Of a DNA stretch of 64,000 bases, positions 1-64,000 are shown in pieces. The stretch's first letter is position 1; each line of letters opens with the position of its first letter. The translations under genes and the position numbers were made by a program. Below the pieces are notes generated by a model. It was not told the DNA's origin and made no database searches. It was given only the letters and a program-made list of their open reading frames with translations. This DNA comes from Bifidobacterium animalis subsp. animalis ATCC 25527 (GTDB lineage Bacteria > Actinomycetota > Actinomycetes > Actinomycetales > Bifidobacteriaceae), in contig NC_017834.1 of assembly GCF_000260715.1 (NCBI RefSeq), positions 682,001-746,000 on the forward strand. The letters run 5' to 3'.

Positions 1-611
1 TCGCCGTGCGCACGACGAACCGTGCGGCCAAGGCACTGTTCCAGACCATCGCGATCATTGGAGGCGCCATTCCGGCCCTATGGGGCGGTCTGCTGCTCAT
101 TCTGCTGTTCGCGCGCGGACTGGGCGTGTTCGAAGTGTTCCCGGCGCAGGGATTCCCGAGTCGTGGGTGGGCCGATCCGTCCCGCGCATCGCTCAGTCTG
201 GTGTTGCCGGCACTCACCGTGGGCCTGATCGTCGGCGCCACAATCATGCGTTATACGCGTTCCTCGTTGCAGACCATCGCCTCCTCCGGCTACGTTGAGA
301 TGGCGATGGCATGCGGCATGACGCGCAGACAGGCGTTGTGGCATGTGGGCATGCGACTGGCGATGCCGCAGCTCGTCTCGGTGATCGGCCTCACCTTCGC
401 CGAGATGGTCACCGGGGTCATGGTGATTGAGAACCTGTTCGCATTGCCGGGCATAGGCACCGGCTTGGTGAATGATCTCGGCCATCGCGACCTCATTGCC
501 GTGCAGAGCGAGCTGTTCATGTTGGCGGCGTTCTTCCTGGTGATCGGCCTGCTCGTCGACCTGACGCACCGGGCACTCGACCCGCGATTGGGGGAGGGGA
601 GCAATGAATAG
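1..611 (+). CDS. Peptide ABC transporter permease, DppB/OppB type (5' end missing)
   Basis: Inner-membrane permease of a dipeptide/oligopeptide importer. The reading frame is already open at base 3, and the family is usually over 300 residues against about 200 visible, so the real start lies outside the window; the GTG at base 6 is internal. Several hydrophobic segments are visible. The ATPase-contacting EAA loop is present (EMAMACGMTRRQALW, with the conserved Gly, followed by LAMP). The stop codon overlaps the start of the next permease by 8 bases. That coupling and the two downstream ATPases mark a dpp/opp operon whose substrate-binding protein is presumably upstream. The substrate cannot be told from the permease. 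Confidence 0.9.
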   Translation, partial: AVRTTNRAAKALFQTIAIIGGAIPALWGGLLLILLFARGLGVFEVFPAQGFPSRGWADPSRASLSLVLPALTVGLIVGATIMRYTRSSLQTIASSGYVEMAMACGMTRRQALWHVGMRLAMPQLVSVIGLTFAEMVTGVMVIENLFALPGIGTGLVNDLGHRDLIAVQSELFMLAAFFLVIGLLVDLTHRALDPRLGEGSNE

Positions 612-1488
612 GCAATCTGTACGCACGCACTTTCGCCGCGTGGGCATCGTCGTCTCGACGATGTGGTCGCGCGGCACCGGCAGGTTCTCGTTGATCGTGC
701 TCGGCCTGTGGGTGCTGGTCTCGCTCGTCTCGCTGTTCTGGACCCCGCGGCCATTGTGGCAAACCGATGGCTACAACGTATGGGCGAAACCGTCACGCGG
801 GCACTGGCTCGGCACCGATGGCACCGGTGCCGATGTGCTCAGCTGGCTCATGGCCGGATCGCGCACGAATCTGGCCATCGTGGTGCTCACCGTCTGTTTC
901 GCCCTCGCCTTCGGTCTGCTGCTCGTGTCGCTGATGGTCTCGCGCAGCACATTGCTGGCGAACGGCACCGTGGTGGCGATCGACGCGCTCATCTCGATTC
1001 CCACCGTGCTCATCGCGCTCATGCTCGCCGTGCCGCTTGGCGCTTCGATTCTGGGCATTGTGCTCGCCTGTGGTTTCGGGTATGGGCTCAATCTCGCCCG
1101 CGTCGCCCGCCCGCAGGCCATGCTTTCTGCCAGAAGCCTGTATGTGGAGTCGGCGCTGTCGAACGGCGCGTCTGCGGCACGGGTGTTCTTCACGCATGTG
1201 CTGACGAACATTCGGCCGGTGGTCACGGTGCAGTGTTCGCTCGCCGCTGGAACCGCAGTGTTGGCGGAGACGGGGCTCACCTACCTCGGTGTGGGTGTGC
1301 CGTCCGGTGTGCCGAGTTGGGGGTATTCGCTCGCCTCGTCGGTCAAGTTCATCACGATCTACCCGCTCACGGTCGTGTGGCCCGGCCTGATCGTCACCGT
1401 GGTCGTCGTGGCGCTCAATCTGTTCGGAGACGCGTTGCACGATGCCGCCGACCCGCTGAGCAACCCGAGGTTGAGGAGGGTCTCATGA
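604..1488 (+). CDS. Peptide ABC transporter permease, DppC/OppC type
   Basis: Second membrane subunit of the peptide importer, 294 residues, which is normal for DppC. One N-terminal hydrophobic segment (about residues 27-45) precedes a periplasmic stretch containing HWLGTDGTGADVLS, the family's GTD-x-GRD-like signature. A core of about five segments follows, with an EAA loop (SNGASAARVFFTHVLTNIRP). The ATG lies inside the end of the upstream permease gene, and its own stop forms an ATGA overlap with the ATPase gene, so translation is coupled through the operon. The substrate is unknown. Confidence 0.9.
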   Translation: MNRQSVRTHFRRVGIVVSTMWSRGTGRFSLIVLGLWVLVSLVSLFWTPRPLWQTDGYNVWAKPSRGHWLGTDGTGADVLSWLMAGSRTNLAIVVLTVCFALAFGLLLVSLMVSRSTLLANGTVVAIDALISIPTVLIALMLAVPLGASILGIVLACGFGYGLNLARVARPQAMLSARSLYVESALSNGASAARVFFTHVLTNIRPVVTVQCSLAAGTAVLAETGLTYLGVGVPSGVPSWGYSLASSVKFITIYPLTVVWPGLIVTVVVVALNLFGDALHDAADPLSNPRLRRVS

Positions 1489-2282
1489 GTGTGGATCTGC
1501 AATCTGTGAATGTGTCAATTGCGGGCAGGCAGATTGTTCGCGATGTCTGCCTGCAGATTCGCGACGGCCAGCGTGTGGGACTGATCGGCTCCTCAGGCTC
1601 CGGCAAATCGATGATTGCACGGGCGATCATGGGACTGCTGCCGCAAGACGCCCAGCTGAGCGGTTCGATCAATGTGAACGGTACGCAGACGGTTGGTATG
1701 AACGACGTGCAACTCGCCAGGCTGCGCGGTGCGGCGATGGGCATGGTGTTCCAGAATCCGGCGGCTTCGCTCAACCCGTTGTTGCGCGTGCGTGAACAGA
1801 TTGAGCTTCCGCTCAAGTTGCACTACGATCTGCCCGCGCAGGCCCGTGTCGAACGTGTGGCGAACATGGCTGCGAAAGTGGGTCTGCCGGCCGATGTGCT
1901 CGACAGATTCCCCCACCAGCTTTCCGGCGGCCAACAGCAGCGTGTGAGCATCGCGACGGCGCTGATCACGTCGCCACGCCTGATCATTGCCGACGAGCCG
2001 ACCACCGCGCTTGACTCGATCACCCAGCAGCAGATTCTCGAATTGCTCGTCGGACTGGTCGACGAGGCCGGTGCGTCCATGCTGTTCGTCACGCATGATT
2101 TCTCGGTGCTGGCGCGCGCCACCCAGTACTGTTATGTGCTGCGGGAAGGGAGTATTGTCGATGCCGGGCGCACCGATGCATTGCTTGCAGACCCGGCCGA
2201 CGAATACACGGCAATGCTGGTGACGGCCGCGCGCGCACTCAGTTTGCATGTCGACGGTAGCGGGGGTGCCAATCATGATTGA
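1485..2282 (+). CDS. Peptide ABC transporter ATP-binding protein, DppD type
   Basis: Cytoplasmic ATPase of the importer, 265 residues from the ATG that overlaps the permease stop (ATGA). A longer open frame reaches back to 663, but its upstream part is only the shadow of the permease gene. Walker A is GSSGSGKS at about residues 35-42, the ABC signature is LSGGQQQR, Walker B is LIIADEPT, and the switch His is in VTHD. It lacks the C-terminal oligopeptide-transporter extension and its Cys cluster found in many DppD proteins, so it is somewhat short. It is expected to form a heterodimer with the next gene product. Confidence 0.9.
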
Positions 2283-3063
2283 GAAACAGCAGAAGTCGGC
2301 CGCGCTGCGGGCAAATGCAGTGGTCAAGAGCTTCGGAAGAGGGCGCGGGCGCCATCAGGTGCTCTTCGACGTGAACGTCGAGGTGTGGCCCGGCGAATGC
2401 CTGGGGATCATCGGCGCCTCCGGTTCAGGCAAATCGACCCTCACGCGCATCATGTTCGGCTTGGAGCAACCTGATTCCGGTGATGTGCTGTTCAACGGCG
2501 CCAGCATTCTGGGAGTGAGCGGCCGTGCCCAGCGGCGCAGATTATGGGCAGCTTCGGGCATTGTGTACCAGAATCCGTTCGCCTCACTCGACCCGCGCTG
2601 GACGGCAGGGCGTTCGATTGCGGAGCCGTTGCGCTTGGCAGGGGAACGCGACGAGCGCAGTATTGGGGAACAGGTGTCGCGAGCCTTGGAATTGGTGGGC
2701 TTGGAGCCATCGGAGTTCATGGGACGGTACCCGATGGACATGAGCGGAGGTCAGGCACAGCGTGTGGCCATTGCACGCGCAGTGGTGAAGGATCCGCAGG
2801 TCATGTTGGCCGACGAGGCGATGAGCGCCATCGATGTGGCGGCCCGCATGCAGATTCTCGATGCGTTCGCGGCGATTCGCGAGCGTGACCCGAACATGGC
2901 CATGGTGCTCGTCTCCCACGACCTCGGCGTGGTGCAGAACATAGCCGACCGCATAGTCGTCATGCATGAGGGGCGCGTCGTGGAAAGCGGTCCGACTGCG
3001 CAGATTCTCGAGCAGCCGCAGCAGGAGTACACCCGTCTGCTCATTGCGGCAGCAAGTCTGTGA
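2275..3063 (+). CDS. Peptide ABC transporter ATP-binding protein, DppF type
   Basis: Second ATPase of the importer, 262 residues. I chose the ATG at 2275 because a GGGGG ribosome-binding site lies about 8 bases upstream and the gene then overlaps its predecessor by 8 bases like the others in the operon; an in-frame ATG at 2248 is possible. Walker A is GASGSGKS, the signature is MSGGQAQR, and the switch His is in VSHD. Walker B reads VMLADEAMSAID rather than the usual ADEPTSALD: the catalytic Glu is kept and the following Pro is Ala. It ends the operon and faces the oppositely oriented metB-like gene. Confidence 0.88.
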   Translation: MIEKQQKSAALRANAVVKSFGRGRGRHQVLFDVNVEVWPGECLGIIGASGSGKSTLTRIMFGLEQPDSGDVLFNGASILGVSGRAQRRRLWAASGIVYQNPFASLDPRWTAGRSIAEPLRLAGERDERSIGEQVSRALELVGLEPSEFMGRYPMDMSGGQAQRVAIARAVVKDPQVMLADEAMSAIDVAARMQILDAFAAIRERDPNMAMVLVSHDLGVVQNIADRIVVMHEGRVVESGPTAQILEQPQQEYTRLLIAAASL

Positions 3064-3078
3064 GTCAGTCTTCTGAAA

Positions 3079-3122
3079 AGAGGACCTGTACCCCCAACGA
3101 CGGTTATGGGTACAAGCCCTCT
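3079..3122. terminator. Stem-loop between convergent genes
   Basis: A two-part hairpin: AGAGG pairs with CCTCT on the outside, and TGTACCC pairs with GGGTACA inside, around a loop of about 14 bases. It lies between the end of the peptide-transporter operon and the end of the convergent metB-like gene. There is no clear T-run on either strand, so intrinsic termination is only a guess. Confidence 0.45.
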
Positions 3123-3151
3123 GCTCAATGGAATGGTGAGCTCATACTGTT

Positions 3152-4327
3152 TCAGAGCTGCTGCAGTGCCTGCTCCAAGTCGGCAATGAGATCGCCGGCA
3201 TCTTCGATGCCGATGGACAGGCGCACGAGGTTGGCGGGAACCTCGAGTGTCGTGCCTGAAACCGAGGCATGGGTCATTGCCGCCGGCACTTCGATGAGCG
3301 ATTCCACGCCACCGAGCGACTCGGCGAGCGTGAACAGCCGTGTCGAGGAGGTGAAACGCTGTGCCGCTTCAGGGCCGCCGGCAAGTTGCACTGAGATCAT
3401 GCCGCCGAAACCGCCATGCATTTGCCGCGCGGCGATCTCGTGACCCGGATGAGACTCCAGACCCGGGTACCAGACGCGCTCGATCTCGGGGCGGCTTTCC
3501 AGCCATTGCGCGATTTCCAAGGCATTCGCACTGTGTTTGCGCACGCGCAGGTCAAGTGTTTTCAATCCGCGAATGTCGAGCCACGAATCGAACGGAGACG
3601 GCACTGCGCCGGCGGCGTTCTGCAGGAAGGCCACGGCGTCGGCGACCTGGGGGTCGTTGACGAGCACCGCCCCACCGACCACGTCCGAGTGTCCTCCGAT
3701 GTATTTGGTGGTGGAGTACACCACGGCGTCGGCGCCATCGGCGAGCGGATGCTGCAGAATCGGTGATGCGAACGTGTTGTCCACCACCACTTTCGTGCCG
3801 TGTTCATGGGCGAGCTGAGCCGTCAATGCGATGTCGGTGATGCCAAGCAGCGGGTTCGATGGCGTCTCCACCCATACATACCGATACGATTTGGCACCCA
3901 GGGCCGCATTCAGCGCCGCGACATCGGTGGTGTCCACCACGTCGAGTTCCACGCCCCATGGCACGAACACTTTGGACAGCAGGCGATATGTACCGCCGTA
4001 CACGTCGTTGCCAATGAGAATCGAGTCACCCGGGCGCATTGTGGCACGCAGCAGCACATCGATTGCCGCCAGTCCCGACGAGAAGCTCATTGAGAACGCC
4101 GCGCCCTCCACTGCGGCAAGCTGTTCGTCGAACGACGTGCGCGTGGGGTTCACCGACCGTGAGTAGTCGTAGCCGCCGCGCAATCCGCCCACGCCGTCCT
4201 GCTTGAACGTCGAGGTCATGTAGATGGGAGTGGAGACGGCGCCTGTGAGCGCGTCCGGTTCCTGCCCGGCATGGATTGCGCGGGTCGCGATGCCGTCGTG
4301 AGCGTAGTTGGTGTCTGCCTTGGCCAT
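3152..4327 (-). CDS. metB: Cystathionine gamma-synthase / gamma-lyase (Cys/Met metabolism PLP enzyme)
   Basis: PLP-dependent enzyme of the Cys/Met metabolism family, 391 residues, a normal length. It makes cystathionine from an activated homoserine and cysteine, or cleaves cystathionine to cysteine; sequence alone does not settle which. Features seen are the PLP lysine in STTKYIGGHSDVVGG, the substrate-loop region YDYSRSVNPT, and ESLGGVESLIEVPAAMTHAS near the C-terminus. The ATG at 4327 has an AGGA site about 6 bases upstream; the frame extends further 5' but without family similarity. It follows the CBS/CysK-type gene on the same strand after 71 bases. The pair suggests transsulfuration, with reverse flow (gamma-lyase) a real alternative. 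Confidence 0.85.
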   Translation of the reverse strand: MAKADTNYAHDGIATRAIHAGQEPDALTGAVSTPIYMTSTFKQDGVGGLRGGYDYSRSVNPTRTSFDEQLAAVEGAAFSMSFSSGLAAIDVLLRATMRPGDSILIGNDVYGGTYRLLSKVFVPWGVELDVVDTTDVAALNAALGAKSYRYVWVETPSNPLLGITDIALTAQLAHEHGTKVVVDNTFASPILQHPLADGADAVVYSTTKYIGGHSDVVGGAVLVNDPQVADAVAFLQNAAGAVPSPFDSWLDIRGLKTLDLRVRKHSANALEIAQWLESRPEIERVWYPGLESHPGHEIAARQMHGGFGGMISVQLAGGPEAAQRFTSSTRLFTLAESLGGVESLIEVPAAMTHASVSGTTLEVPANLVRLSIGIEDAGDLIADLEQALQQL

Positions 4328-4398
4328 GGTATTCCTGTTCTCGAAAAGTCTGCCTGTGTTGATTGTGCCTTGTGCTTGCCGTGTTCGTGTGCGCGATC

Positions 4399-5418
4399 TC
4401 ATGCCTCGAGCAGCACGCCGTCGACGAGCGATGGTCGGCTGGTGCGTGCCACGATGTCGGCGTACCCGTGCTCGATCATCCAATCGTCATTGAAAATCTT
4501 CTCCAAGTACCCGCGGCCGGAATCCGGCAGCAGCACGACCACGGTCGCGGACTCGTCAAGGTCGTGCTCCCGCGCATACCGAACGGCCGCCGCCACCGCC
4601 ATACCGCTCGAGCCGCCCACAAGAAGCCCTTCCTCGGTAGCCAGACGGCGCGTCATCAGGAACGCCTCGCCGTCGGTGACCTGCTCGACCGCATCGGGGA
4701 CCGTCTGGTCAAAGGCGCTTGGGTAGAAGTCCTCGCCCACGCCTTCGATGTCGTACCCGTGCACATTGGCCGGGTTCGAGTAGATGGAGCCCTCAGGATC
4801 GGCGCCTATCACCGTGACCGCGCCATTCGAGACTTCCTTGAGGTAACGGCCGGTTCCCGAGATGGTGCCGCCCGTGCCAATGCCTGCCACGAAGTGGGTG
4901 ACACCGCCCTCGCTTGCCTCCCAGATCTCGGGCCCGGTGGTTTCGTAATGCGAGCGCGGGCCGTTGAGATTGCTATACTGGTTCGGCTTGAACGCGCCGG
5001 GAATCTCGCGGGCGAGCCTGTCGGAGACGCTGTAGTACGAACGTGGGTCGTCGGGCTCGACGTCGGTCGGCGTCACCACCACTTCGGCACCGTATGCGCG
5101 CAGCACCGCGCGTTTCGTCTCGCTCACCTTGTCGGGCAGCACGAACACGGTGCGATACCCGCGCTGTTGTGCGACGAGCGCGAGTCCCACGCCGGTGTTG
5201 CCCGACGTCGGTTCCACGATCACGCCGCCCGGCCTGAGCTTGCCCTCATGTTCGGCGGCGTCGATGATGCGTTCCGCGATGCGGTCCTTCGACGAACCGC
5301 CCGGATTGAAGTACTCCACCTTCACGGCGATTTTCGCTCGCACGCCATCGGTGACGTTGTGGAGTTCGACGAGCGGGGTGTTTCCGATGAGTTCTGCAAC
5401 AGTGGTGTGAATAGCCAT
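4399..5418 (-). CDS. Cystathionine beta-synthase / cysteine synthase family enzyme
   Basis: Fold type II PLP enzyme, 339 residues, with no C-terminal CBS domain pair. The PLP lysine is in NPGGSSKDR, the substrate loop is TSGNTG, and the phosphate-binding loop is GIGTGGTISG. The PNQYSNLNGP segment is more typical of cystathionine beta-synthases than of O-acetylserine sulfhydrylases, and the adjacent metB-like gene supports that, so the likely reaction joins homocysteine and serine. CysK activity cannot be excluded. The ATG has an AAGGA site about 7 bases upstream. It is the first gene of a two-gene minus-strand operon. Confidence 0.82.
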   Translation of the reverse strand: MAIHTTVAELIGNTPLVELHNVTDGVRAKIAVKVEYFNPGGSSKDRIAERIIDAAEHEGKLRPGGVIVEPTSGNTGVGLALVAQQRGYRTVFVLPDKVSETKRAVLRAYGAEVVVTPTDVEPDDPRSYYSVSDRLAREIPGAFKPNQYSNLNGPRSHYETTGPEIWEASEGGVTHFVAGIGTGGTISGTGRYLKEVSNGAVTVIGADPEGSIYSNPANVHGYDIEGVGEDFYPSAFDQTVPDAVEQVTDGEAFLMTRRLATEEGLLVGGSSGMAVAAAVRYAREHDLDESATVVVLLPDSGRGYLEKIFNDDWMIEHGYADIVARTSRPSLVDGVLLEA

Positions 5419-5803
5419 AATGAGTCCTTAGAATCCTGATATGCGCGATTGTTTATGTATATTTTCAGATTTCAAACACGCCTCAGGTTTGCGTCGTCAC
5501 TGACTGCAGCACAGCTGATCTCGATTGCCGTTCATCGACTATGCAGTGGATTCGCCCGCAGATTTTCCAATACTACCAAGCGTTTTCGATGTTGGAATGT
5601 GTGCATGAAGTGCACAGGTGAAATCGATCTCAAGTTATGCGTCGGTAACCGCGCGCCTGTGGCGTTCGGTCAGCGACAGCAACAACATGAGAAATTCGTC
5701 ATATTTTCAAGAAACACCATGGCGTAGACAAACTTCATAATTCGGCTCACGGCGTTCCGTAATGTGGACGCATGGTCAGCAGTCAAGGCGAATGGTGCGG
5801 CGC
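5419..5803. other. Intergenic region between recQ end and cbs-like start
   Basis: This 385-base stretch must hold the end of the recQ transcript and the promoter of the cbs-like gene, both on the minus strand. I see no credible ORF, no strong terminator hairpin with a T-run and no riboswitch I recognise. The part nearest the cbs-like gene is AT-richer than its surroundings, but I could not place a convincing -35/-10 pair with correct spacing. Confidence 0.4.
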
Positions 5804-7759
5804 TCACGAGGCGTTGTCGAAGATTCGAATGACCTCCATGAACCGTTTGCCGTAGCGTTCGAGCTTGTTGGCTCCCGCGCCGTTGACCTCGAGGAACTCT
5901 TTCGACGTGTGCGGGTGCCGTTCGGCCATGTCGCGCAGTGCGCGATCCGAGAACACAATGTAGGGCGGCTTGCCTATCTCGCGTGCGATCTGCATGCGCA
6001 GGGCACGCAAGTGCTCGAACAGTTCCGCGTCCACGCCGGTGTTGGCGCCTAAGCCTGCGGCGGCACGTTCGCCGGCACTCAGTTTCGTGGACTTCGCCTC
6101 TCCGCTGCTTCGTGACTTCGACTTGCGCTCCGATTTCTTGATCTCGTATCGGAACGTGGGTGCCACGGTTTCCGCGGCGCGGGGGCCGAACTGCACGAGC
6201 GGCAGCCGCCCCTCGCTCACCGTGAGGAAGCCGTCGGCCACCATCTGGTTGAGCACGTCGCGAATCTTGGCTTCGTTCACTTCGCTCAGGCGGCCGTACG
6301 TGGGCACCGCATCCAATCCGCGATTGGCGAGATCCTGCGCTTTGGAGCCGCGCAGCACCTGCACGACCTTGCCCATGCCGTAATGCTGGCCCAGATCATG
6401 CACGCACATGCTGATCGCGCGTGCGACGGCGGAGGCGTCCACCGTTTCGAAGGTGCTTTCGCAGTTGACGCATCCGCCTATGCAATGGCCGTTCGCCGAG
6501 CGTTCGGTTCCGTTCGATTCCCCGAAATACCGTGTCATGTAGTCGTGCAGGCAGTCCGTGGTTCTGCAGTAGCCGATCATGGCATCGAGCAGTTGCCGTT
6601 TCGAGCGCCGCACCACCTCCTGCTCCTCGGGGGTGAGCCGCTCGTTGCGATCCGCCATGTCGAGCAGGCGACGCCGTGTCACAATGTCCGACTCGTTCCA
6701 CAGCAACATGCATCGGCTTGGTTCGCCGTCGCGCCCCGCACGGCCGGCCTCCTGATAGTACGCCTCTATGCTCTCGGGCATGTTGTGGTGGATTACATAG
6801 CGAACGTTCGATTTGTCGATGCCCATGCCGAACGCGTTCGTCGCGACGACGAGCGGCACCGTGTCGGTGACGAAATCACGTTGCGCGCGTTCGCGAACAT
6901 TCGCCGGCATGCCGCCGTGGTATGCCGCGGCGATGGGTCCATCTTCCATCTGGGAGCCCTGTGCCTTGCGTAACTGCGGCACCATGATGTTGAGTGTCTG
7001 CGCGAGCGCCTCCGTCTCCTTGCGGGTCGCGCAATACACAATGCCGGATTCGTCGGCATGCTCGGCCACGTAGTGCGCTATCCAGTTCGCCTTTTCGCGC
7101 GTGTTGAGCTTGAGCATGTCGAAATACAGATTCGTTCTGTCGAATCCCGTCACCATGACGAGCGGGTTGCGCAAACCCAGCAGATTGACGATGTCCCGGC
7201 GCACGCGTTCGGTCGCCGTCGCCGTGAACGCGGCCACTGTGGGGCGGTCTGGCAGCGAGTCGATGAACTCGCCGATCGCCAGGTACGACGAGCGGAAATC
7301 CTGACCCCACTGCGACACGCAATGCGCCTCGTCGACGGCGAACAGCGCGATATCAGCATGTGTGGCGAATGCGCGGAACCGTGCCGTCTCCAACCGCTCT
7401 GGAGCGACGTACAGCAGCTTCACCTTACCGGCATTGGCGGCGTCGAACACCTGCTGTTGCTCGTCAGGGGTCTGCGTGGTGTTGATGAATGCGGCCGGTA
7501 TGCCGATCTCGTTCGCACCGTCCACCTGGTCGCGCATCAGCGAGATCAGCGGGGAGATCACAATGGTGATGCCATGCAGCAGCAGCGAGGGAATCTGGTA
7601 GCAGACCGATTTGCCGGAGCCCGTGGGCATCACGCCGAGCACGTCGCGCCCTTCGAGAATGGCGTTGATGAGCTCCGCCTGACCGGGGCGGAAGCTCTCA
7701 TAGCCGAAGTACTTGCGCAATGTGGCGAGTGCGGAACTCTCTTCATGCTCGTTCGTCAT
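5804..7759 (-). CDS. recQ: ATP-dependent DNA helicase RecQ
   Basis: 3'-5' superfamily 2 helicase for recombination and replication-fork repair, 651 residues. Domains in order: helicase core with Walker A MPTGSGKS, the DEAH box in AVDEAHCVSQWGQDFR, the ATA motif in TATATERVR, and motif VI QEAGRAGRDG. A zinc-binding four-Cys cluster follows (YC..TDC ... CIGGCVNC), then a winged-helix RQC region. A C-terminal HRDC-like domain (LFEHLRALRMQIAREIGKPP) comes after a basic, Ser-rich linker. The length and full motif set indicate an intact enzyme. The ribosome-binding site is weak. It is transcribed alone, divergently from the DUF559 gene. Confidence 0.95.
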   Translation of the reverse strand: MTNEHEESSALATLRKYFGYESFRPGQAELINAILEGRDVLGVMPTGSGKSVCYQIPSLLLHGITIVISPLISLMRDQVDGANEIGIPAAFINTTQTPDEQQQVFDAANAGKVKLLYVAPERLETARFRAFATHADIALFAVDEAHCVSQWGQDFRSSYLAIGEFIDSLPDRPTVAAFTATATERVRRDIVNLLGLRNPLVMVTGFDRTNLYFDMLKLNTREKANWIAHYVAEHADESGIVYCATRKETEALAQTLNIMVPQLRKAQGSQMEDGPIAAAYHGGMPANVRERAQRDFVTDTVPLVVATNAFGMGIDKSNVRYVIHHNMPESIEAYYQEAGRAGRDGEPSRCMLLWNESDIVTRRRLLDMADRNERLTPEEQEVVRRSKRQLLDAMIGYCRTTDCLHDYMTRYFGESNGTERSANGHCIGGCVNCESTFETVDASAVARAISMCVHDLGQHYGMGKVVQVLRGSKAQDLANRGLDAVPTYGRLSEVNEAKIRDVLNQMVADGFLTVSEGRLPLVQFGPRAAETVAPTFRYEIKKSERKSKSRSSGEAKSTKLSAGERAAAGLGANTGVDAELFEHLRALRMQIAREIGKPPYIVFSDRALRDMAERHPHTSKEFLEVNGAGANKLERYGKRFMEVIRIFDNAS

Positions 7760-7820
7760 AGTGTTCCAGTGTAATCAGTGGGCGCGTGGAACATGGCGAC
7801 ACTCCAGAATGACATTCTCG

Positions 7821-7960
7821 CTATGGAGTGAACAAATCTGCGTTATAGAGTGAACATTGCAGATTGTCTCAGCATATAGATCCTTGAAATTCCAGCGTTT
7901 TCCAGACTGCGTATCAGGTATCTGTTCACCCCATAACGCAGATCTGCTCACTCCATAACG
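7821..7960. repeat. 140-bp motif array, copy 1 (two direct plus two inverted 15-bp motifs)
   Basis: The motif GTTATGGAGTGAACA (with variants) occurs at 7821-7834 and 7842-7856 in plus orientation, and again at 7923-7938 and 7945-7960 in minus orientation. The two arms (36 and 38 bases) are near-perfect inverted repeats and flank a 66-base spacer. The same arrangement, with identical arm and spacer lengths, recurs at 8995-9134 on the other side of the DUF559 gene. It could be an operator array, a pair of transposase-binding ends or a long hairpin. The outer left copy begins CTATGGAGTGAACA, resembling the stop-codon region of the neighbouring gene. Confidence 0.85.
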
Positions 7961-8060
7961 CAGGAAATTCTACTGTGAACGATGTGGATAACTCATTGTT
8001 ACATATCCACAATGCCCGGTTGGGATTGTGCCCGAATCTGCGCGCCCATAGGGTCGATAT

Positions 8061-9005
8061 ATGAGTTTCGAAGAGAGTGATTCACTTACGCGATTGCGTG
8101 AGGCGAGCGAAGAGGCGGCGCGTGAGTGCAGGAGGTTTCGTGCTGAGCACAAGTTCGGTTTGGTCTATGTGTTTGGCATGACGAGAGCATTGCGGTTGGC
8201 GGGGGTGGAGATTCCGCGGATTGATTTGAGTGCGCATCCGCGTCTCAGTGAGCAACGCATGCAGCTGGTGGTGCGAAACAAGAATCTGGAACCGCGTGTG
8301 CGAGCTCAGGACGCCAATCGCATGCTGGCAGTGTATGTGTGGAATGCCCCGATGGATTTCGCATGTTTCGGCGATGACCTCATATTCACATCACCGATTT
8401 GCACATGGGCGATGCTGGCTCGGTTCTTGAGTCTGGAGGAACTCATCGTTCTTGGCGACTCCATACTGCGGCGCAACACTGTGCATCGGCAATACTCACA
8501 GGCGGATTTCAAGAACTTTCTAACAGCGCTTCGTGCGGTGAAGGGGCGCCGTGCTCCTCGCGGCATTGTGAAATGCGAACGCGCGCTCACGCTGATGAGA
8601 CCGGGCACGGACTCGAGTCAGGAGACTAAATTGAGGCTATGCATTGTGCAGCACGGTTTGCCCATGCCTATGATTAATCACCGGATTCGTGCCATCAACG
8701 GTAATGTCTATTACCTCGATCTGGCTTATCCTGACGCCAAAATCGCGATTGAGTACGACGGCATGTTCCATTCGGGGCAATGGCTGCACGACAGTGACCG
8801 GCGAAACGCAATCGAGGCATCCGGCTGGGTGTTCATACAGGTGACGAAGACCTCACTAGGCGACTATTCTCACCGACTTATGCTCGTTCGGCGAATCGCC
8901 CACGAGTTGGAGATGCGCACTGGCATCCACTATTTTGTTGACGCGCAGACTCCGCTCACTGAGTTAGTCAAGCCCAAAAATCTAAAGACGTTAGCTATGG
9001 CGTGA
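8061..9005 (+). CDS. AbiEi-like / DUF559 (Vsr-fold endonuclease-like) protein
   Basis: A 314-residue protein. The middle (TSPICTWAMLARFLSLEELIVLGDSILRR) resembles the C-terminal part of AbiEi-type antitoxin-like proteins. The C-terminal third (YYLDLAYPDAKIAIEYDG, then H, then D..R and GW.FIQVT) matches the DUF559/Vsr-like PD-(D/E)XK fold, with plausible catalytic D, E and K-like positions. Such proteins are frequent and mostly uncharacterised in actinobacteria. The start has AGGGTC about 6 bases upstream. No partner toxin gene is adjacent. The stop codon lies inside the second 140-bp motif array, so the gene is tightly embedded between the two arrays. Function is unknown; DNA binding or nicking is inferred only from the fold. 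Confidence 0.75.
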   Translation: MSFEESDSLTRLREASEEAARECRRFRAEHKFGLVYVFGMTRALRLAGVEIPRIDLSAHPRLSEQRMQLVVRNKNLEPRVRAQDANRMLAVYVWNAPMDFACFGDDLIFTSPICTWAMLARFLSLEELIVLGDSILRRNTVHRQYSQADFKNFLTALRAVKGRRAPRGIVKCERALTLMRPGTDSSQETKLRLCIVQHGLPMPMINHRIRAINGNVYYLDLAYPDAKIAIEYDGMFHSGQWLHDSDRRNAIEASGWVFIQVTKTSLGDYSHRLMLVRRIAHELEMRTGIHYFVDAQTPLTELVKPKNLKTLAMA

Positions 9006-9134
9006 ACAAAGTTTTGTTATGGAGTGAACGTCTCTTGTGACTATATGTCAGAAAACGGTGATTTTCCAACGTTTCATAGATTCCCAGATTTGTTTGTGTT
9101 CACTCCGTAGCGCAGAATTGTTCACTCCATAACG
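8995..9134. repeat. 140-bp motif array, copy 2
   Basis: Second array with the same geometry as 7821-7960. Plus-orientation motifs lie at 8995-9008 and 9016-9030, then a 66-base spacer, then minus-orientation motifs at 9097-9112 and 9119-9134. Arms are again 36 and 38 bases. The spacers of the two arrays share a central stretch (roughly TTCCAxCGTTT) but are otherwise diverged. The first motif supplies the TGA stop of the DUF559 gene (9003-9005). Confidence 0.85.
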
Positions 9135-9142
9135 AAACACGG

Positions 9143-9700
9143 TTAAGCGATGAGCGTCTCCCACTGCTCGCGTGTCATTCGATTCACATGTTCGGTGCGC
9201 GTTTCGCCAAGCAGCGGCACCGGCACGTTCTGTGCGACGCGTATGGGTTCGAAACCGATCTTCTCCTGAGTGCGCGCCGATTTCGTGTTGCCCTCGTAAT
9301 ACGCGCACCAGATTGCGCTGAGTCCCAGATCTTCAAAGTCGCGGCGCAACAGTTCGCGGGCCGCTTCGGGAATGTAACCGTTGCCCCAGAACGGTTCGCC
9401 AATCCAGAATCCCATTTCCGCCTGCGTCGCGTCGTTTGCCGGGAAGAAATCGGAGTTGCCGGCGAGCTTGAGGGAGATGGCTCCGATTGCGGTGTCCGGA
9501 TCGTCGGCGAGTGCGATTGCATAGTCCTCCGGGCCATCGAACACATTGCGGATCACGTCCAAGCTTTCCTCGACGCTCTGGTGAGGCGGCCAGCCGGCGA
9601 TGGGGCCGATGTTTGGGTTCTTTGCGTATTCGTACAGTGCCGCCGCGTCCGATTCCCGCCATGGCCGCAATACGAGACGTCCGGTGTACAGTGTGGGCAT
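9143..9700 (-). CDS. GNAT family N-acetyltransferase (RimJ/RimL-like)
   Basis: Acetyltransferase of 185 residues using acetyl-CoA; the acceptor is unknown. The N-terminus (TGRLVLRPWRESDAAALYEY) and the acetyl-CoA-binding region (FWGNGYIPEAARELLRRDF, then NTKSARTQEKIGFEPIR) are typical of the RimJ/RimL subgroup, which acetylates protein N-termini or small molecules. The ATG at 9700 has AAAGGA about 6 bases upstream, so the longer open frame is ignored. Its stop codon is only 9 bases from the second motif array. Confidence 0.85.
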   Translation of the reverse strand: MPTLYTGRLVLRPWRESDAAALYEYAKNPNIGPIAGWPPHQSVEESLDVIRNVFDGPEDYAIALADDPDTAIGAISLKLAGNSDFFPANDATQAEMGFWIGEPFWGNGYIPEAARELLRRDFEDLGLSAIWCAYYEGNTKSARTQEKIGFEPIRVAQNVPVPLLGETRTEHVNRMTREQWETLIA

Positions 9701-9981
9701 GGTGTTCCTTTCTGGTTGCGTATTGCTTGCCAGCGTACCGCATGGCCGATTCTCTATGCCATGGCATCCCAGCGCGGGCATCCGAATAGCAAGTCTTGGA
9801 TTGGAGTAGGCAGAGGGCGACCGCATGCCGGGATGACGACCACCTCATCCGCAAGGTTGAGAAGGAGCCTTAGCGGCGTGGAGATTCATTCCCTGGCCTG
9901 ATGGGATGCGCCGGGTTTTCTTCGTATCTTGGAACCATCGCAACAAGGGCGGCGAGACCGCCACGGATGGAAGGAAATACG

Positions 9982-10110
9982 ATGCGCAGCATTCTGAACA
10001 TGATTCTCGGACTCGACAACACGATGAGCGGCGTGCCGGTGACAACGATGAACTCGGCGGTCACGCTCTCGCTGATGAACGACGGCGCGGACGCACGCGT
10101 CAACAACTAG
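9982..10110 (+). CDS. Small protein of unknown function (42 residues)
   Basis: A short ORF (MRSILNMILGLDNTMSG...) with a good AAGGA ribosome-binding site about 7 bases upstream of the ATG, which is the main reason to believe it. The first half is hydrophobic and Met-rich, the second half polar. It is followed at once by an 8-bp hairpin (10111-10136). Directly downstream, another frame encodes Asn-rich sequence loosely like the tail of the protein at 11525-11866, which could mean a frameshifted relative. I do not recognise the family. Confidence 0.4.
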   Translation: MRSILNMILGLDNTMSGVPVTTMNSAVTLSLMNDGADARVNN

Positions 10111-10136
10111 GTTGCCGCTCGAATTCGGGCGGCAAC
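10111..10136 (+). terminator. Hairpin after the small ORF
   Basis: GTTGCCGC pairs with GCGGCAAC around a 10-base loop, starting directly after the stop of the 42-residue ORF. No T-run follows, so it is a weak terminator candidate. Confidence 0.35.
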
Positions 10137-10242
10137 CCGAACAACAACCAGCCGTCAGGGAAGACGGCGCACACGGCAAGGCAATGAAGCCTAGCATCAA
10201 ACGATTGTTCGCAATACGTCACGTGACGCACACGCGGCTCAT

Positions 10243-10455
10243 CTACATGCGCGGGTGGCGGATGAGATGGAAGATCAGCATTCCAACGAACCATAGGAGA
10301 GTCGGGACAAGTACGTCCAACACGCCCCGGACGGTGGTAAGTGAATGCCAGCCATTCTGGAAGCCGGTGAGCACCACCATGATTACGGCGAACACAACGG
10401 TGCCAAGGGCCATTCGCAGCGCTTCACGTGAATCTGGTTTGCGCATGGTTGACAA
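10243..10455 (-). CDS. Small two-helix membrane protein
   Basis: A 70-residue protein with two hydrophobic segments (about residues 14-32 and 46-65) and a basic N-terminus. The start is probably TTG at 10455, since AGGGAG lies 6 bases before it; the first ATG at 10446 is too far from that site. It lies downstream of the broken DfsB-like gene on the same strand and could be co-transcribed with it. Family and function are not recognised. Confidence 0.55.
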   Translation of the reverse strand: MSTMRKPDSREALRMALGTVVFAVIMVVLTGFQNGWHSLTTVRGVLDVLVPTLLWFVGMLIFHLIRHPRM

Positions 10456-10470
10456 GGGTACTCCCTTCGC

Positions 10471-11004
10471 CTACTCAATGACGTCCCGGCGTGCCATCTC
10501 GCGTTTCCAACGGCGGATCTTCATACGAAACGATGTGAATGGCGCCACCGTGTTGACGTGGATCCACTTCCACACCGGCCACGCGGAAGGGGTGGAGGAG
10601 GCCCACTGACGGTGTCCCGGCTCGAACAGTTCCTCTTGGGAGAACGCCGTGATCATCCAGCACAGGTAGCTGATCTGCTCGTTGAAGGTCTCGATCATCT
10701 GGTCGGGGGTGGCGTTGCGTCAGGTTTCGTAGAACATTTCATACAGCTCGCCCAACTGGTCCCACGAATACCCGGGGGCGGGCATGTGCATCACATGGCC
10801 CTCCTCCTCGGAGTGCTCCCAGTCCAGCAGCAGACTCATCCAGCCGAGTTGGTAGGCGAGCATCTGCCGCGGTGTGCGCGCGTCTGCCTCGGGCAGCAGC
10901 TCATCCCAATCCTGTTCGGGAATGTCTTCGAATTCGGTTATGAATTTGTCGCCTTTCTTCATGATTGCATCGACCAGGTCGGTTCCGGATTCATATGTCG
11001 CCAT
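10471..11004 (-). pseudogene. DfsB/ClbS (DUF1706) family protein, frameshifted
   Basis: Two ORFs together give one complete DUF1706 four-helix protein of about 175 residues. The 5' part (10720-11004, 94 residues) carries the TPRQMLAYQLGW and APGYSWDQLGELYEMFYE motifs and ends in TGA. The 3' part continues in a different frame with MIETFNEQISYL and the conserved PVWKWIHVNTVAPF...FRMKIRRWKR tail. Losing one base near 10722 (where TGG-ACG would read through) explains the break. The start at 11004 has an AAGGA site. The family includes the colibactin-resistance protein ClbS and DinB-like proteins. Either a real inactivating frameshift or a sequencing error could cause this. Confidence 0.85.
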
Positions 11005-11185
11005 GATGTTCCTTCCTCTAGTCTGTGTTCGATGTGGTGTCCCGCGTCGTGGATTCTACGGATTCCATGGATTGCCAAGCGGCTTCACGGAGTTCGCGAA
11101 TGGCGAGGTGCTTGCGCAAAGCCATTGCCATGTCGAGGTACGGGTTGCCGCTGCGGGATTGTGGCTGTGCGGAGTGCCATGCGTT

Positions 11186-11383
11186 ATGCTGATGCGCGGG
11201 ACGTCATACTTGCTGTTCGCGGCGGCAGTAGTGGTGCCGGTGTATTGCCTGGCGTTCTGGCTGTTGACGGGCTTCTACCACCCGTCCACCATTGCGGCCT
11301 TCCTGCTGGTCGAATGGCTGTGTGTGGGAGTCGGTGTGTATATGCTGCGGTCTGCGAGACGCCTTGACGATTACGCGAAGTGA
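11186..11383 (+). CDS. Possible small membrane protein
   Basis: A 65-residue ORF with two hydrophobic segments (about residues 8-27 and 33-50) ending in RSARRLDDYAK. The ATG at 11186 has GGAG about 11 bases upstream, which is long; ATG 11192 is also possible. The frame stays open far upstream, but that part overlaps the minus-strand DfsB-like gene and is unlikely to be translated. No family recognised; the membrane-like pattern is the main support. Confidence 0.4.
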   Translation: MLMRGTSYLLFAAAVVVPVYCLAFWLLTGFYHPSTIAAFLLVEWLCVGVGVYMLRSARRLDDYAK

Positions 11384-11524
11384 TACGGTGGGCGAACATC
11401 GGGGCCACATTGCCATGTTCGATGAACTTGCGGCGGAGGAGGATCCGTCTGCCACACTCGATAATACAGTATGAGATGCAGAGCCTTTTGCAATCCAATG
11501 AACAATGAGGTGCGAGGAGACCCG

Positions 11525-11866
11525 ATGACGCAGGGCATGGAAAACCGAACAATGGCACAGTGCGAAGGTGCCGATGACAAATGCAGCACCTGCCCGGTCA
11601 GGTCGTGGGTACAGCAGCACAGGACGCTGCTCATCGTGTGCTTCGGCGTACTGGGAGTGCTACTGCTGCTTATGCTCGGCAGCCGTAAGACCGTGCTCAA
11701 CATCGCGAATCAGCCCTCGCAAGCTGGCGGCAACGCGGCGAAGGTGATGGTCATCGATAATCATGGGTTCTCGATGTTCCAGTGGATCACCATCGGCAAT
11801 GGTTCGAACAACCATCCGACGAACAGCGGCAATACATCGAACTGCGCAAATGCGAAGCGTGACTAA
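11525..11866 (+). CDS. Single-pass membrane protein of unknown function
   Basis: A 113-residue protein with a CSTCP motif at about residues 20-24, one hydrophobic helix (about residues 35-53, TLLIVCFGVLGVLLLLMLG) and a polar Ser/Asn/Gly-rich C-terminal tail. The CXXC pair just before the helix could be redox-active or bind metal, but nothing else supports that. The ATG at 11525 has a clear GAGGAG site about 5 bases upstream, preferred over an earlier in-frame ATG at 11471. Orphan gene; family not recognised. Confidence 0.6.
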   Translation: MTQGMENRTMAQCEGADDKCSTCPVRSWVQQHRTLLIVCFGVLGVLLLLMLGSRKTVLNIANQPSQAGGNAAKVMVIDNHGFSMFQWITIGNGSNNHPTNSGNTSNCANAKRD

Positions 11867-11889
11867 GACGGCGACGGCATCATTTGTGC

Positions 11890-12318
11890 TTAGTCATTGC
11901 GCGCGAGGAGGCTCGCGATGCGCTGTGCCAGCACTTTCTGTGTCATGAGCGCGTACAGGTCTGCCGAGAGTTCGTCGATGATCGATGGCGCAAGCGCATC
12001 CGTTAACGCCTTCCCATTCCCGTTGAAATGTCGGAATAGCGCATGGTAGAGCGGCGAATCGTGGCGTATCCGTGTGACTGAATACGCGCCATCCTCCAAA
12101 GCCCATGCCACCTCCGTGTGCTCGTCGTCATCCAGTTCCTCTTTGTTCGGATACAGTTTGCGCTCCATGAGTTCGTAGAGCACGTCGAGCAGATCGATCT
12201 GGTCGGTGGCCGAGCCTTCATCGAGGGTGCGCGCAATGAGCTGTGGGTCGGCCTGTTCTAACGATTGCGCATATTGAAGTTGGGTATTTCGTTTCGGGGA
12301 TTGCCTCGGAGATTCCAT
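11890..12318 (-). CDS. Hypothetical protein (142 residues)
   Basis: A mainly helical, acidic protein starting MESPRQSPKRNT, with patches rich in Asp/Glu (YPNKEELDDDEH) and a segment DLLDVLYELMERKL suggesting helix packing. No membrane segments or catalytic motif. I chose the ATG at 12318 because upstream sequence in frame looks non-coding and overlaps the divergent NUDIX gene; there is no good ribosome-binding site, so the start is uncertain. Function is unknown. Confidence 0.6.
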   Translation of the reverse strand: MESPRQSPKRNTQLQYAQSLEQADPQLIARTLDEGSATDQIDLLDVLYELMERKLYPNKEELDDDEHTEVAWALEDGAYSVTRIRHDSPLYHALFRHFNGNGKALTDALAPSIIDELSADLYALMTQKVLAQRIASLLARND

Positions 12319-12441
12319 GCTCACATGGTAAAGCAGATGCCTGGCAGCAGAGGCGTTTTGATTTCCCTGTTGTAGCTTCGCAAATCCGCGTTGTATCCTG
12401 GTCCCGATAGTTTTCCGGAATATACAGGCTATGGGGGATGC

Positions 12442-12843
12442 ATGGAAGAGCCGAAACTGATCAAAGTGGTCGGAGCCGCCATCATCAAAGATGGCAAGGT
12501 GCTGTGCGCGCAACGCGGCGCAGGCAAGTCTCTCGCAGGGTATTGGGAGTTTCCCGGTGGCAAGATCGAAGCGGGCGAGACACCTCAGCAGGCGCTCCAG
12601 CGGGAGATCGAGGAAGAGCTGCTCTGCGAGATTGACATCGACAAGAAGGTATGCACCAGCGACTACCTCTACGATTTCGGCAACGTGCAACTCACCACCT
12701 TCCTGTGCCATCTCATCGAGGGAATGCCCAGACTTACGGAACATGAGTGCATCGAATGGGTGGAGCCTTCGCGGATGCCCCGTCTGCGCTGGGCGCCAGT
12801 GGATCATGATGCCGTGACGCGAATCTCTGGCATGGCATTCTGA
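12442..12843 (+). CDS. NUDIX hydrolase, MutT-like
   Basis: A 133-residue nucleotide pyrophosphohydrolase of the MutT type. The complete NUDIX box is visible: GGKIEAGETPQQALQREIEEEL (cut here to fit; G-x5-E-x7-REIEEE), preceded by AAIIKDGKVLCAQRG and YWEFPGG as in (deoxy)nucleoside triphosphate pyrophosphohydrolases. The ATG at 12442 follows a GGGGGA site. Likely activity is hydrolysis of oxidised or non-canonical dNTPs. It sits 52 bases upstream of the PLD-helicase gene on the same strand, so the two may form an operon. Confidence 0.88.
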   Translation: MEEPKLIKVVGAAIIKDGKVLCAQRGAGKSLAGYWEFPGGKIEAGETPQQALQREIEEELLCEIDIDKKVCTSDYLYDFGNVQLTTFLCHLIEGMPRLTEHECIEWVEPSRMPRLRWAPVDHDAVTRISGMAF

Positions 12844-12895
12844 TGTTTTCGAATAACCCCAATCATAAGCGAATCATAAGTGACGGAATATAAAT

Positions 12896-15800
12896 ATGAG
12901 CAGCCAGTTTCAAGTGGACAACACCTTCGTCAGGCAGAGCCAGTCTGCAACCGAACCGCTGGAATCTGCGGATCACGGCATCGTCGATGGTGTGCTGAGC
13001 GGTTTGATCCGACAGAATGATCTGGCACAGGAACGATTCGTGCCCAAGCTCATTTCAAATCAGCCGGGAAGCACAATGGGGGATGCGATTCGAGAGGAGC
13101 TAAGGGAAAGCGAGACGTTCGACATCTCCGTGGCATTCGTCAGTGAGAATGCGCTGAAATCGATGTACCAATCGTTCCTGGACCATGCAGAGAACAGCGA
13201 AAAAACCAATCGGATCATCACCTCCACTAAGAACTATTTCAATACGCCCAAGGCCTTCAAGGAACTCCTGAAACTCCAACGTGAGGCCAACGTGGAAGTG
13301 CTCATTTGGGAACAACAAAGCACTGAAGGAGTTTCAGCCAATCAGCCGTTCCATCCGAAAGGGTACCTTTTCACACGACGTATGGAGGAGGGTGATCGCA
13401 GCTACTACAACCTGTATGTTGGTAGTTCGAATCTCACGTCATTCGCTTTGCAGAATCAACGTGAATGGAATCTTCGTGTCTCGTCGACGGGCGAAGCGCA
13501 ACTCATTGAACAGGTCAGGGAGGAGTTGGCAGACCAGGTCAGTCAGTCCGTGCCGTTGACCGATGCATGGTTGGCGCAATACGAGGAGGAATTCAGGAAC
13601 TACACGCCTCCACGCGAACAGATTCTACGACAAACGCGCACGGCAAGGATCGAACCGAATGCGATGCAGCGTGACGCGCTCGCCAACATTCGGAAACTGC
13701 GTGAGGAGGGTGAACGGAAAGCTGTTGTCATTTCGGCGACAGGCACGGGCAAAACCTACCTCTCCGCCTTTGATGTACGTCAATTCCAACCGAAACGCAT
13801 GCTGTACGTGGCCAATCGCGATACGATTCTCAAGTCGGCTCGCGAATCGTATCAGCGTGTGCTCGGTTGCGACGAGGGTGAACTCGGTCTGCTCACCGGT
13901 AACAGTAAGCAGCATGACGCAAAGTATGTGTTCGCGACAGTCGACACGTTGCGTCGCCATATGATGGAGTGGTACGAGCCCGATGATTTTGATTACATCC
14001 TCATCGATGAGGCTCATCATTCTGGTGCAAACAACTATCGCTCGGTCATTGACTACTTCTCCGAAGCTGATTTCATGCTGGGCATGACGGCGACGCCGGA
14101 ACGAACTGATAATTTCGACATCTTCACCCTGTTCGATCACAACATCGCCTATGAGATCCGTTTGCAGAAGGCCCTCGATGAGAATATGCTGTGTCCGTTC
14201 CATTATTATGGCGTACACGAATTCCTGGGAGCAGACGGCACCCGAGTTGATGCGACTGAGGGGATTTCGAAAAAAGACAAGCAGCAGATCCAGTATTCAC
14301 TCGAAGAACTGACCGAGCCTTCACGCGTGCAGTACATCATTCGTAAACTCGAACAATACGGCTCGTACGACCAACCTGTGACGGGACTGGTGTTCTGCTC
14401 CGGGGTGGAGGAGGCAGAACGACTCTCGGAACTGTTCAATCAGCAGACCAACCAGCAGGCGGAACGCAATTACAGAACTATCGCCATCAGCGGCAAAACC
14501 GCAGGAAGAGATGTGGAAGGAGCCATTGATCGGCTTGAATCCGGTGATCTCGATTACATCTTTACCGTTGATAAATTCAATGAAGGTGTCGATATCCCTG
14601 CCATCAATCAGATCGTGATGTTGCGCAACACCGAGTCCAGCATCGTGTTCACGCAGCAGTTAGGAAGAGGATTGCGCAAGTTCCCGCACAAGACCTGCGT
14701 TACCGTCATCGATTTCATTGGTAACTACGAGAACAACTATCTCATTCCGGTTGCGTTGTACGGCAATGCTGGCGATAGCGATAGCGCGCGCAAGAACATG
14801 CAACGAGAATCGATCGGCCTGTCGTCGATCAGTTTTGATGAGATATCACGCAAGCAGGTGCTCAAATCGTTGGATACGGCTTCGTGGTCCGATATGAGGA
14901 TGTTGCGCGACAAGTATTCGGTGATTCGCAACGAGCTTGGTCGGATTCCGATGCTGACGGATATCTATCGCCATGATCCATCTTTGGTGATGACAATGGC
15001 GCAGAAAGCCAACAGTTATTATGACTTCGCGCGTGACACGGAAGCCATGCTATCGCGCAAAGGTCATGATGAAGGATTCGCGGATGCGCTTGTGCCGATC
15101 GATACGCAAGGAGAACAGTGGCTCAAAATGGCCACCGAAGTGCTGTTGGTTGCAATCCGTCCGCAAGAGCTTGTCATCCTTGACGAATTGATCAAGTCAT
15201 GCGCTGGTGGCTCTGTCTCGCTGATCCTGACGGAACAGTTGAGGGAAACAGTTGCGCGACGATTCCCCGCGTCGTACCACACCGCTGCACAGTTCGAATC
15301 GGCGCTCAGCGTGCTCGACTGGTCGTTCTTCGACGCATCCACCAAGAAATCGTATGGGGAACGCGCGCTCATCGAACGCATCGGAGACGGGATTTGCCTT
15401 GCGCCGGAGTTCATCGCGATGCTCAAGAACAACGCCACGTTCCACCGCTTCTTCGTGGACAATGTGCGTACTGGCCTGAAACGATTCGAAGACCTTCTCG
15501 AGGAAGCGGCGAAAACCGGCCATTCGTTGCAAGACGACCGCGGATTCGTCTACGAGCATCGGTACAAGATGTTCGAAGTGGAACGTCTGCTCGGGTGGAG
15601 CAAACAGATCAACGGCAGCAGCGTCGGTGGCTATCTGCTCCCCAAAGACGAAAAAAGCATGCCAGTGTTCATCAAATATGCGAACAGCCAGTACGCCGAC
15701 CGTTTCCTCAATCCACAGGAAATGCACTGGTATAGCAAAGACAGGCGTAGCACCGCATCCCGCGAAATCAAATGGATGGAAGAAGGAAAGGGCAACGAGG

Positions 15801-16021
15801 AATGGAGTGAGAATCATTTCATCCCGCTGTTCGTCATGCGTAAGGCGGACGCCGAGAAGCTGAAGATGTACTATTACGTGGGTCGTGTGGGGGCATATTC
15901 GAATCTACACGAGACGAAGCGTGACAATGACGGCGAGAATATTGGTCTTGTGGAGATGGATCTGCGGCTGACCAAGCCTTTGAGCACGGAACTGTATCAG
16001 CATCTGACAGGGGATGCGTAG
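12896..16021 (+). CDS. PLD-domain DEAD/DEAH helicase with DUF3427 region
   Basis: A 1041-residue protein. The N-terminal domain (about residues 45-230) is phospholipase-D/nuclease-like: HPKGYLF with H153 and K155, then GSSNLTSFAL and a downstream N..E. The superfamily 2 helicase core has Walker A ATGTGKT (K286), DEAH at 371-374, GMTATPER near 397 and motif VI QQLGRGLRK. The last 400 or so residues match the DUF3427 type. Related proteins are annotated as DNA-repair helicases or as possible defence genes; neither role is established here. The codon/base composition looks less GC-rich than the neighbouring housekeeping genes, in line with horizontal acquisition. It probably forms a unit with the upstream NUDIX gene. 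Confidence 0.88.
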   Translation: MSSQFQVDNTFVRQSQSATEPLESADHGIVDGVLSGLIRQNDLAQERFVPKLISNQPGSTMGDAIREELRESETFDISVAFVSENALKSMYQSFLDHAENSEKTNRIITSTKNYFNTPKAFKELLKLQREANVEVLIWEQQSTEGVSANQPFHPKGYLFTRRMEEGDRSYYNLYVGSSNLTSFALQNQREWNLRVSSTGEAQLIEQVREELADQVSQSVPLTDAWLAQYEEEFRNYTPPREQILRQTRTARIEPNAMQRDALANIRKLREEGERKAVVISATGTGKTYLSAFDVRQFQPKRMLYVANRDTILKSARESYQRVLGCDEGELGLLTGNSKQHDAKYVFATVDTLRRHMMEWYEPDDFDYILIDEAHHSGANNYRSVIDYFSEADFMLGMTATPERTDNFDIFTLFDHNIAYEIRLQKALDENMLCPFHYYGVHEFLGADGTRVDATEGISKKDKQQIQYSLEELTEPSRVQYIIRKLEQYGSYDQPVTGLVFCSGVEEAERLSELFNQQTNQQAERNYRTIAISGKTAGRDVEGAIDRLESGDLDYIFTVDKFNEGVDIPAINQIVMLRNTESSIVFTQQLGRGLRKFPHKTCVTVIDFIGNYENNYLIPVALYGNAGDSDSARKNMQRESIGLSSISFDEISRKQVLKSLDTASWSDMRMLRDKYSVIRNELGRIPMLTDIYRHDPSLVMTMAQKANSYYDFARDTEAMLSRKGHDEGFADALVPIDTQGEQWLKMATEVLLVAIRPQELVILDELIKSCAGGSVSLILTEQLRETVARRFPASYHTAAQFESALSVLDWSFFDASTKKSYGERALIERIGDGICLAPEFIAMLKNNATFHRFFVDNVRTGLKRFEDLLEEAAKTGHSLQDDRGFVYEHRYKMFEVERLLGWSKQINGSSVGGYLLPKDEKSMPVFIKYANSQYADRFLNPQEMHWYSKDRRSTASREIKWMEEGKGNEEWSENHFIPLFVMRKADAEKLKMYYYVGRVGAYSNLHETKRDNDGENIGLVEMDLRLTKPLSTELYQHLTGDA

Positions 16022-16071
16022 CGCGATATGCGCTCGGTCAGCGGAATGCGCACCTATCGGAGGGATTGTGA

Positions 16072-16161
16072 GACCATATCTTCTCGAACGGCAACAAGCG
16101 CACGGCGAGGAAGAGGGCGCTCGCGATTCCCGTCATGCAAGCCTGGAGCGTGCGAATGAAA
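16072..16161 (+). pseudogene. Fragment of a doc (Fic/Doc family) gene
   Basis: A 30-codon stretch translates as DHIFSNGNKRTA..., aligning to residues 101-129 of the intact Doc protein encoded at 17666-18178 (DHIFPDGNKRTA...), with about 19 of 29 residues identical and obvious nucleotide similarity. No start or rest of the gene remains. It looks like the decayed relic of a second doc copy containing the catalytic HxFx(D/N)GNKR loop. Confidence 0.75.
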
Positions 16162-16268
16162 TCGGTCTTCCTGGAATCTGGTGAATACTGCCATGTGTGA
16201 GGGGTTGTAGATCACGCCAGATGCGTGATCTATGCAGTTGTATTGATGACTGGGCTTATCTTGCAACT

Positions 16269-17003
16269 ATGGAAAAGCAGATTGAAGCGTGGAAAGAATT
16301 GCGGCGTCTCGACGGGCTAATGCGACGACTTGGGAATCGATATCCTATTGTTCGAGCCTTCTCTCGTCTTGAATCCAAAATCTCCTGCAGTCTCGATGGG
16401 TACGATGCTTCACTTGAAGATGTTCTTTCCTATCCAGAGCGCTACATCATCGAGCGTCGTAGAAGCGTGGGGTCTGAACGTGCGATATTGAACTATTTGT
16501 ATACGTTGGAGTACGGTACCGTGATGGTTCGCGGTGGGCAGCCATTGGATTGGGAATTCGTTCGTGAATTGCATCGGCAGCTTTGCGACGGATTGACGGC
16601 TGCCGAACCAGTGCTGGTTACACCTAGGAAAATGGCATCGGGAACGATGGATGGCCTGTTCGCGTGGTGGGATAACAATGATGTCTCTGATTCGGCGATT
16701 GATGACATCATTCGGTTTCATTACCGTTTTCTGGCGCTACGCCCATTTATACAGGGCACTGGCAGAATGAGTCGGTTGCTGCTCTTACTGCAACTCATTG
16801 CCAGAGGCTTGCTTCACGAGCCGATACTCACCATGTCGGTATGGCTTGAGGGCAACATTGCGGAATACCGCACATGTTTGGATGAGGCGATATTGCGAAG
16901 GAACGAGCAGCCACTGCTGATGTTCTTCCATGACGGCTTTAGCAATTGCGCCGGAGCTGCGTGTAACAGCATCATCAGTCATTCCAACTTCCACCGTATG
17001 TAG
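16269..17003 (+). CDS. Fic-family protein with altered active site
   Basis: A 244-residue protein with Fic architecture: an N-terminal SRLESKISCSLDGYDASLEDVL segment in the position of the family's SSxIEG...SLEEVL region, then LDWEFVRELHRQL, and the Fic loop. The loop reads LRPFIQGTGRMSRLL instead of HPFxxGNGRxxR: the catalytic His is Arg158 and the Asn is Thr164, while the Pro-Phe, both Gly and both Arg are retained. Canonical AMP transfer needs that His, so this protein is probably not a normal AMPylase. The ATG at 16269 is the best start, but I see no strong ribosome-binding site. It lies just upstream of an intact Panacea/Doc pair. Confidence 0.75.
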   Translation: MEKQIEAWKELRRLDGLMRRLGNRYPIVRAFSRLESKISCSLDGYDASLEDVLSYPERYIIERRRSVGSERAILNYLYTLEYGTVMVRGGQPLDWEFVRELHRQLCDGLTAAEPVLVTPRKMASGTMDGLFAWWDNNDVSDSAIDDIIRFHYRFLALRPFIQGTGRMSRLLLLLQLIARGLLHEPILTMSVWLEGNIAEYRTCLDEAILRRNEQPLLMFFHDGFSNCAGAACNSIISHSNFHRM

Positions 17004-17153
17004 GTTCCGGCTTCTACCGTAGTAAGTATTGCATTTTGCGAGATCCTGAATTTGGCCTACCTACTTTATGTAGTTGGGAAAAGAATGGAGGAAACTGAGC
17101 GCCGAATGTCGATAAAATGGAAGCGTCGAACATAGCGAACCTGGAGGTGGGCA

Positions 17154-17666
17154 ATGCTGGCGTCGGATGTCGCACGGCACATCGTGGCGCACTATGGCGA
17201 CGCGTGGTTCCTCACGAATCTGAAGCTGAACCTGCTCGTTTACTGGTGTCAGGTCGGGGCATTGCGCGACGCCGGTGCGCCTTTGTTCGCCGATGAGATC
17301 GCGGTCGGCGAATGCGGGCCGGTCATACCTGCGATCTGGGCGGAATACGAGGCATTCGGCTCGCGCATGATCCGCCTGCGCGACGAATGGCAAGGCAAAG
17401 CGCTGGGGGAGAACACCGAGAGCCTCGTCGCGAGCGTGATGCGTGAGTTCGGTTGGCTGACGGCGGCCGATCTGCTGAATCTGTCAAGCCAACCAGATGG
17501 GGCGTGGAATGCGGCGCGTGAGCAAGGCTATGAGAGCATTTCCGTGTCGCATATCGCCGGCTCTGCCGACATGCGACGCGAAGTGAGTGAGCGCACGCTG
17601 GCCGCCTGTGTGGACGGGGTGGAGCGCAAATACCCGAATGCGCTCAGATTGCTGGAGCATTCGTGA
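17154..17666 (+). CDS. Panacea-domain (DUF4065, SocA/GepA-like) antitoxin
   Basis: A 170-residue protein with the Panacea/DUF4065 pattern: LTNLKLNLLVYWCQ near the N-terminus, then the FADEIAVGECGPVIPAIWAEY segment. Proteins of this family act as antitoxins or proteolytic adaptors for partner toxins, including Fic/Doc proteins. GGAGG lies about 7 bases before the ATG at 17154. Its stop overlaps the start of the doc gene (TGATG), which strongly suggests a coupled toxin-antitoxin operon with the antitoxin first. Confidence 0.82.
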   Translation: MLASDVARHIVAHYGDAWFLTNLKLNLLVYWCQVGALRDAGAPLFADEIAVGECGPVIPAIWAEYEAFGSRMIRLRDEWQGKALGENTESLVASVMREFGWLTAADLLNLSSQPDGAWNAAREQGYESISVSHIAGSADMRREVSERTLAACVDGVERKYPNALRLLEHS

Positions 17667-18178
17667 TGGAAGGGGAGCGGAAGATGGGCAATGCCGAAGA
17701 CGGTGCCGAACCGATTGCGCTCGACGGCAAGCAGATGCGCATGGATGCGCTTGCGGAATCGGTGTTCGAAGTGTATGTGGAGACGATTCGCGGCACCGGC
17801 CTCGACATCACGCCAACGGCGCCCGCTGCGGTGGACGAGCGAATCCTCGGACGTGTGCAGTCGGTGCTCGGCTCGACGTTCCTGACGTTCTTCGGCATAA
17901 CGCCGCGCGAACGATATGCCGACGTGTTCGAGCAGATCTCCGATTTCGCGTCGCGTTTCGCGAAAGACCATATTTTCCCGGACGGCAACAAGCGCACGGC
18001 GGTGAAGATGGCGCTCGCGATCCTCGCTATGCATGGCTGGAACGTGCGCGCAGACGATGCCGAGGAGCCGGAACGCAACGAGCTGTACCAGTGGGTGCAG
18101 AGCATCGTCACCGGCCGTTGCGATGCCGGGGAGCTCGCCGCTTTCCTGCGCGAGCACGCGGTGCGTTTGGAAGATTAG
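17666..18178 (+). CDS. Doc-like toxin (Fic/Doc family)
   Basis: A protein of about 170 residues. The complete active-site loop DHIFPDGNKR (His102, Asp106, Lys109, Arg110 counted from the ATG at 17666) matches the Doc consensus HxFx(D/A)NGNKR; phage P1 Doc phosphorylates EF-Tu, and this protein is expected to transfer a phosphate or nucleotide to a cellular target. Starts at GTG 17663, ATG 17666 or ATG 17684 are all possible; GGAG suits 17666 and GGGGAG suits 17684. It overlaps the Panacea antitoxin gene. Its 3' end overlaps the convergent acetyltransferase gene by 4 bases. Confidence 0.85.
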   Translation: MEGERKMGNAEDGAEPIALDGKQMRMDALAESVFEVYVETIRGTGLDITPTAPAAVDERILGRVQSVLGSTFLTFFGITPRERYADVFEQISDFASRFAKDHIFPDGNKRTAVKMALAILAMHGWNVRADDAEEPERNELYQWVQSIVTGRCDAGELAAFLREHAVRLED

Positions 18179-18654
18179 AGAATCTGCTCCATGCCGTATT
18201 TGTACACGCTCATGCCGAGTGACTCGTAGAACTTGACGGCGGCTGGATTCGCAGCCCAGGCGTTGAGCGTCACATTGTGGTAGCCGTGTGCACGTGCATA
18301 GTCGAGCACATGGTTGTACAGCTCAGTGCCCACGTGTTTGCCGCGCGCACGCTCGTCCACGCAGATGTCGTCGATATACAGCGTGCGAACCGGCTGCAGA
18401 TTGTTGGCGCCCGCATGATCCTCCTCCACACAGAACGCATAGCCGAGCAACGTGCCATCGGTGTCGGTTGCGACGAAAATCGGACGGGAATCGTCTGCGA
18501 TGATCTGTGCGAGTTCGGTGGGCGTGTATTTCGTCTTGCCCTCGACAAACAGGTCGGGGCGACCGTGTGCATGCACGTCGTTGACCTGACGCAACAGTTC
18601 CATGATGGCATCGATGTCGCCGGCGTTGGCATGACGGATGGTGAGGTTCGACAT
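18175..18654 (-). CDS. GNAT family N-acetyltransferase
   Basis: A 159-residue single-domain acetyltransferase. It starts MSNLTIRHANAGDIDAIMEL, with the acetyl-CoA-binding signature LYIDDICVDERARGKHVGTEL (R-x-x-G-x-G/A region) and a C-terminal NPAAVKFYESLGM motif. The acceptor is unknown. GAGGGA lies a few bases before the ATG. Its TAA stop overlaps the TAG of the convergent doc gene, an unusually tight junction. Confidence 0.88.
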   Translation of the reverse strand: MSNLTIRHANAGDIDAIMELLRQVNDVHAHGRPDLFVEGKTKYTPTELAQIIADDSRPIFVATDTDGTLLGYAFCVEEDHAGANNLQPVRTLYIDDICVDERARGKHVGTELYNHVLDYARAHGYHNVTLNAWAANPAAVKFYESLGMSVYKYGMEQIL

Positions 18655-18720
18655 GATTCCCTCGTGTTTCTGCAGGGTTGCTTTCGGTTATTCAGTGTAG
18701 ATTCCGGTGTGGCCGCCAAC

Positions 18721-18996
18721 TCAGCCGATGAGCCACTTCGCGTTGCTCAGGCTGTGCAGCGGGATGAACGGGATGAGAATCGGTGTGTGTTTGGAATAGT
18801 GCCGGTATTGCGGGTCGTCTGCATATTCCTTGCTCTGTCGCAGCTCGAGTCTGCGCGCGCCGCTGAACATGATGAGCAGGGCGGTGCCTATGGCCGCGAT
18901 GGAGAAGCCGTAGCCTATGGAGATGAACCAGATGTAGCGGTGGAATCCCACGACGCTGACTGCCAGCGCCACTAGGAAAATAATCAAGAATGTCAT
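18721..18996 (-). CDS. Small membrane protein
   Basis: A 91-residue protein with two hydrophobic segments (about residues 1-18 and 24-45) and a basic C-terminal part (RQSKEYADDPQYRHYSKHTPILIPFIPL). That tail loosely resembles the end of DUF1295/steroid-reductase-like membrane proteins, which are much longer, so this may be a reduced or truncated relative. A stop codon lies directly upstream in frame, so the ATG at 18996 is the earliest start. Function is unknown. Confidence 0.55.
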   Translation of the reverse strand: MTFLIIFLVALAVSVVGFHRYIWFISIGYGFSIAAIGTALLIMFSGARRLELRQSKEYADDPQYRHYSKHTPILIPFIPLHSLSNAKWLIG

Positions 18997-19103
18997 ACTT
19001 CAAGCGTATCCGTGTGGCATGGGACACCGCGGGTTTATGGTGAATAGAGCCGTAGGCGCATTTAGCCGTTTCGGGTGGAATGCGCCCACGCAGGGTGTGT
19101 GGA

Positions 19104-20183
19104 TCAGAATGCTTCGACGGTGCGCATCGCATCGATGATCTGGTCGGCGGTCACGTCGGGGACGGCCGCGTGGAACGGGGAGCCTGGAGCTGCGGCGAAA
19201 TCGGCCACCGTCTTGAGGTTCTCGTCGGTGAACGGCAGATTCATCTGCTTCCAGGAGTGGGGAAGCCCGATCTTGTTATAGAAGGGCAGTAGATTGCGAG
19301 CCTCGTCTTCCTTGCCTTCGGCCACGAGCTGCACCAGCACGCCGTACGCCACTTTCTCTCCGTGCATCGTTTCCGCGGATCCGGGGATTCTGGTCAGCCC
19401 GTCGTGCACGGTGTGGGCGCCGGATTCGCGGGCTCGCACGCCGCCGAAGCCGCCTACGGTGCCGGCGATGCCGATGATCGTGTCGATCAGTGTGCGTACA
19501 TGCCCGTTGGCATAGTCTCCGGCGCGCAATGCGTCGAGTGCGGGCACGCTTTCCTCGAGCAGCAGGTCATGGCTCAGCTTCGCGCCCTGATAGGCAAGCC
19601 TGTCGAACACGCTCAGATCGTCGGCCTGCTCGAACACCGGCGCCGATTCGTACCATTTCGCCACCGTGTCTCCTATGCCGCCGACGATCTTCTCGGGCGG
19701 CGCCTGCGCGATTAGCGCCGAATCGACGAGCAGGGCGACGCTCTGCCGTGGGTGCACCGGAACGCCGAGGAAGCGGTGTTCGTCGTCATAGTTCACCGAG
19801 TACGGTGAGTAGGCCGCGCATGCGCAGGCCAGTGTGGGGACGATGATCAGGTCGACGTTCATCATCTCGGCCACGTTCTTTGCAGTGTCCGACAGTTTGC
19901 CGGCGCCAATGGCAATGATTGCGTCCGCGTCGAGCGCCTTCGCCTGCTCGGCGAGTTCGCGTGCGTTGCGTTCGCTCGACGAACCGTCGTACCGCAGAAC
20001 GGGTGCGAAGAACTCGTCTTCTCCCGTATAGTCGAGGAACGCGTCGGCGGATTTGACGCCGGTGATGATGACGGGGTGGGCATAGTCCTCGATGTACTTG
20101 CGGACCTCTTTGGCCACTCCCGGTGTGCTGATGTAACGGTTGGGGCCGGGACGGACGTCGGAATCCTGAACATTGGTTGCCAT
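19104..20183 (-). CDS. Iron-containing alcohol dehydrogenase family, glycerol dehydrogenase-like
   Basis: A 359-residue oxidoreductase of the GldA-like branch. Visible features are a nucleotide-binding region AIIAIGAGKLSDTAKNVAE, the VPTLACACAAYSPYSVNY segment after the first domain, and metal ligands in GIGDTVAKWYES, GAHTVHDGLTRI and TMHGEKVAYG (Asp and two His). It would oxidise glycerol or a related polyol with NAD. Glycerol itself is not proven, and sn-glycerol-1-phosphate dehydrogenases are related. Start ATG 20183 has an AAGAAGAG stretch upstream. It is divergent from luxS. Confidence 0.82.
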   Translation of the reverse strand: MATNVQDSDVRPGPNRYISTPGVAKEVRKYIEDYAHPVIITGVKSADAFLDYTGEDEFFAPVLRYDGSSSERNARELAEQAKALDADAIIAIGAGKLSDTAKNVAEMMNVDLIIVPTLACACAAYSPYSVNYDDEHRFLGVPVHPRQSVALLVDSALIAQAPPEKIVGGIGDTVAKWYESAPVFEQADDLSVFDRLAYQGAKLSHDLLLEESVPALDALRAGDYANGHVRTLIDTIIGIAGTVGGFGGVRARESGAHTVHDGLTRIPGSAETMHGEKVAYGVLVQLVAEGKEDEARNLLPFYNKIGLPHSWKQMNLPFTDENLKTVADFAAAPGSPFHAAVPDVTADQIIDAMRTVEAF

Positions 20184-20498
20184 GGATGTGCTCTTCTTTG
20201 CGAGATGAAACGGATATGTATAGGTGGCATGCCGCGGCAGAGCGGCAGTGGTCTGGATTCACAGGCCCATGCGTGCTATCTGCGGTCACGCGCATGTGCC
20301 CCGCGGTGAAGAGCTTGTGGCAACCGCGGTGTGTTGAGGACAATAGTAGGCAATCTGTTGACCAGGTCAGCCTGAAGTGAATAATTGGATAAACAAAAAA
20401 AGATTGCCTAGTAAAGATGTGCGGGCAGGTGCTGGAAGCGACGGCGGGTGCCGGCGCTACACTGAGTGGGACATACTGTTACAACGGAAAGGGCGGTC
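20184..20498. promoter_or_regulatory. gldA-like/luxS divergent intergenic region with inverted repeat
   Basis: This 315-base divergent spacer carries a perfect 10-bp inverted repeat, TAGGCAATCT at 20347-20356 and AGATTGCCTA at 20401-20410, around a 44-base AT-rich loop. A TACACT near 20457 could be the luxS -10 box, but no good -35 is seen. The repeat could be a regulator site or a leader hairpin in either direction. No ORF or known riboswitch recognised. Confidence 0.45.
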
Positions 20499-20999
20499 AT
20501 GGCAGACGAACCGAATACGCAGAGCAAGCCGGTGGTCGAAAGCTTCCAGCTCGACCATACGAAGGTGAAGGCGCCTTATGTGCGCTACATCGATACGGAG
20601 ACCGGCCCGAACGGCGATGTGATCTCGAACTACGACCTGCGCCTGGTGCAGCCGAACGAGAACGCGATTCCGACGGGTGGGCTGCATACGATCGAACATA
20701 CGATTGCAGTGCTGCTGCGCGAGCGCATCCCCGGCTACATCGACTGCTCCCCATTCGGCTGCCGCACCGGATTCCACCTGCTCACGTGGGGGGAGCATTC
20801 CACCGAGGACGTCGCCAAGGCACTCAAGGAATCGCTCGAATTCATCGCGAATGAAGCCACGTGGGACGACGTTCCCGCCACAACCATCGAAAGCTGCGGC
20901 AACTACCGCGACCACAGCCTGTTCACGGCGAAGGAATGGGCGAAGGACATTCTGGCCCAAGGCATCAGCTCCGATCCGTTCGAGCGCAAAGTGGTCTGA
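20499..20999 (+). CDS. luxS: S-ribosylhomocysteine lyase LuxS
   Basis: Converts S-ribosylhomocysteine to homocysteine and the autoinducer-2 precursor DPD in the activated methyl cycle. It has 166 residues from the ATG at 20499, preceded by a GGAAAGGGCGG stretch. The metal site HTIEH (His63, His67), the catalytic region [11 protein letters not shown] and the [11 protein letters not shown] segment with the third metal ligand Cys are all present, so it should be active. Homocysteine made here could feed the cbs/metB pair at 3.1-5.4 kb. Transcribed alone, with a terminator-like hairpin after it. Confidence 0.96.
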
Positions 21000-21017
21000 G
21001 TCTTCCCGGGAATGTTC

Positions 21018-21054
21018 ATATGCGCCGTTATATAGCAGGCGGCGCATATATTGT
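21018..21054 (+). terminator. Terminator-like hairpin after luxS
   Basis: ATATGCGCCG pairs with CGGCGCATAT around a 12-base loop, 18 bases after the luxS stop, followed by ATTGTGTG. The stem is strong; the T-run is poor. Confidence 0.6.
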
Positions 21055-21111
21055 GTGAGCCGGAATGCCATACAGGCTGTGCAGGAATTCGCGAATGAGA
21101 GGAGAAACGGT

Positions 21112-21636
21112 ATGCAGGACGCCACGAACCGGCGCTTTCGCCACGCGACCATGAAGGACTACCCTCAGATGGAGCGCATCTACGCGCATGCCCGCGAACT
21201 CATGGCGCGCAATGGGAATCCGACGCAGTGGGGGAACGCGTTCCCGAAGCCGCAGACGGTGAAGGAAGACATTCGCGAGCACCGGGCGATCCTGCTGGTA
21301 GACACTTTGGGCGGCAAGGAACGCATCCTCGCACAGTTCGCGCTGTGCCCGGGGCTGGACCCGACCTATGCGAAGATCGAAGGCGCGTGGCTCGACAACG
21401 ACTCCTACGTGACGATCCACCGCATCGCCTCGTCGGGCCTGGTGCGCCATGCCGCGCGCGACTGCATCGAATGGTGCCTCAAACACTATGGCAATGTGCG
21501 CGTGGACACACACCCCAACAACAAGGCCATGCAGCATGTGCTCGAAAGCTGCGGATTCGCCCGTTGCGGCCTGATCCAGCTCATCGACCGCACCGAAGAC
21601 ACGACGCGCATCGCCTACCAGCGCCACGAGTGGTGA
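21112..21636 (+). CDS. GNAT family N-acetyltransferase
   Basis: A 174-residue acetyltransferase (RFRHATMKDYPQMERIYAHARELMARNGNPTQW...). The C-terminal half has VRHAARDCIEWCLKHYGNVRVDTHPNNKAMQHVLESCGF, a typical GNAT end with the N-x-x-x/M-x-x-x-L-x-x-x-GF motif (fragments, positions about 120-160). The long FPKPQTVKEDI insertion after the first helices is seen in GNATs of Gram-positive bacteria of unknown substrate. The ATG at 21112 follows a strong GAGGAGAAA site; the open frame upstream belongs to the luxS shadow. Confidence 0.85.
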   Translation: MQDATNRRFRHATMKDYPQMERIYAHARELMARNGNPTQWGNAFPKPQTVKEDIREHRAILLVDTLGGKERILAQFALCPGLDPTYAKIEGAWLDNDSYVTIHRIASSGLVRHAARDCIEWCLKHYGNVRVDTHPNNKAMQHVLESCGFARCGLIQLIDRTEDTTRIAYQRHEW

Positions 21637-21720
21637 GCCAATGGGCCCGTGGAATGCGGGTCCGTGCCCCACGCATACCCGCTTACACACTCGTCATACG
21701 AACAGGCCACAATGGTGTGC

Positions 21721-23079
21721 ATGAGCGTGAGTGCACTTGAAGAATGGCAGTTTTCCTCCAAACAGGGCGAGCGCAACTATAATCAGGCGCTGCGTGAATA
21801 CCCTGCGCAAGTGATCGTCGATCTCGCCGCGTTGCGAGACAACATGCGCCACTTGGTCGACATCACCAACCGCGAGGGCGGTCCCACCGAGGTGATGGGA
21901 GTGGTGAAGGCCGATGCGTATGGGCACGGTCTGGTCCCCTCCGCTTTGGCAGCACTCGCTGGCGGCGCCACGTGGCTCGGCGTGGCGCAGGCCCGCGAGG
22001 CGCTCGCATTGCGCAATGCCGGCATTGGCGTTGATCGGGCCCGCGTGCTCACGTGGGTGAACAATCCGCTGCATGCCCCCTACGATGACCTCATTGCCGC
22101 CGATGTGGACCTTTCGGTGGCCACCCCGACTGCGATCCAGAAGATTGCCGAGGCCGCGCGAGCCGTGGGCAAGCCAGCGCGCGTGCACATCAAGGTGGAC
22201 ACCGGCTTCGGGCGCAACGGGTTCACACTGGTCCAGATCGACTCCGCCATCGACTTGCTGCTGCCGCTGGCCGACGAAGGGGTGTTCGAGATCGTGGGCC
22301 AATGGAGCCATCTGGCGGTGGCGGATGCCCCTGCCGTCGGCGAGTTCGTCGAGAAAACCGACGAACAGATTCGGGTATTCGAGGAGTTCACCTCGCGCCT
22401 GCACGCACGGGGAATCGAGCCGCAAATTCGGCATCTCGCCAACACGGCTGCCACACTGAGCCGCCCCGAGATTCATTACGACCTGGTGCGACCGGGCGTC
22501 GCGTTGTATGGCTATGAGGCGGACCCGGCAATGGGCACGCCGTCGAAGTACGAGCTCAGGCCGGCGATGACGTTGCAGGCGCAACTGAGCTCCGTGAAGA
22601 ACGTGGGCGCCGGTGAGGGTCTGTCCTATGGGCGCGTGTATGTGACCGATGAGCCTACGAGTGCGGCGATTGTGCCGGTGGGCTATGCGGATGGCATTCA
22701 CCGTTCCGCCTCGGGATTCAACGAGGCCGGTTCGAAGCACGTGAACAAGCCGGGCGCGCCGGTGCGGGTGATGACACGCGATGGTGCGCGCATATTCCAC
22801 GTGAGCGGCCGCGTGTGCATGGACCAGTTCATACTCGACCTGCATGGCGACGCCGAGAACATGGGTGTGCATATAGGCGATACGGTGGAGCTGTTCGGGC
22901 CGGGGCGTGGCGAGGACTATCTTGAGCCGACCGCCGACGACTGGGCGCGGGCGGCCGATACGATCAGCTATGAGATCTTCACCTGTTTGCGCAACCGTGT
23001 GCCGCGGTTGTATGCGAACGCGTTCGAAGTGCTCGACGAGACGGACCTAGGCAAGCTCGACCAGAGCACACTGCTGTGA
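21721..23079 (+). CDS. alr: Alanine racemase
   Basis: PLP-dependent racemase supplying D-alanine for peptidoglycan, about 452 residues and slightly long for Alr. The PLP lysine is in MGVVKADAYGHG. The catalytic tyrosine region is GLSYGR with GYADGIHRS, and PGVALYGYEAD and VSGRVCMDQF are also conserved. The first candidate starts (21649, 21712, 21721) are close; I prefer ATG 21721, as the sequence before it is poorly conserved in character, but no strong ribosome-binding site decides it. It precedes dnaG on the same strand by about 100 bases. Confidence 0.9.
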   Translation: MSVSALEEWQFSSKQGERNYNQALREYPAQVIVDLAALRDNMRHLVDITNREGGPTEVMGVVKADAYGHGLVPSALAALAGGATWLGVAQAREALALRNAGIGVDRARVLTWVNNPLHAPYDDLIAADVDLSVATPTAIQKIAEAARAVGKPARVHIKVDTGFGRNGFTLVQIDSAIDLLLPLADEGVFEIVGQWSHLAVADAPAVGEFVEKTDEQIRVFEEFTSRLHARGIEPQIRHLANTAATLSRPEIHYDLVRPGVALYGYEADPAMGTPSKYELRPAMTLQAQLSSVKNVGAGEGLSYGRVYVTDEPTSAAIVPVGYADGIHRSASGFNEAGSKHVNKPGAPVRVMTRDGARIFHVSGRVCMDQFILDLHGDAENMGVHIGDTVELFGPGRGEDYLEPTADDWARAADTISYEIFTCLRNRVPRLYANAFEVLDETDLGKLDQSTLL

Positions 23080-23187
23080 TGTGCCTGTACACCGCCATTG
23101 CATGAATCGCCGCGAAGGCGCGCAGATTCTGCGGAAAATACGCCGACGCCACGGGGAATCCTTCGGTTGCCTGATATGCTATGCCAC

Positions 23188-25269
23188 ATGGCCGGGATGA
23201 TTAAGAAGGAAGACATTGAGCGCGTGCGCAACGCGGCGGATCTGTACGACATCGTCTCCGCCACGGTGGCGCTCAAGCCCTCGGGTGTGGGCGCCTATGT
23301 GGGCCTGTGCCCGTTCCACGACGAGCGCACGCCGAGTTTCAACGTGCGCCCGTCGGTCGGCTCATGGCATTGCTTCGGCTGTGGTCGTGGCGGTGACGTG
23401 TTCAAGTTCGTGCAGGAGCAGGAGAACATAGACTTCCGCGAGGCGGTGGAACTGCTTGCCGACAAGTACCATATCGAGCTGCATTACGAGAACGCCGGCG
23501 GCGCGAACGACTCGCACAGGGGCACCAAGCGCGCGCGTCTTCTCGAGGCGAACGAGGAGGCCCAGAAGTTCTTCGTGAGCCAGATCCTCACCGAGGAGGC
23601 GCTGCCTGCCCGCAAGCTGCTCGCTGGCCGCAATTTCTCGCAGCAGGACTGCGCGCGGTTCGGTTGCGGGTATGCGCCACAGGGTTGGGACAACCTGGTG
23701 CGTCACCTGGCCGACAAGGGCTTCACCCAACAGGAGATGCTCGACGCCGGGCTCGCGCGCCAAGGGGCCCGGGGCATATACGATTACTTCCGCGGCCGTG
23801 CCACATGGCCCATTCGCGACTCGACCGGCCGTACCCTCGGGTTCGGCGCCCGCAAGCTCTACGACGACGATTCGATCGCCGCGAAATACATCAACACGCC
23901 CGACACCCAGCTCTACCACAAGAACCAGGTGCTCTACGGCATCGACCTGGCCAAGCCGCAGATCGTGAAGAAACGCCAGGTCGTGATCGTCGAAGGGTAC
24001 ACCGATGTGATGGCGATGCATCTGGCGGGCGTGGACACCGCCGTGGCCACCTGCGGCACCGCCTTCGGCGAGGAGCATGCGAAGATTGTGCGCCGGCTCA
24101 TCTCCGACGATTCGCTTGGCGGCGTGCAGCTCACCGGTCCGCTCAGGGTGGAAGGCGAACCGCTGAGCTCGCGCATCGTATTCACCTTCGACGGCGACGC
24201 GGCCGGCCAAAAGGCCGCATTGCACGCCTTCGGCCTTGATTCCTCGTTCCAGACGCAGACCTTCGTGGCCGTGGCCGACAACAACCTCGACCCCTGTGAC
24301 CTGCGCATCGAGCGCGGCGATGACGCGTTGCGCGCCCTCGTGGTCAATGCCCGGCCGTTGTACGACTTCGTGATCGACGTGGCCATAGGCAAGTTCGACA
24401 CCCAATACGGCACCGGCCAGATGGGTGCCGTCAAGGCAGTGGCGCCCCTGATCGCGCGCATCAAAGACAAGAGCCTGCTCGACCTCTACACGCGCAAGGC
24501 TGCCCGCAGGATCGGCATCGATCTGGCGATTCTGCAGCGTGAGGTGCAATCCGCACGGCGTGCGCAGCATGTGCCGAATGAGGACGCCTATGCGTCACGC
24601 CAACGCGGCTACGACCGCACTTACGAGCGTGAACGCGAACAGCCTCAGGTCAACGAGGCGCGTATGCGTGAAATCGAGCGCGACAATGCGAGGTCCCAGC
24701 ATTTTTATCGCATCGACGACAACGTGTTCATCACCGAGATGCAGTTCATGGCCACGCTGGTGCAGATTCCGCGCGCCGTCAACGCCGAGCTGTTCAAGGC
24801 GCTCACCGTGCACTGCTTCTCCACGCCGGTGTTCCAGACGATGTTCGAGGCGGTGGAGGCCGCCGGCGGTCTTCCGGAACCCGGCACGTCGCCCGGGCAG
24901 TGGCTCCACGCCCTTACCAAGGCTGGAGGCCCGCTGCTGGCACCGGTCATCACCGAGCTGGCCGTGATGAATCTGCCGTTGCCCCAGAACATGGCGAACG
25001 GCAATGCGGCCCAGACGGGCCAACAGGAGCCGGGCAGCCAGTCCGCCCAACCGATGCCCGAGGCAAGCGCGGAGCAGAGGCAATATGCCAACCAGCTCAC
25101 CGCCAGCCTCATCGACACCGGTTACATGCGAAGAATTGGCATGCTGCGCCAGCAGGCGAGTCGTGCGACGAACACGCATGACCAGATCCGGTTGTTCGGC
25201 GCGATCACCGAGGTCGAGCGCGAGCGCAAGGACCTGCAGTCGCAGATCTTCGGATCCGCGGCCGGCTGA
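23188..25269 (+). CDS. dnaG: DNA primase DnaG
   Basis: Synthesises RNA primers for DNA replication; 693 residues. The N-terminal CHC2 zinc ribbon is clear (Cys41, His44, Cys62, Cys65 in CPFHDERTPSF and WHCFGCGRGGD). The RNA polymerase domain starts around ARFGCGYAPQGWDNL, and the TOPRIM motifs are VIVEGYTDVMAMHLAG and FTFDGDAAGQKAA. The C-terminal DnaB-binding region is less conserved and includes a Gln-rich linker. ATG 23188 (MAGMIKKEDIERV) is chosen over ATG 23176 and 23197 because the conserved N-terminus begins there. The gene is intact. Confidence 0.95.
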   Translation: MAGMIKKEDIERVRNAADLYDIVSATVALKPSGVGAYVGLCPFHDERTPSFNVRPSVGSWHCFGCGRGGDVFKFVQEQENIDFREAVELLADKYHIELHYENAGGANDSHRGTKRARLLEANEEAQKFFVSQILTEEALPARKLLAGRNFSQQDCARFGCGYAPQGWDNLVRHLADKGFTQQEMLDAGLARQGARGIYDYFRGRATWPIRDSTGRTLGFGARKLYDDDSIAAKYINTPDTQLYHKNQVLYGIDLAKPQIVKKRQVVIVEGYTDVMAMHLAGVDTAVATCGTAFGEEHAKIVRRLISDDSLGGVQLTGPLRVEGEPLSSRIVFTFDGDAAGQKAALHAFGLDSSFQTQTFVAVADNNLDPCDLRIERGDDALRALVVNARPLYDFVIDVAIGKFDTQYGTGQMGAVKAVAPLIARIKDKSLLDLYTRKAARRIGIDLAILQREVQSARRAQHVPNEDAYASRQRGYDRTYEREREQPQVNEARMREIERDNARSQHFYRIDDNVFITEMQFMATLVQIPRAVNAELFKALTVHCFSTPVFQTMFEAVEAAGGLPEPGTSPGQWLHALTKAGGPLLAPVITELAVMNLPLPQNMANGNAAQTGQQEPGSQSAQPMPEASAEQRQYANQLTASLIDTGYMRRIGMLRQQASRATNTHDQIRLFGAITEVERERKDLQSQIFGSAAG

Positions 25270-25361
25270 GTCGATACACCAGGCCGAGCCGCCGCCTGCC
25301 GTGACCGTTTTGACTCTGTGGAAAACTTTTTTGGGCAAAACGGTCGGCAACGAACGGCAAT

Positions 25362-25377
25362 ATTTGCAAGTGCAAAT
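25362..25377. promoter_or_regulatory. 16-bp perfect palindrome upstream of transporter
   Basis: ATTTGCAAGTGCAAAT is a perfect inverted repeat about 105 bases before the transporter ATG. Its size and symmetry fit a dimeric regulator (TetR- or LacI-like) site; the regulator is not in this window as far as I can see. Confidence 0.45.
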
Positions 25378-25483
25378 GGCGTCATCCACACGTATTTGGT
25401 CGGGAAAACCGTGCACGAAATCCCATGTGGCACCGGTATTTCGTGTAGGATAGTAACGTTTTCGACAGAGTGTGGAGGAGTGA

Positions 25484-26677
25484 ATGCGACATCGTGTGGG
25501 TGCATTCCTGCGTGGCGAAACCATTCTCATAGTGGCTACGTTGCTCGCATTGATTTCCTGTTTCATTGTTCCCCCCGACTGGCACTATCGCGAATACGTG
25601 CATGTGAGCACCATCGCGCAGCTGATCTGCCTCATGCTCGTCGTATGCGGGCTGCAGCGCGTGGGCGTGTTCCGCATCATCGGCGCGAAGCTGCTCGAAC
25701 ATGTGGGCACGGCGCGTGGGCTCGTGCTCACGCTCATCTCGCTCACGTTCTTCTCGTCCATGCTCATCACGAACGATGTCGCATTGCTCACATTCGTGCC
25801 GTTCGCACTCGCCGTGCTCAAGATGGCGAAGATGGAGGACCGCGCGATTCTCGTGTGCACATTGATGACGATCGGGGCGAACACGGGCAGCATGCTCACG
25901 CCGATCGGCAATGCCCACAATCTCTACTTCAAGGCGCTCACCGGCATGTCCACCGGGCATTTCCTGTCGGTGATGGGGCCCTATACGGCGGTCTCGGCGG
26001 CGATGCTCATTGCCATCACCTGCATTGTGTTCCGCGGGCGCAGGCTCGAGGGCATCAGCGGCATGGACTCCAAATCGATCGAGCATGGCGTGCTTGCGCC
26101 GGATTCCACGAAACCGCAGCCCGACGAGATCCACGTCACCGGCTACGGCGCCGGTTATGGCGGCTGGCGCGTGATTGTCTACGCCATCACGTTCATCGTC
26201 TGCGTGCTCGCCGTGAGCGACCTCATTCCGCTCTGGGTCATGTGCGTGGTCGTGTTCGCCGTCATGATGGTGTGCGACCGCCGCTCGTTCCGCCACGCGG
26301 ACTGGGGCCTGCCGCTCACGTTCATCATGTTCTTCATTTTCATCGGCAACATGAGGCGTGTGCCCGAATTCGCCCAGCTCGCGCAACAGTGCGTGGGCGT
26401 GCACCCGCTCGGCGTCTCGATTCTGTTCAGCCAGGTGATCTCCAACGTGCCGACCTCGCTGCTGCTCGCCGGCTTCTCGAACGCCTACGTACCACTCATC
26501 ATCGGCACGAACCTCGGTGGCTTGGGCACGCTCATCGCCTCGATGGCTTCGCTCGTCACCTACAAGCATTTCACGAAGATGTATCCCAACCAAAAAGGCA
26601 AGTACCTCAAGGAGTACACGAGCTTCTGTGCGCTGTTCCTGCTCGTGCTGTTCGGTCTGAGCTGCATTCTCGAATAG
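25484..26677 (+). CDS. Ion transporter superfamily permease (SLC13/CitMHS/ArsB-like)
   Basis: A 397-residue integral membrane protein with about 10-11 hydrophobic segments. The two family hallmark loops are present as pseudo-repeats: LITNDVALLTFVP with NTGSMLTPIGNAHNLY, and VISNVPTSLLLAGF with GTNLGGLGTLIASMASLV. Such re-entrant Asn/Pro/Gly loops carry anion or cation substrates in the ArsB/NhaD, citrate and SLC13 groups; the real substrate cannot be given. A GGAGGAG site precedes the ATG at 25484. Transcribed alone, with a palindrome (25362-25377) in its upstream region. Confidence 0.85.
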   Translation: MRHRVGAFLRGETILIVATLLALISCFIVPPDWHYREYVHVSTIAQLICLMLVVCGLQRVGVFRIIGAKLLEHVGTARGLVLTLISLTFFSSMLITNDVALLTFVPFALAVLKMAKMEDRAILVCTLMTIGANTGSMLTPIGNAHNLYFKALTGMSTGHFLSVMGPYTAVSAAMLIAITCIVFRGRRLEGISGMDSKSIEHGVLAPDSTKPQPDEIHVTGYGAGYGGWRVIVYAITFIVCVLAVSDLIPLWVMCVVVFAVMMVCDRRSFRHADWGLPLTFIMFFIFIGNMRRVPEFAQLAQQCVGVHPLGVSILFSQVISNVPTSLLLAGFSNAYVPLIIGTNLGGLGTLIASMASLVTYKHFTKMYPNQKGKYLKEYTSFCALFLLVLFGLSCILE

Positions 26678-26853
26678 CATGCGGATGGTGGTGTGATGAT
26701 GGTGCTGTTGCGAAACGGGAGGTCGGAGTGCTGTGCGGCATGCTCATGGCGGTGGTCGGCAACTTCGCGATGCTCGCCGCCAAGCGGATTCGCAGCCGTG
26801 CCTATGCGACTGGCGTGCGCTGTGCAGCCCTATGGCTATACTAGGTACGGCTT

Positions 26854-26927
26854 GGCCCCGTAGCTCAGCTGGATAGAGCATGTGACTTCTAATCTCAAGG
26901 TCGACGGTTCGAGCCCGTCCGGGGTCA
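26854..26927 (+). tRNA. tRNA-Arg (anticodon TCT)
   Basis: A 74-base cloverleaf. Acceptor GGCCCCG (26854-26860) pairs with CGGGGTC (26920-26926), including one G-T pair, and the discriminator is A at 26927. The D-arm has GCTC/GAGC and the T-arm is GACGG-TTCGAGC-CCGTC. The anticodon TCT is at 26888-26890 in loop CTTCTAA. The anticodon stem has one T-T mismatch (26883/26895). No CCA is encoded. It reads AGA codons. Confidence 0.92.
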
Positions 26928-26933
26928 CTTCAA

Positions 26934-26963
26934 GCGAGGATTCCATGGAATCCTCGCATTTTC
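26934..26963 (+). terminator. Terminator after tRNA-Arg
   Basis: A perfect 24-base palindrome (26934-26957; half-site GCGAGGATTCCA) followed by ATTTTC. It lies 6 bases after the tRNA and just before the end of the convergent dxs gene. Confidence 0.8.
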
Positions 26964-26977
26964 GTATGTATGGGGCG

Positions 26978-28825
26978 TCAGTCGAGCAGTCCGCGGATGC
27001 GCGAGCAGATTGACTCAACGGTCATGCCATAGCGGCTGTTGAGCTCGGCGAGCGGCGTGCGGTCGGTGAACTCCTTGTCGGCGCCGAAATTGAGCACGTG
27101 CATGGTGCAATCCGGCATCATGTTCGCGTAGAACGCCGTGATCTTCTCACCCCAGCCACCCTCGAGCTGGCTGTCTTCGAGCGTGACCACCACGCGGTGA
27201 TCCTCGGCGAGCGAGCGCAGCGTCTGCTCGTCAAGCGATGAGAACTGCAACGGGTTGATCAGCGTGGCCCCGATGGCAGGGGAGGAGTCTGCAAGCCGTT
27301 CGACCACGGCATGTGCGGTCGCGAACGCATTGCCCAGGCCGAGCACGGCGACGTCGGAGCCGTCCGAGACCACCTCATAGCCGAACCAGGGTTTGAGCAG
27401 ATCGGTCTTCTGCGGGGCGAGCGATGCCTCCGGGTCAAGTTCGCCGGCACGCTCCGCCTTGAGAATCGTGTCGCCCGGCACGCGGATCACCACCGGATGC
27501 GTGTTGCGTGCTGACGTCGACCAGGCGAGCATGTCGAGGAACATGCGGCGCGAAGTGGGGGCCAGGCAGGTCAGGCCCGGAATGTTGCCGAACATCGCGA
27601 TGTCGAAGGCGCCCGAATGCGTGTTGTCGGCGTCGGAGAGACCCGCGCCGAAGGAAAGGAGCGTCACCGGGGTGTCGTTGAGGGCGAGCTCCTGCTGCAA
27701 TTGGTCGAAGGTGCGCTGGAAGAACGTGGCGGAGGTGGCCACGACGGGTCTGCCACCGGCCTTGGCGATGCCAGAGGCAAAAGCCACGGCATGTTCCTCG
27801 GTGATGCCGGTATCCACATAATGCGCGCCGGCGCGCTCACGGAAGTCCTGCGTGATGCCGTTGGAACCGGGCGTGGCGGGCGAGATGACCACCAGCCCCG
27901 GTTCGGTGGCGAAACGGCGTTCCAGCGACGCCATGGCAAGACCGCCGTAGTATTTGCGGGCGCCAAGCGGGGAATCTGCCCGTGAGAGCGGATTCTGCCA
28001 ATGGTTCGCCTCACAGCGGCCTTCGCACACGCCTTGTGCGGCATCCTCGGCGTCGAGCCCCAACCCCTTCGTCGTGTGAATGTGCACCACCACCGGATGG
28101 TCGATGTCGCGCACCTCCTCGAAGGCGCGAATCAGCTCATGCACATCGTTGCCGTGCTCCACGTAGCGGTAGTCGAGTCCGAAGTCGCGGAACAGATTGC
28201 GCTCGCCCCTGCCGTGCGAGTCACGCATCGCGGCCAGCGTCGCATACATGCCACCATGGTTCTCGGCAATCGACATCTCATTGTCGTTGACGAGAATGAT
28301 CATATTGCCGCCTTGCTCGGCGGCGTTGTTGAGCCCCTCGAACGCAATCGCCGAGCTGAGGGCGCCGTCGCCGATCACCGCGATCACATTGTCCGTCTGC
28401 GCCGTGCCCCCCGCAGCCCGTACCATGTCACGTTCCTTCGCCATGCCGCATGCCAGCGAGATTGACGTGCCGGTATGCCCGAGCACGAAATGGTCATGCT
28501 CGCTTTCCCCTGGGTTCGTGAAACCGGTCACCGTGCCGAACAGCTCGGCCCTGCGGAACGCCTCGGCGCGCCCCGTGAGCATCTTGTGCACGTAGCTCTG
28601 GTGCGACACATCGAACACGATTTTGTCGAGCGGCGATTCGAACACGACATGCAATGCCACGCACGCCTCGACCAGACCAAGATTGGAACCGATATGGCCG
28701 CCGTACCTCTTGCCGTATTCGACAAGCGTCTCACGGATCTGCGCGCACAGGGCATCGAGCTGCGCGGGATGCAGCAGCTTCACGTCGGAAGGCGACAGCA
28801 CTTGAGACAGCAGGTCGTGTGTCAT
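26978..28825 (-). CDS. dxs: 1-deoxy-D-xylulose-5-phosphate synthase
   Basis: TPP enzyme of the non-mevalonate isoprenoid pathway, joining pyruvate and glyceraldehyde-3-phosphate; 615 residues, as expected. Visible features are GGHIGSNLGLVE with the substrate His region, DVSHQSYVHKMLTGR, the TPP/Mg motif GDGALSSAIAFEGLNNA ending in NDNEMS, the catalytic Glu in DTGITEEHAV, and a C-terminal transketolase-like domain. The ATG at 28825 follows GAGAGGGAT, rather far upstream. It is expressed from a near-consensus promoter about 100 bases upstream. Confidence 0.95.
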   Translation of the reverse strand: MTHDLLSQVLSPSDVKLLHPAQLDALCAQIRETLVEYGKRYGGHIGSNLGLVEACVALHVVFESPLDKIVFDVSHQSYVHKMLTGRAEAFRRAELFGTVTGFTNPGESEHDHFVLGHTGTSISLACGMAKERDMVRAAGGTAQTDNVIAVIGDGALSSAIAFEGLNNAAEQGGNMIILVNDNEMSIAENHGGMYATLAAMRDSHGRGERNLFRDFGLDYRYVEHGNDVHELIRAFEEVRDIDHPVVVHIHTTKGLGLDAEDAAQGVCEGRCEANHWQNPLSRADSPLGARKYYGGLAMASLERRFATEPGLVVISPATPGSNGITQDFRERAGAHYVDTGITEEHAVAFASGIAKAGGRPVVATSATFFQRTFDQLQQELALNDTPVTLLSFGAGLSDADNTHSGAFDIAMFGNIPGLTCLAPTSRRMFLDMLAWSTSARNTHPVVIRVPGDTILKAERAGELDPEASLAPQKTDLLKPWFGYEVVSDGSDVAVLGLGNAFATAHAVVERLADSSPAIGATLINPLQFSSLDEQTLRSLAEDHRVVVTLEDSQLEGGWGEKITAFYANMMPDCTMHVLNFGADKEFTDRTPLAELNSRYGMTVESICSRIRGLLD

Positions 28826-28922
28826 GAGATTAGTGATCCCTCTCTATTCCGCCGGGCAGGCGTTCGCAAGAATATGCGGGCATTCCAACATTCGCGTCGC
28901 ATATGGTCAACTTCATGCACAT

Positions 28923-28951
28923 ATTATAGTGTGAGAGCTATAAGGCATCAA
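28923..28951 (-). promoter_or_regulatory. dxs promoter
   Basis: On the minus strand, TTGATG (-35, 28946-28951), a 17-base spacer and a consensus TATAAT (-10, 28923-28928) are seen. Transcription would begin near 28916, giving a leader of about 90 bases before the dxs ATG. Confidence 0.75.
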
Positions 28952-29085
28952 TCATGTCAGACAATGCCGCAAAAGGAGTGCTCGTGCAAGCCGCGACACA
29001 CCTTTGGCGTACAGTGAACAAGTCAAGGTGAGCCGCGCGCCTCCCACACGGGATCGGGTGCAGGCGCACATGCGCTGGAGGTAAT

Positions 29086-29583
29086 ATGACCGCAAACAAG
29101 CCGCAAGTGGCAGTGATTATGGGCTCGGCGAGCGATTGGGAGACCATGAGGCACGCCTGTGAGATGCTCGACCGCTTCGAGGTTCCATATATGAAGCAGG
29201 TGGTCTCCGCACACCGCACCCCCGAACTCATGGGTGAATTCGCACACAATGCCCGCGCCAACGGGCTCAAGATCATCATCGCAGGTGCCGGCGGCGCCGC
29301 CCATCTGCCTGGCATGGTGGCCGCGCAGACCACGTTGCCGGTCATCGGCGTGCCGGTGCGCTCCCACGCGCTCTCCGGCTGGGATTCGCTGCTCTCCATC
29401 GTGCAGATGCCGGGAGGTATTCCGGTAGCCACGACTGCCGTGGGCAACTCGGGCGCCACGAACGCGGGCCTGCTCGCCGTAAGCATGCTGAGCATGGACG
29501 ACGAGCGTCTGGCGGACGCACTGCAGGCATACCGCGACGAACTCAAGGAGAAGGTGGAGCAGTCCAATGCCGAGCTTATCTGA
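29086..29583 (+). CDS. purE: N5-carboxyaminoimidazole ribonucleotide mutase PurE
   Basis: Converts N5-CAIR to CAIR in purine synthesis; 165 residues, the usual class I size. [10 protein letters not shown] (phosphate-binding loop with the catalytic Ser-Asp) and the AHRTPELM and [15 protein letters not shown] motifs are intact. GGAGGT lies about 4 bases before the ATG. Its end overlaps purK by 17 bases, so the two enzymes that turn AIR into CAIR are translationally coupled. Confidence 0.96.
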
Positions 29584-30718
29584 CGAAACCGGCGGCCAGA
29601 TCACGCGTTTGCTGCCGGGGGCGACCATCGGCATCGTCGGCGGAGGCCAGCTCGGCCGCATGATGGCGCTTGCCGCGAAATACATGGGCTTCCGCATCGG
29701 CACGCTTGACCCGACGCCTGATTGCCCCACCGCGCAGGTTGCCGACTTCCAGATTGTCGCCGACTACGACGACCAGGAGGCGATTCGCGAGCTCGCCGAA
29801 CGCAGCGACGTGCTCACCTACGAGTTCGAGAACGTGGATGCCGACGCATTGGATGCGGTCCGCGACATTGTGGCGATTCCGCAGGGCACCGACCTGCTGC
29901 GCGTGACACAGAACCGCATCGCCGAGAAGACGTTCATCAATGACCATGGCATCGCCACGGCACCATGGCGACCGGTGGGCTCACGCGCAGAGCTCGACGC
30001 GGCGCTCGCCGAGATCGGCTACCCGGCCGTGCTCAAGACCTGTGAAGGCGGTTATGACGGCCATGGGCAGATCGTGTTGCGCACACCGGACGATTTGGCC
30101 GAGGTATGGCCGGAGGGGAACTTCCCGCAGGCGATACTCGAGGGGTTCGTCGATTTCGCGTTCGAGGCCTCCATTCTGGTGAGCGGCAACGGCAACGATT
30201 ACCAGACGTTCCCGATCGTACGCAACATCCACCGCGACAACATTCTGCATCTCACTCTTGCCCCGGCGAATGTGAGCGAGCAGGTGGCACGCACCGCACA
30301 CGAACTGGCGCTCGAGCTCGCGCGCGGCTTCAAATTGGCGGGCACGCTCGCCATCGAACTGTTCATCAAGGCGGACGGTACCGTGATCGTCAACGAGCTC
30401 GCACCGCGCCCACACAATTCCGGCCATTACAGCATTGAAGCCTGCGATTTCGACCAATTCGACATGCATGTGCTCGGAATCGCCGGCTGGAATCTGCCCA
30501 CACCGCGTCTGCTCAGCCCGGCCGTCATGGTGAACGTGCTCGGCCAGCACATTGCGCCCACGCAGGCCGCGGAGCCGATGCATCCCGAATGGCATGTGCA
30601 CGACTACGGCAAGGCCGATGCCAAATTCAACCGCAAAATGGGGCACATCACCGTGCTGTGTGAGAATCCTGAGGATGCGGCGCAGTCATTGGAACAGACA
30701 GGCTGCTGGAGCTGTTGA
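29567..30718 (+). CDS. purK: N5-carboxyaminoimidazole ribonucleotide synthase PurK
   Basis: ATP-grasp enzyme making N5-CAIR from AIR, bicarbonate and ATP; 383 residues. The N-terminal [16 protein letters not shown] motif, the ATP-grasp region [16 protein letters not shown] and the metal/catalytic segment [18 protein letters not shown] are clear. It overlaps the purE 3' end by 17 bases, and its own stop overlaps a possible TTG upstream start of the next gene. Together with purE this bypasses the need for a vertebrate-type AIR carboxylase. Confidence 0.96.
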
Positions 30719-30753
30719 ACGCTCCAGATGGCATACGGATTGCAGGTGGGAAC

Positions 30754-31155
30754 ATGAACGAGCGCAATACACGGCAGAAGGACGTCATTCGCGAGGCGTT
30801 GCAGGGTGCAGACGATTTCATCTCCGCACAACAGCTGCATGCACGGCTCGAAGACGCCGGCGAGCACATTGCACTCGCCACCGTGTACCGCCAGCTGGGT
30901 GCGATGGCCGACGCCAAACAGGTGGACACCGTACGGCTCAATGGGCAGCAGCTGTTCAGACTGTGCAATGCCGGCGGCCACCACCACCATCTCGTATGCG
31001 TGTCGTGCGGCAAGACGGTGGAGATCGATCCTCCGAGCGAGGCGTGGCTGCAGTCCGTAGCCCAGCAGCATGACTTCACCATCGAGTCGCATACGCTCGA
31101 GGTGTTCGGACTGTGCGCGGACTGCCGTGCCGCACGCGGTGACTCCGCAGCCTGA
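30754..31155 (+). CDS. Fur-family metalloregulator (Zur-like)
   Basis: A 133-residue DNA-binding metal sensor. The N-terminal winged helix (RQKDVIREALQGADDFISAQQLHARL, LATVYRQLGAMADA) is followed by the His-rich segment GGHHHHLVC and the structural zinc pairs Cys82/Cys85 and Cys121/Cys124. The many actinobacterial Fur proteins sense iron, zinc or manganese; the short His-rich metal site and GQQLFRLC segment suggest a Zur-like zinc sensor, but this is only an inference. ATG 30754 with AGGTGGG is preferred to TTG 30715. It sits 35 bases after purK and may share its transcript. Confidence 0.85.
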   Translation: MNERNTRQKDVIREALQGADDFISAQQLHARLEDAGEHIALATVYRQLGAMADAKQVDTVRLNGQQLFRLCNAGGHHHHLVCVSCGKTVEIDPPSEAWLQSVAQQHDFTIESHTLEVFGLCADCRAARGDSAA

Positions 31156-31184
31156 CACTTCACAGCAGGCTTAGCGCCCGCTCA

Positions 31185-31250
31185 CGCGTGTTCTGCGTAA
31201 AAGGGGACAAATACATGCATGTATTTGTCCCCTTTTACGCAGAACACGCG
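31185..31250. terminator. 66-bp perfect palindrome, bidirectional terminator
   Basis: The 33-base half 31185-31217 is the exact reverse complement of 31218-31250 (centre CATG|CATG, outer end CGCGTGTTCTGCG). It contains AAAAGGGG and CCCCTTTT at symmetric places, so each strand has a GC stem followed by a T-run. It lies between the convergent Fur-family and DUF2156 genes, fitting a bidirectional terminator, but the complete symmetry is unusually long. Confidence 0.85.
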
Positions 31251-31255
31251 ATGGT

Positions 31256-34024
31256 TTACCGTGGTTCGTCAGCTTGGTCGTCCACCGGCTTGCCGCCCTT
31301 GGCGTCATGGACCCCGGACTCGTGTGCAGTATCGGTTGCGCTTCCTGCAGGCTGCCCATGGTCCGTTGCCTTCCCGTCATCATTCGGCTTGGCCGGTTTG
31401 AAGCTCGAAAGCATGCCCAGGGCATCCCTGAACGTCAAGGTGGGCAGGTAGGCGCGAATGATTGCAATGCCGAGATTGGCGAGCAACGCGGAATCCGGGT
31501 AGCTGATGTAGACCGGACGCTCGATCGGCTGGAACTTCTTCTTGAAGTTGTAGAGCGACTTGAACCTATAGGCCGGTTCGAGCAGATCCGCCACAAGCGC
31601 GAGCGAATGCTGGAGCATTGTGGTGCCATCGACATTCGAGCTGTCGTCGCTCTTCGCGTCGGTGAAGTTCTTGAGTCCCGTGAGCGGTGCCGCCGACAGG
31701 CTCACGAACTGCACCTGGTTGCTCGGATCGGCCACACCCTGATCATGCATGCGCTGGGCCATGCGTGCGATGAGGAACTCCATGATGCCGTTGTAGCTTC
31801 CGGAACGGTAGCGCATGAAGTCCAGCGTCCAGCCGATTACGCGCCCGTTGTTGAATGTGGGCAGCCAGCTCGTGACCGCCTGCACTATGCCGTCGGAATC
31901 TATGGCATAGAGCACCTGAACGCGCGGGTCCTTGAGCTCCTCCACGCCGCCGAGCGTGAACTTCATCTCAGGCAGCGCCTTGCCTTCGCTCCACTGCTCG
32001 GAAATCTCCTCGATCTGCACCTGCACCTCATGGGGCGCCTCATCGTAGGTGCTCATCTCATCGACAATGCCCTCGCGCTTTGCCTTGTTGATGGCCGTGC
32101 GAATGTCCTGCCACTTCTTGCCGGTGGTCTTCCAGCTTTGCGGGTCAATGAGCATCTCGTCTCCCACCACAATGGAGTGCCATCCGAGCTGCTGCAGGTG
32201 ATCCTTGGCCTCCTCGTGGATGGCGTAGAACACCGGGGACCATGAATGGTCGGAGCAGTAGCGGGCGAATTCGTCCATATCGCTCATCCATTCATCCGGG
32301 TCGCCGAATGGTCCGGTGGTGGTCAATGCGATGTGGTTGAGCACACGGTAGGCGACAGCGGACCTTTTGCTGGGCGACAGCCAGTATTCGTTGCCCTCCC
32401 ACGTCGTCATGAAGCTCATGGACTCGCCGCCGTCCTCCACCAGTTCCTCGGCCAGCGCATGGGCCTTGTGATCATAGTCGATTGACGCGTTGAGCCATGC
32501 GAAGGAAACCATGACGAGTACGATCCAGAACACAATGCCCACGCCCTGCAGAACAAGCGAAGCCAGCGGGGTGACGGCGATGAACGAGATGCTCGAATCC
32601 GTCAGATACCCGATCGGCAGGAACCTCGCAGGCCATTCGCGTAGCACCATGCCCACATTCGGACGCGGCGTGAAATCCTGAGGTCGTAAACAGGCGAACA
32701 GCAGATAGATGGCCGAACATACGACGAAGGCAATCACAATGGCAGCCGCACAGCGGCGAAGCGTCCGCGGTTTCGTGCGAATGGAGAAATGCGGGAGCTC
32801 TATGATCACGGCAATCGCGTATATGAGCGGTATAAGCGCATTGACGAGAATCATGCGCGGTATGTTGCCCATGGTGATATGCAGCTGATCATCCCACGAA
32901 TACGGCAACAGGTAGTAGGAGATGGCGAAGAACGCGCTCGCGGCATAGAACACGATGCTGCTGATCGCGGCGGTGCGCCGTCCCAGCCACATGCCCCATG
33001 CCAGGGCGAGCATCACCAGCAGCGGCAGCACCGACCTCACCACGTCTCCCGGTTGGCTGGCGCGCATGAGCGAATACTGTTGGAGGCAGCCGTCGACCAC
33101 ATGGCCGTGCATGCAGGCCGCCAACACCCCGGTGTTCACCGATTCGGGGCTGAGCACCAGCGCCACCGACACGAGAGGGCCGGCATGGGATCGCGACGAA
33201 GTCGCCACCATGGGGCCCAAGGCGAGCACCACGCCGATCGCGCCGAAGATGCGGCGAATCTCCTGCGACGAACTGTATTGCCAATGCCACTGCTCGGCTT
33301 CGATTGGCTTGCCGGCAATCGCACGGCCTATGATCTGCCCGATGATCGCGGCGAACAGCACGCAATAATCGCCGGGATTGCCGCCGTAGAGCACCACGAC
33401 CATGATGGCCGTGTAGCCGATGATGCGTATGCGTCTGCGCCACAATTGGTATGAGAACGCCGTCGCCGCCATGAGCGCGCCGATCACCAGCACGACGGGG
33501 GAGAGCGTGAAGCTGATGTTCAGCACCTCCGCACGTTCGCCGAGCAACGCGCTGATCGCCGAACAGATGATCAGACCCACGAGTGTGCCGGATGCGGCGC
33601 TCACCAGACTGATGGCGGCCGTGCGGGACTTGCCGAGATAGGGTTCCGCCAAGCACAGCACCAACAGGATCAGCAGTGCATCCACGATCATCTGGAATAC
33701 CGAACCGGTGAGGAACAGCGAGGCGATGAGATGCCCCACATTGAACTCGTGCAGACTCGTGGTGAGCGCATGGCGTGGCATCTTGTGGTGCTCGATGTTG
33801 TACCATGCCCACCAGCACACATTGATCATGATGAAGCCGAAGGTGACCCACAGGGCGAAGCTCTGCTCGTGAATCCAACGCCGGATGTCGTTCAGCAGCT
33901 GGTTGCTCACCGGTTGCGCCGCATACCGCTTCGGCGCTTTGGGAGGTTTGGGGCTGGTCGGCGGTTTTGCCGCCGCTTGCGTCTGCCCGCTGGCGACGCC
34001 GTCATTCGAATCCGTTGCGCTCAC
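31256..34024 (-). CDS. Membrane DUF2156 protein (MprF-like aminoacyl-phosphatidylglycerol synthase)
   Basis: A 922-residue protein. After a Pro/Lys-rich N-terminal tail there are about a dozen hydrophobic segments (roughly residues 55-490), then a soluble DUF2156 domain (about 500-850) with WLSPSKRSAVAYRVLNH, GWHSIVVGDEMLIDPQSW, ALPEMKFTLGG, GWTLDFMRYRSGSYNGIMEFL and FVSLSAAPL, as in MprF/LPG synthetases. The tail is acidic and Gly/Asp-rich. The likely activity is transfer of an amino acid from tRNA to phosphatidylglycerol. The TM region is only loosely MprF-like. It overlaps the next upstream gene by an ATGA junction. Confidence 0.8.
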   Translation of the reverse strand: MSATDSNDGVASGQTQAAAKPPTSPKPPKAPKRYAAQPVSNQLLNDIRRWIHEQSFALWVTFGFIMINVCWWAWYNIEHHKMPRHALTTSLHEFNVGHLIASLFLTGSVFQMIVDALLILLVLCLAEPYLGKSRTAAISLVSAASGTLVGLIICSAISALLGERAEVLNISFTLSPVVLVIGALMAATAFSYQLWRRRIRIIGYTAIMVVVLYGGNPGDYCVLFAAIIGQIIGRAIAGKPIEAEQWHWQYSSSQEIRRIFGAIGVVLALGPMVATSSRSHAGPLVSVALVLSPESVNTGVLAACMHGHVVDGCLQQYSLMRASQPGDVVRSVLPLLVMLALAWGMWLGRRTAAISSIVFYAASAFFAISYYLLPYSWDDQLHITMGNIPRMILVNALIPLIYAIAVIIELPHFSIRTKPRTLRRCAAAIVIAFVVCSAIYLLFACLRPQDFTPRPNVGMVLREWPARFLPIGYLTDSSISFIAVTPLASLVLQGVGIVFWIVLVMVSFAWLNASIDYDHKAHALAEELVEDGGESMSFMTTWEGNEYWLSPSKRSAVAYRVLNHIALTTTGPFGDPDEWMSDMDEFARYCSDHSWSPVFYAIHEEAKDHLQQLGWHSIVVGDEMLIDPQSWKTTGKKWQDIRTAINKAKREGIVDEMSTYDEAPHEVQVQIEEISEQWSEGKALPEMKFTLGGVEELKDPRVQVLYAIDSDGIVQAVTSWLPTFNNGRVIGWTLDFMRYRSGSYNGIMEFLIARMAQRMHDQGVADPSNQVQFVSLSAAPLTGLKNFTDAKSDDSSNVDGTTMLQHSLALVADLLEPAYRFKSLYNFKKKFQPIERPVYISYPDSALLANLGIAIIRAYLPTLTFRDALGMLSSFKPAKPNDDGKATDHGQPAGSATDTAHESGVHDAKGGKPVDDQADEPR

Positions 34025-35394
34025 GATATCTCCTTCACTTCTGAATCGGTCGGGAACTGCACATTCGCGTTGCCCAATCCCATGCGTTCACATAAATACG
34101 GCAGGGCCACGGCGAAGACGGCATTGACGGCATGCCAGTCGTGACCCCAGTTGCTCACTGCGAATCTGAACACCGTCCACCCGTTTTCCCGGGCGGTGTC
34201 GCCGATCTTGCGTATGTTGTCGACGGATTCGCCGTCGCGCGCACCCGCACCAAGGATCATGAGCTGTTTTGACGGCGCATTGTTCCGAATCGCATTTTGC
34301 GGCACCTGCCGCTCATATTCCGCCTTATCCCCGGAGAAATACGTCTCGACCATATGGTCCACGCTGCCCTCGGTCGGAGCGATCTCACCGTCTACGGCCA
34401 GCACGTTGCCGTAGATGTTCGGATGGTTTGGCGCCAGCTGCGTCGCGCATGTGCCGCCCTGCGAGAACCCTCCGATCGTCCACTGTGATGCCTTGTCGTT
34501 GACGGGCAGGTTCGCTTTGATCCAATCGGGTACGTCCTGTGCAAGATACGTTTCGGCCTTGCCCCATTTCGTGGTGTCCGCACACAGGCTGTTGCGCGTC
34601 GCCTCGGTGTTCTGGTCCGGGCTGACCACAATCGGCGCGAGTCCATGGTGCTCGGCAGCGAATTTACTCAGGACCTTCACCGTGTTGCTGGCGGTGAAGA
34701 ATCTGGTGGGCGAGCCGGGCTGGCCGGCGAACATCACCATGACCGGCAATTTCGGCGGGTGCTTGGCAAAGGCCGCCGGCGGCAGCCACACGAGCGCTTC
34801 GCGCGCCTTGAACCCGGATTTCGGATTCGGGATGTCCACGTGCACGAGTTTGCCCGATTGGGGAATCTGCGTGGTGTTGCGGCTCTTCGCTACCGCCTGC
34901 TCGTTCCATTCACGTACCGAGATCGTGCTGAGCGAAAGATTCAGCGCCGAGATATGTGGGTAGGGCGAGTAGTCGAACAGACTGCCCATCGTCTGGTATT
35001 CGCCGTAGATCTCGTTTACATGCACCGCGGTGGCGAGCAATGTGGCCGGAATCATGACGATGGCGAGCACGCGCAACCAGCCGTGGGTCATCACCGCCGC
35101 GGCGACCATGAAGGCGAACAGGAACACGCCCACGCCAATCGCAATGATCACAGGCCAGCCCAGCGAGACCCCGAACAGCAAAAACACGTCGGAACACACA
35201 TAGGTTACGGCAAGACCAATGAATCCGGCGAGGAGCCCTATGCCAAGCTGTTTGAGGAAGCGCTTGCGCGACTCGCCTCTGCTCTGGCATATGAGCAATA
35301 CGACGATGCCGATCGCCACCAATGCCCATATGGTGATGGGGAACCAGCCGCTCATCACGTCGATGGCATAGAACCAGTTCTTGATGCCTGCCAT
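34021..35394 (-). CDS. Membrane-anchored alpha/beta hydrolase (esterase D-like; possible aminoacyl-PG hydrolase)
   Basis: A 457-residue protein. The N-terminal third has four hydrophobic segments; the remainder is an alpha/beta-hydrolase of the esterase D/mycolyltransferase-like type. The nucleophile elbow is GGFSQGG, and GAGARDGESVDN and NWGHDWHAVN supply the acidic residue and His regions. The gene overlaps the DUF2156 gene (ATGA), so they are one operon. In other actinobacteria and some firmicutes an aminoacyl-PG synthase is paired with a membrane hydrolase that removes the amino acid; the same pairing is the best guess here, not proof. AGGAG precedes the ATG at 35394. Confidence 0.8.
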   Translation of the reverse strand: MAGIKNWFYAIDVMSGWFPITIWALVAIGIVVLLICQSRGESRKRFLKQLGIGLLAGFIGLAVTYVCSDVFLLFGVSLGWPVIIAIGVGVFLFAFMVAAAVMTHGWLRVLAIVMIPATLLATAVHVNEIYGEYQTMGSLFDYSPYPHISALNLSLSTISVREWNEQAVAKSRNTTQIPQSGKLVHVDIPNPKSGFKAREALVWLPPAAFAKHPPKLPVMVMFAGQPGSPTRFFTASNTVKVLSKFAAEHHGLAPIVVSPDQNTEATRNSLCADTTKWGKAETYLAQDVPDWIKANLPVNDKASQWTIGGFSQGGTCATQLAPNHPNIYGNVLAVDGEIAPTEGSVDHMVETYFSGDKAEYERQVPQNAIRNNAPSKQLMILGAGARDGESVDNIRKIGDTARENGWTVFRFAVSNWGHDWHAVNAVFAVALPYLCERMGLGNANVQFPTDSEVKEIS

Positions 35395-35515
35395 ATGTGT
35401 TCCGCTCCTCTATCGGTTGTCTACTCCCACCATAGTGAGCGGCGGAATCAATGCGTATGCGTTCTGTAATGCGCTGAAAACATGTTCGCCTTGCATATGG
35501 CTCCCCATATGGGTA

Positions 35516-35569
35516 ACCGCTGTGGGGCCGCCGCTCCCACATGAGAGAACGTGGCGGCCCCACAGCGGT
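35516..35569. terminator. 17-bp inverted repeat after purD
   Basis: ACCGCTGTGGGGCCGCC (35516-35532) pairs perfectly with 35553-35569 around a 20-base loop. It lies between the purD stop and the upstream end of the hydrolase gene on the minus strand. No T-run follows on that strand, so it may be a Rho-supported terminator or a transcript-stabilising hairpin. Confidence 0.6.
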
Positions 35570-35604
35570 ATGGTGTACTGCGATATCGGAATCAGCTGCG
35601 CTGG

Positions 35605-36867
35605 CTACGCTTCGAGCGCCTTGGCGCCGATGTCGTGGCGGTAGAACATGCCTGCGGTGTCGGCGTTGTCGAGAATCTCGTAGACCTTCTTCTGGGCGCT
35701 CGGAATGTCGTCCGCGCTCACCTCGACGAGCAGCACGCGACCGGAGTCGGCAACCAGATCGTCGCCCTCGCGCTTCACGCCGGCATAGAACACATGGGAG
35801 TCGGCACCGGTCTTGAACTGCGGTACCTTGGCCCCCTTGAGCACATTGGTCGGGTAGCCGTCGGCTGCAAGCACCACGCCGAGCGTCGTGCCCTCCTCAA
35901 GCCAGGTGAACTCAGGAGCCTCGCCATCAAGCATGGCCTGAATGGCCTGCCCGAGATCGCTGTGCAGGCGGGGGAGAATCACCTCGGTTTCCGGGTCGCC
36001 GAACCGTGCGTTGAACTCGATCACCTTCGGGCCGTCGGCCGTGGCGATCAGGCCCGCATACAGAATGCCCACGAACGGCGTGCCTTCGGCGGCCATGGCT
36101 TCGACCGTCGGCTTGACAATGGTCTCAAGGGCCTCATCGACCACGTCCTGGCTAATCTGGGGCACGGGGGAGTAGGCACCCATGCCACCGGTGTTTGGGC
36201 CCTCATCGTTGTCATAGGCGCGCTTGTGGTCCTGCGAGATTGGCATGGGCCAGAATTCTGTGCCGTTCACGAAGCTCATGAGCGAGAACTCCTGGCCCTC
36301 TAGGTAATCCTCAATCACCACCCGGGCGCCGGCGGAGCCAAAACGGTGGTCCACGAAAATGTCGTTCAATGCAGCCAGGGCCGTTTCGACGTCCATCGCC
36401 ACTGTGACGCCCTTGCCGGCGGCCAGACCATCGGCCTTGACCACGATCGGCGCACCATGCTCGTTCACATAGTCGGTGGCGCTCCTGAGATCGTCGAAGG
36501 TGCGGTATGCGGCCGTGGGAATGTTGTGGCGTTCCATCAGACGCTTGGCGAAATCCTTCGAGCCCTCGATCTGTGCGGCTGCCTTGCTCGGGCCGAACGC
36601 CTTGATGCCGGCCGCGGCCAGCGCATCCACAATGCCCTCGATGAGCGGCACCTCAGGACCCACGAACACCCAGTCGTAGTCGTTGTTGCGCACGAAATCG
36701 ATGAGCGCGGCCTGATTCGACGGGTTGAGCGAGAGCGTGCGGATGCCGTCGAGCTCCATGCCCGGGTTGCCGGGGGCGACGGTTACCTCCTCGACGCTTG
36801 CTCCCTTGAGCAGCGTGTAGGCGATAGCATGCTCACGTGCGCCGGAACCGATAACAAGAACCTTCAT
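35605..36867 (-). CDS. purD: Phosphoribosylamine-glycine ligase PurD
   Basis: ATP-grasp enzyme making GAR; about 420 residues. [47 protein letters not shown] and [18 protein letters not shown] are all diagnostic. The ATG at 36867 is preferred; a GTG four codons earlier (36879) is possible but its ribosome-binding site is too close. It is the last gene of the purF-purM-purD minus-strand run, 47 bases after purM, with a 17-bp inverted repeat behind it. Confidence 0.96.
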
Positions 36868-36914
36868 ATTCCTCTTCACTTCCTTGGGGAAACTGTGCCA
36901 GTATGGGTTTGGTC

Positions 36915-37949
36915 TCAGGCCAGGTCGACGCGTTCGTTGACCTGTTCGATCACATGGCCGATGCGATAGGCCTTCTCACCTGCATGCTCGAGAAGGTTCA
37001 TCGCCTCGTCAACACGGTCGGGGCGAATGGCCACGACCATGCCCAGGCCCATGTTGAAGATGTTGTACATCTCCATATGATCCACATCGCCCGCTTTTTC
37101 GATCACGTCGAAGATCGGCGGCACCAGCCACGAGCCAAGCTCGATGGAGGCGGCCAGACCTTCCGGCAGCATGCGGGGCACGTTCTCGATGAAGCCGCCG
37201 CCGGTGATGTGGGCGACGCCGCGAACAAGATTGGCCTCGAATAGTGGCATGAGCGCCTTCACGTAGATCTTCGTGGGGGTGAGCAGCACATCGCCGAGTT
37301 CCCGATCGCCCAGCTCGGGAAGACGCGTATGCACGGTATAGCCGGCCTGCTCGAACAGTGCCTTGCGCACCAGCGAGAAGCCATTGGAATGCACGCCGGT
37401 CGAAGGAAGCCCGATGAGCACATCGCCCGCCTCAATCGTGGACCCGTCCACGATCTTCGATCGCTCCACGCAGCCGACGGTGAAGCCGGCCAGGTCGTAT
37501 TCATCCGCCTCGTACATGCCTGGCATCTCGGCGGTCTCGCCGCCAATCAGTGCGGCGCCCGCCTGGACGCAGCCGTCGGCCACACCGGAGACGACCTGCT
37601 CAAGCACTGCCGGGTCGTTCTTGCCGCAGGCGATGTAGTCGAGGAAGAACAGCGGCTGGGCTCCCTGTGCCACGACGTCATTGACGCACATGGCCACGCA
37701 GTCGATGCCAATCGTGTCATGCTTGTCCATGAGCTTGGCGATGACGAGCTTCGTGCCCACGCCATCGGTGCCTGAGATGAGCACCGGTTCGTTGTAGCCA
37801 AGCGAGGCGAGGTCGAAGAGGCCGCCGAAGCCGCCGATGCCGCTCACCACGCCCGGTCGGTTAGTGCGTGCGACGTGTGATTTGATGCGCTTGACCACTT
37901 CGTAGCCCGCTTCGACGCTCACACCCGCGTTTTCATATGCTTGTGGCAT
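36915..37949 (-). CDS. purM: Phosphoribosylformylglycinamidine cyclo-ligase PurM
   Basis: Makes AIR from FGAM with ATP; 344 residues. [48 protein letters not shown] and [16 protein letters not shown] identify it. The ATG at 37949 has AAAGG about 7 bases upstream, favoured over an in-frame start at 37979. Follows purF by 95 bases on the same strand. Confidence 0.96.
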
Positions 37950-38044
37950 TGTGACCTTTCTGTTCGCCGAAATCGGCAAGTCGATTGATGAATCTGTATG
38001 AAATTGATGAATCTGTATGAATCTGTATCGGGAAAATCTGGGAA

Positions 38045-39601
38045 CTAGATATTGGGGACGAGATACTCGGTGGGTTCCTGGGAGGCATGCTCGCCGAACG
38101 GCTTCTGCATCATCGTGTACTCGGTACCCTCGTACATTGTCTTCTTGCCGTTGTACCCGGGCAGTGTCACGCGATCCTCGGGGGTGAGGGAGGCCAGGAA
38201 TCCCTCCTCGTAATCATCGAGCGCGGTGGGGTAGTCGCCGTTGAAATAGGCAACGCACAGGCCGCCGTAAGGGGCGTTCGCATTCAGGCCGATCGACTCG
38301 ATGAGCCCGTCGAGTGAGAGGAACGCCAGCGAATCGGCGCCAATGAACTCGCGAATCTGTTCGACCGACTTCTTCGCCGCAATGAGCTCCTGCGTTGTGG
38401 AGATGTCGATGCCGTAGAAACACGGGTACTTGAGTGGCGGCGAGCTGATGCGCATGTGCACTTCGGCCGCTCCCGCCTCCTTGAGCAGCTGCACGATGCG
38501 TTTCGACGTGGTGCCACGCACAATGGAGTCATCGATGACGACGATGCGCTTGCCTTTTACCACCGACTTGACTGCGGAAAGCTTCATACGCACGCCCTGC
38601 TCGCGCAATGCCTGCGTGGGTTGAATGAATGTGCGGGCGACGTACTGGTTCTTGATCAGGCCCATTTCGTTGGGCAGCCCTGCCTCCTCGGAGTAGCCGG
38701 AGGCGGCTGAGAGCGAGGAATTCGGCACGCCGATCACCATGTCGGCATCGACCGGGGATTCCTGCGCGAGACGGGCACCCATGCGCTTTCTTGCGGAGTG
38801 CACGTTCACGCCGTAGATGTCGGAGTCGGGGCGGGCGAAGTAGATGTATTCCATCGAGCAGATCGACAGCTGTGTGCGGCTCGTGTACGTCTGGGTGCGG
38901 TACCCGCTGTCGTCGATCACAATCATCTCGCCGGGCTGAATGTCTCGGATTCGTTCCGCACCCACCACGTCGAGCGCACAGGTCTCGGAGGCGAGCACGT
39001 ACGCGCCGTTCGTCATGCGGCCCAGCGAGAGGGGGCGGAACCCATTCGGATCGAGTGCGCCGATCATCTCATGTTCCGTCATGATCAGGTACGCGAAGCC
39101 GCCATGCACGGTGTTGAGCGCTTCCTGCAGCTTGTCGGTGATGCCGCTGCGCACGGAACGGCGGATGAGATGCATGAGCACCTCGGTGTCGGAGTTCGAG
39201 TGGAAAATGGCGCCTTCGTCTTCGAGCGCGCGCCGCAGAGAGAAGCAGTTCGTGAGGTTGCCGTTATGGCACAACGCCATGTCGCCGTCATGGAAGCGGA
39301 ACACGAAGGGCTGAATGTTGTCGATGCCGCCCGAGCCGGCCGTCGCATAGCGCACATGGCCGATTGCGGCATCGCCTTGAAGTCGTTGAATGTCTTTTTC
39401 GTCCTGGAACACCTGCGTGAGCAATCCGAGCCCGCGGTGCCCTATGAGATGTCCGTGGTCGTTGGAGACTATGCCGGCGCCCTCCTGACCACGATGTTGC
39501 AATGCGTGTAATCCGAAGTAAGTGAGGCGTGCGGCATCGGGATGTCCCCATACGCCGAAAATGCCACATTCCTCATGGATCTCTTCGAGTTCTGCAGACA
39601 A
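38045..39601 (-). CDS. purF: Amidophosphoribosyltransferase PurF
   Basis: First committed purine step, making phosphoribosylamine from PRPP and glutamine; 518 residues. The N-terminal glutamine amidotransferase Cys is at residue 12 ([10 protein letters not shown]), implying removal of an 11-residue propeptide. The PRTase PRPP loop is [18 protein letters not shown]. The start is TTG at 39601, with AAGGAG about 7 bases before it. First gene of the purF-purM-purD run, transcribed away from the SOS polymerase gene. Confidence 0.96.
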
Positions 39602-39799
39602 GCCGAAGCTCCTTCCACAACTGGAATAAGGGATTCGCTACGAGATAAACCCTAGCAAGTCCCGGCTACACCGGCAAACTCGGATTTTGCGGAAATGGCG
39701 GATTTCCGGCGAATTGTGACGGTGCGCCCATTCATATGCTGGACTCGCGGTCGCTGGCGTTGATGCATCGCGCCCCTTTGGTGTGACGCCTATTGCCGA

Positions 39800-39828
39800 T
39801 TGACAGATTCGAACGTTTGTTCGATAAT
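39800..39828 (+). promoter_or_regulatory. LexA-controlled promoter (SOS box)
   Basis: A consensus TTGACA -35 (39800-39805) is followed by 17 bases and GATAAT as -10 (39823-39828). Inside the spacer lies CGAACGTTTGTTCG (39810-39823), a perfect Gram-positive LexA box (GAAC-N4-GTTC with flanking C and G). LexA binding would block the promoter. The predicted start point, about 7 bases after the -10, coincides with the ATG of the polymerase gene. Confidence 0.9.
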
Positions 39829-39835
39829 CTGTGGT

Positions 39836-41332
39836 ATGGGAGAGCGAACATACCTGGCGGTGGACCTCAAATCGTTCTATGCGTCCGCCGAATGCGTGTT
39901 GAGGGGGCTTGACCCGCTCGACACCAATCTGGTGGTGGCGGACGTATCCCGCACCTCGAAAACCATATGCCTTGCGGTGTCGCCGGCGTTGAAATCGTTC
40001 GGGTTGGGGTCGCGTGCCAGACTGTTCGAAGTGGAGGAGCGCGTGTCGGTTGTCAACGAGCAAAGACGTCTGCGTGCGCCGGGTCATAATCTGATCGGTT
40101 CGTCAGTGAGCGTGGCACAGCTGCAGGCGAATCCACAACTCGGCATTGAATACATCGCGGCAAAACCGCGCATGTCGTATTACCTCGACATGAGTGCGAA
40201 AATCTACGGCATCTATTTGAACTACGCGTCGAAGGACGATATCCACGTCTATTCGGTGGACGAAGTGTTCATCGATGTCACGAAATATCTCAAGTATTTC
40301 GGGTGCTCGGCCCATGAACTGGCACGTCGCATCGTGGCCGACATTCTCGAGCAGACGGGCATCACGGCCACGGCCGGCATCGGCGCGAACCTGTATTTGG
40401 CGAAAGTGGCGATGGATATCGTCGCCAAGCACATCCCCGCGGATGAGGACGGCGTGCGCATTGCCGAACTCGATGAACGCAGGTATCGCGAACTGCTGTG
40501 GTCCCACCGGCCTCTCACCGATTTCTGGAGGGTGGGCCGTGGCATAGCCCGCAAATTGGAGCGGCAGGGAATCATGACCATGGGAGACATTGCACGGTGC
40601 TCGTTGGGAAGGGCCGGCGAATACTACAACGAAGATCTGCTCTACAGGTTCTTCGGCGTGAATGCGGAAACGCTCATCGACCACGCTTGGGGTTGGGAGC
40701 CATGCACAATCGCCGATATTAAGGCATATACGCCGGAGAATTCCAGCCTGAGCATAGGTCAGGTGCTTGCGCGTCCCTATCCGTATACACAGGCCCACAC
40801 CGTAGCGAGTGAGATGGCGGACTGCTTGGCGCAGGATCTCGCTGCCAAGGGGGCGGTAACGGACAGGGTCGTGCTGACGGTGGGATTCGACAGGGAGAGT
40901 CTTATGGATGGCCGGTACCTCGGGCCCGTAGGCAAGGATCACTATGGGAGACTAGTGCCCAAAAGCGTTCATGGCTCATGTGATCTGGGGCGATTCACGT
41001 CATCGGCCACTGCCATTCGACAGGCGGTGGTGGATGTGTTCGAACGCATTGCGGATTCGCGGCTGTATGTCAGACGCCTCACGGTTGTAGCCGGCCGGGT
41101 TCGTATGCTGGGGGAGGCTCAAACCTTCGAGCAGCCGAGTCTGTTCGAGAATCTGGAGGGCTCGCAAACACAGCAGCAGGCTACGGCAGATCGCAAGGAA
41201 CTGAGTCTGCAGCGCACCGTCAACGCATTGCGCAGCCGGTTCGGCGCGGCATCGGTGATCAAAGGCATGAACCTCGATGAGGGGGCGACCGGTATGGAAC
41301 GTAGCAAGCAGATCGGAGGCCATGCGGCATGA
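39836..41332 (+). CDS. Y-family DNA polymerase, UvrX/UmuC-like
   Basis: Error-prone translesion polymerase, 498 residues. Active-site motifs are AVDLKSFYASAE (first Asp) and VYSVDEVFIDV (Asp-Glu), followed by helix-hairpin-helix and little-finger regions. QPSLFENL near the C-terminus is a typical beta-clamp-binding motif. The absence of a UmuD-like gene and presence of a YolD-like partner point to the UvrX/YqjW class known from Bacillus mobile elements and plasmids. The promoter is under a LexA box. The mRNA is probably leaderless, since the ATG lies at the predicted transcription start and there is no ribosome-binding site. Confidence 0.92.
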   Translation: MGERTYLAVDLKSFYASAECVLRGLDPLDTNLVVADVSRTSKTICLAVSPALKSFGLGSRARLFEVEERVSVVNEQRRLRAPGHNLIGSSVSVAQLQANPQLGIEYIAAKPRMSYYLDMSAKIYGIYLNYASKDDIHVYSVDEVFIDVTKYLKYFGCSAHELARRIVADILEQTGITATAGIGANLYLAKVAMDIVAKHIPADEDGVRIAELDERRYRELLWSHRPLTDFWRVGRGIARKLERQGIMTMGDIARCSLGRAGEYYNEDLLYRFFGVNAETLIDHAWGWEPCTIADIKAYTPENSSLSIGQVLARPYPYTQAHTVASEMADCLAQDLAAKGAVTDRVVLTVGFDRESLMDGRYLGPVGKDHYGRLVPKSVHGSCDLGRFTSSATAIRQAVVDVFERIADSRLYVRRLTVVAGRVRMLGEAQTFEQPSLFENLEGSQTQQQATADRKELSLQRTVNALRSRFGAASVIKGMNLDEGATGMERSKQIGGHAA

Positions 41333-41742
41333 CGCTGGAGAACCTGCATCGCTACGACGACATCATTGACCTACCACATCACCGATCCACCAAACACCGG
41401 CATATGAGCAACTTGGAACGCGCGGTGCAGTTCATGCCATTCGCCGCGTTGAAGGGATACGACGAGCGCGTGAGAGAGGTGTCCAACACGCCCTGCACCC
41501 GCATTGCATTGGCCGATGACGAAAGAGAGACACTCAACGATCGTCTTGTTGAGGTAATCGGTCAACTCGAATCGCATCCCTATGCATCCATCACCTATTT
41601 CCAGCCGGAGGGCGGCAGAAATGCCGGCGAGTACATGACGGCGGAAGGGGCTGTGCGAGGATTCGACCAGATGCGCAGAGTCATCGTTATGGAGGATGGC
41701 ACACGCATAGCCCTGGTGAACATCGTGGACATTCGCTGCTGA
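41329..41742 (+). CDS. YolD-like protein
   Basis: A 137-residue protein of the YolD-like family, recognised by KHRHMSNLERAVQFMPFAALKGYDE and the C-terminal FDQMRRVIVMEDGTRIALVNIVDI. Such genes sit beside UvrX-type polymerases in Bacillus and are SOS-induced with them; the biochemical role is poorly known. It overlaps the polymerase stop by an ATGA junction, so both proteins should be made together upon DNA damage. Confidence 0.88.
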   Translation: MTLENLHRYDDIIDLPHHRSTKHRHMSNLERAVQFMPFAALKGYDERVREVSNTPCTRIALADDERETLNDRLVEVIGQLESHPYASITYFQPEGGRNAGEYMTAEGAVRGFDQMRRVIVMEDGTRIALVNIVDIRC

Positions 41743-41800
41743 GCCGGCGATGGTCGTTTTGCGCTCACCGCATGCAACGGTTCGTGCCTATGATGGCGTC

Positions 41801-43030
41801 ATGGCATACGACAATGGCAACGTGATCGAGGTGCGGGCGAACACTCTGCCGAACACGGAAACACCGATCAAAGGCAACGTACTTGTACTGGGCAACTCAG
41901 GTGTGGGCAAGTCGACGTTGATCAACGCGGTGATAGGGGACACTGTGGCCAAAACGAGCTTCGGCACGCGGGGCACCACCAGTGAGCTCGCCGTCTATGA
42001 GAGCCCAACGGTGCCGTTCCAGGTCATCGATTCAATAGGGTTCGAACCGTCTCCCATCAAAAGCCTCAGAGCGGTGCATGCGGTGCGCAAATGGTCGAAG
42101 GCGAGCGCCAAGGAAGGTCATGAGCACAACAAGATCGACGTGATCTGGTTCTGCGTGGATGGGACAGCGGCGAAACTGTTCCCGGAGACAATACGGAATC
42201 TGTCCACGGCCGTGTCGATGTGGCGGTCGGTGCCGATTATCACCGTGATCACGAAATCGTATTCGAAACCGGACCGCGAGCTGAATGTGCAGATGGTGCG
42301 GCAGGCGTTCGCGGGGCAGCGCGTGGAGAAGAACCTGCGCGCGATCATACCTGTAGTGGCGCAGACCTATGTGATCGATGAGACGTCGTTCGTAGGGCCG
42401 GAGGGAATCACCGACCTCATTGACGAGACGATGAAGGCGATGCCAGAGGGGATGCGCGGCGGTGAGCATGATCTCATGGCATTCAAACTCACGCGCAAGC
42501 GCATGCTGGCGCAGGGTCTGATTGGCGCTTGTGTAGCGGCGGGTGCCACAGTGGGCGCCGTGCCAATTCCGATCGCCGATTCGCTGGTGCTCTCTCCGTT
42601 GGAACTCGGCGAACTGCATGGGTTGGCACGGCTATATGGCATAGATAAGGATGAGGATGCCAAGCAGTTCCTCGACTCGATTGTGCAAGTGGGTACCGCA
42701 AGCGTGGTGGCCCATTCCGCAATCAGCACGGTGAAGGCGATCCCGGGCATCAACATTGCAGCCAGCGTGCTCAATGCGATTGTGGCGGCGAGCATCATCG
42801 CCGCGCTTGGTGAGGGTGCCGTCATAGCCTTCGAGCAGGTGTACACCGGCAAGCGCAGCGTGAACGACATCGGCTGGGTGCGCAGTCTGATGCAGGAGCA
42901 ATTCGGCGAAGGGTTCCTCGGCAAGGTGAGCGGTGTGGCGCAGGCGTCGGCTGCGGCCGGCAGTGCGAAGGACATGCGTGAGATGATCGTGGAATTGGTC
43001 AAGGCCGCGTTCATGAATCGCAAGAAATAG
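41801..43030 (+). CDS. GTPase with DUF697-like C-terminal region
   Basis: A protein of about 409 residues. The N-terminal GTPase domain has the P-loop GNSGVGKST, G3 as DSIGF and a TKSY motif in the position of NKxD. The second half contains hydrophobic Gly/Ala-rich stretches (GLIGACVAAGATVGAVPIPIADSLVLSP) typical of the DUF697 family, suggesting membrane association. The start is uncertain: ATG 41801 has a TATGAT hexamer 7 bases upstream and no ribosome-binding site, compatible with a leaderless transcript; ATG 41750 is only 7 bases after the YolD-like stop. It may be co-induced with the SOS genes. Confidence 0.8.
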   Translation: MAYDNGNVIEVRANTLPNTETPIKGNVLVLGNSGVGKSTLINAVIGDTVAKTSFGTRGTTSELAVYESPTVPFQVIDSIGFEPSPIKSLRAVHAVRKWSKASAKEGHEHNKIDVIWFCVDGTAAKLFPETIRNLSTAVSMWRSVPIITVITKSYSKPDRELNVQMVRQAFAGQRVEKNLRAIIPVVAQTYVIDETSFVGPEGITDLIDETMKAMPEGMRGGEHDLMAFKLTRKRMLAQGLIGACVAAGATVGAVPIPIADSLVLSPLELGELHGLARLYGIDKDEDAKQFLDSIVQVGTASVVAHSAISTVKAIPGINIAASVLNAIVAASIIAALGEGAVIAFEQVYTGKRSVNDIGWVRSLMQEQFGEGFLGKVSGVAQASAAAGSAKDMREMIVELVKAAFMNRKK

Positions 43031-43150
43031 AGAGACGCCATTGTCGTGAATATGAGATTCGCGGCAATGTGGCATGGAATGGTTCGGGGCAGTTAGCTCC
43101 GCGGAATCCTAGACGGCCACGGGCTTGGTTTCGCGCAGGGAGTCAATCCG

Positions 43151-43471
43151 ATGACCGGCGCGATGCCGGGGCAGCCTGTGCCTACTCAGACGAATCCGGC
43201 CGCGGTGGCCGCAGCGGCAGCGGATGCGCAGGGCACCGTCGCGCAAGCTGCCGCACAACCTCCGACTGCACAGGGAACGCAATCCGCCATGTCGGTGACG
43301 GAGCAGATGGAGGCGCTTAAGTCGCTCAAGGAGCTTCTCGATGCGGGAATCCTCACGCAGGAGGAATTCAATGTGAAAAAGCGGCAGATTCTCGGTCTCT
43401 ATGAGACCTATCGGCGATTGTTGGGCGTGTCGGAAAACCATCTTCGATTGTTAGGTGGGTGCTACGATTAG
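43151..43471 (+). CDS. SHOCT-domain protein
   Basis: A 106-residue protein. The N-terminal half is low complexity (Ala/Gln/Pro-rich); residues 49-83 (TEQMEALKSLKELLDAGILTQEEF...KKRQILGL) form a SHOCT domain, a short motif common at protein C-termini and often mediating oligomerisation. GGGAG lies about 8 bases before the ATG. The last 18 or so codons (from about Arg88) lie inside the left arm of the inverted-repeat element at 43415-43603, so the natural C-terminus may have been replaced by element sequence. Confidence 0.65.
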   Translation: MTGAMPGQPVPTQTNPAAVAAAAADAQGTVAQAAAQPPTAQGTQSAMSVTEQMEALKSLKELLDAGILTQEEFNVKKRQILGLYETYRRLLGVSENHLRLLGGCYD

Positions 43472-43603
43472 AGGCGGCTCAAATTTAAACAATAATACAA
43501 CATTATAATATGATTTGTCTAATAAAATGGCGTTAGGAAGGAATGCGTGCCGAGGATAACCGCCTAACAATCAAAGTTGGTTTTCCGACTTGCCTAATAA
43601 TCG
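43415..43603. mobile_element. MITE-like element with 41-bp imperfect inverted repeats
   Basis: Bases 43415-43455 are the reverse complement of 43563-43603 with 35 of 41 matches, including an identical GTCGGAAAACCA core. Each arm contains two direct copies of CGATTGTTAGG or variants. The 107-base interior is AT-rich and has no gene. This size and structure fit a miniature inverted-repeat transposable element or a protein-binding array. No clear target-site duplication is seen. The left arm overlaps the 3' end of the SHOCT gene. Confidence 0.65.
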
Positions 43604-43633
43604 AAGAAAAGAAGTCGAATGCGTTGATGAACA

Positions 43634-43673
43634 GAAGGGCGGTGTATGCCATATATGGCATACACCGCCCTTC
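43634..43673. terminator. 40-bp perfect palindrome after purL
   Basis: 43634-43653 is the exact reverse complement of 43654-43673 (outer GAAGGGCGGTG). It begins 30 bases beyond the purL stop on the minus strand. The T-content after it (TTCTGTTC on the minus strand) is modest. Probable transcription end or mRNA-stabilising hairpin for purL. Confidence 0.7.
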
Positions 43674-43702
43674 GCTATGGTCGATCAGCGTCTATAACCG
43701 TC

Positions 43703-46700
43703 TCAGCCGAAGTACTCGACGCCGGCTTCGAAGATCGGCTGGTAGATGTTACCGGGCACATTGCGGTACAGGCCGTCGCCGGTGCGCTCGGAGTGGCCCA
43801 TCTTGCCGAACACGCGGCCGTCCGGGCTGGTGATGCCCTCGATGGCGAGCATGGAGCCGTTCGGGTTCACACTCAGGTCCATGCTCGGCACGCCATGTTC
43901 GTCAACGTACTGTGTGGCAACCTGCCCGTTTGCGATGAGCTGGTCGAGCATGCCGTCGGAGGCGACGAAACGTCCCTCGCCATGGGAGATGGCGATGGTG
44001 TGCATATCGCCCACCTCCGTCTTGGCAAGCCACGGCGACAGGTTCGACGCGACGCGTGTGCGTACAAGACGGCTCTGGTGGCGTCCGATGGTGTTGAACG
44101 TGAGCGTCGGGCACTCCGCGGTCATGGGCACAATGTCGCCGAAGGGCACGAGACCGAGCTTGATGAGCGCCTGGAAGCCGTTGCAGATGCCGAGCATGAG
44201 TCCGTCACGGTTGTTGAGCAGGTCGCGCACGGCCTCGGTGACCGCCGGTGCACGGAAGAACGCCGTGATGAACTTCGCGGAGCCATCCGGTTCGTCGCCG
44301 CCTGAGAAACCGCCGGGGATCATGATGATCTGGCTGTTATGGATGGCGTCGACGAGCGCCTGCGTGGACTCGGCGACGGCTGAGGGCGTCAGATTGTTCA
44401 CAATGAGCGTCTGTGCCTCGGCTCCGGCGCGCTCGAACGCTGCCGCGGTGTCGTATTCGCAGTTGTTGCCGGGGAACACCGGGATGATCACGCGCGGCTT
44501 GGCGATTTTCGCACCCTTGTACACGGTCGGTTCCATTGTCTCGAACGAGATCGCGTCGACCGCCTCGGTTTCGGCATCGGTTTCACCACTGCGGTAGGGG
44601 AACACTGATGCAATGCCGTTCTCCCACACCTCCTGCAGATTCGCGAGGTCGAGCGTCTCGCCGGCTGCATGGAACACGTAGTCTGCGGTGGTCTCGCCAA
44701 TCTGCCCGATCTCGACCAGATTGGAGACTGTCGGCATGTTCGCGGATGGCGCGAGCTCGACGATGAACGAGCCATACGCCGGTGCGAACAGATCGTCGAC
44801 GGCGATGGAGTCGTCGAGCGCCACGCCGATGCGGTTGCCCACGCACATCTTGAACAACGCTTCTGCGGTGCCGCCGTAAGCCGGGGTGGAGATGGCCAGC
44901 GCATCGCCGTCGGTCACCAGGTTCTCGATGGTGGAGAACACCTCGAGCAGTGCGTCCTTGTCCGGTGTGATGCCGTCCGCCAGATAGCGTGGCGCGATGC
45001 GGACCACACGGTCGCCGGGGTGCTTGAACTCCGGCGACGTGGCACGGTTCATGTCGCCGACCGCCACGGCGAAGGAGACGAGGGTGGGAGGCACATCGAG
45101 GTCTTCGAAGGAGCCGGACATGGAATCCTTGCCGCCAATGGCGCCGATCCCGAGGTCCACCTGCGCCATGAGGGCGCCGAGCACGGCCGCAAGCGGTTTG
45201 CCCCAGCGCTCCGGCTCGTCGCGCAGCTTCTCGAAATACTCCTGGAAGGTGAGGTATGCCTTTTCGTGTTCGAAGCCCGCCGCCACGAGTTTCGCAAGCG
45301 ATTCAACCACCGACATGTAGGCGCCAGTGTACTGGTTGCGCTCCATGAGGAAGGGGTTGAAGCCCCACGCCATGGCCGAGGCGGTGGTGGTCTCGCCGAA
45401 CACCGGGAACTTGGCCACCATGGCTTCCGCCGGCGTCAGCTGCTCCTTGCCGCCGAACGGCATGAGCACCGTGGCGGCTCCGATCGTGGAGTCGAAGCGT
45501 TCCGACAGGCCCTTGTTGGAGGCGATGTTGATGTCGGAGAGCATCTCGTTCATACGCTCACTGAGTGAGCCGGACGAGAATGGGGCATGGTAGGAGCCCT
45601 GCTGGGGCACGTGGGCATCCTGATGCTTGGCGGCGCCGTTCGAAGCGAGGAACTCGCGCGAGAGATCGACGATCGGCTCGCCGTTCCATTCCATCACCAT
45701 GCGAGAGTCTTCGGTCACGGTCGCAATGACCGCGGCTTCGAGGTTCTCCTCGGCGGCATACTTCAGGAACTCGTCGACGTCCTCCGCAGCCACATCGACC
45801 GCCATGCGCTCCTGCGACTCGGAGATGGCAAGCTCGGTGCCGTCGAGGCCGTCGTATTTCTTGGGTACCTGATTGAGATCAACGTGCAGGCCGTCGGCTA
45901 TCTCTCCGACGGCAACGGACACGCCACCCGCGCCGAAATCGTTGCATCGCTTGATCAAGCGGCAGGCATCACCGCGGCGGAACAGACGCTGCAGCTTGCG
46001 CTCCACCGGGGCGTTGCCCTTCTGCACCTCGGCTCCATCGAGTTCAAGCGACTCAACGTTGTGTGCCTTGGAGGAACCGGTGGCGCCGCCAATGCCATCA
46101 CGGCCGGTACGGCCGCCGAGCAGAATGATCTTGTCGCCGGGGGCCGGGGTCTCGCGACGTACATGGCTTGCCGGCGTGGCGCCCACAACGGCGCCGATCT
46201 CCATGCGCTTGGCCACATAGCCCGGGTGGTAGATCTCATTGACCTGACCAGTGGCCAAGCCGATTTGGTTGCCATACGAGGAGTAGCCGTGCGCCGCGGT
46301 GGTGACGAGCTTGCGCTGGGGCAGCTTGCCTTCCAGCGTCTCGCTAATCGGCACGCGGGGGTCCGCGGCACCAGTCACGCGCATCGCCTGATACACGTAG
46401 GAGCGTCCCGAAAGCGGGTCGCGAATGCAGCCGCCGATGCAGGTTGCCGCGCCACCGAAGGGCTCGATCTCGGTGGGGTGGTTATGGGTCTCGTTCTTGA
46501 ACAGGAAGAGCCAGTCCTCGCTCTCGCCATTCACATCGACCTTCACCTTGACGGTGCAGGCATTGATCTCCTCCGATTCGTCGAGGCCGGTGAGCACGCC
46601 GTTCTTCTTGAGCCACTTCGCACCGATCGTGCCCATGTCCATGAGGCACACGGGTTTCTCATCGCGGCCGAGCTCATGGCGCATCGCCATGTACTTGTCG

Positions 46701-47437
46701 AAGGCGGCCTTCACCACGGCGTCGTCGATCTCGACGGAGTCGAGCTCGGTGCCGAAAGTGGTGTGGCGGCAGTGGTCGGACCAATACGTGTCGATCACCT
46801 TGATCTCGGTGATGGTGGGATCTCGTTGCTCGCCCTGGAAATACTCGCGTACGAACCTCAGATCGGCCTCGTCCATTGCCAGACCCCGATCGGCGATGAA
46901 CTCGGCAAGCTGTGCATCGTCCATCTCGCGAAAGCCGTCGAGCACTTCGACAGGCTGGGGTGTGGGGGCATAGGTGGCGAGCGTCTCTCGGGTCTCCAGA
47001 CCGGCTTCGCGGGTCTCCACCGGATTGATCACGTACTTTTTGATTGCGGCGAGCTCATCGTCGCCCAACTGACCATCAAGCACATACACCCGGGCCGAGC
47101 GCACGGTCGGTCGTTCGCCCTGGCTGATGAGCTGGATGCATTCGCTTGCGGAATTCGCGCGCTGGTCGAATTGGCCGGGCAACGATTCCACCGCGAACAC
47201 CGTGTCACCGGAGACATCCGGCAGCTCGATGCTCACATTGTCCACCTGCGGCTCGCTGAATACGGTGGGGATCGTCTGGTCGAACAGCTCCTCGCTGATT
47301 CCCTCGACGTCATACCGGTTGATAATGCGGACGTTGTTCAAAGATTCAATGTCGAGAATCGTACGCAATTCGTTCGTCAGCTGCTGCGCCTCGACGTCGA
47401 ATCCGGGCTTCTTCTCTACATGGACGCGAAAAACCAC
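43703..47437 (-). CDS. purL: Phosphoribosylformylglycinamidine synthase PurL (large single-chain form)
   Basis: Makes FGAM from FGAR, glutamine and ATP; 1244 residues, the fused form with its own glutamine amidotransferase. N-terminal region, synthase domains (ATP/Mg residues in FKNETHNHPTEIEPFGGAATC and GAGGVSVAVGE) and C-terminal amidotransferase (PGNNCEYDTAAAF for the Cys-containing region, MIPGGFSGGDEPDGSAK) are all visible. No separate purS or purQ is needed. The start is GTG at 47437 with GAGGAAG upstream; the frame's earlier ATG is not favoured. Downstream of purC. Confidence 0.95.
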   Translation of the reverse strand: MVFRVHVEKKPGFDVEAQQLTNELRTILDIESLNNVRIINRYDVEGISEELFDQTIPTVFSEPQVDNVSIELPDVSGDTVFAVESLPGQFDQRANSASECIQLISQGERPTVRSARVYVLDGQLGDDELAAIKKYVINPVETREAGLETRETLATYAPTPQPVEVLDGFREMDDAQLAEFIADRGLAMDEADLRFVREYFQGEQRDPTITEIKVIDTYWSDHCRHTTFGTELDSVEIDDAVVKAAFDKYMAMRHELGRDEKPVCLMDMGTIGAKWLKKNGVLTGLDESEEINACTVKVKVDVNGESEDWLFLFKNETHNHPTEIEPFGGAATCIGGCIRDPLSGRSYVYQAMRVTGAADPRVPISETLEGKLPQRKLVTTAAHGYSSYGNQIGLATGQVNEIYHPGYVAKRMEIGAVVGATPASHVRRETPAPGDKIILLGGRTGRDGIGGATGSSKAHNVESLELDGAEVQKGNAPVERKLQRLFRRGDACRLIKRCNDFGAGGVSVAVGEIADGLHVDLNQVPKKYDGLDGTELAISESQERMAVDVAAEDVDEFLKYAAEENLEAAVIATVTEDSRMVMEWNGEPIVDLSREFLASNGAAKHQDAHVPQQGSYHAPFSSGSLSERMNEMLSDINIASNKGLSERFDSTIGAATVLMPFGGKEQLTPAEAMVAKFPVFGETTTASAMAWGFNPFLMERNQYTGAYMSVVESLAKLVAAGFEHEKAYLTFQEYFEKLRDEPERWGKPLAAVLGALMAQVDLGIGAIGGKDSMSGSFEDLDVPPTLVSFAVAVGDMNRATSPEFKHPGDRVVRIAPRYLADGITPDKDALLEVFSTIENLVTDGDALAISTPAYGGTAEALFKMCVGNRIGVALDDSIAVDDLFAPAYGSFIVELAPSANMPTVSNLVEIGQIGETTADYVFHAAGETLDLANLQEVWENGIASVFPYRSGETDAETEAVDAISFETMEPTVYKGAKIAKPRVIIPVFPGNNCEYDTAAAFERAGAEAQTLIVNNLTPSAVAESTQALVDAIHNSQIIMIPGGFSGGDEPDGSAKFITAFFRAPAVTEAVRDLLNNRDGLMLGICNGFQALIKLGLVPFGDIVPMTAECPTLTFNTIGRHQSRLVRTRVASNLSPWLAKTEVGDMHTIAISHGEGRFVASDGMLDQLIANGQVATQYVDEHGVPSMDLSVNPNGSMLAIEGITSPDGRVFGKMGHSERTGDGLYRNVPGNIYQPIFEAGVEYFG

Positions 47438-47546
47438 TGTGCTTCCTCGTTCTTTAGCAATAATCTGGGATTGTACCGTTGAAAACAATATAGGAAAACA
47501 AGAAAGGGCCCCTCCCATGGCTCAAGTCATGGAACAGGCCCCAATG

Positions 47547-48299
47547 TCACTCGGCGCGCTCGACGCCCTCGGTCTCGGCGAGCTTGACCAGTCGGCCGTA
47601 AATCTCCTCGTAGGCGGGGATGATGTTGCCCAGGTCGCGGCGGAACAGATCCTTGTCGAGATGCTCGATCTGGCCGGAGCCGTCCTTCAGGTCCCACAGA
47701 CGGCAAGTGTCCGGGGTGATCTCGTCGGCGAGCAGAATCCGCCCGTCACCGGTCTTGCCCTCCTCGATCTTGAAATCGACGAGCTGCACGTCGATCTTCG
47801 AGAAGATGTCTTTCAGCGCATCGTTGACTGCACGTGCCTGGCGGGAGATCTCGTCGAGCTCCTCCTCGGAGGCGATGCCGAGTGCCACGATGCCGTCGTC
47901 GTTGATGAACGGATCACCGAGCTCGTCGGATTTCACGCAGAATTCGAGGATCGGTTTGTTGAGCGCGGTGCCTTCCTCGACACCGTACCTCTTGGCGAAG
48001 GAACCGGCCGCCGTGTTGCGCATGATGATCTCGAGCGGGTACATGTCCATTTTGCGAACGAGCTGCTCGGTGTCGGAGATGCGCTTGACGAAGTGGGAGT
48101 CGATGCCGCGCGCCTTGAGCAGGTCGAAGATGACGGAGGTGATCTGGTTGTTGAGTTCGCCCTTGCCTTCGATCTGCGCCTTCTTGGCGCCGTTGCCGGC
48201 GGTTGCCTGATTCATGTATTCGACCCAGAGAACATCGGGGTCATCGGTTGCGTACAGTTTCTTGGCCTTGCCCTCGTAGAGCTTGTCCAGTTTCTGCAT
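47547..48299 (-). CDS. purC: SAICAR synthetase PurC
   Basis: Joins CAIR and aspartate to SAICAR with ATP; 250 residues. [58 protein letters not shown] and [31 protein letters not shown] are hallmark segments. The ATG has GGAAGG about 6 bases upstream. Lies between purT and purL on the minus strand, with a 137-base gap to purT that may hold a promoter. Confidence 0.96.
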
Positions 48300-48436
48300 G
48301 TGCTGCCTTCCGTTGTCAACAATGAGTGGACGTTTTCAGCGTACCAACCCAACACGCCAAAAAACGCCCAGTTTACTCACTGTTTTCAGTATTCGACACG
48401 CGGTTTTCGCAAGGTTCGCGAACGGCGGCGTCGACA

Positions 48437-49693
48437 CTACTTCGCCGGATTCACCACTATGCGCAGATTCTGCGCGCACTCGTTCGCCTTGATGCGCGCC
48501 TCGTCGATGTCGGAGCCGATGGCGAGCGTCACGCCCATGCGGCGATGGCCCTCCACCCGCGGCTTCGAGAAGATGCGCAAATCGGTGCCCGGTGTGGCGA
48601 GTGCGGTCTGGAGGTTCGAGAATTCGACTTCGCCGTTGCCCTCGACGACAATCGCATGGCTTGCTGCACCGTAATACTTCGGCAGGTCGAGTCCGATATG
48701 CGCCTTGGAGACCGGGATTCCGAGCACGGCGCGCGCATGCAGGTCGAACTCGCTCAAATACTGGCTGATCATGGTGACCATACCCGTATCGTGCGGGCGG
48801 GGGGAGACCTCGTTGAAGAGCACGGTGCCGTCTTTGAGGACGAACAACTCGACGCCGAACACGCCCCATGCGGTGTCGGTGCCGGCATGGGCGATGAGAC
48901 CCTGCACGGCCTGCGTGGCAATGCGTTCGACCTCCTGCCGATGATCGGGCTCGACTGCCGCAGGCTGCCAGGAATCACGGTAATCACCTCTTTCCTGCCG
49001 TTGGCCAATCGGTTCGCACACCACAATGCCTGCCGATGAGCTCACGGTGAGCATGGTGAGTTCGTAATCAAGGTCGACAAGCTGTTCGACGATCACGCGG
49101 GAGACATCGCCCTCCTCATGCGCACGTCGGCCGGTTTGCGCCTCATTCCATGCGTCCTCGATCTTGTCGGCGGATCGCACCACCGACTGGCCGTGACCCG
49201 AGGAGCTCATGACCGGCTTGACCACGCAGGGGAAGCCGATGCGAGCGACCGCCTCTTTGAGTTCCTGCAGGCTTCCCGCGAATTCGAATTTCGTGGTGGG
49301 CAGCCCCAGCTCGTCGGCGGCGAGCTGGCGAAGGCGCTCACGATCCATGCAAATTGAGGCGATGGCAGCGCTCGGCACCACGCGGATGCCGGCCTGCTCC
49401 GCTTCGAACAGCACGTCGGTGGCTATGGCCTCGATTTCAGGAATGATGATGTCGGGTTTGACGTCGCCTATCACATTGCGCAATGCATCGGCGTTCGCCA
49501 TGTCGAGCACCCGTGCCTCGTGGGCGACCTGTGCGGCCGGTGCGCCGTTGTAGGAATCAGCGGCGCACACCCATGCGCCGAGCCGCATGAGCGAAATCGT
49601 CACCTCCTTGCCGAGTTCGCCCGAACCGAGCATGAGAATGCGGGTGGGATGTTCGCCGAATGGTGTGCCGAGAATCATGGAATCTGTAGTCAT
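48437..49693 (-). CDS. purT: Formate-dependent GAR transformylase PurT
   Basis: ATP-grasp enzyme using formate to make FGAR; 418 residues. RILMLGSGELGKEVTISL, IIIPEIEAIATDVL, FPCVVKPVMSSSGHGQS and LFNEVSPRPHDTGMVTMISQ are typical of PurT rather than PurK. Its presence means the folate-dependent PurN is not required at this step; I saw no purN in the window. The ATG at 49693 is straightforward. Leads the minus-strand run purT-purC-purL. Confidence 0.95.
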   Translation of the reverse strand: MTTDSMILGTPFGEHPTRILMLGSGELGKEVTISLMRLGAWVCAADSYNGAPAAQVAHEARVLDMANADALRNVIGDVKPDIIIPEIEAIATDVLFEAEQAGIRVVPSAAIASICMDRERLRQLAADELGLPTTKFEFAGSLQELKEAVARIGFPCVVKPVMSSSGHGQSVVRSADKIEDAWNEAQTGRRAHEEGDVSRVIVEQLVDLDYELTMLTVSSSAGIVVCEPIGQRQERGDYRDSWQPAAVEPDHRQEVERIATQAVQGLIAHAGTDTAWGVFGVELFVLKDGTVLFNEVSPRPHDTGMVTMISQYLSEFDLHARAVLGIPVSKAHIGLDLPKYYGAASHAIVVEGNGEVEFSNLQTALATPGTDLRIFSKPRVEGHRRMGVTLAIGSDIDEARIKANECAQNLRIVVNPAK

Positions 49694-49795
49694 GGTTCCA
49701 TTGTGCCATTGGTCGTGTCATTCGCGGCGTGGGGGAGCGGATTCGCAAAAAAGACAATGCGCGAATACCGTGAAATATACAGTCCAGCGGGTTAG

Positions 49796-51007
49796 ATGAG
49801 CACTATGGAAGCACACAACGAAGCAGCGTCGCCGCAGTCGGCGTCCGACAACGCAACCGATGGGCCACTGACGATCGCACTGGTTGTGGACACTTTCGGC
49901 AACCGCGGCAACGGCACCTCGAACTCGGCGCTCCAATGGGCGCAGGAGCTCGAACGGCAGGGTCACCAGGTTCGATTGGTGGGGATCAATGCCCCCGAAT
50001 ATCCGGCCAGAGAGAACCACATTCCGTTGGTGAGCTGGATTTCGGCCAAGCAGCAGATGCATTTCGCCCAGCCGAGCGCCACGCTGTTCGACCGCGCCTT
50101 CGACGGTGTGGACGTCGTGCACATCTACACACCGTTCAAATTCGGCCGGCATGCCATGGCGGCGGCCCGTGCCAAGGGACTGCCGGTCACCGCGGGCTTC
50201 CACGTGCAGCCGGAGAACGTCATGTATTCGGCAGGGCCGGCCCGATGGATCCCCGGCATGGATCGGTTCATCTACTGGCTGTTCAGGCGCTGGCTGTATT
50301 CCGGGGTCGACGCCATCCATGTGCCCACGAATCTGGGGAAGCAATTGCTGCTCGACCACGGGTATGCCGAACCGATCTTCGTCATCTCGAACGGCTACGC
50401 ACCGCGATTCGTGCCGAAGGAGCAGCGCAAGGGCGATGCCGCACCGCAGATTCCCGTGCGCATCATCGCTTCGGGTCGCCTTTCGAACGAGAAGAACCAT
50501 GTCGAGCTCATCGAGGCGGTCTGCCGTTGTGCGCATGCGGACGACATTCATCTGACGATTGCCGGCACGGGGCCAATCCGGAACAAACTCGTGCGTTTTG
50601 CCAAGCGGAAGCTCAAGCGTCCTGCCTCGATCGGTTTCCACAAGAACTCGACGATGCCCCAGTTGTTGCGGTCGGCAGACCTGCTCGTTCATCCTTCGAT
50701 CGCCGACCTCGAATCGGTGAGCGTCATCGAAGGCATGGCCTCGGGCTTGGTGCCGGTGATTGCCGACTCGAAACTGAGTGCGGCAGGCCAGTTCTCGCTC
50801 TGCCCGCAATCCTCATACCCGGTGGGCGATGTGGACGCGTTGGCCGAACGCATAGACTGGTGGATCGACCATCCCAGGGAGCTCAACACGTGGGGCGACA
50901 CCTATGCGCGCCATACGAAGGACACGTATTCGGTGGAGGAATCGGTGAGGCGTTTCGCCGAGATGGAACGCCAGATCATCTCCGACCACGCAGTTTCCTC
51001 ACGCTAA
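49796..51007 (+). CDS. Glycosyltransferase family 4 (probable glycolipid-forming enzyme)
   Basis: A 403-residue GT-B fold enzyme. The N-terminal acceptor half has LVVDTFGNRGNGTSNSALQWAQELERQGHQV; the donor half has IIASGRLSNEKNHVELIEAV, LTIAGTGP and the sugar-nucleotide motif HPSIADLESVSVIEGMASGLVPV (E-x7-E). This resembles diacylglycerol glucosyltransferases and similar membrane-glycolipid enzymes, but the substrate cannot be assigned. Start ATG 49796 (or 49805) has no strong ribosome-binding site. Transcribed alone, divergently from purT. Confidence 0.82.
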   Translation: MSTMEAHNEAASPQSASDNATDGPLTIALVVDTFGNRGNGTSNSALQWAQELERQGHQVRLVGINAPEYPARENHIPLVSWISAKQQMHFAQPSATLFDRAFDGVDVVHIYTPFKFGRHAMAAARAKGLPVTAGFHVQPENVMYSAGPARWIPGMDRFIYWLFRRWLYSGVDAIHVPTNLGKQLLLDHGYAEPIFVISNGYAPRFVPKEQRKGDAAPQIPVRIIASGRLSNEKNHVELIEAVCRCAHADDIHLTIAGTGPIRNKLVRFAKRKLKRPASIGFHKNSTMPQLLRSADLLVHPSIADLESVSVIEGMASGLVPVIADSKLSAAGQFSLCPQSSYPVGDVDALAERIDWWIDHPRELNTWGDTYARHTKDTYSVEESVRRFAEMERQIISDHAVSSR

Positions 51008-51077
51008 CTGTAGCTGATCGTAACAGGCTGGCCCCCGCGGATATGGAATCCGCAGGGACCACAGCCCATAACGAGAA

Positions 51078-52103
51078 TCAGAGCAGCTTGATGAGCTCGT
51101 CCACCTGCTCGTCGGTGGTGGCCCAGCTCGTGCAGATGCGCAGCATCACATGGTCGGCATCCACCTGCTCCATGAATCCGAGCTTGACGGACTTCGCGAG
51201 TTCCTGCGCGCGCTGCGTGGCCACCACGATGAAGATCTGGTTGGTCTGCGAGATGTATTCGACGTCGTAATGCTTCTCGAACAGTGCCTTGCGAATCTTG
51301 TCCGCCTCGGCGTTCGCATGCTTGGCGAGCTTGAAGTAGAGGTCGTCGGTGAACAGCGTGTCGAACTGCAGTCCCAACAGCCAGCCCTTCGCCAGCAGTG
51401 CACCGTGCTGCTTGACGATCGTCGTGAAGTTCCTCGGCGAATTACCGCGCGGGAACACGACGGCCTCTCCGAACATCGTGCCGCATTTGGTGCCGCCAAT
51501 GGTGAAGACGTCCGCCAGACGGGCGAGATCGGGCAGCTGCACGTCGTTCATGTCCGCCGTGAGCGCCATACCCAACCGCGCGCCGTCCACATAGAGGGGC
51601 AGATTGTGGTCATGCGCGACCTGTGAGATTGAGGCGAGCTCCTCACGCGTGTACACGGTGCCGTATTCGGTGGGTTGTGAGATATACACACAGCCGGGGT
51701 AGACCATGTGCTCATGGTTGAGGTCGTTTTCGAAGCTCTGGCAGTATTCGTCGAGCTGTTCGCCGGTGATCTTGCCGTCGTGCTGGGGGAGTGCAAGCAC
51801 TTTGTGGCCCGTCGCCTCGATGGCGCCGGCCTCGTGCGTGTTGATGTGCGCGCTCGTCGGGCATACGACACCTGCGTATTGCGGGGTGATGGCGCTGAGC
51901 ACGGTCTGGTTCGTCTGTGTGCCTCCCACGAGGAACCAGACGTCGGCCTGTGCGGCATCGCAGGCCTTGCGAATTTTGTTTGCGGCCGCATCGCAGTACT
52001 GGTCCTTGCCATAGCCGGAGTTCTGCTCGTTCGCCATGGCCTGCATGCGGGCGACGATCTGCGGGGCGGCGGTGGAGGAATAATCGTTTTCGAAAGACAG
52101 CAT
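51078..52103 (-). CDS. ltaE: Low-specificity L-threonine aldolase
   Basis: PLP enzyme cleaving threonine or related beta-hydroxy amino acids to glycine and an aldehyde; 341 residues. The substrate/PLP motifs SFENDYSSTAAPQI, FLVGGTQTNQTVL and LYVDGARLGMAL are clear, and the PLP lysine is in TIGGTKCGTMFGEA. ATG 52103 with AGGAG about 6 bases upstream is the proper start; the longer frame is not coding. It stands alone, convergent with the glycosyltransferase gene. Confidence 0.92.
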   Translation of the reverse strand: MLSFENDYSSTAAPQIVARMQAMANEQNSGYGKDQYCDAAANKIRKACDAAQADVWFLVGGTQTNQTVLSAITPQYAGVVCPTSAHINTHEAGAIEATGHKVLALPQHDGKITGEQLDEYCQSFENDLNHEHMVYPGCVYISQPTEYGTVYTREELASISQVAHDHNLPLYVDGARLGMALTADMNDVQLPDLARLADVFTIGGTKCGTMFGEAVVFPRGNSPRNFTTIVKQHGALLAKGWLLGLQFDTLFTDDLYFKLAKHANAEADKIRKALFEKHYDVEYISQTNQIFIVVATQRAQELAKSVKLGFMEQVDADHVMLRICTSWATTDEQVDELIKLL

Positions 52104-52253
52104 ATGCACTCCTGCTCGTGTGGTTACGTGCGGTTCTGTTGTGTAGTCTACGCCCGGGAACCGAGCGCAAGCACCATTGCCGCGCACGGTGAACGTCATG
52201 GCGAGATGGTGAAGGTGGCGGGACCGCCATTGTTACCCAGTGTTACCGAAACG

Positions 52254-52300
52254 AAAAACCCCGGGATTCGTTCGGTTTGGAAACCGTTGGAATCTCGGGG
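52254..52300 (-). terminator. Terminator after tRNA-His
   Basis: Minus-strand hairpin with an 11-position stem (CCCCGAGATTC with GAATCCCGGGG, one A-C mismatch) and an inner GGTTT/AAACC stem, followed by TTTTT. It starts 10 bases beyond the tRNA-His 3' end. Confidence 0.85.
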
Positions 52301-52309
52301 TTTGGCCGG

Positions 52310-52383
52310 GGTGGCTAACGCGGCTCGAACGCGCGACCTTCTGAACCACAATCAGATGCTCTACCAACTGAGCTATAGCCACC
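52310..52383 (-). tRNA. tRNA-His (anticodon GTG)
   Basis: The cloverleaf on the minus strand has acceptor GTGGCTA (52376-52382) pairing with TAGCCAC (52311-52317). The discriminator is C at 52310 and there is an encoded extra 5' G at 52383, the tRNA-His identity feature. D-arm GCTC/GAGC and T-loop TTCGAGC are seen. The anticodon GTG lies in loop TTGTGGT. CCA is not encoded. A strong terminator follows. Confidence 0.93.
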
Positions 52384-52501
52384 ATGTGTACGTGTCTGCT
52401 GAGCATCACGCAACAGATGAAAACTATACACGAGGGTTTCCCTAAAACCGGGGTCGGCGTGTCGCCTATGCAATCGATGCGGGCGTAGGTATACTTGGAG
52501 A

Positions 52502-53047
52502 TACACCAAGAAGAAACGAATTCCAAGGGTTTTGGGCACGCATAGGAGCGTGCGGCGCGGGGAGCGCCAATGCGGCATAACTCAACGGACAGAGCAGAGA
52601 AGTCCATGAAGTCATATAAGCGGATGCGATGGCGATTGCACGGCCTCGAGACGAGGGGCCGGCAGGAGAGTATTGAAAACCAAAATGGAAACGCAATCGC
52701 CGCTGTGTGCAGAAGGGCCATATGGTTGATGCGCGTGGCGATATGAGTCGCGTATGGTGGGCCGGCGGCACCCGGGGTGTGCGGGTGAGTCGGCAAATGT
52801 CGCAAATACGGTGGTCGAATTGGTGGCAGTGAATCGAATGCAAGCCATGTGCATGCGGCTGAGGCATCAGGGTGGATGCCCGGGCTGTCGGCGACAGTAA
52901 GCCGAGGCATGCGGCAGAGAGCGAGAAATGTGTGCCATATGTGATGGCCGGCGAATGGTGGAATATCCTGTTCGCCCCGTTGTTGAGTATGGTGATGAGA
53001 AGCTAGACGGCCCCGGAGGCACCTAGACACTCCGGGGCCGTCTTTTG
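52502..53047 (+). ncRNA. Candidate structured non-coding RNA upstream of rpsL
   Basis: About 545 bases with no credible plus-strand protein gene but signs of a transcript: a TATACT -10-like box at 52490-52495 and a perfect 13-bp terminator at 53007-53047. Hairpins in between include CTTGG/CCAAG, GCACGC/GCGTGC, GGCGC/GCGCC, a 9-bp long-range GGCGATTGC/GCAATCGCC, CTGTC/GACAG and GGCGAA/TTCGCC. One short part (ATAACTCAACGGACAGAGCA) resembles a tRNA D-arm. I looked for RNase P, tmRNA and T-box signatures and did not find them. It could also be a degraded region with only a terminator retained. Confidence 0.4.
53007..53047 (+). terminator. Strong intrinsic terminator before the str operon
   Basis: GACGGCCCCGGAG (53007-53019) pairs perfectly with CTCCGGGGCCGTC (53031-53043) and is followed by TTTT. 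It insulates rpsL from upstream transcription and is the expected end of whatever is transcribed from 52.5 kb. Confidence 0.92.
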
Positions 53048-53206
53048 TCTGCCGTCATGGTACAGTAGACGTTTGTGTGTGCCAGCAGTACACCTTATGT
53101 GACAGGAGTACATGCTGGGATATCCCCGAGTTCGCGATGATCACGCGCAGTAATGCGGCAGTGAGAGGGCGAGGGGTCATCGGGCCGGTGAACGTTGGCT
53201 AGCTAA

Positions 53207-53273
53207 TCCGATTCGGAGAAGTGGGTCACAAAGGCGCGGCTCCACAAAGAAGAACATTACAAACTGAATCGGA
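53207..53273 (+). promoter_or_regulatory. rpsL leader with hairpin covering the ribosome-binding site
   Basis: TCCGATTC at 53207-53214 is complementary to GAATCGGA at 53266-53273, and the latter contains the GGA of the rpsL GGAG site. The element TCGGAGAA also occurs twice (53213 and 53269 regions), so an alternative fold is possible (TCCGATTCGGA is self-complementary). This resembles a translation control by occlusion for ribosomal protein genes. No experimental basis here. Confidence 0.4.
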
Positions 53274-53281
53274 GAATCAAG

Positions 53282-53653
53282 TTGCCTACTATTGAACAGC
53301 TTGTCCGCAAGGGACGCAAGGCAAAGCCGAAGAAGTCCAAGACTTTGGCTCTCAAGGGCAGCCCGCTGCGTCGCGGCGTGTGCACGCGTGTTTACACTAC
53401 CACCCCGAAGAAGCCGAACTCGGCACTGCGTAAGGTCGCTCGTGTTCGTCTGAGCTCCGGCATCGAAGTCACCGCCTACATTCCGGGCGAAGGCCACAAC
53501 CTGCAGGAGCACTCCATCGTGCTCGTGCGCGGCGGCCGTGTCAAGGATCTGCCGGGCGTGCGTTACCACATCGTGCGTGGTGCACTCGATACCCAGGGCG
53601 TCAAGGACCGCAAGCAGGGTCGTTCCCTGTACGGAGCAAAGAAGGCGAAGTAA
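53282..53653 (+). CDS. rpsL: 30S ribosomal protein S12
   Basis: Decoding-centre protein, 123 residues and fully conserved in type: [20 protein letters not shown], the [20 protein letters not shown] segment (the lysine commonly changed in streptomycin resistance appears wild-type) and [19 protein letters not shown]. The start codon is TTG at 53282 with GGAG about 8 bases upstream; no ATG fits. First gene of the str operon, after a roughly 235-base leader. Confidence 0.97.
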
Positions 53654-53658
53654 GAGAT

Positions 53659-54129
53659 ATGTCACGTAAAGGACCTTCCAAGAAACACCAGGTGCTTCCA
53701 GATCCGATCTACGGCTCGATCGTGGTGGCACAGCTCATCAACAAGATCTTGCTTGACGGCAAGAAGTCGATCGCGGAGGACATCGTCTATTCCGCACTCG
53801 ATATGGTCAAGGACAAGACCGATCAGGAACCGGTTGCAGTGCTCAAGCGCGCTCTGGACAACATCCGTCCGTCGCTCGAAGTCCGCTCCCGCCGTGTCGG
53901 TGGCGCCACCTACCAGGTGCCGGTCGAGGTCAAGCCCGCTCGTGCGAACACGCTGTCGCTGCGCTGGCTGACCGACTTCTCCCGCGCTCGTCGCGAGAAG
54001 ACGATGGCCGAGCGTCTCGCAAACGAGATCCTCGACGCGTCCAATGGCCTTGGCGCATCCGTCAAGCGTCGTGAAGACACCCACAAGATGGCAGAGGCCA
54101 ACAAGGCCTTCGCTCATTACCGCTGGTAA
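53659..54129 (+). CDS. rpsG: 30S ribosomal protein S7
   Basis: Primary 16S rRNA-binding protein of the small-subunit head, 156 residues as usual ([20 protein letters not shown] ... [20 protein letters not shown]). The ATG is 6 bases after rpsL, preceded by AAGAGA from the rpsL end. In other bacteria S7 is the autogenous regulator of this operon. Confidence 0.97.
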
Positions 54130-54162
54130 TTAAGTCGAGCAACGAAGAGTTAAGGAAAATTC

Positions 54163-56292
54163 ATGGCACTGGACGTGCTTACCAACCTCAACCAGGTTCG
54201 TAACATCGGCATCATGGCACACATCGATGCCGGCAAGACCACCACTACCGAGCGTATTCTGTTCTACACCGGTAAGAACTACAAGATCGGCGAAACCCAC
54301 GAGGGTGCTTCGACGATGGACTTCATGGCTCAGGAGAAGGAACGCGGCATCACCATCCAGTCCGCTGCGACCACCTGCTTCTGGAACCGCCAGACCCACG
54401 ATCCGGACGAGAAGTTCCAGATCAACATCATCGACACCCCTGGCCACGTGGACTTCACCGCCGAGGTGGAGCGTTCGCTTCGCGTGCTCGACGGCGCCGT
54501 CGCAGTGTTCGACGGCAAGGAGGGCGTGGAGCCCCAGTCGGAGACCGTGTGGCGTCAGGCCGACAAGTACGGCGTTCCGCGCATCTGCTTCATCAACAAG
54601 ATGGACAAGCTCGGTGCCGACTTCTACTACTCGGTGAGCACCATCAAGGAGAAGCTTGGTGCGACCCCGCTCGTCGTCCAGCTGCCGATCGGTGCTGAGA
54701 ACGATTTCTCGGGCGTCGTCGACCTCATCCGTATGAAGGCATACGTGTGGAACGACGTCAAGGACGACCAGGGTGCCCATTACGACACCGTGGAGATTCC
54801 GGACGATCTCAAGGAACGCGCTGAGCAGTACCGTTCCGAACTGCTCGACCAGGTTGCGGAGACCGACGAGGAGCTGCTCGAGAAGTATCTCGAGAACGGC
54901 GACCTCTCGGAGCAGGAGATCCGTGGCGCCATCCGTCAGCTCACCATCTCCCGTGAGGCTTACCCGGTGCTGTGCGGTTCGGCCTTCAAGGACAAGGGCG
55001 TGCAGCCGATGCTCGATGCCGTTGTCGACTATCTGCCGAGCCCTGAGGACGTTCCGTCCATCGTCGGCTTCGATCCTTCCGATGAGTCCATCGAGATTGA
55101 CCGCAAGCCCACCATGGACGACCCGTTCTCGGCTCTCGTGTTCAAGATCTCGACCCACCCGTTCTACGGCAAGCTCGTGTTCGTGCGCGTCTATTCCGGC
55201 TCCGTCAAGCCGGGCGACAACGTGCTCGATTCCACGAAGGGCAAGAAGGAACGCGTCGGCAAGATCTTCCAGATGCACGCTGACAAGGAGAACCCGGTAG
55301 ACGCAGCCGAGGCCGGCAACATCTACACCTTCGTGGGCCTCAAGAACGTCACCACCGGTGACACGCTGTGCGACGAGAAGCACCCGATCTCCCTCGAATC
55401 CATGACCTTCCCGGATCCTGTGATCGAGGTGGCCGTGGAGCCGAAGACCAAGGCCGATCAGGAGAAGATGAGCCTGGCCCTCGCCAAGCTCTCCGACGAG
55501 GATCCGACCTTCCAGGTGAAGACCGATGAGGAGTCGGGCCAGACCCTCATCTCCGGCATGGGCGAGCTCCAGCTCGACATCATCGTCGACCGCATGCGCC
55601 GCGAGTTCAAGGTGGAGTGCAACGTCGGCAAGCCGCAGGTCGCCTACCGCGAGACGATCCGCAAGGCCGTCATGAACCAGGAATACACGCACAAGAAGCA
55701 GACCGGTGGTTCCGGCCAGTTCGCAAAGGTGCTCATGAACTTCGAACCGCTCGACACCGAGAACGGCGAGGTCTACGAGTTCGTGAACGAGGTCACCGGC
55801 GGCCACATCACCAAGGAATTCATTCCTTCGATCGATGCTGGTGTGCAGGAGGCCATGGAATCCGGTATTCTCGCCGGCTTCCCGGTCGTTGGCGTCAAGG
55901 CCACCGTCACCGACGGTCAGGTCCACGACGTCGATTCCTCGGAAATGGCCTTCAAGATCGCCGGCTCCATGTGCTTCAAGGAAGCGGCCCCGAAGGCGAA
56001 ACCGGTCATTCTCGAGCCGATCATGGCCGTCGAGGTCCGCACCCCGGAAGAGTACATGGGTGACGTCATGGGCGATCTGAACTCCCGTCGTGGCTCCATC
56101 CAGTCGATGAACGACGCCACCGGTGTCAAGGTTATCGACGCAAAGGTGCCGCTGAGCGAGATGTTCGGCTACATTGGCGACCTGCGTTCCAAGACCCAGG
56201 GCCGTGCAATGTTCACCATGCAGATGGACTCGTACGCGGAGGTCCCGAAGGCCGTCGCAGACGAGATCATCAAGGCCCAGCGTGGCGAGTGA
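54163..56292 (+). CDS. fusA: Elongation factor G
   Basis: Translocation GTPase, 709 residues. P-loop [12 protein letters not shown], switch [19 protein letters not shown] and NKMDKLGAD are intact, and domains II-V follow in order. Third gene of the str operon, 33 bases after rpsG with AAGGAAAA before the ATG. A 721-residue antisense open frame over this gene is only a codon-usage artefact. Confidence 0.98.
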
Positions 56293-56321
56293 CACCCGTT
56301 ACAAATCACGCACAACACAAC

Positions 56322-56350
56322 TTGAACCTGTCTCCAGTCGGCGCTAGAAT
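56322..56350 (+). promoter_or_regulatory. tuf promoter
   Basis: TTGAAC (56322-56327), 17 bases, TAGAAT (56345-56350): a near-consensus pair 120 bases before tuf. A second possible -10, TAAAAT at 56404-56409, has a weak -35 (GTGGCA at 56381-56386) at 17 bases. Either lets tuf be expressed above the rest of the operon. Confidence 0.75.
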
Positions 56351-56367
56351 TCTGTAGCGCTGACTGG
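56334..56367 (+). other. 13-bp hairpin overlapping the tuf promoter
   Basis: CCAGTCGGCGCTA (56334-56346) pairs with TAGCGCTGACTGG (56355-56367), with one G-T pair and an 8-base loop. The -10 of the tuf promoter begins at its left arm. In read-through RNA from fusA it would fold as a strong stem without a T-run: a processing or attenuation candidate. Confidence 0.6.
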
Positions 56368-56469
56368 GTTCGGGTCCAAAGTGGCAAAAACCCAGAAACC
56401 CAGTAAAATGTAGCAAGTGCCTTGAGTGATCAAGGCTTACTACGAGAACGTCCAGGAGGACAAAAACAT

Positions 56470-57669
<1,200 letters not shown>

Positions 57670-57716
57670 TTCCAATGAATCAAGCGTGCGACAGACACGC
57701 ATGAACTAGCGTTCCC

Positions 57717-57748
57717 AAAAGGCTCCACAGGAAACTGTGGGGCCTTTT
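57717..57748 (+). terminator. Terminator after tuf
   Basis: AAAAGGCTCCACAG, GAAA tetraloop, CTGTGGGGCCTTTT: a 14-position stem (one T-G pair) ending in T4, about 47 bases after the tuf stop. Also symmetric enough to work for the minus strand. Confidence 0.92.
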
Positions 57749-57954
57749 GCGTTGTCCGAAAGCGCCGATTCCGAAGTGGCCTTGCGTATATCTGCCGACA
57801 CAGGGGATCGTCTACAGTGATGCCAAATGGCAACGGCCCGGGAATGGAATTCACCAAGCGGAGAAAAAGGAGCACCGCAATCCACGAATAACAAAAGGCG
57901 CCGCAACAGCGGCGCCCAGAAACGGCAAAGCGCAATAAAAAATCAGTCAGTGGC

Positions 57955-58629
57955 TCAGTCGGCGGAATCGATGGGTGTGGATTCCTTTGCGGCCGGCATT
58001 ATACGGTCCACGGCCATCAGAATGTAACCGAGCACAATGAATGCGGCAAGCAGAATCAGGCACCAACGCACCACACCTGCAATGCCCTGCTGATTGACAT
58101 CGATGAAGAAATACGGGTAGAGTTTCGGCACCGCGGTGTCAAAGTTGACCAGCCACGCGCGCATATAGACGAAGGCGAGGTAGACAAGCGGGAACACCGT
58201 GGAATAGAGCGGGTACGTCCACTTCACTTTCCTATGCTCGTAGAACAGGAGCCAATCGGCAACGAACATGAGCGGCAGCACCACATGGAACGTGATGCTC
58301 GTGACTTTGAAGTTCTCGAGCGGGTTGCGATCCGGTGCATTGGCAAGCAGCAGGTTGAACACAAAGAACGTGAGGAGAATGGCAGTGACCGAAATGAACT
58401 TTAAGGCGGGGGAGAGCTTCACATAGCCGTCGTGCTTGCGGCTGGCCGTCTGCACGAGTTCGAAGAACATGACGGCAATGCACAGGTAATTCGACAGGTT
58501 CGTGAAATACACGTAGAACACGTTGTCGAAGCTGCCGTCATACATGCCGAAGCTGCCGAGTATTCCCACTATGCCGAACGCACAGTAGAACGATTGGAAA
58601 ATGAGTTGAGCGGTTCTGCTCCGTACCAT
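57955..58629 (-). CDS. Pr6Pr family membrane protein
   Basis: A 224-residue protein with six to seven predicted hydrophobic helices. FTNLSNYLCIAVMFFELV near the N-terminus, SITFHVVLPLMFVADWLLF in the middle and YPYFFIDVNQQG towards the end are typical of the FAR-17a/AIG1-like (Pr6Pr) family of uncharacterised membrane proteins. The ATG at 58629 has AAAGG about 6 bases upstream, preferred over an earlier ATG at 58647. It stands alone, convergent with tuf. Function is unknown. Confidence 0.75.
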   Translation of the reverse strand: MVRSRTAQLIFQSFYCAFGIVGILGSFGMYDGSFDNVFYVYFTNLSNYLCIAVMFFELVQTASRKHDGYVKLSPALKFISVTAILLTFFVFNLLLANAPDRNPLENFKVTSITFHVVLPLMFVADWLLFYEHRKVKWTYPLYSTVFPLVYLAFVYMRAWLVNFDTAVPKLYPYFFIDVNQQGIAGVVRWCLILLAAFIVLGYILMAVDRIMPAAKESTPIDSAD

Positions 58630-58770
58630 AGAAAAACCTTTCCGCAATGCCCGTGAATTCGGGCGACCCTCATATTCTATGGCACGATTTCATACAAATA
58701 CTATGTGGATGCACACAAAATTCGTCATGTTCAAGTGTGCATCCACACAGCAAACCGGGAGTGTTCCGCG

Positions 58771-59340
58771 TTACTTGACGTCGATGGTGTTGAGGCCCTC
58801 GGCATGAAGATCCACTTCGGTGACCGCGCGAATCGAATCGTCGGCGGAGAGTTCGATGACCACCGGATTCATTGCCTTGATGGCGGCGTCGGAGAACTCG
58901 GTGTGGCCGGACGGCGAGCTCTTGAGCAGGATCATCGGCAGATCGGAGGTGAGCGTTTGCGTGGCATCGTCGATATTGCCGTTGATCATGAGCACCTGAC
59001 CGTTCTCCTGGCCGGAGACGTCCATCAGCATGCGAACGATGTCGCCGCGGCGCATGCTTGGGCAGGCAATCGTATCGAGCTTGTCGTCGCGAATGATGCG
59101 GTGGATCGCATCGACACCCTTGAGCTTGGCATCGATCACCGTGGCGTTCTCGGGAATCTCGGCCAGCGCGCCGCTCTCATCGATCACACCGAGCCTTGCG
59201 GATTCGGGCAGATTCGCGAGCAGGGACTCGAAGAGCGCGAGCTTGGCGGCGATGGTGGCGCGACCGACGATGATGACCGAACGGCGGTTCGCGAGTGCAT
59301 CGGTGATGCGTGAATCTTTGATTTCCTCTGACATGGACAT
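58771..59340 (-). CDS. Degenerate CpaF/TadA-like protein of unknown function
   Basis: A 189-residue protein. Its layout (RRSVIIVGRATIAAKLALFESLLANLP, then VIDESGALAEIPENATVID, then DTIACPSMRRGDIVRMLMDV) tracks the secretion-ATPase CpaF core: P-loop region, Asp box and VGEVRGGE region. The P-loop lysine/threonine of GxxGxGKT is missing, so ATP hydrolysis is unlikely. This resemblance is by eye and could be wrong. The ATG at 59340 has AAGGAG 5 bases upstream. The gene is divergent from efp and has an inverted repeat in its promoter. Confidence 0.5.
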   Translation of the reverse strand: MSMSEEIKDSRITDALANRRSVIIVGRATIAAKLALFESLLANLPESARLGVIDESGALAEIPENATVIDAKLKGVDAIHRIIRDDKLDTIACPSMRRGDIVRMLMDVSGQENGQVLMINGNIDDATQTLTSDLPMILLKSSPSGHTEFSDAAIKAMNPVVIELSADDSIRAVTEVDLHAEGLNTIDVK

Positions 59341-59372
59341 CCTTACTCCTTGCACTGCACGGGTGTGCAGAC

Positions 59373-59407
59373 GGTATACAGATTGTTGATATACCCCATC
59401 AATCTGT
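59373..59407 (-). promoter_or_regulatory. Promoter with embedded inverted repeat, upstream of the CpaF-like gene
   Basis: On the minus strand TTGATG (59397-59402), an 18-base spacer and TATACC (59373-59378) form a fair promoter. The perfect inverted repeat ACAGATTG/CAATCTGT (59378-59385 and 59400-59407) spans it and could be an operator. Confidence 0.55.
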
Positions 59408-59614
59408 GAAATGGCGCGAAGATGCCGTGTATTGCCGACGGGCGAACAAAAAAATGCGGTGCGATGACGAGGTGGTGCCGGTCTGAGAAATGGACGCGAA
59501 CGTGCGTGCACGACGAAAACGGTGTACAACTGTGCACATATGACTGTAGAGAGGTGCTGGCATAATATGCAAGGCTCTATATAGCTGTATAGTCGACACG
59601 AATAGGTGAGTAAT

Positions 59615-60178
59615 TTGGCACAGACTACTAACGACATCAAGAACGGTTCCATTCTGAATCTCGATGGCCAGCTCTGGCAGGTCATCAAGTTCCAGCACGT
59701 CAAGCCGGGCAAGGGCCCCGCTTTCGTGCGCACGACGATCAAGAACGTGCTCTCCGGCAAGATCGTCGACAAGACGTTCAACGCCGGCATGAAGATGGAT
59801 TTCGAGACCGTCGACAACCGCACGCTGCAGTACTCGTATGAGGACGGCGACAACTTCGTGTTCATGGACATGACCACCTTCGACCAGATCATGATTCCGA
59901 AGACGCTCGTGGGTGACAAGGCCAAGTACCTCCTCGAAGGCACCGACTGCATCGTCTCCTTCCACGACGGCCAGCCGCTGTCGGTGGAACTGCCGGCATC
60001 CGTCGTGCTCACCATCACCCACACCGAGCCGGGTCTGCAGGGTAACCGTTCGAACGCGGGCACCAAGCCAGCCACCGTCGAGACCGGTGCCGAAATCCAG
60101 GTCCCGCTGTTCATCGGCGAGGGCGAGAAGGTGAAGGTCAACACCGACGACGGTTCCTACCTGGGCCGCGAGAACTGA
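59615..60178 (+). CDS. efp: Elongation factor P
   Basis: Relieves ribosome stalling at proline runs; 187 residues when started at TTG 59615, where AGGTGAG lies 5 bases upstream. The upstream GTG 59606 lacks a site and lies inside that motif. The tip-loop lysine is in [12 protein letters not shown] (Lys33); this loop type in actinobacteria is thought to work without beta-lysylation, and no epmA/epmB genes are seen here. Domains II and III are complete, ending in SYLGREN. Precedes nusB by 96 bases. Confidence 0.95.
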
Positions 60179-60274
60179 GATCGGCCACTCGCACTCACAG
60201 AAGCAGGACTTGCGGGCGGGGATTGGCATCGCGTGCCGGTGCCCCGCCCACAGTGAAGAAAAGGATAAGCTTGT

Positions 60275-60739
60275 ATGGCACGTTCGACCGCTCGTCGCAG
60301 GGCTCTGAACACGTTGTATGAAGCGGATGAGAAGGGGCAGGATTTCCTGTCCCTTCTTGACGAACGCATCGCTCAGCCCGGTGCACAGACGCCGCTTCCC
60401 GAATACGCCATTGAGATTGTGCGTGGCGTGGATGAGCACCGGCGTGACATCGATTCCCAGCTCAATACGCATTCCACCGGTTGGAAGGTCAAGCGCATGC
60501 ATGCGATCGACCGCAACATTCTGCGCATTGCGACGTGGGAGATTCTCTACAACGACGATGTGCCCGACAAGGTGGCCATTGACGAGGCGCTGAATCTGTC
60601 GAAGACGTTGTCGGACGATGCGGCCCCTTCGTTCATTCACGGTGTGTTGAGCGCCATTGTGGCGGCGAAGGACAAGCAGTCCCCGCAGTCCACACCATTG
60701 GATGATTCCGACAAGGACGAATCCGACCAAACCAATTAG
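60275..60739 (+). CDS. nusB: Transcription antitermination factor NusB
   Basis: RNA-binding antitermination factor for rRNA transcription; 154 residues including an acidic C-terminal tail (DDSDKDESDQTN). ARSTARRRALNTLYEADEKGQDF and WKVKRMHAIDRNILRIATWEIL followed by DKVAIDEALNLSKTLSDDAAPSFIHGVL are typical. ATG with AAAGGA about 9 bases upstream. Lies between efp and the car operon. Confidence 0.95.
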   Translation: MARSTARRRALNTLYEADEKGQDFLSLLDERIAQPGAQTPLPEYAIEIVRGVDEHRRDIDSQLNTHSTGWKVKRMHAIDRNILRIATWEILYNDDVPDKVAIDEALNLSKTLSDDAAPSFIHGVLSAIVAAKDKQSPQSTPLDDSDKDESDQTN

Positions 60740-60753
60740 CAGGTAATCGCGTT

Positions 60754-60781
60754 CGGCCGGATCGCGACTCTCAACCGGCCG
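60754..60781 (+). terminator. Hairpin between nusB and carA
   Basis: CGGCCGG (60754-60760) pairs with CCGGCCG (60775-60781) around 14 bases and is followed by CTTTCCTC. It may end the efp-nusB transcript or act in the carA leader. Confidence 0.55.
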
Positions 60782-60812
60782 CTTTCCTCAAATACTTTTG
60801 ACGAATGGGGGT

Positions 60813-62040
60813 ATGGTGACTCAGTTCGATCCGGCGAATGAATACACGGCTCAGGATGCCGTTCTCGTGCTTGAAGACGGGCAGGTGTACGTTGGCGAGC
60901 CATTCGGTGCCACGGGATCCACCTGCGCGGAGATCGTGTTCAACACCGCGATGACCGGCTATCAGGAAACACTGACCGACCCGAGCTACGATCGTCAGAT
61001 CGTGGTGCAGACGTTCCCGCACATCGGCGACACCGGCGTCAACGATGAGGATCCGGAATCCTCCCGCATCTGGGTCGCGGGCTACGTGTTGCGCGACCCG
61101 AGCATGGTGGTGAGCAACTGGCGCGCAGCAGGGTCGTTGGATGACGACCTCATGGCCAACCACATCGTGGGCATCTCGCATATCGACACCCGCAAACTCG
61201 TGCGACACCTGCGCTCGGCAGGTGTGATGCGTGCGGGAATCTTCTCGGGAGCGGCGCTTGTCGGTTCCAACGGCGAGCCCCGCGAGATTTCCGACATGCT
61301 CGAAGAGGTGCAACGAACCCCGCAGATGAAGGGCATGAGCCTCTACGACGAGGTGAGCACCCCGGAAGCCTACGTGGTCGAGCCGGCCGGCGACTTCGAA
61401 GGCAAGGAGCCGTTGTTCACCGTGGCCGCGATCGATCTGGGCATCAAGGCCATGACCCCGCACCGCATGGCCGAGCGAGGCTGCCGTGTGGTCGTGCTGC
61501 CTTCCACCGTCACCTTCGATGAGATCCAGGAACTCAACCCCGACGGGGTGTTCTTCTCGAACGGGCCGGGCGACCCGGAACAGGCCGGCCAGATGGTCTC
61601 GTTGCTGCGCCAGGTGCTCGACGCCGGCTACCCGTTCTTCGGCATCTGCTTCGGCAACCAGTTGCTCGGGCGTGCCCTTGGGTTCGGCACCTACAAACTC
61701 AAGTTCGGTCATCGTGGCATCAACCAACCGGTCAAGGATGTGACCACCGGCAAGGTGGAGGTCACCGCCCACAATCATGGCTTCGCAGTGGATGCGCCAA
61801 TCGGCGAGACGGTGGACGCCCCGTTCGAGAACGGTCGGTACGGCAAGGTGTTCGTGAGCCATGTCGATCTCAACGACAATGTGGTGGAAGGCCTGCAGTG
61901 CGTCGATATTCCGGCGTTCTCGGTGCAGTATCACCCCGAGGCGGCGGCTGGACCGCATGATGCCGCCTATCTGTTCGACCGCTTCGTTTCCATGATGGAC
62001 AATTCCCGAGATTCCATGGCTTCCAAGAAGGAGAACGCGA

Positions 62041-62048
<8 letters not shown>
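60813..62048 (+). CDS. carA: Carbamoyl phosphate synthase small subunit
   Basis: Glutaminase subunit supplying ammonia for carbamoyl phosphate (arginine and pyrimidine synthesis); about 411 residues. Signature segments are [41 protein letters not shown], the Cys-containing [14 protein letters not shown] and the [11 protein letters not shown] region. The start is uncertain between ATG 60813 and GTG 60816; the GGGGG run is close to both. Its stop overlaps the carB ATG by 8 bases, so the two subunits are coupled. Confidence 0.95.

Positions 62049-64000
<1,952 letters not shown>

Follow-up and report, generated by a model that had tools for sequence, protein, structure and literature searches.

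A nuclease-like DUF559 gene of Bifidobacterium and the dispersed palindromic arrays that accompany it

The locus and its predicted protein

DUF559 is, by its name, a domain of unknown function. In the window analysed here (the whole stretch of 64,000 nucleotides, positions 682001-746000 of a single-contig Bifidobacterium genome of 1.93 Mb), a gene of this family stands between two palindromic arrays, raising the question of what the arrays are to the gene. Our comparisons argue for a partnership in which the arrays belong to the gene, carry boxes specific to it and occur in dispersed copies, a reading to which we assign a probability of about 0.9. Such a partnership gives a nuclease family a counterpart that can be tested.

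Table 1 Features of the DUF559 locus, in positions of the window
Feature	Position	Strand	Remarks
RecQ-type helicase gene	5804..7759	-	neighbour; control family, outside the unit
Left palindromic array, 140 bp	7820..7959	.	direct reading and repeat search
Left array boxes	7820-7834, 7842-7856 (+); 7923-7937, 7945-7959 (-)		66-bp spacer 7857-7922
Core of left array, ccttgaaattccagcgttt	7882..7900	+	resembles TTCC(A/G)nC core of other arrays
DUF559 gene, 314 codons	8061..9005	+	Pfam DUF559 22.4 bits, cut-off 20.6
Right palindromic array, 140 bp	8994..9133	.	direct reading and repeat search
Right array boxes	8994-9008, 9016-9030 (+); 9097-9111, 9119-9133 (-)		66-bp spacer 9031-9096
Stop codon TGA	9003..9005	+	inside right array's first box
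Core of right array	9057..9075	+	
GNAT acetyltransferase gene	9143..9826	-	neighbour, outside the unit

Direct reading and a repeat search confirm the initial annotation in that two arrays of equal geometry flank the gene. Each carries four 15-bp boxes, two direct and then two inverted, at a 22-bp pitch and with 66 bp between the inner boxes, and the gene's stop is indeed supplied by the second array. The arm lengths of 36 and 38 given there vary with the point chosen as the end of the arm, and by the repeat tool the arms measure 38-39 nt. Both cores fit TTCC(A/G)nC and share one reading direction. A covariance model built from 34 arrays, which also recovers arrays outside its training set, matches the left array at 7837-7942 (53.8 bits) and the right array at 9012-9116 (20.3 bits).

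The protein is predicted to join an AbiEi C-terminal-like domain to a Vsr/I-Bth0305I nuclease fold. In structure-model matches, residues ~21-180 resemble residues 57-195 of the AbiEi antitoxin and residues ~183-288 correspond to the nuclease fold, with putative active-site residues E188, D220, H237 and D244 that are invariant or nearly so among relatives; the catalytic fold and residues of EDxHD/Vsr enzymes are thereby present in the predicted protein. Together with the Pfam DUF559 match, these predictions bear out its earlier description as nuclease-like and AbiEi-like. The AbiEi Pfam model gave no match in the protein, a PDB sequence search gave none, and a large protein database yielded 11 matches only. 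A 96% identical protein, P0001 (231 member sequences), has a different C-terminal end, LVKRR, and its gene may therefore meet the array in another way.

The AbiEi likeness brings in a first alternative, in which the protein joins a nuclease to a regulator of the AbiEi type (type IV toxin-antitoxin) and the arrays near the gene are the promoter sites through which it regulates itself. AbiEi and Rv2827c each recognise paired inverted repeats of 23 bp within their own promoters (PMC7319586). The match to AbiEi begins at residue 57 of that protein, however, and only 20 residues precede it in the window protein, which leaves no room for the AbiEi winged helix. The genes on either side of the unit and two more neighbours, scanned with Pfam, matched RecQ, GNAT, DUF1706 and PALP (a PLP-dependent enzyme), with no AbiEii nucleotidyltransferase toxin among these four neighbours, and the toxin-antitoxin cassette first suggested thus finds no support there. 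Searches with defence models gave a single, weak match, to a nuclease model (PADLOC mREase_II, E 0.0058).

Arrays across Bifidobacterium

The window's four-box pattern (up to three mismatches) occurs at exactly three places in its own genome, all of identical geometry: the two window arrays and 298605-298744. This third copy has a glutamyl-tRNA-synthetase-like gene on one side and tRNA-Glu/tRNA-Gln genes on the other, and the DUF559 paralogue closest to it is ~7 kb away. The pattern occurs in 0 of 111 other Bifidobacterium genomes; a reversed four-box control pattern gave 0 matches, and a search for plasmid relatives of the left array ended without a match. We nevertheless rejected the idea that such arrays are private to this genome. 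The single pattern is confined to it, but a structure-based search finds arrays in at least 70 of 112 genomes; because the box differs from gene to gene, one pattern misses the arrays of other genomes.

Relatives of the DUF559 gene are present in 81 of the 112 genomes. Our sample comprised 72 loci, made up of sets of 30 and 40 and of two paralogues in the window gene's own genome; they are the best-scoring of more than 150 matches listed rather than a random draw; L186, the same copy as L187, was left out, and one locus too short at its 3′ side reduced that comparison to 71. Among these best-scoring loci, a long inverted repeat lies within 500 nt 3′ of the stop in 56/71, against 3/71 in the 500 nt that follow. 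The corresponding 5′ counts are 15/72 and 0/72, and within the first 500 nt of the gene 0/72. The same test on recQ, with the window's own recQ locus (L047) left out, gave 0/29 at 3′ and 2/29 at 5′. The repeat starts a median of 41 nt past the stop, and 25 nt or less in 24 of the 56 loci. A strict inverted-repeat scan of 30 loci found none outside the window genome, and a relaxed scan found a repeat at 26 of the 30.

This mainly 3′ position among the best-scoring loci, many copies far from any DUF559 gene and the missing room for a winged helix mean that autoregulation, one of the readings first proposed, fits poorly as the whole story; we regard it as quite unlikely.

Two further DUF559 paralogues lie in the same genome. 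One (L046:4918-5910) is also bracketed by arrays, with boxes quite unlike those of the window (GTTACGGGCTA-like), a pitch of ~19 bp and a 93-bp spacer; these two arrays share 81% identity. Counting this pair, twelve members of the family (family B) were found, all inside 85 kb around their gene. The stretch 274000-360000 of the genome holds these twelve around their nuclease gene, together with copies of two other families. Past the stop of the second paralogue (L045), at a distance of 62 nt, stands a perfect inverted repeat of 24 nt.

A census with the covariance model, in which at most 34 candidates were scored per genome so that counts are lower bounds, gave matches in at least 63 of the 81 genomes with a DUF559 gene and at least 7 of the 31 without; at this scoring depth and a strict setting, 18 of the 81 DUF559-positive genomes have no array. 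Applied to 20 genomes from other families that had given no PF18741 match, the model returned no arrays. Five of the seven genomes with arrays and no DUF559 gene hold many of them. A profile search detected short DUF559-like pieces in G006, G055 and G017 (E <0.01) and a doubtful one in G059 (E 0.07), while G045 yielded none. A piece of this kind is present as well in G075 (E 0.006), a genome free of arrays, so the pieces are weak evidence of gene decay, and those in array genomes without an intact gene may be other nucleases. In G045 and G059, where no intact DUF559 gene was found, the many arrays have near-perfect 34-bp central palindromes (GAGTATGAGCGTTGGAATTCCAACGCTCATACTC-like). Arrays without DUF559 neighbours, which the initial annotation had set against a link, thus do occur, yet the linkage also holds (56/71 of the best-scoring loci), and the two are found together as with REPINs.

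As a DNA element the array is both discrete and dispersed. The listing for three complete genomes comprises 22, 33 and 22 array places, with no significant deviation from a uniform spread (p 0.26, 0.07 and 0.07), which gives no support for a macrodomain. The complete genome G014 has array pairs 221-242 bp apart at 92475/92696, 527438/527660, 1093400/1093622 and 1988409/1988651.

The anatomy of the element is best seen in G052 (matched to B. myosotis), where 19 copies align without gaps over 206 columns. Parts of the spacers are nearly without information, yet the spacing is exact, with no indel in the 19 copies. Beyond ~196 columns the flanks show no relationship, pairwise identity falling from 0.70 within the unit to 0.26, and arrays are sharply bounded wherever examined. 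The unit is symmetric around a single centre over its whole length, being 72% complementary in register and 19-28% when slid. Among 53 distinct centres, CGCCATT is found in 11 (0.2 expected from mononucleotide shuffling), TTCC(A/G)nC in 13 (2.0 expected) and GTAT or ATAC in 33 (15.9 expected), and these cores recur across families with different boxes.

Long stems, and variable positions that in some cases covary between the arms (for example, 16/19 paired against 8.1 expected), are what a structured RNA such as a regulatory RNA, a terminator or an RNA antitoxin would show. Mismatches between the arms nevertheless comprise 58 G-T and 61 A-C in gene orientation; the absence of a G-U excess suggests that the unit acts as DNA. 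The exact spacing between boxes, and the lack of an Rfam family above threshold in the arrays scanned, likewise speak against RNA, and we consider this explanation extremely improbable.

Box specificity, constraint and mobility

At ten loci with arrays on both sides, three of which are orthologues, the boxes are alike on the two sides (similarity 11-58, against 5-6 for unrelated arrays). Paralogues within a genome share like boxes in 1 of 25 pairs, and cross-genome pairs with protein identity of at least 60% in 73% of 113, the pairs not being independent of each other. Box similarity rises with protein identity, a relation that holds among 25 proteins below 60% identity (Mantel r 0.32, p 0.002). 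The paralogue pair L043/L082 is an exception, sharing 63% identity and no boxes. As paralogues in one genome are mostly unlike in their boxes, species relatedness alone is insufficient, and these sequence comparisons show that the box tracks the gene rather than the genome. A gene-by-gene code of this kind between protein and box would provide such proteins with a partner, and genomes with several paralogues offer natural sets of matched proteins and sites, in which recognition, binding and cutting are directly testable.

Arrays also keep their places. In syntenic stretches, 5/5 arrays of G030 have a counterpart at the same position in G041. Eight orthologue comparisons (five G030/G041, three G033/G062), with the arrays located by the covariance model, which favours intact arms, show 7 differences at 320 positions in the inner boxes, 48 at 559 in the inner spacers and 139 at 1606 in the flanks (including outer boxes), so that inner boxes are about four times less diverged than spacers. 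In five copies lying away from DUF559 genes, as defined by the DUF559 matches listed, boxes differ at 4/200 positions and spacers at 21/341 (p 0.03). Conservation of boxes at fixed places implies that copies are maintained, unlike what would be expected of a repeat that is purely passive. No other result speaks as strongly for a lasting role, or as strongly against reading the arrays as simple mobile repeats. Boxes that are both gene-specific and constrained fit predicted sites of the protein itself.

Evidence for movement was sought at three regions, and the empty sites that had been proposed as a check did not appear: no clean empty site and no target duplication was found. This was so at the 5′ region of recQ in G041/G030; at L055 and its relatives, where presence of the array varies between species; and in the G033/G061/G062 region, where an extra 1.1 kb in G033 is other sequence and where all three genomes have the array by eye, one of them unlisted by the covariance model. 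The early suggestion that the arrays are ends of a small mobile unit was half right, in that each 140-200 bp array is a unit in itself and not one end of a larger one. Ends of a single composite transposon were rejected, each array being a full palindrome with its own core. Relative orientation differs between loci: the window cores point the same way, and the two copies at L277 of Pseudoscardovia are inverted. Gene order in L048, which comes from the genome with the closest recQ (G017), is not that of the window; there the open reading frame before recQ is presumably a metB-type gene.

Palindromic, dispersed units of 140-200 bp would also be expected of a MITE of an unrelated transposase, or of an insertion hot spot that favours DUF559 genes by chance. 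The box sequence follows the DUF559 gene even among the paralogues of one genome, however; target duplications were not found, and linkage to recQ is absent at 3′ (0/29) and rare at 5′ (2/29), which together make this explanation very improbable.

A further alternative is that the arrays are maintained binding sites, used in their dispersed positions by the DUF559 protein for regulation or chromosome organisation, with no movement by the protein and with its fold serving binding or a rare reaction. The roughly fourfold better conservation of inner boxes than of spacers at orthologous places, array places that are stable between close species, and exact spacing in the 19 copies all agree with it. 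It accounts less well for the (nearly) invariant putative active-site residues E188, D220, H237 and D244, and boxes that differ per paralogue, with arrays present or absent between species, fit a selfish pair better; nor is the spread in the three complete genomes significantly non-uniform. We therefore judge it rather unlikely.

The mode that we favour resembles that of REPIN-RAYT pairs, in that the nuclease would act on the element and cause it to spread. A DUF559 protein, probably as a dimer, would recognise its own element by binding boxes in each of the two arms, and would nick or cut near the core with its nuclease domain; repair of such breaks could spread or renew copies over long times; and the bound sites would also exert some effect on the host that keeps the boxes intact. 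The DUF559 gene is more likely to be domesticated than to move freely. Against the REPIN-RAYT-like reading, free-running spacers with frozen boxes resemble maintained binding sites more than recent copies, G045 and G059 have arrays without an intact DUF559 gene, and the copies of family B are confined to 85 kb. Because no move of an array was seen, we hold its chances only slightly above even.

Relatives outside the genus and known systems

Named relatives found by peptide pattern belong to Bifidobacteriaceae and one Cellulomonas. The Cellulomonas DUF559-like gene is bracketed by palindromes; its locus (L276) has three copies of a 66-68 bp palindrome, at 413-480, 2230-2295 and 3068-3133. In Pseudoscardovia radai, inverted array copies lie ~0.15 kb 3′ and 1.9 kb 5′ of the DUF559 gene. 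A 443-nt inverted repeat (99%) occupies 158-600 and 3501-3943 around the gene region of this locus, and an 84-bp tandem repeat (3774-4359) lies beside it.

We compared 26 actinobacterial loci outside Bifidobacteriaceae, including Cellulomonas (20 regions hand-picked among hits with frames of ~300-360 aa; L294, L305 and L316, which had no profile hit, left out). A palindrome lies at the gene border in 9 of the 26 (8 at 5′, 3 at 3′) and is lacking in 17, and control windows 600 and 1000 nt away gave 1/26, 0/25, 0/20 and 0/25. In G232, a palindrome that brackets the DUF559 gene recurs at 13 dispersed places and at none in five other genomes, and the protein matches the AbiEi winged-helix model. 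The mostly 5′ border repeats and this winged-helix match make operators a live rival outside Bifidobacterium. PF18741, a related model, matched in 99 of 246 sampled genomes of the phylum. In Actinobacteria at large, solitary AbiEi-Vsr (DUF559/MTES_1575) proteins may form a RAYT-independent class, each owning palindromic elements with private boxes and a common core that the protein spreads and keeps and on which the host has come to rely; we advance this tentatively, at somewhat less than even odds.

Several known systems share parts of this arrangement. The Vsr very-short-patch repair endonuclease differs from the window system, which has repeats and an AbiEi-like domain. The EDxHD homing endonucleases (such as I-Bth0305I; PMC3943268) share with the window protein its predicted fold and residues but differ in that the DUF559 gene is free-standing and lies next to whole, dispersed palindromic arrays of its own. 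Set against AbiE type IV toxin-antitoxin systems (PMC7319586), the window protein is without the winged helix and has a nuclease domain, no AbiEii toxin is among its scanned neighbours, and the arrays are mostly 3′ and dispersed. In the open-licence literature we found no description of DUF559 with repeats, and none naming DUF559 and Bifidobacterium together.

The closest likeness is to REPIN-RAYT systems (PMC3116915, PMC3733652), in which inverted-repeat doublets are scattered over the genome and copies also stand next to the nuclease gene dedicated to them. A genome can hold several such families, every one paired with a gene, and repeat and protein co-evolve. The arrays, too, are dispersed inverted-repeat units with copies beside a cognate nuclease gene. 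RAYTs are tyrosine (Y1) transposases, whereas the DUF559 protein has a predicted Vsr-like fold (I-Bth0305I, Vsr), and REPs measure 20-40 bp with GTAG/CGTC tags, whereas the arrays measure 140-200 bp and often have at least two boxes per arm. Fixed spacing, an often shared core and constraint on boxes at fixed places are further features that set the arrays apart. Having a nuclease that is not a Y1 transposase, the DUF559-array pair is not a REPIN-RAYT system. Should such pairs prove to work as REPIN-RAYT does, unrelated nucleases would have given rise to this life style on two occasions. That would bear on why bacteria keep repeats and on palindromic repeats with no known partner, such as the CGTC REPs (PMC3733652).
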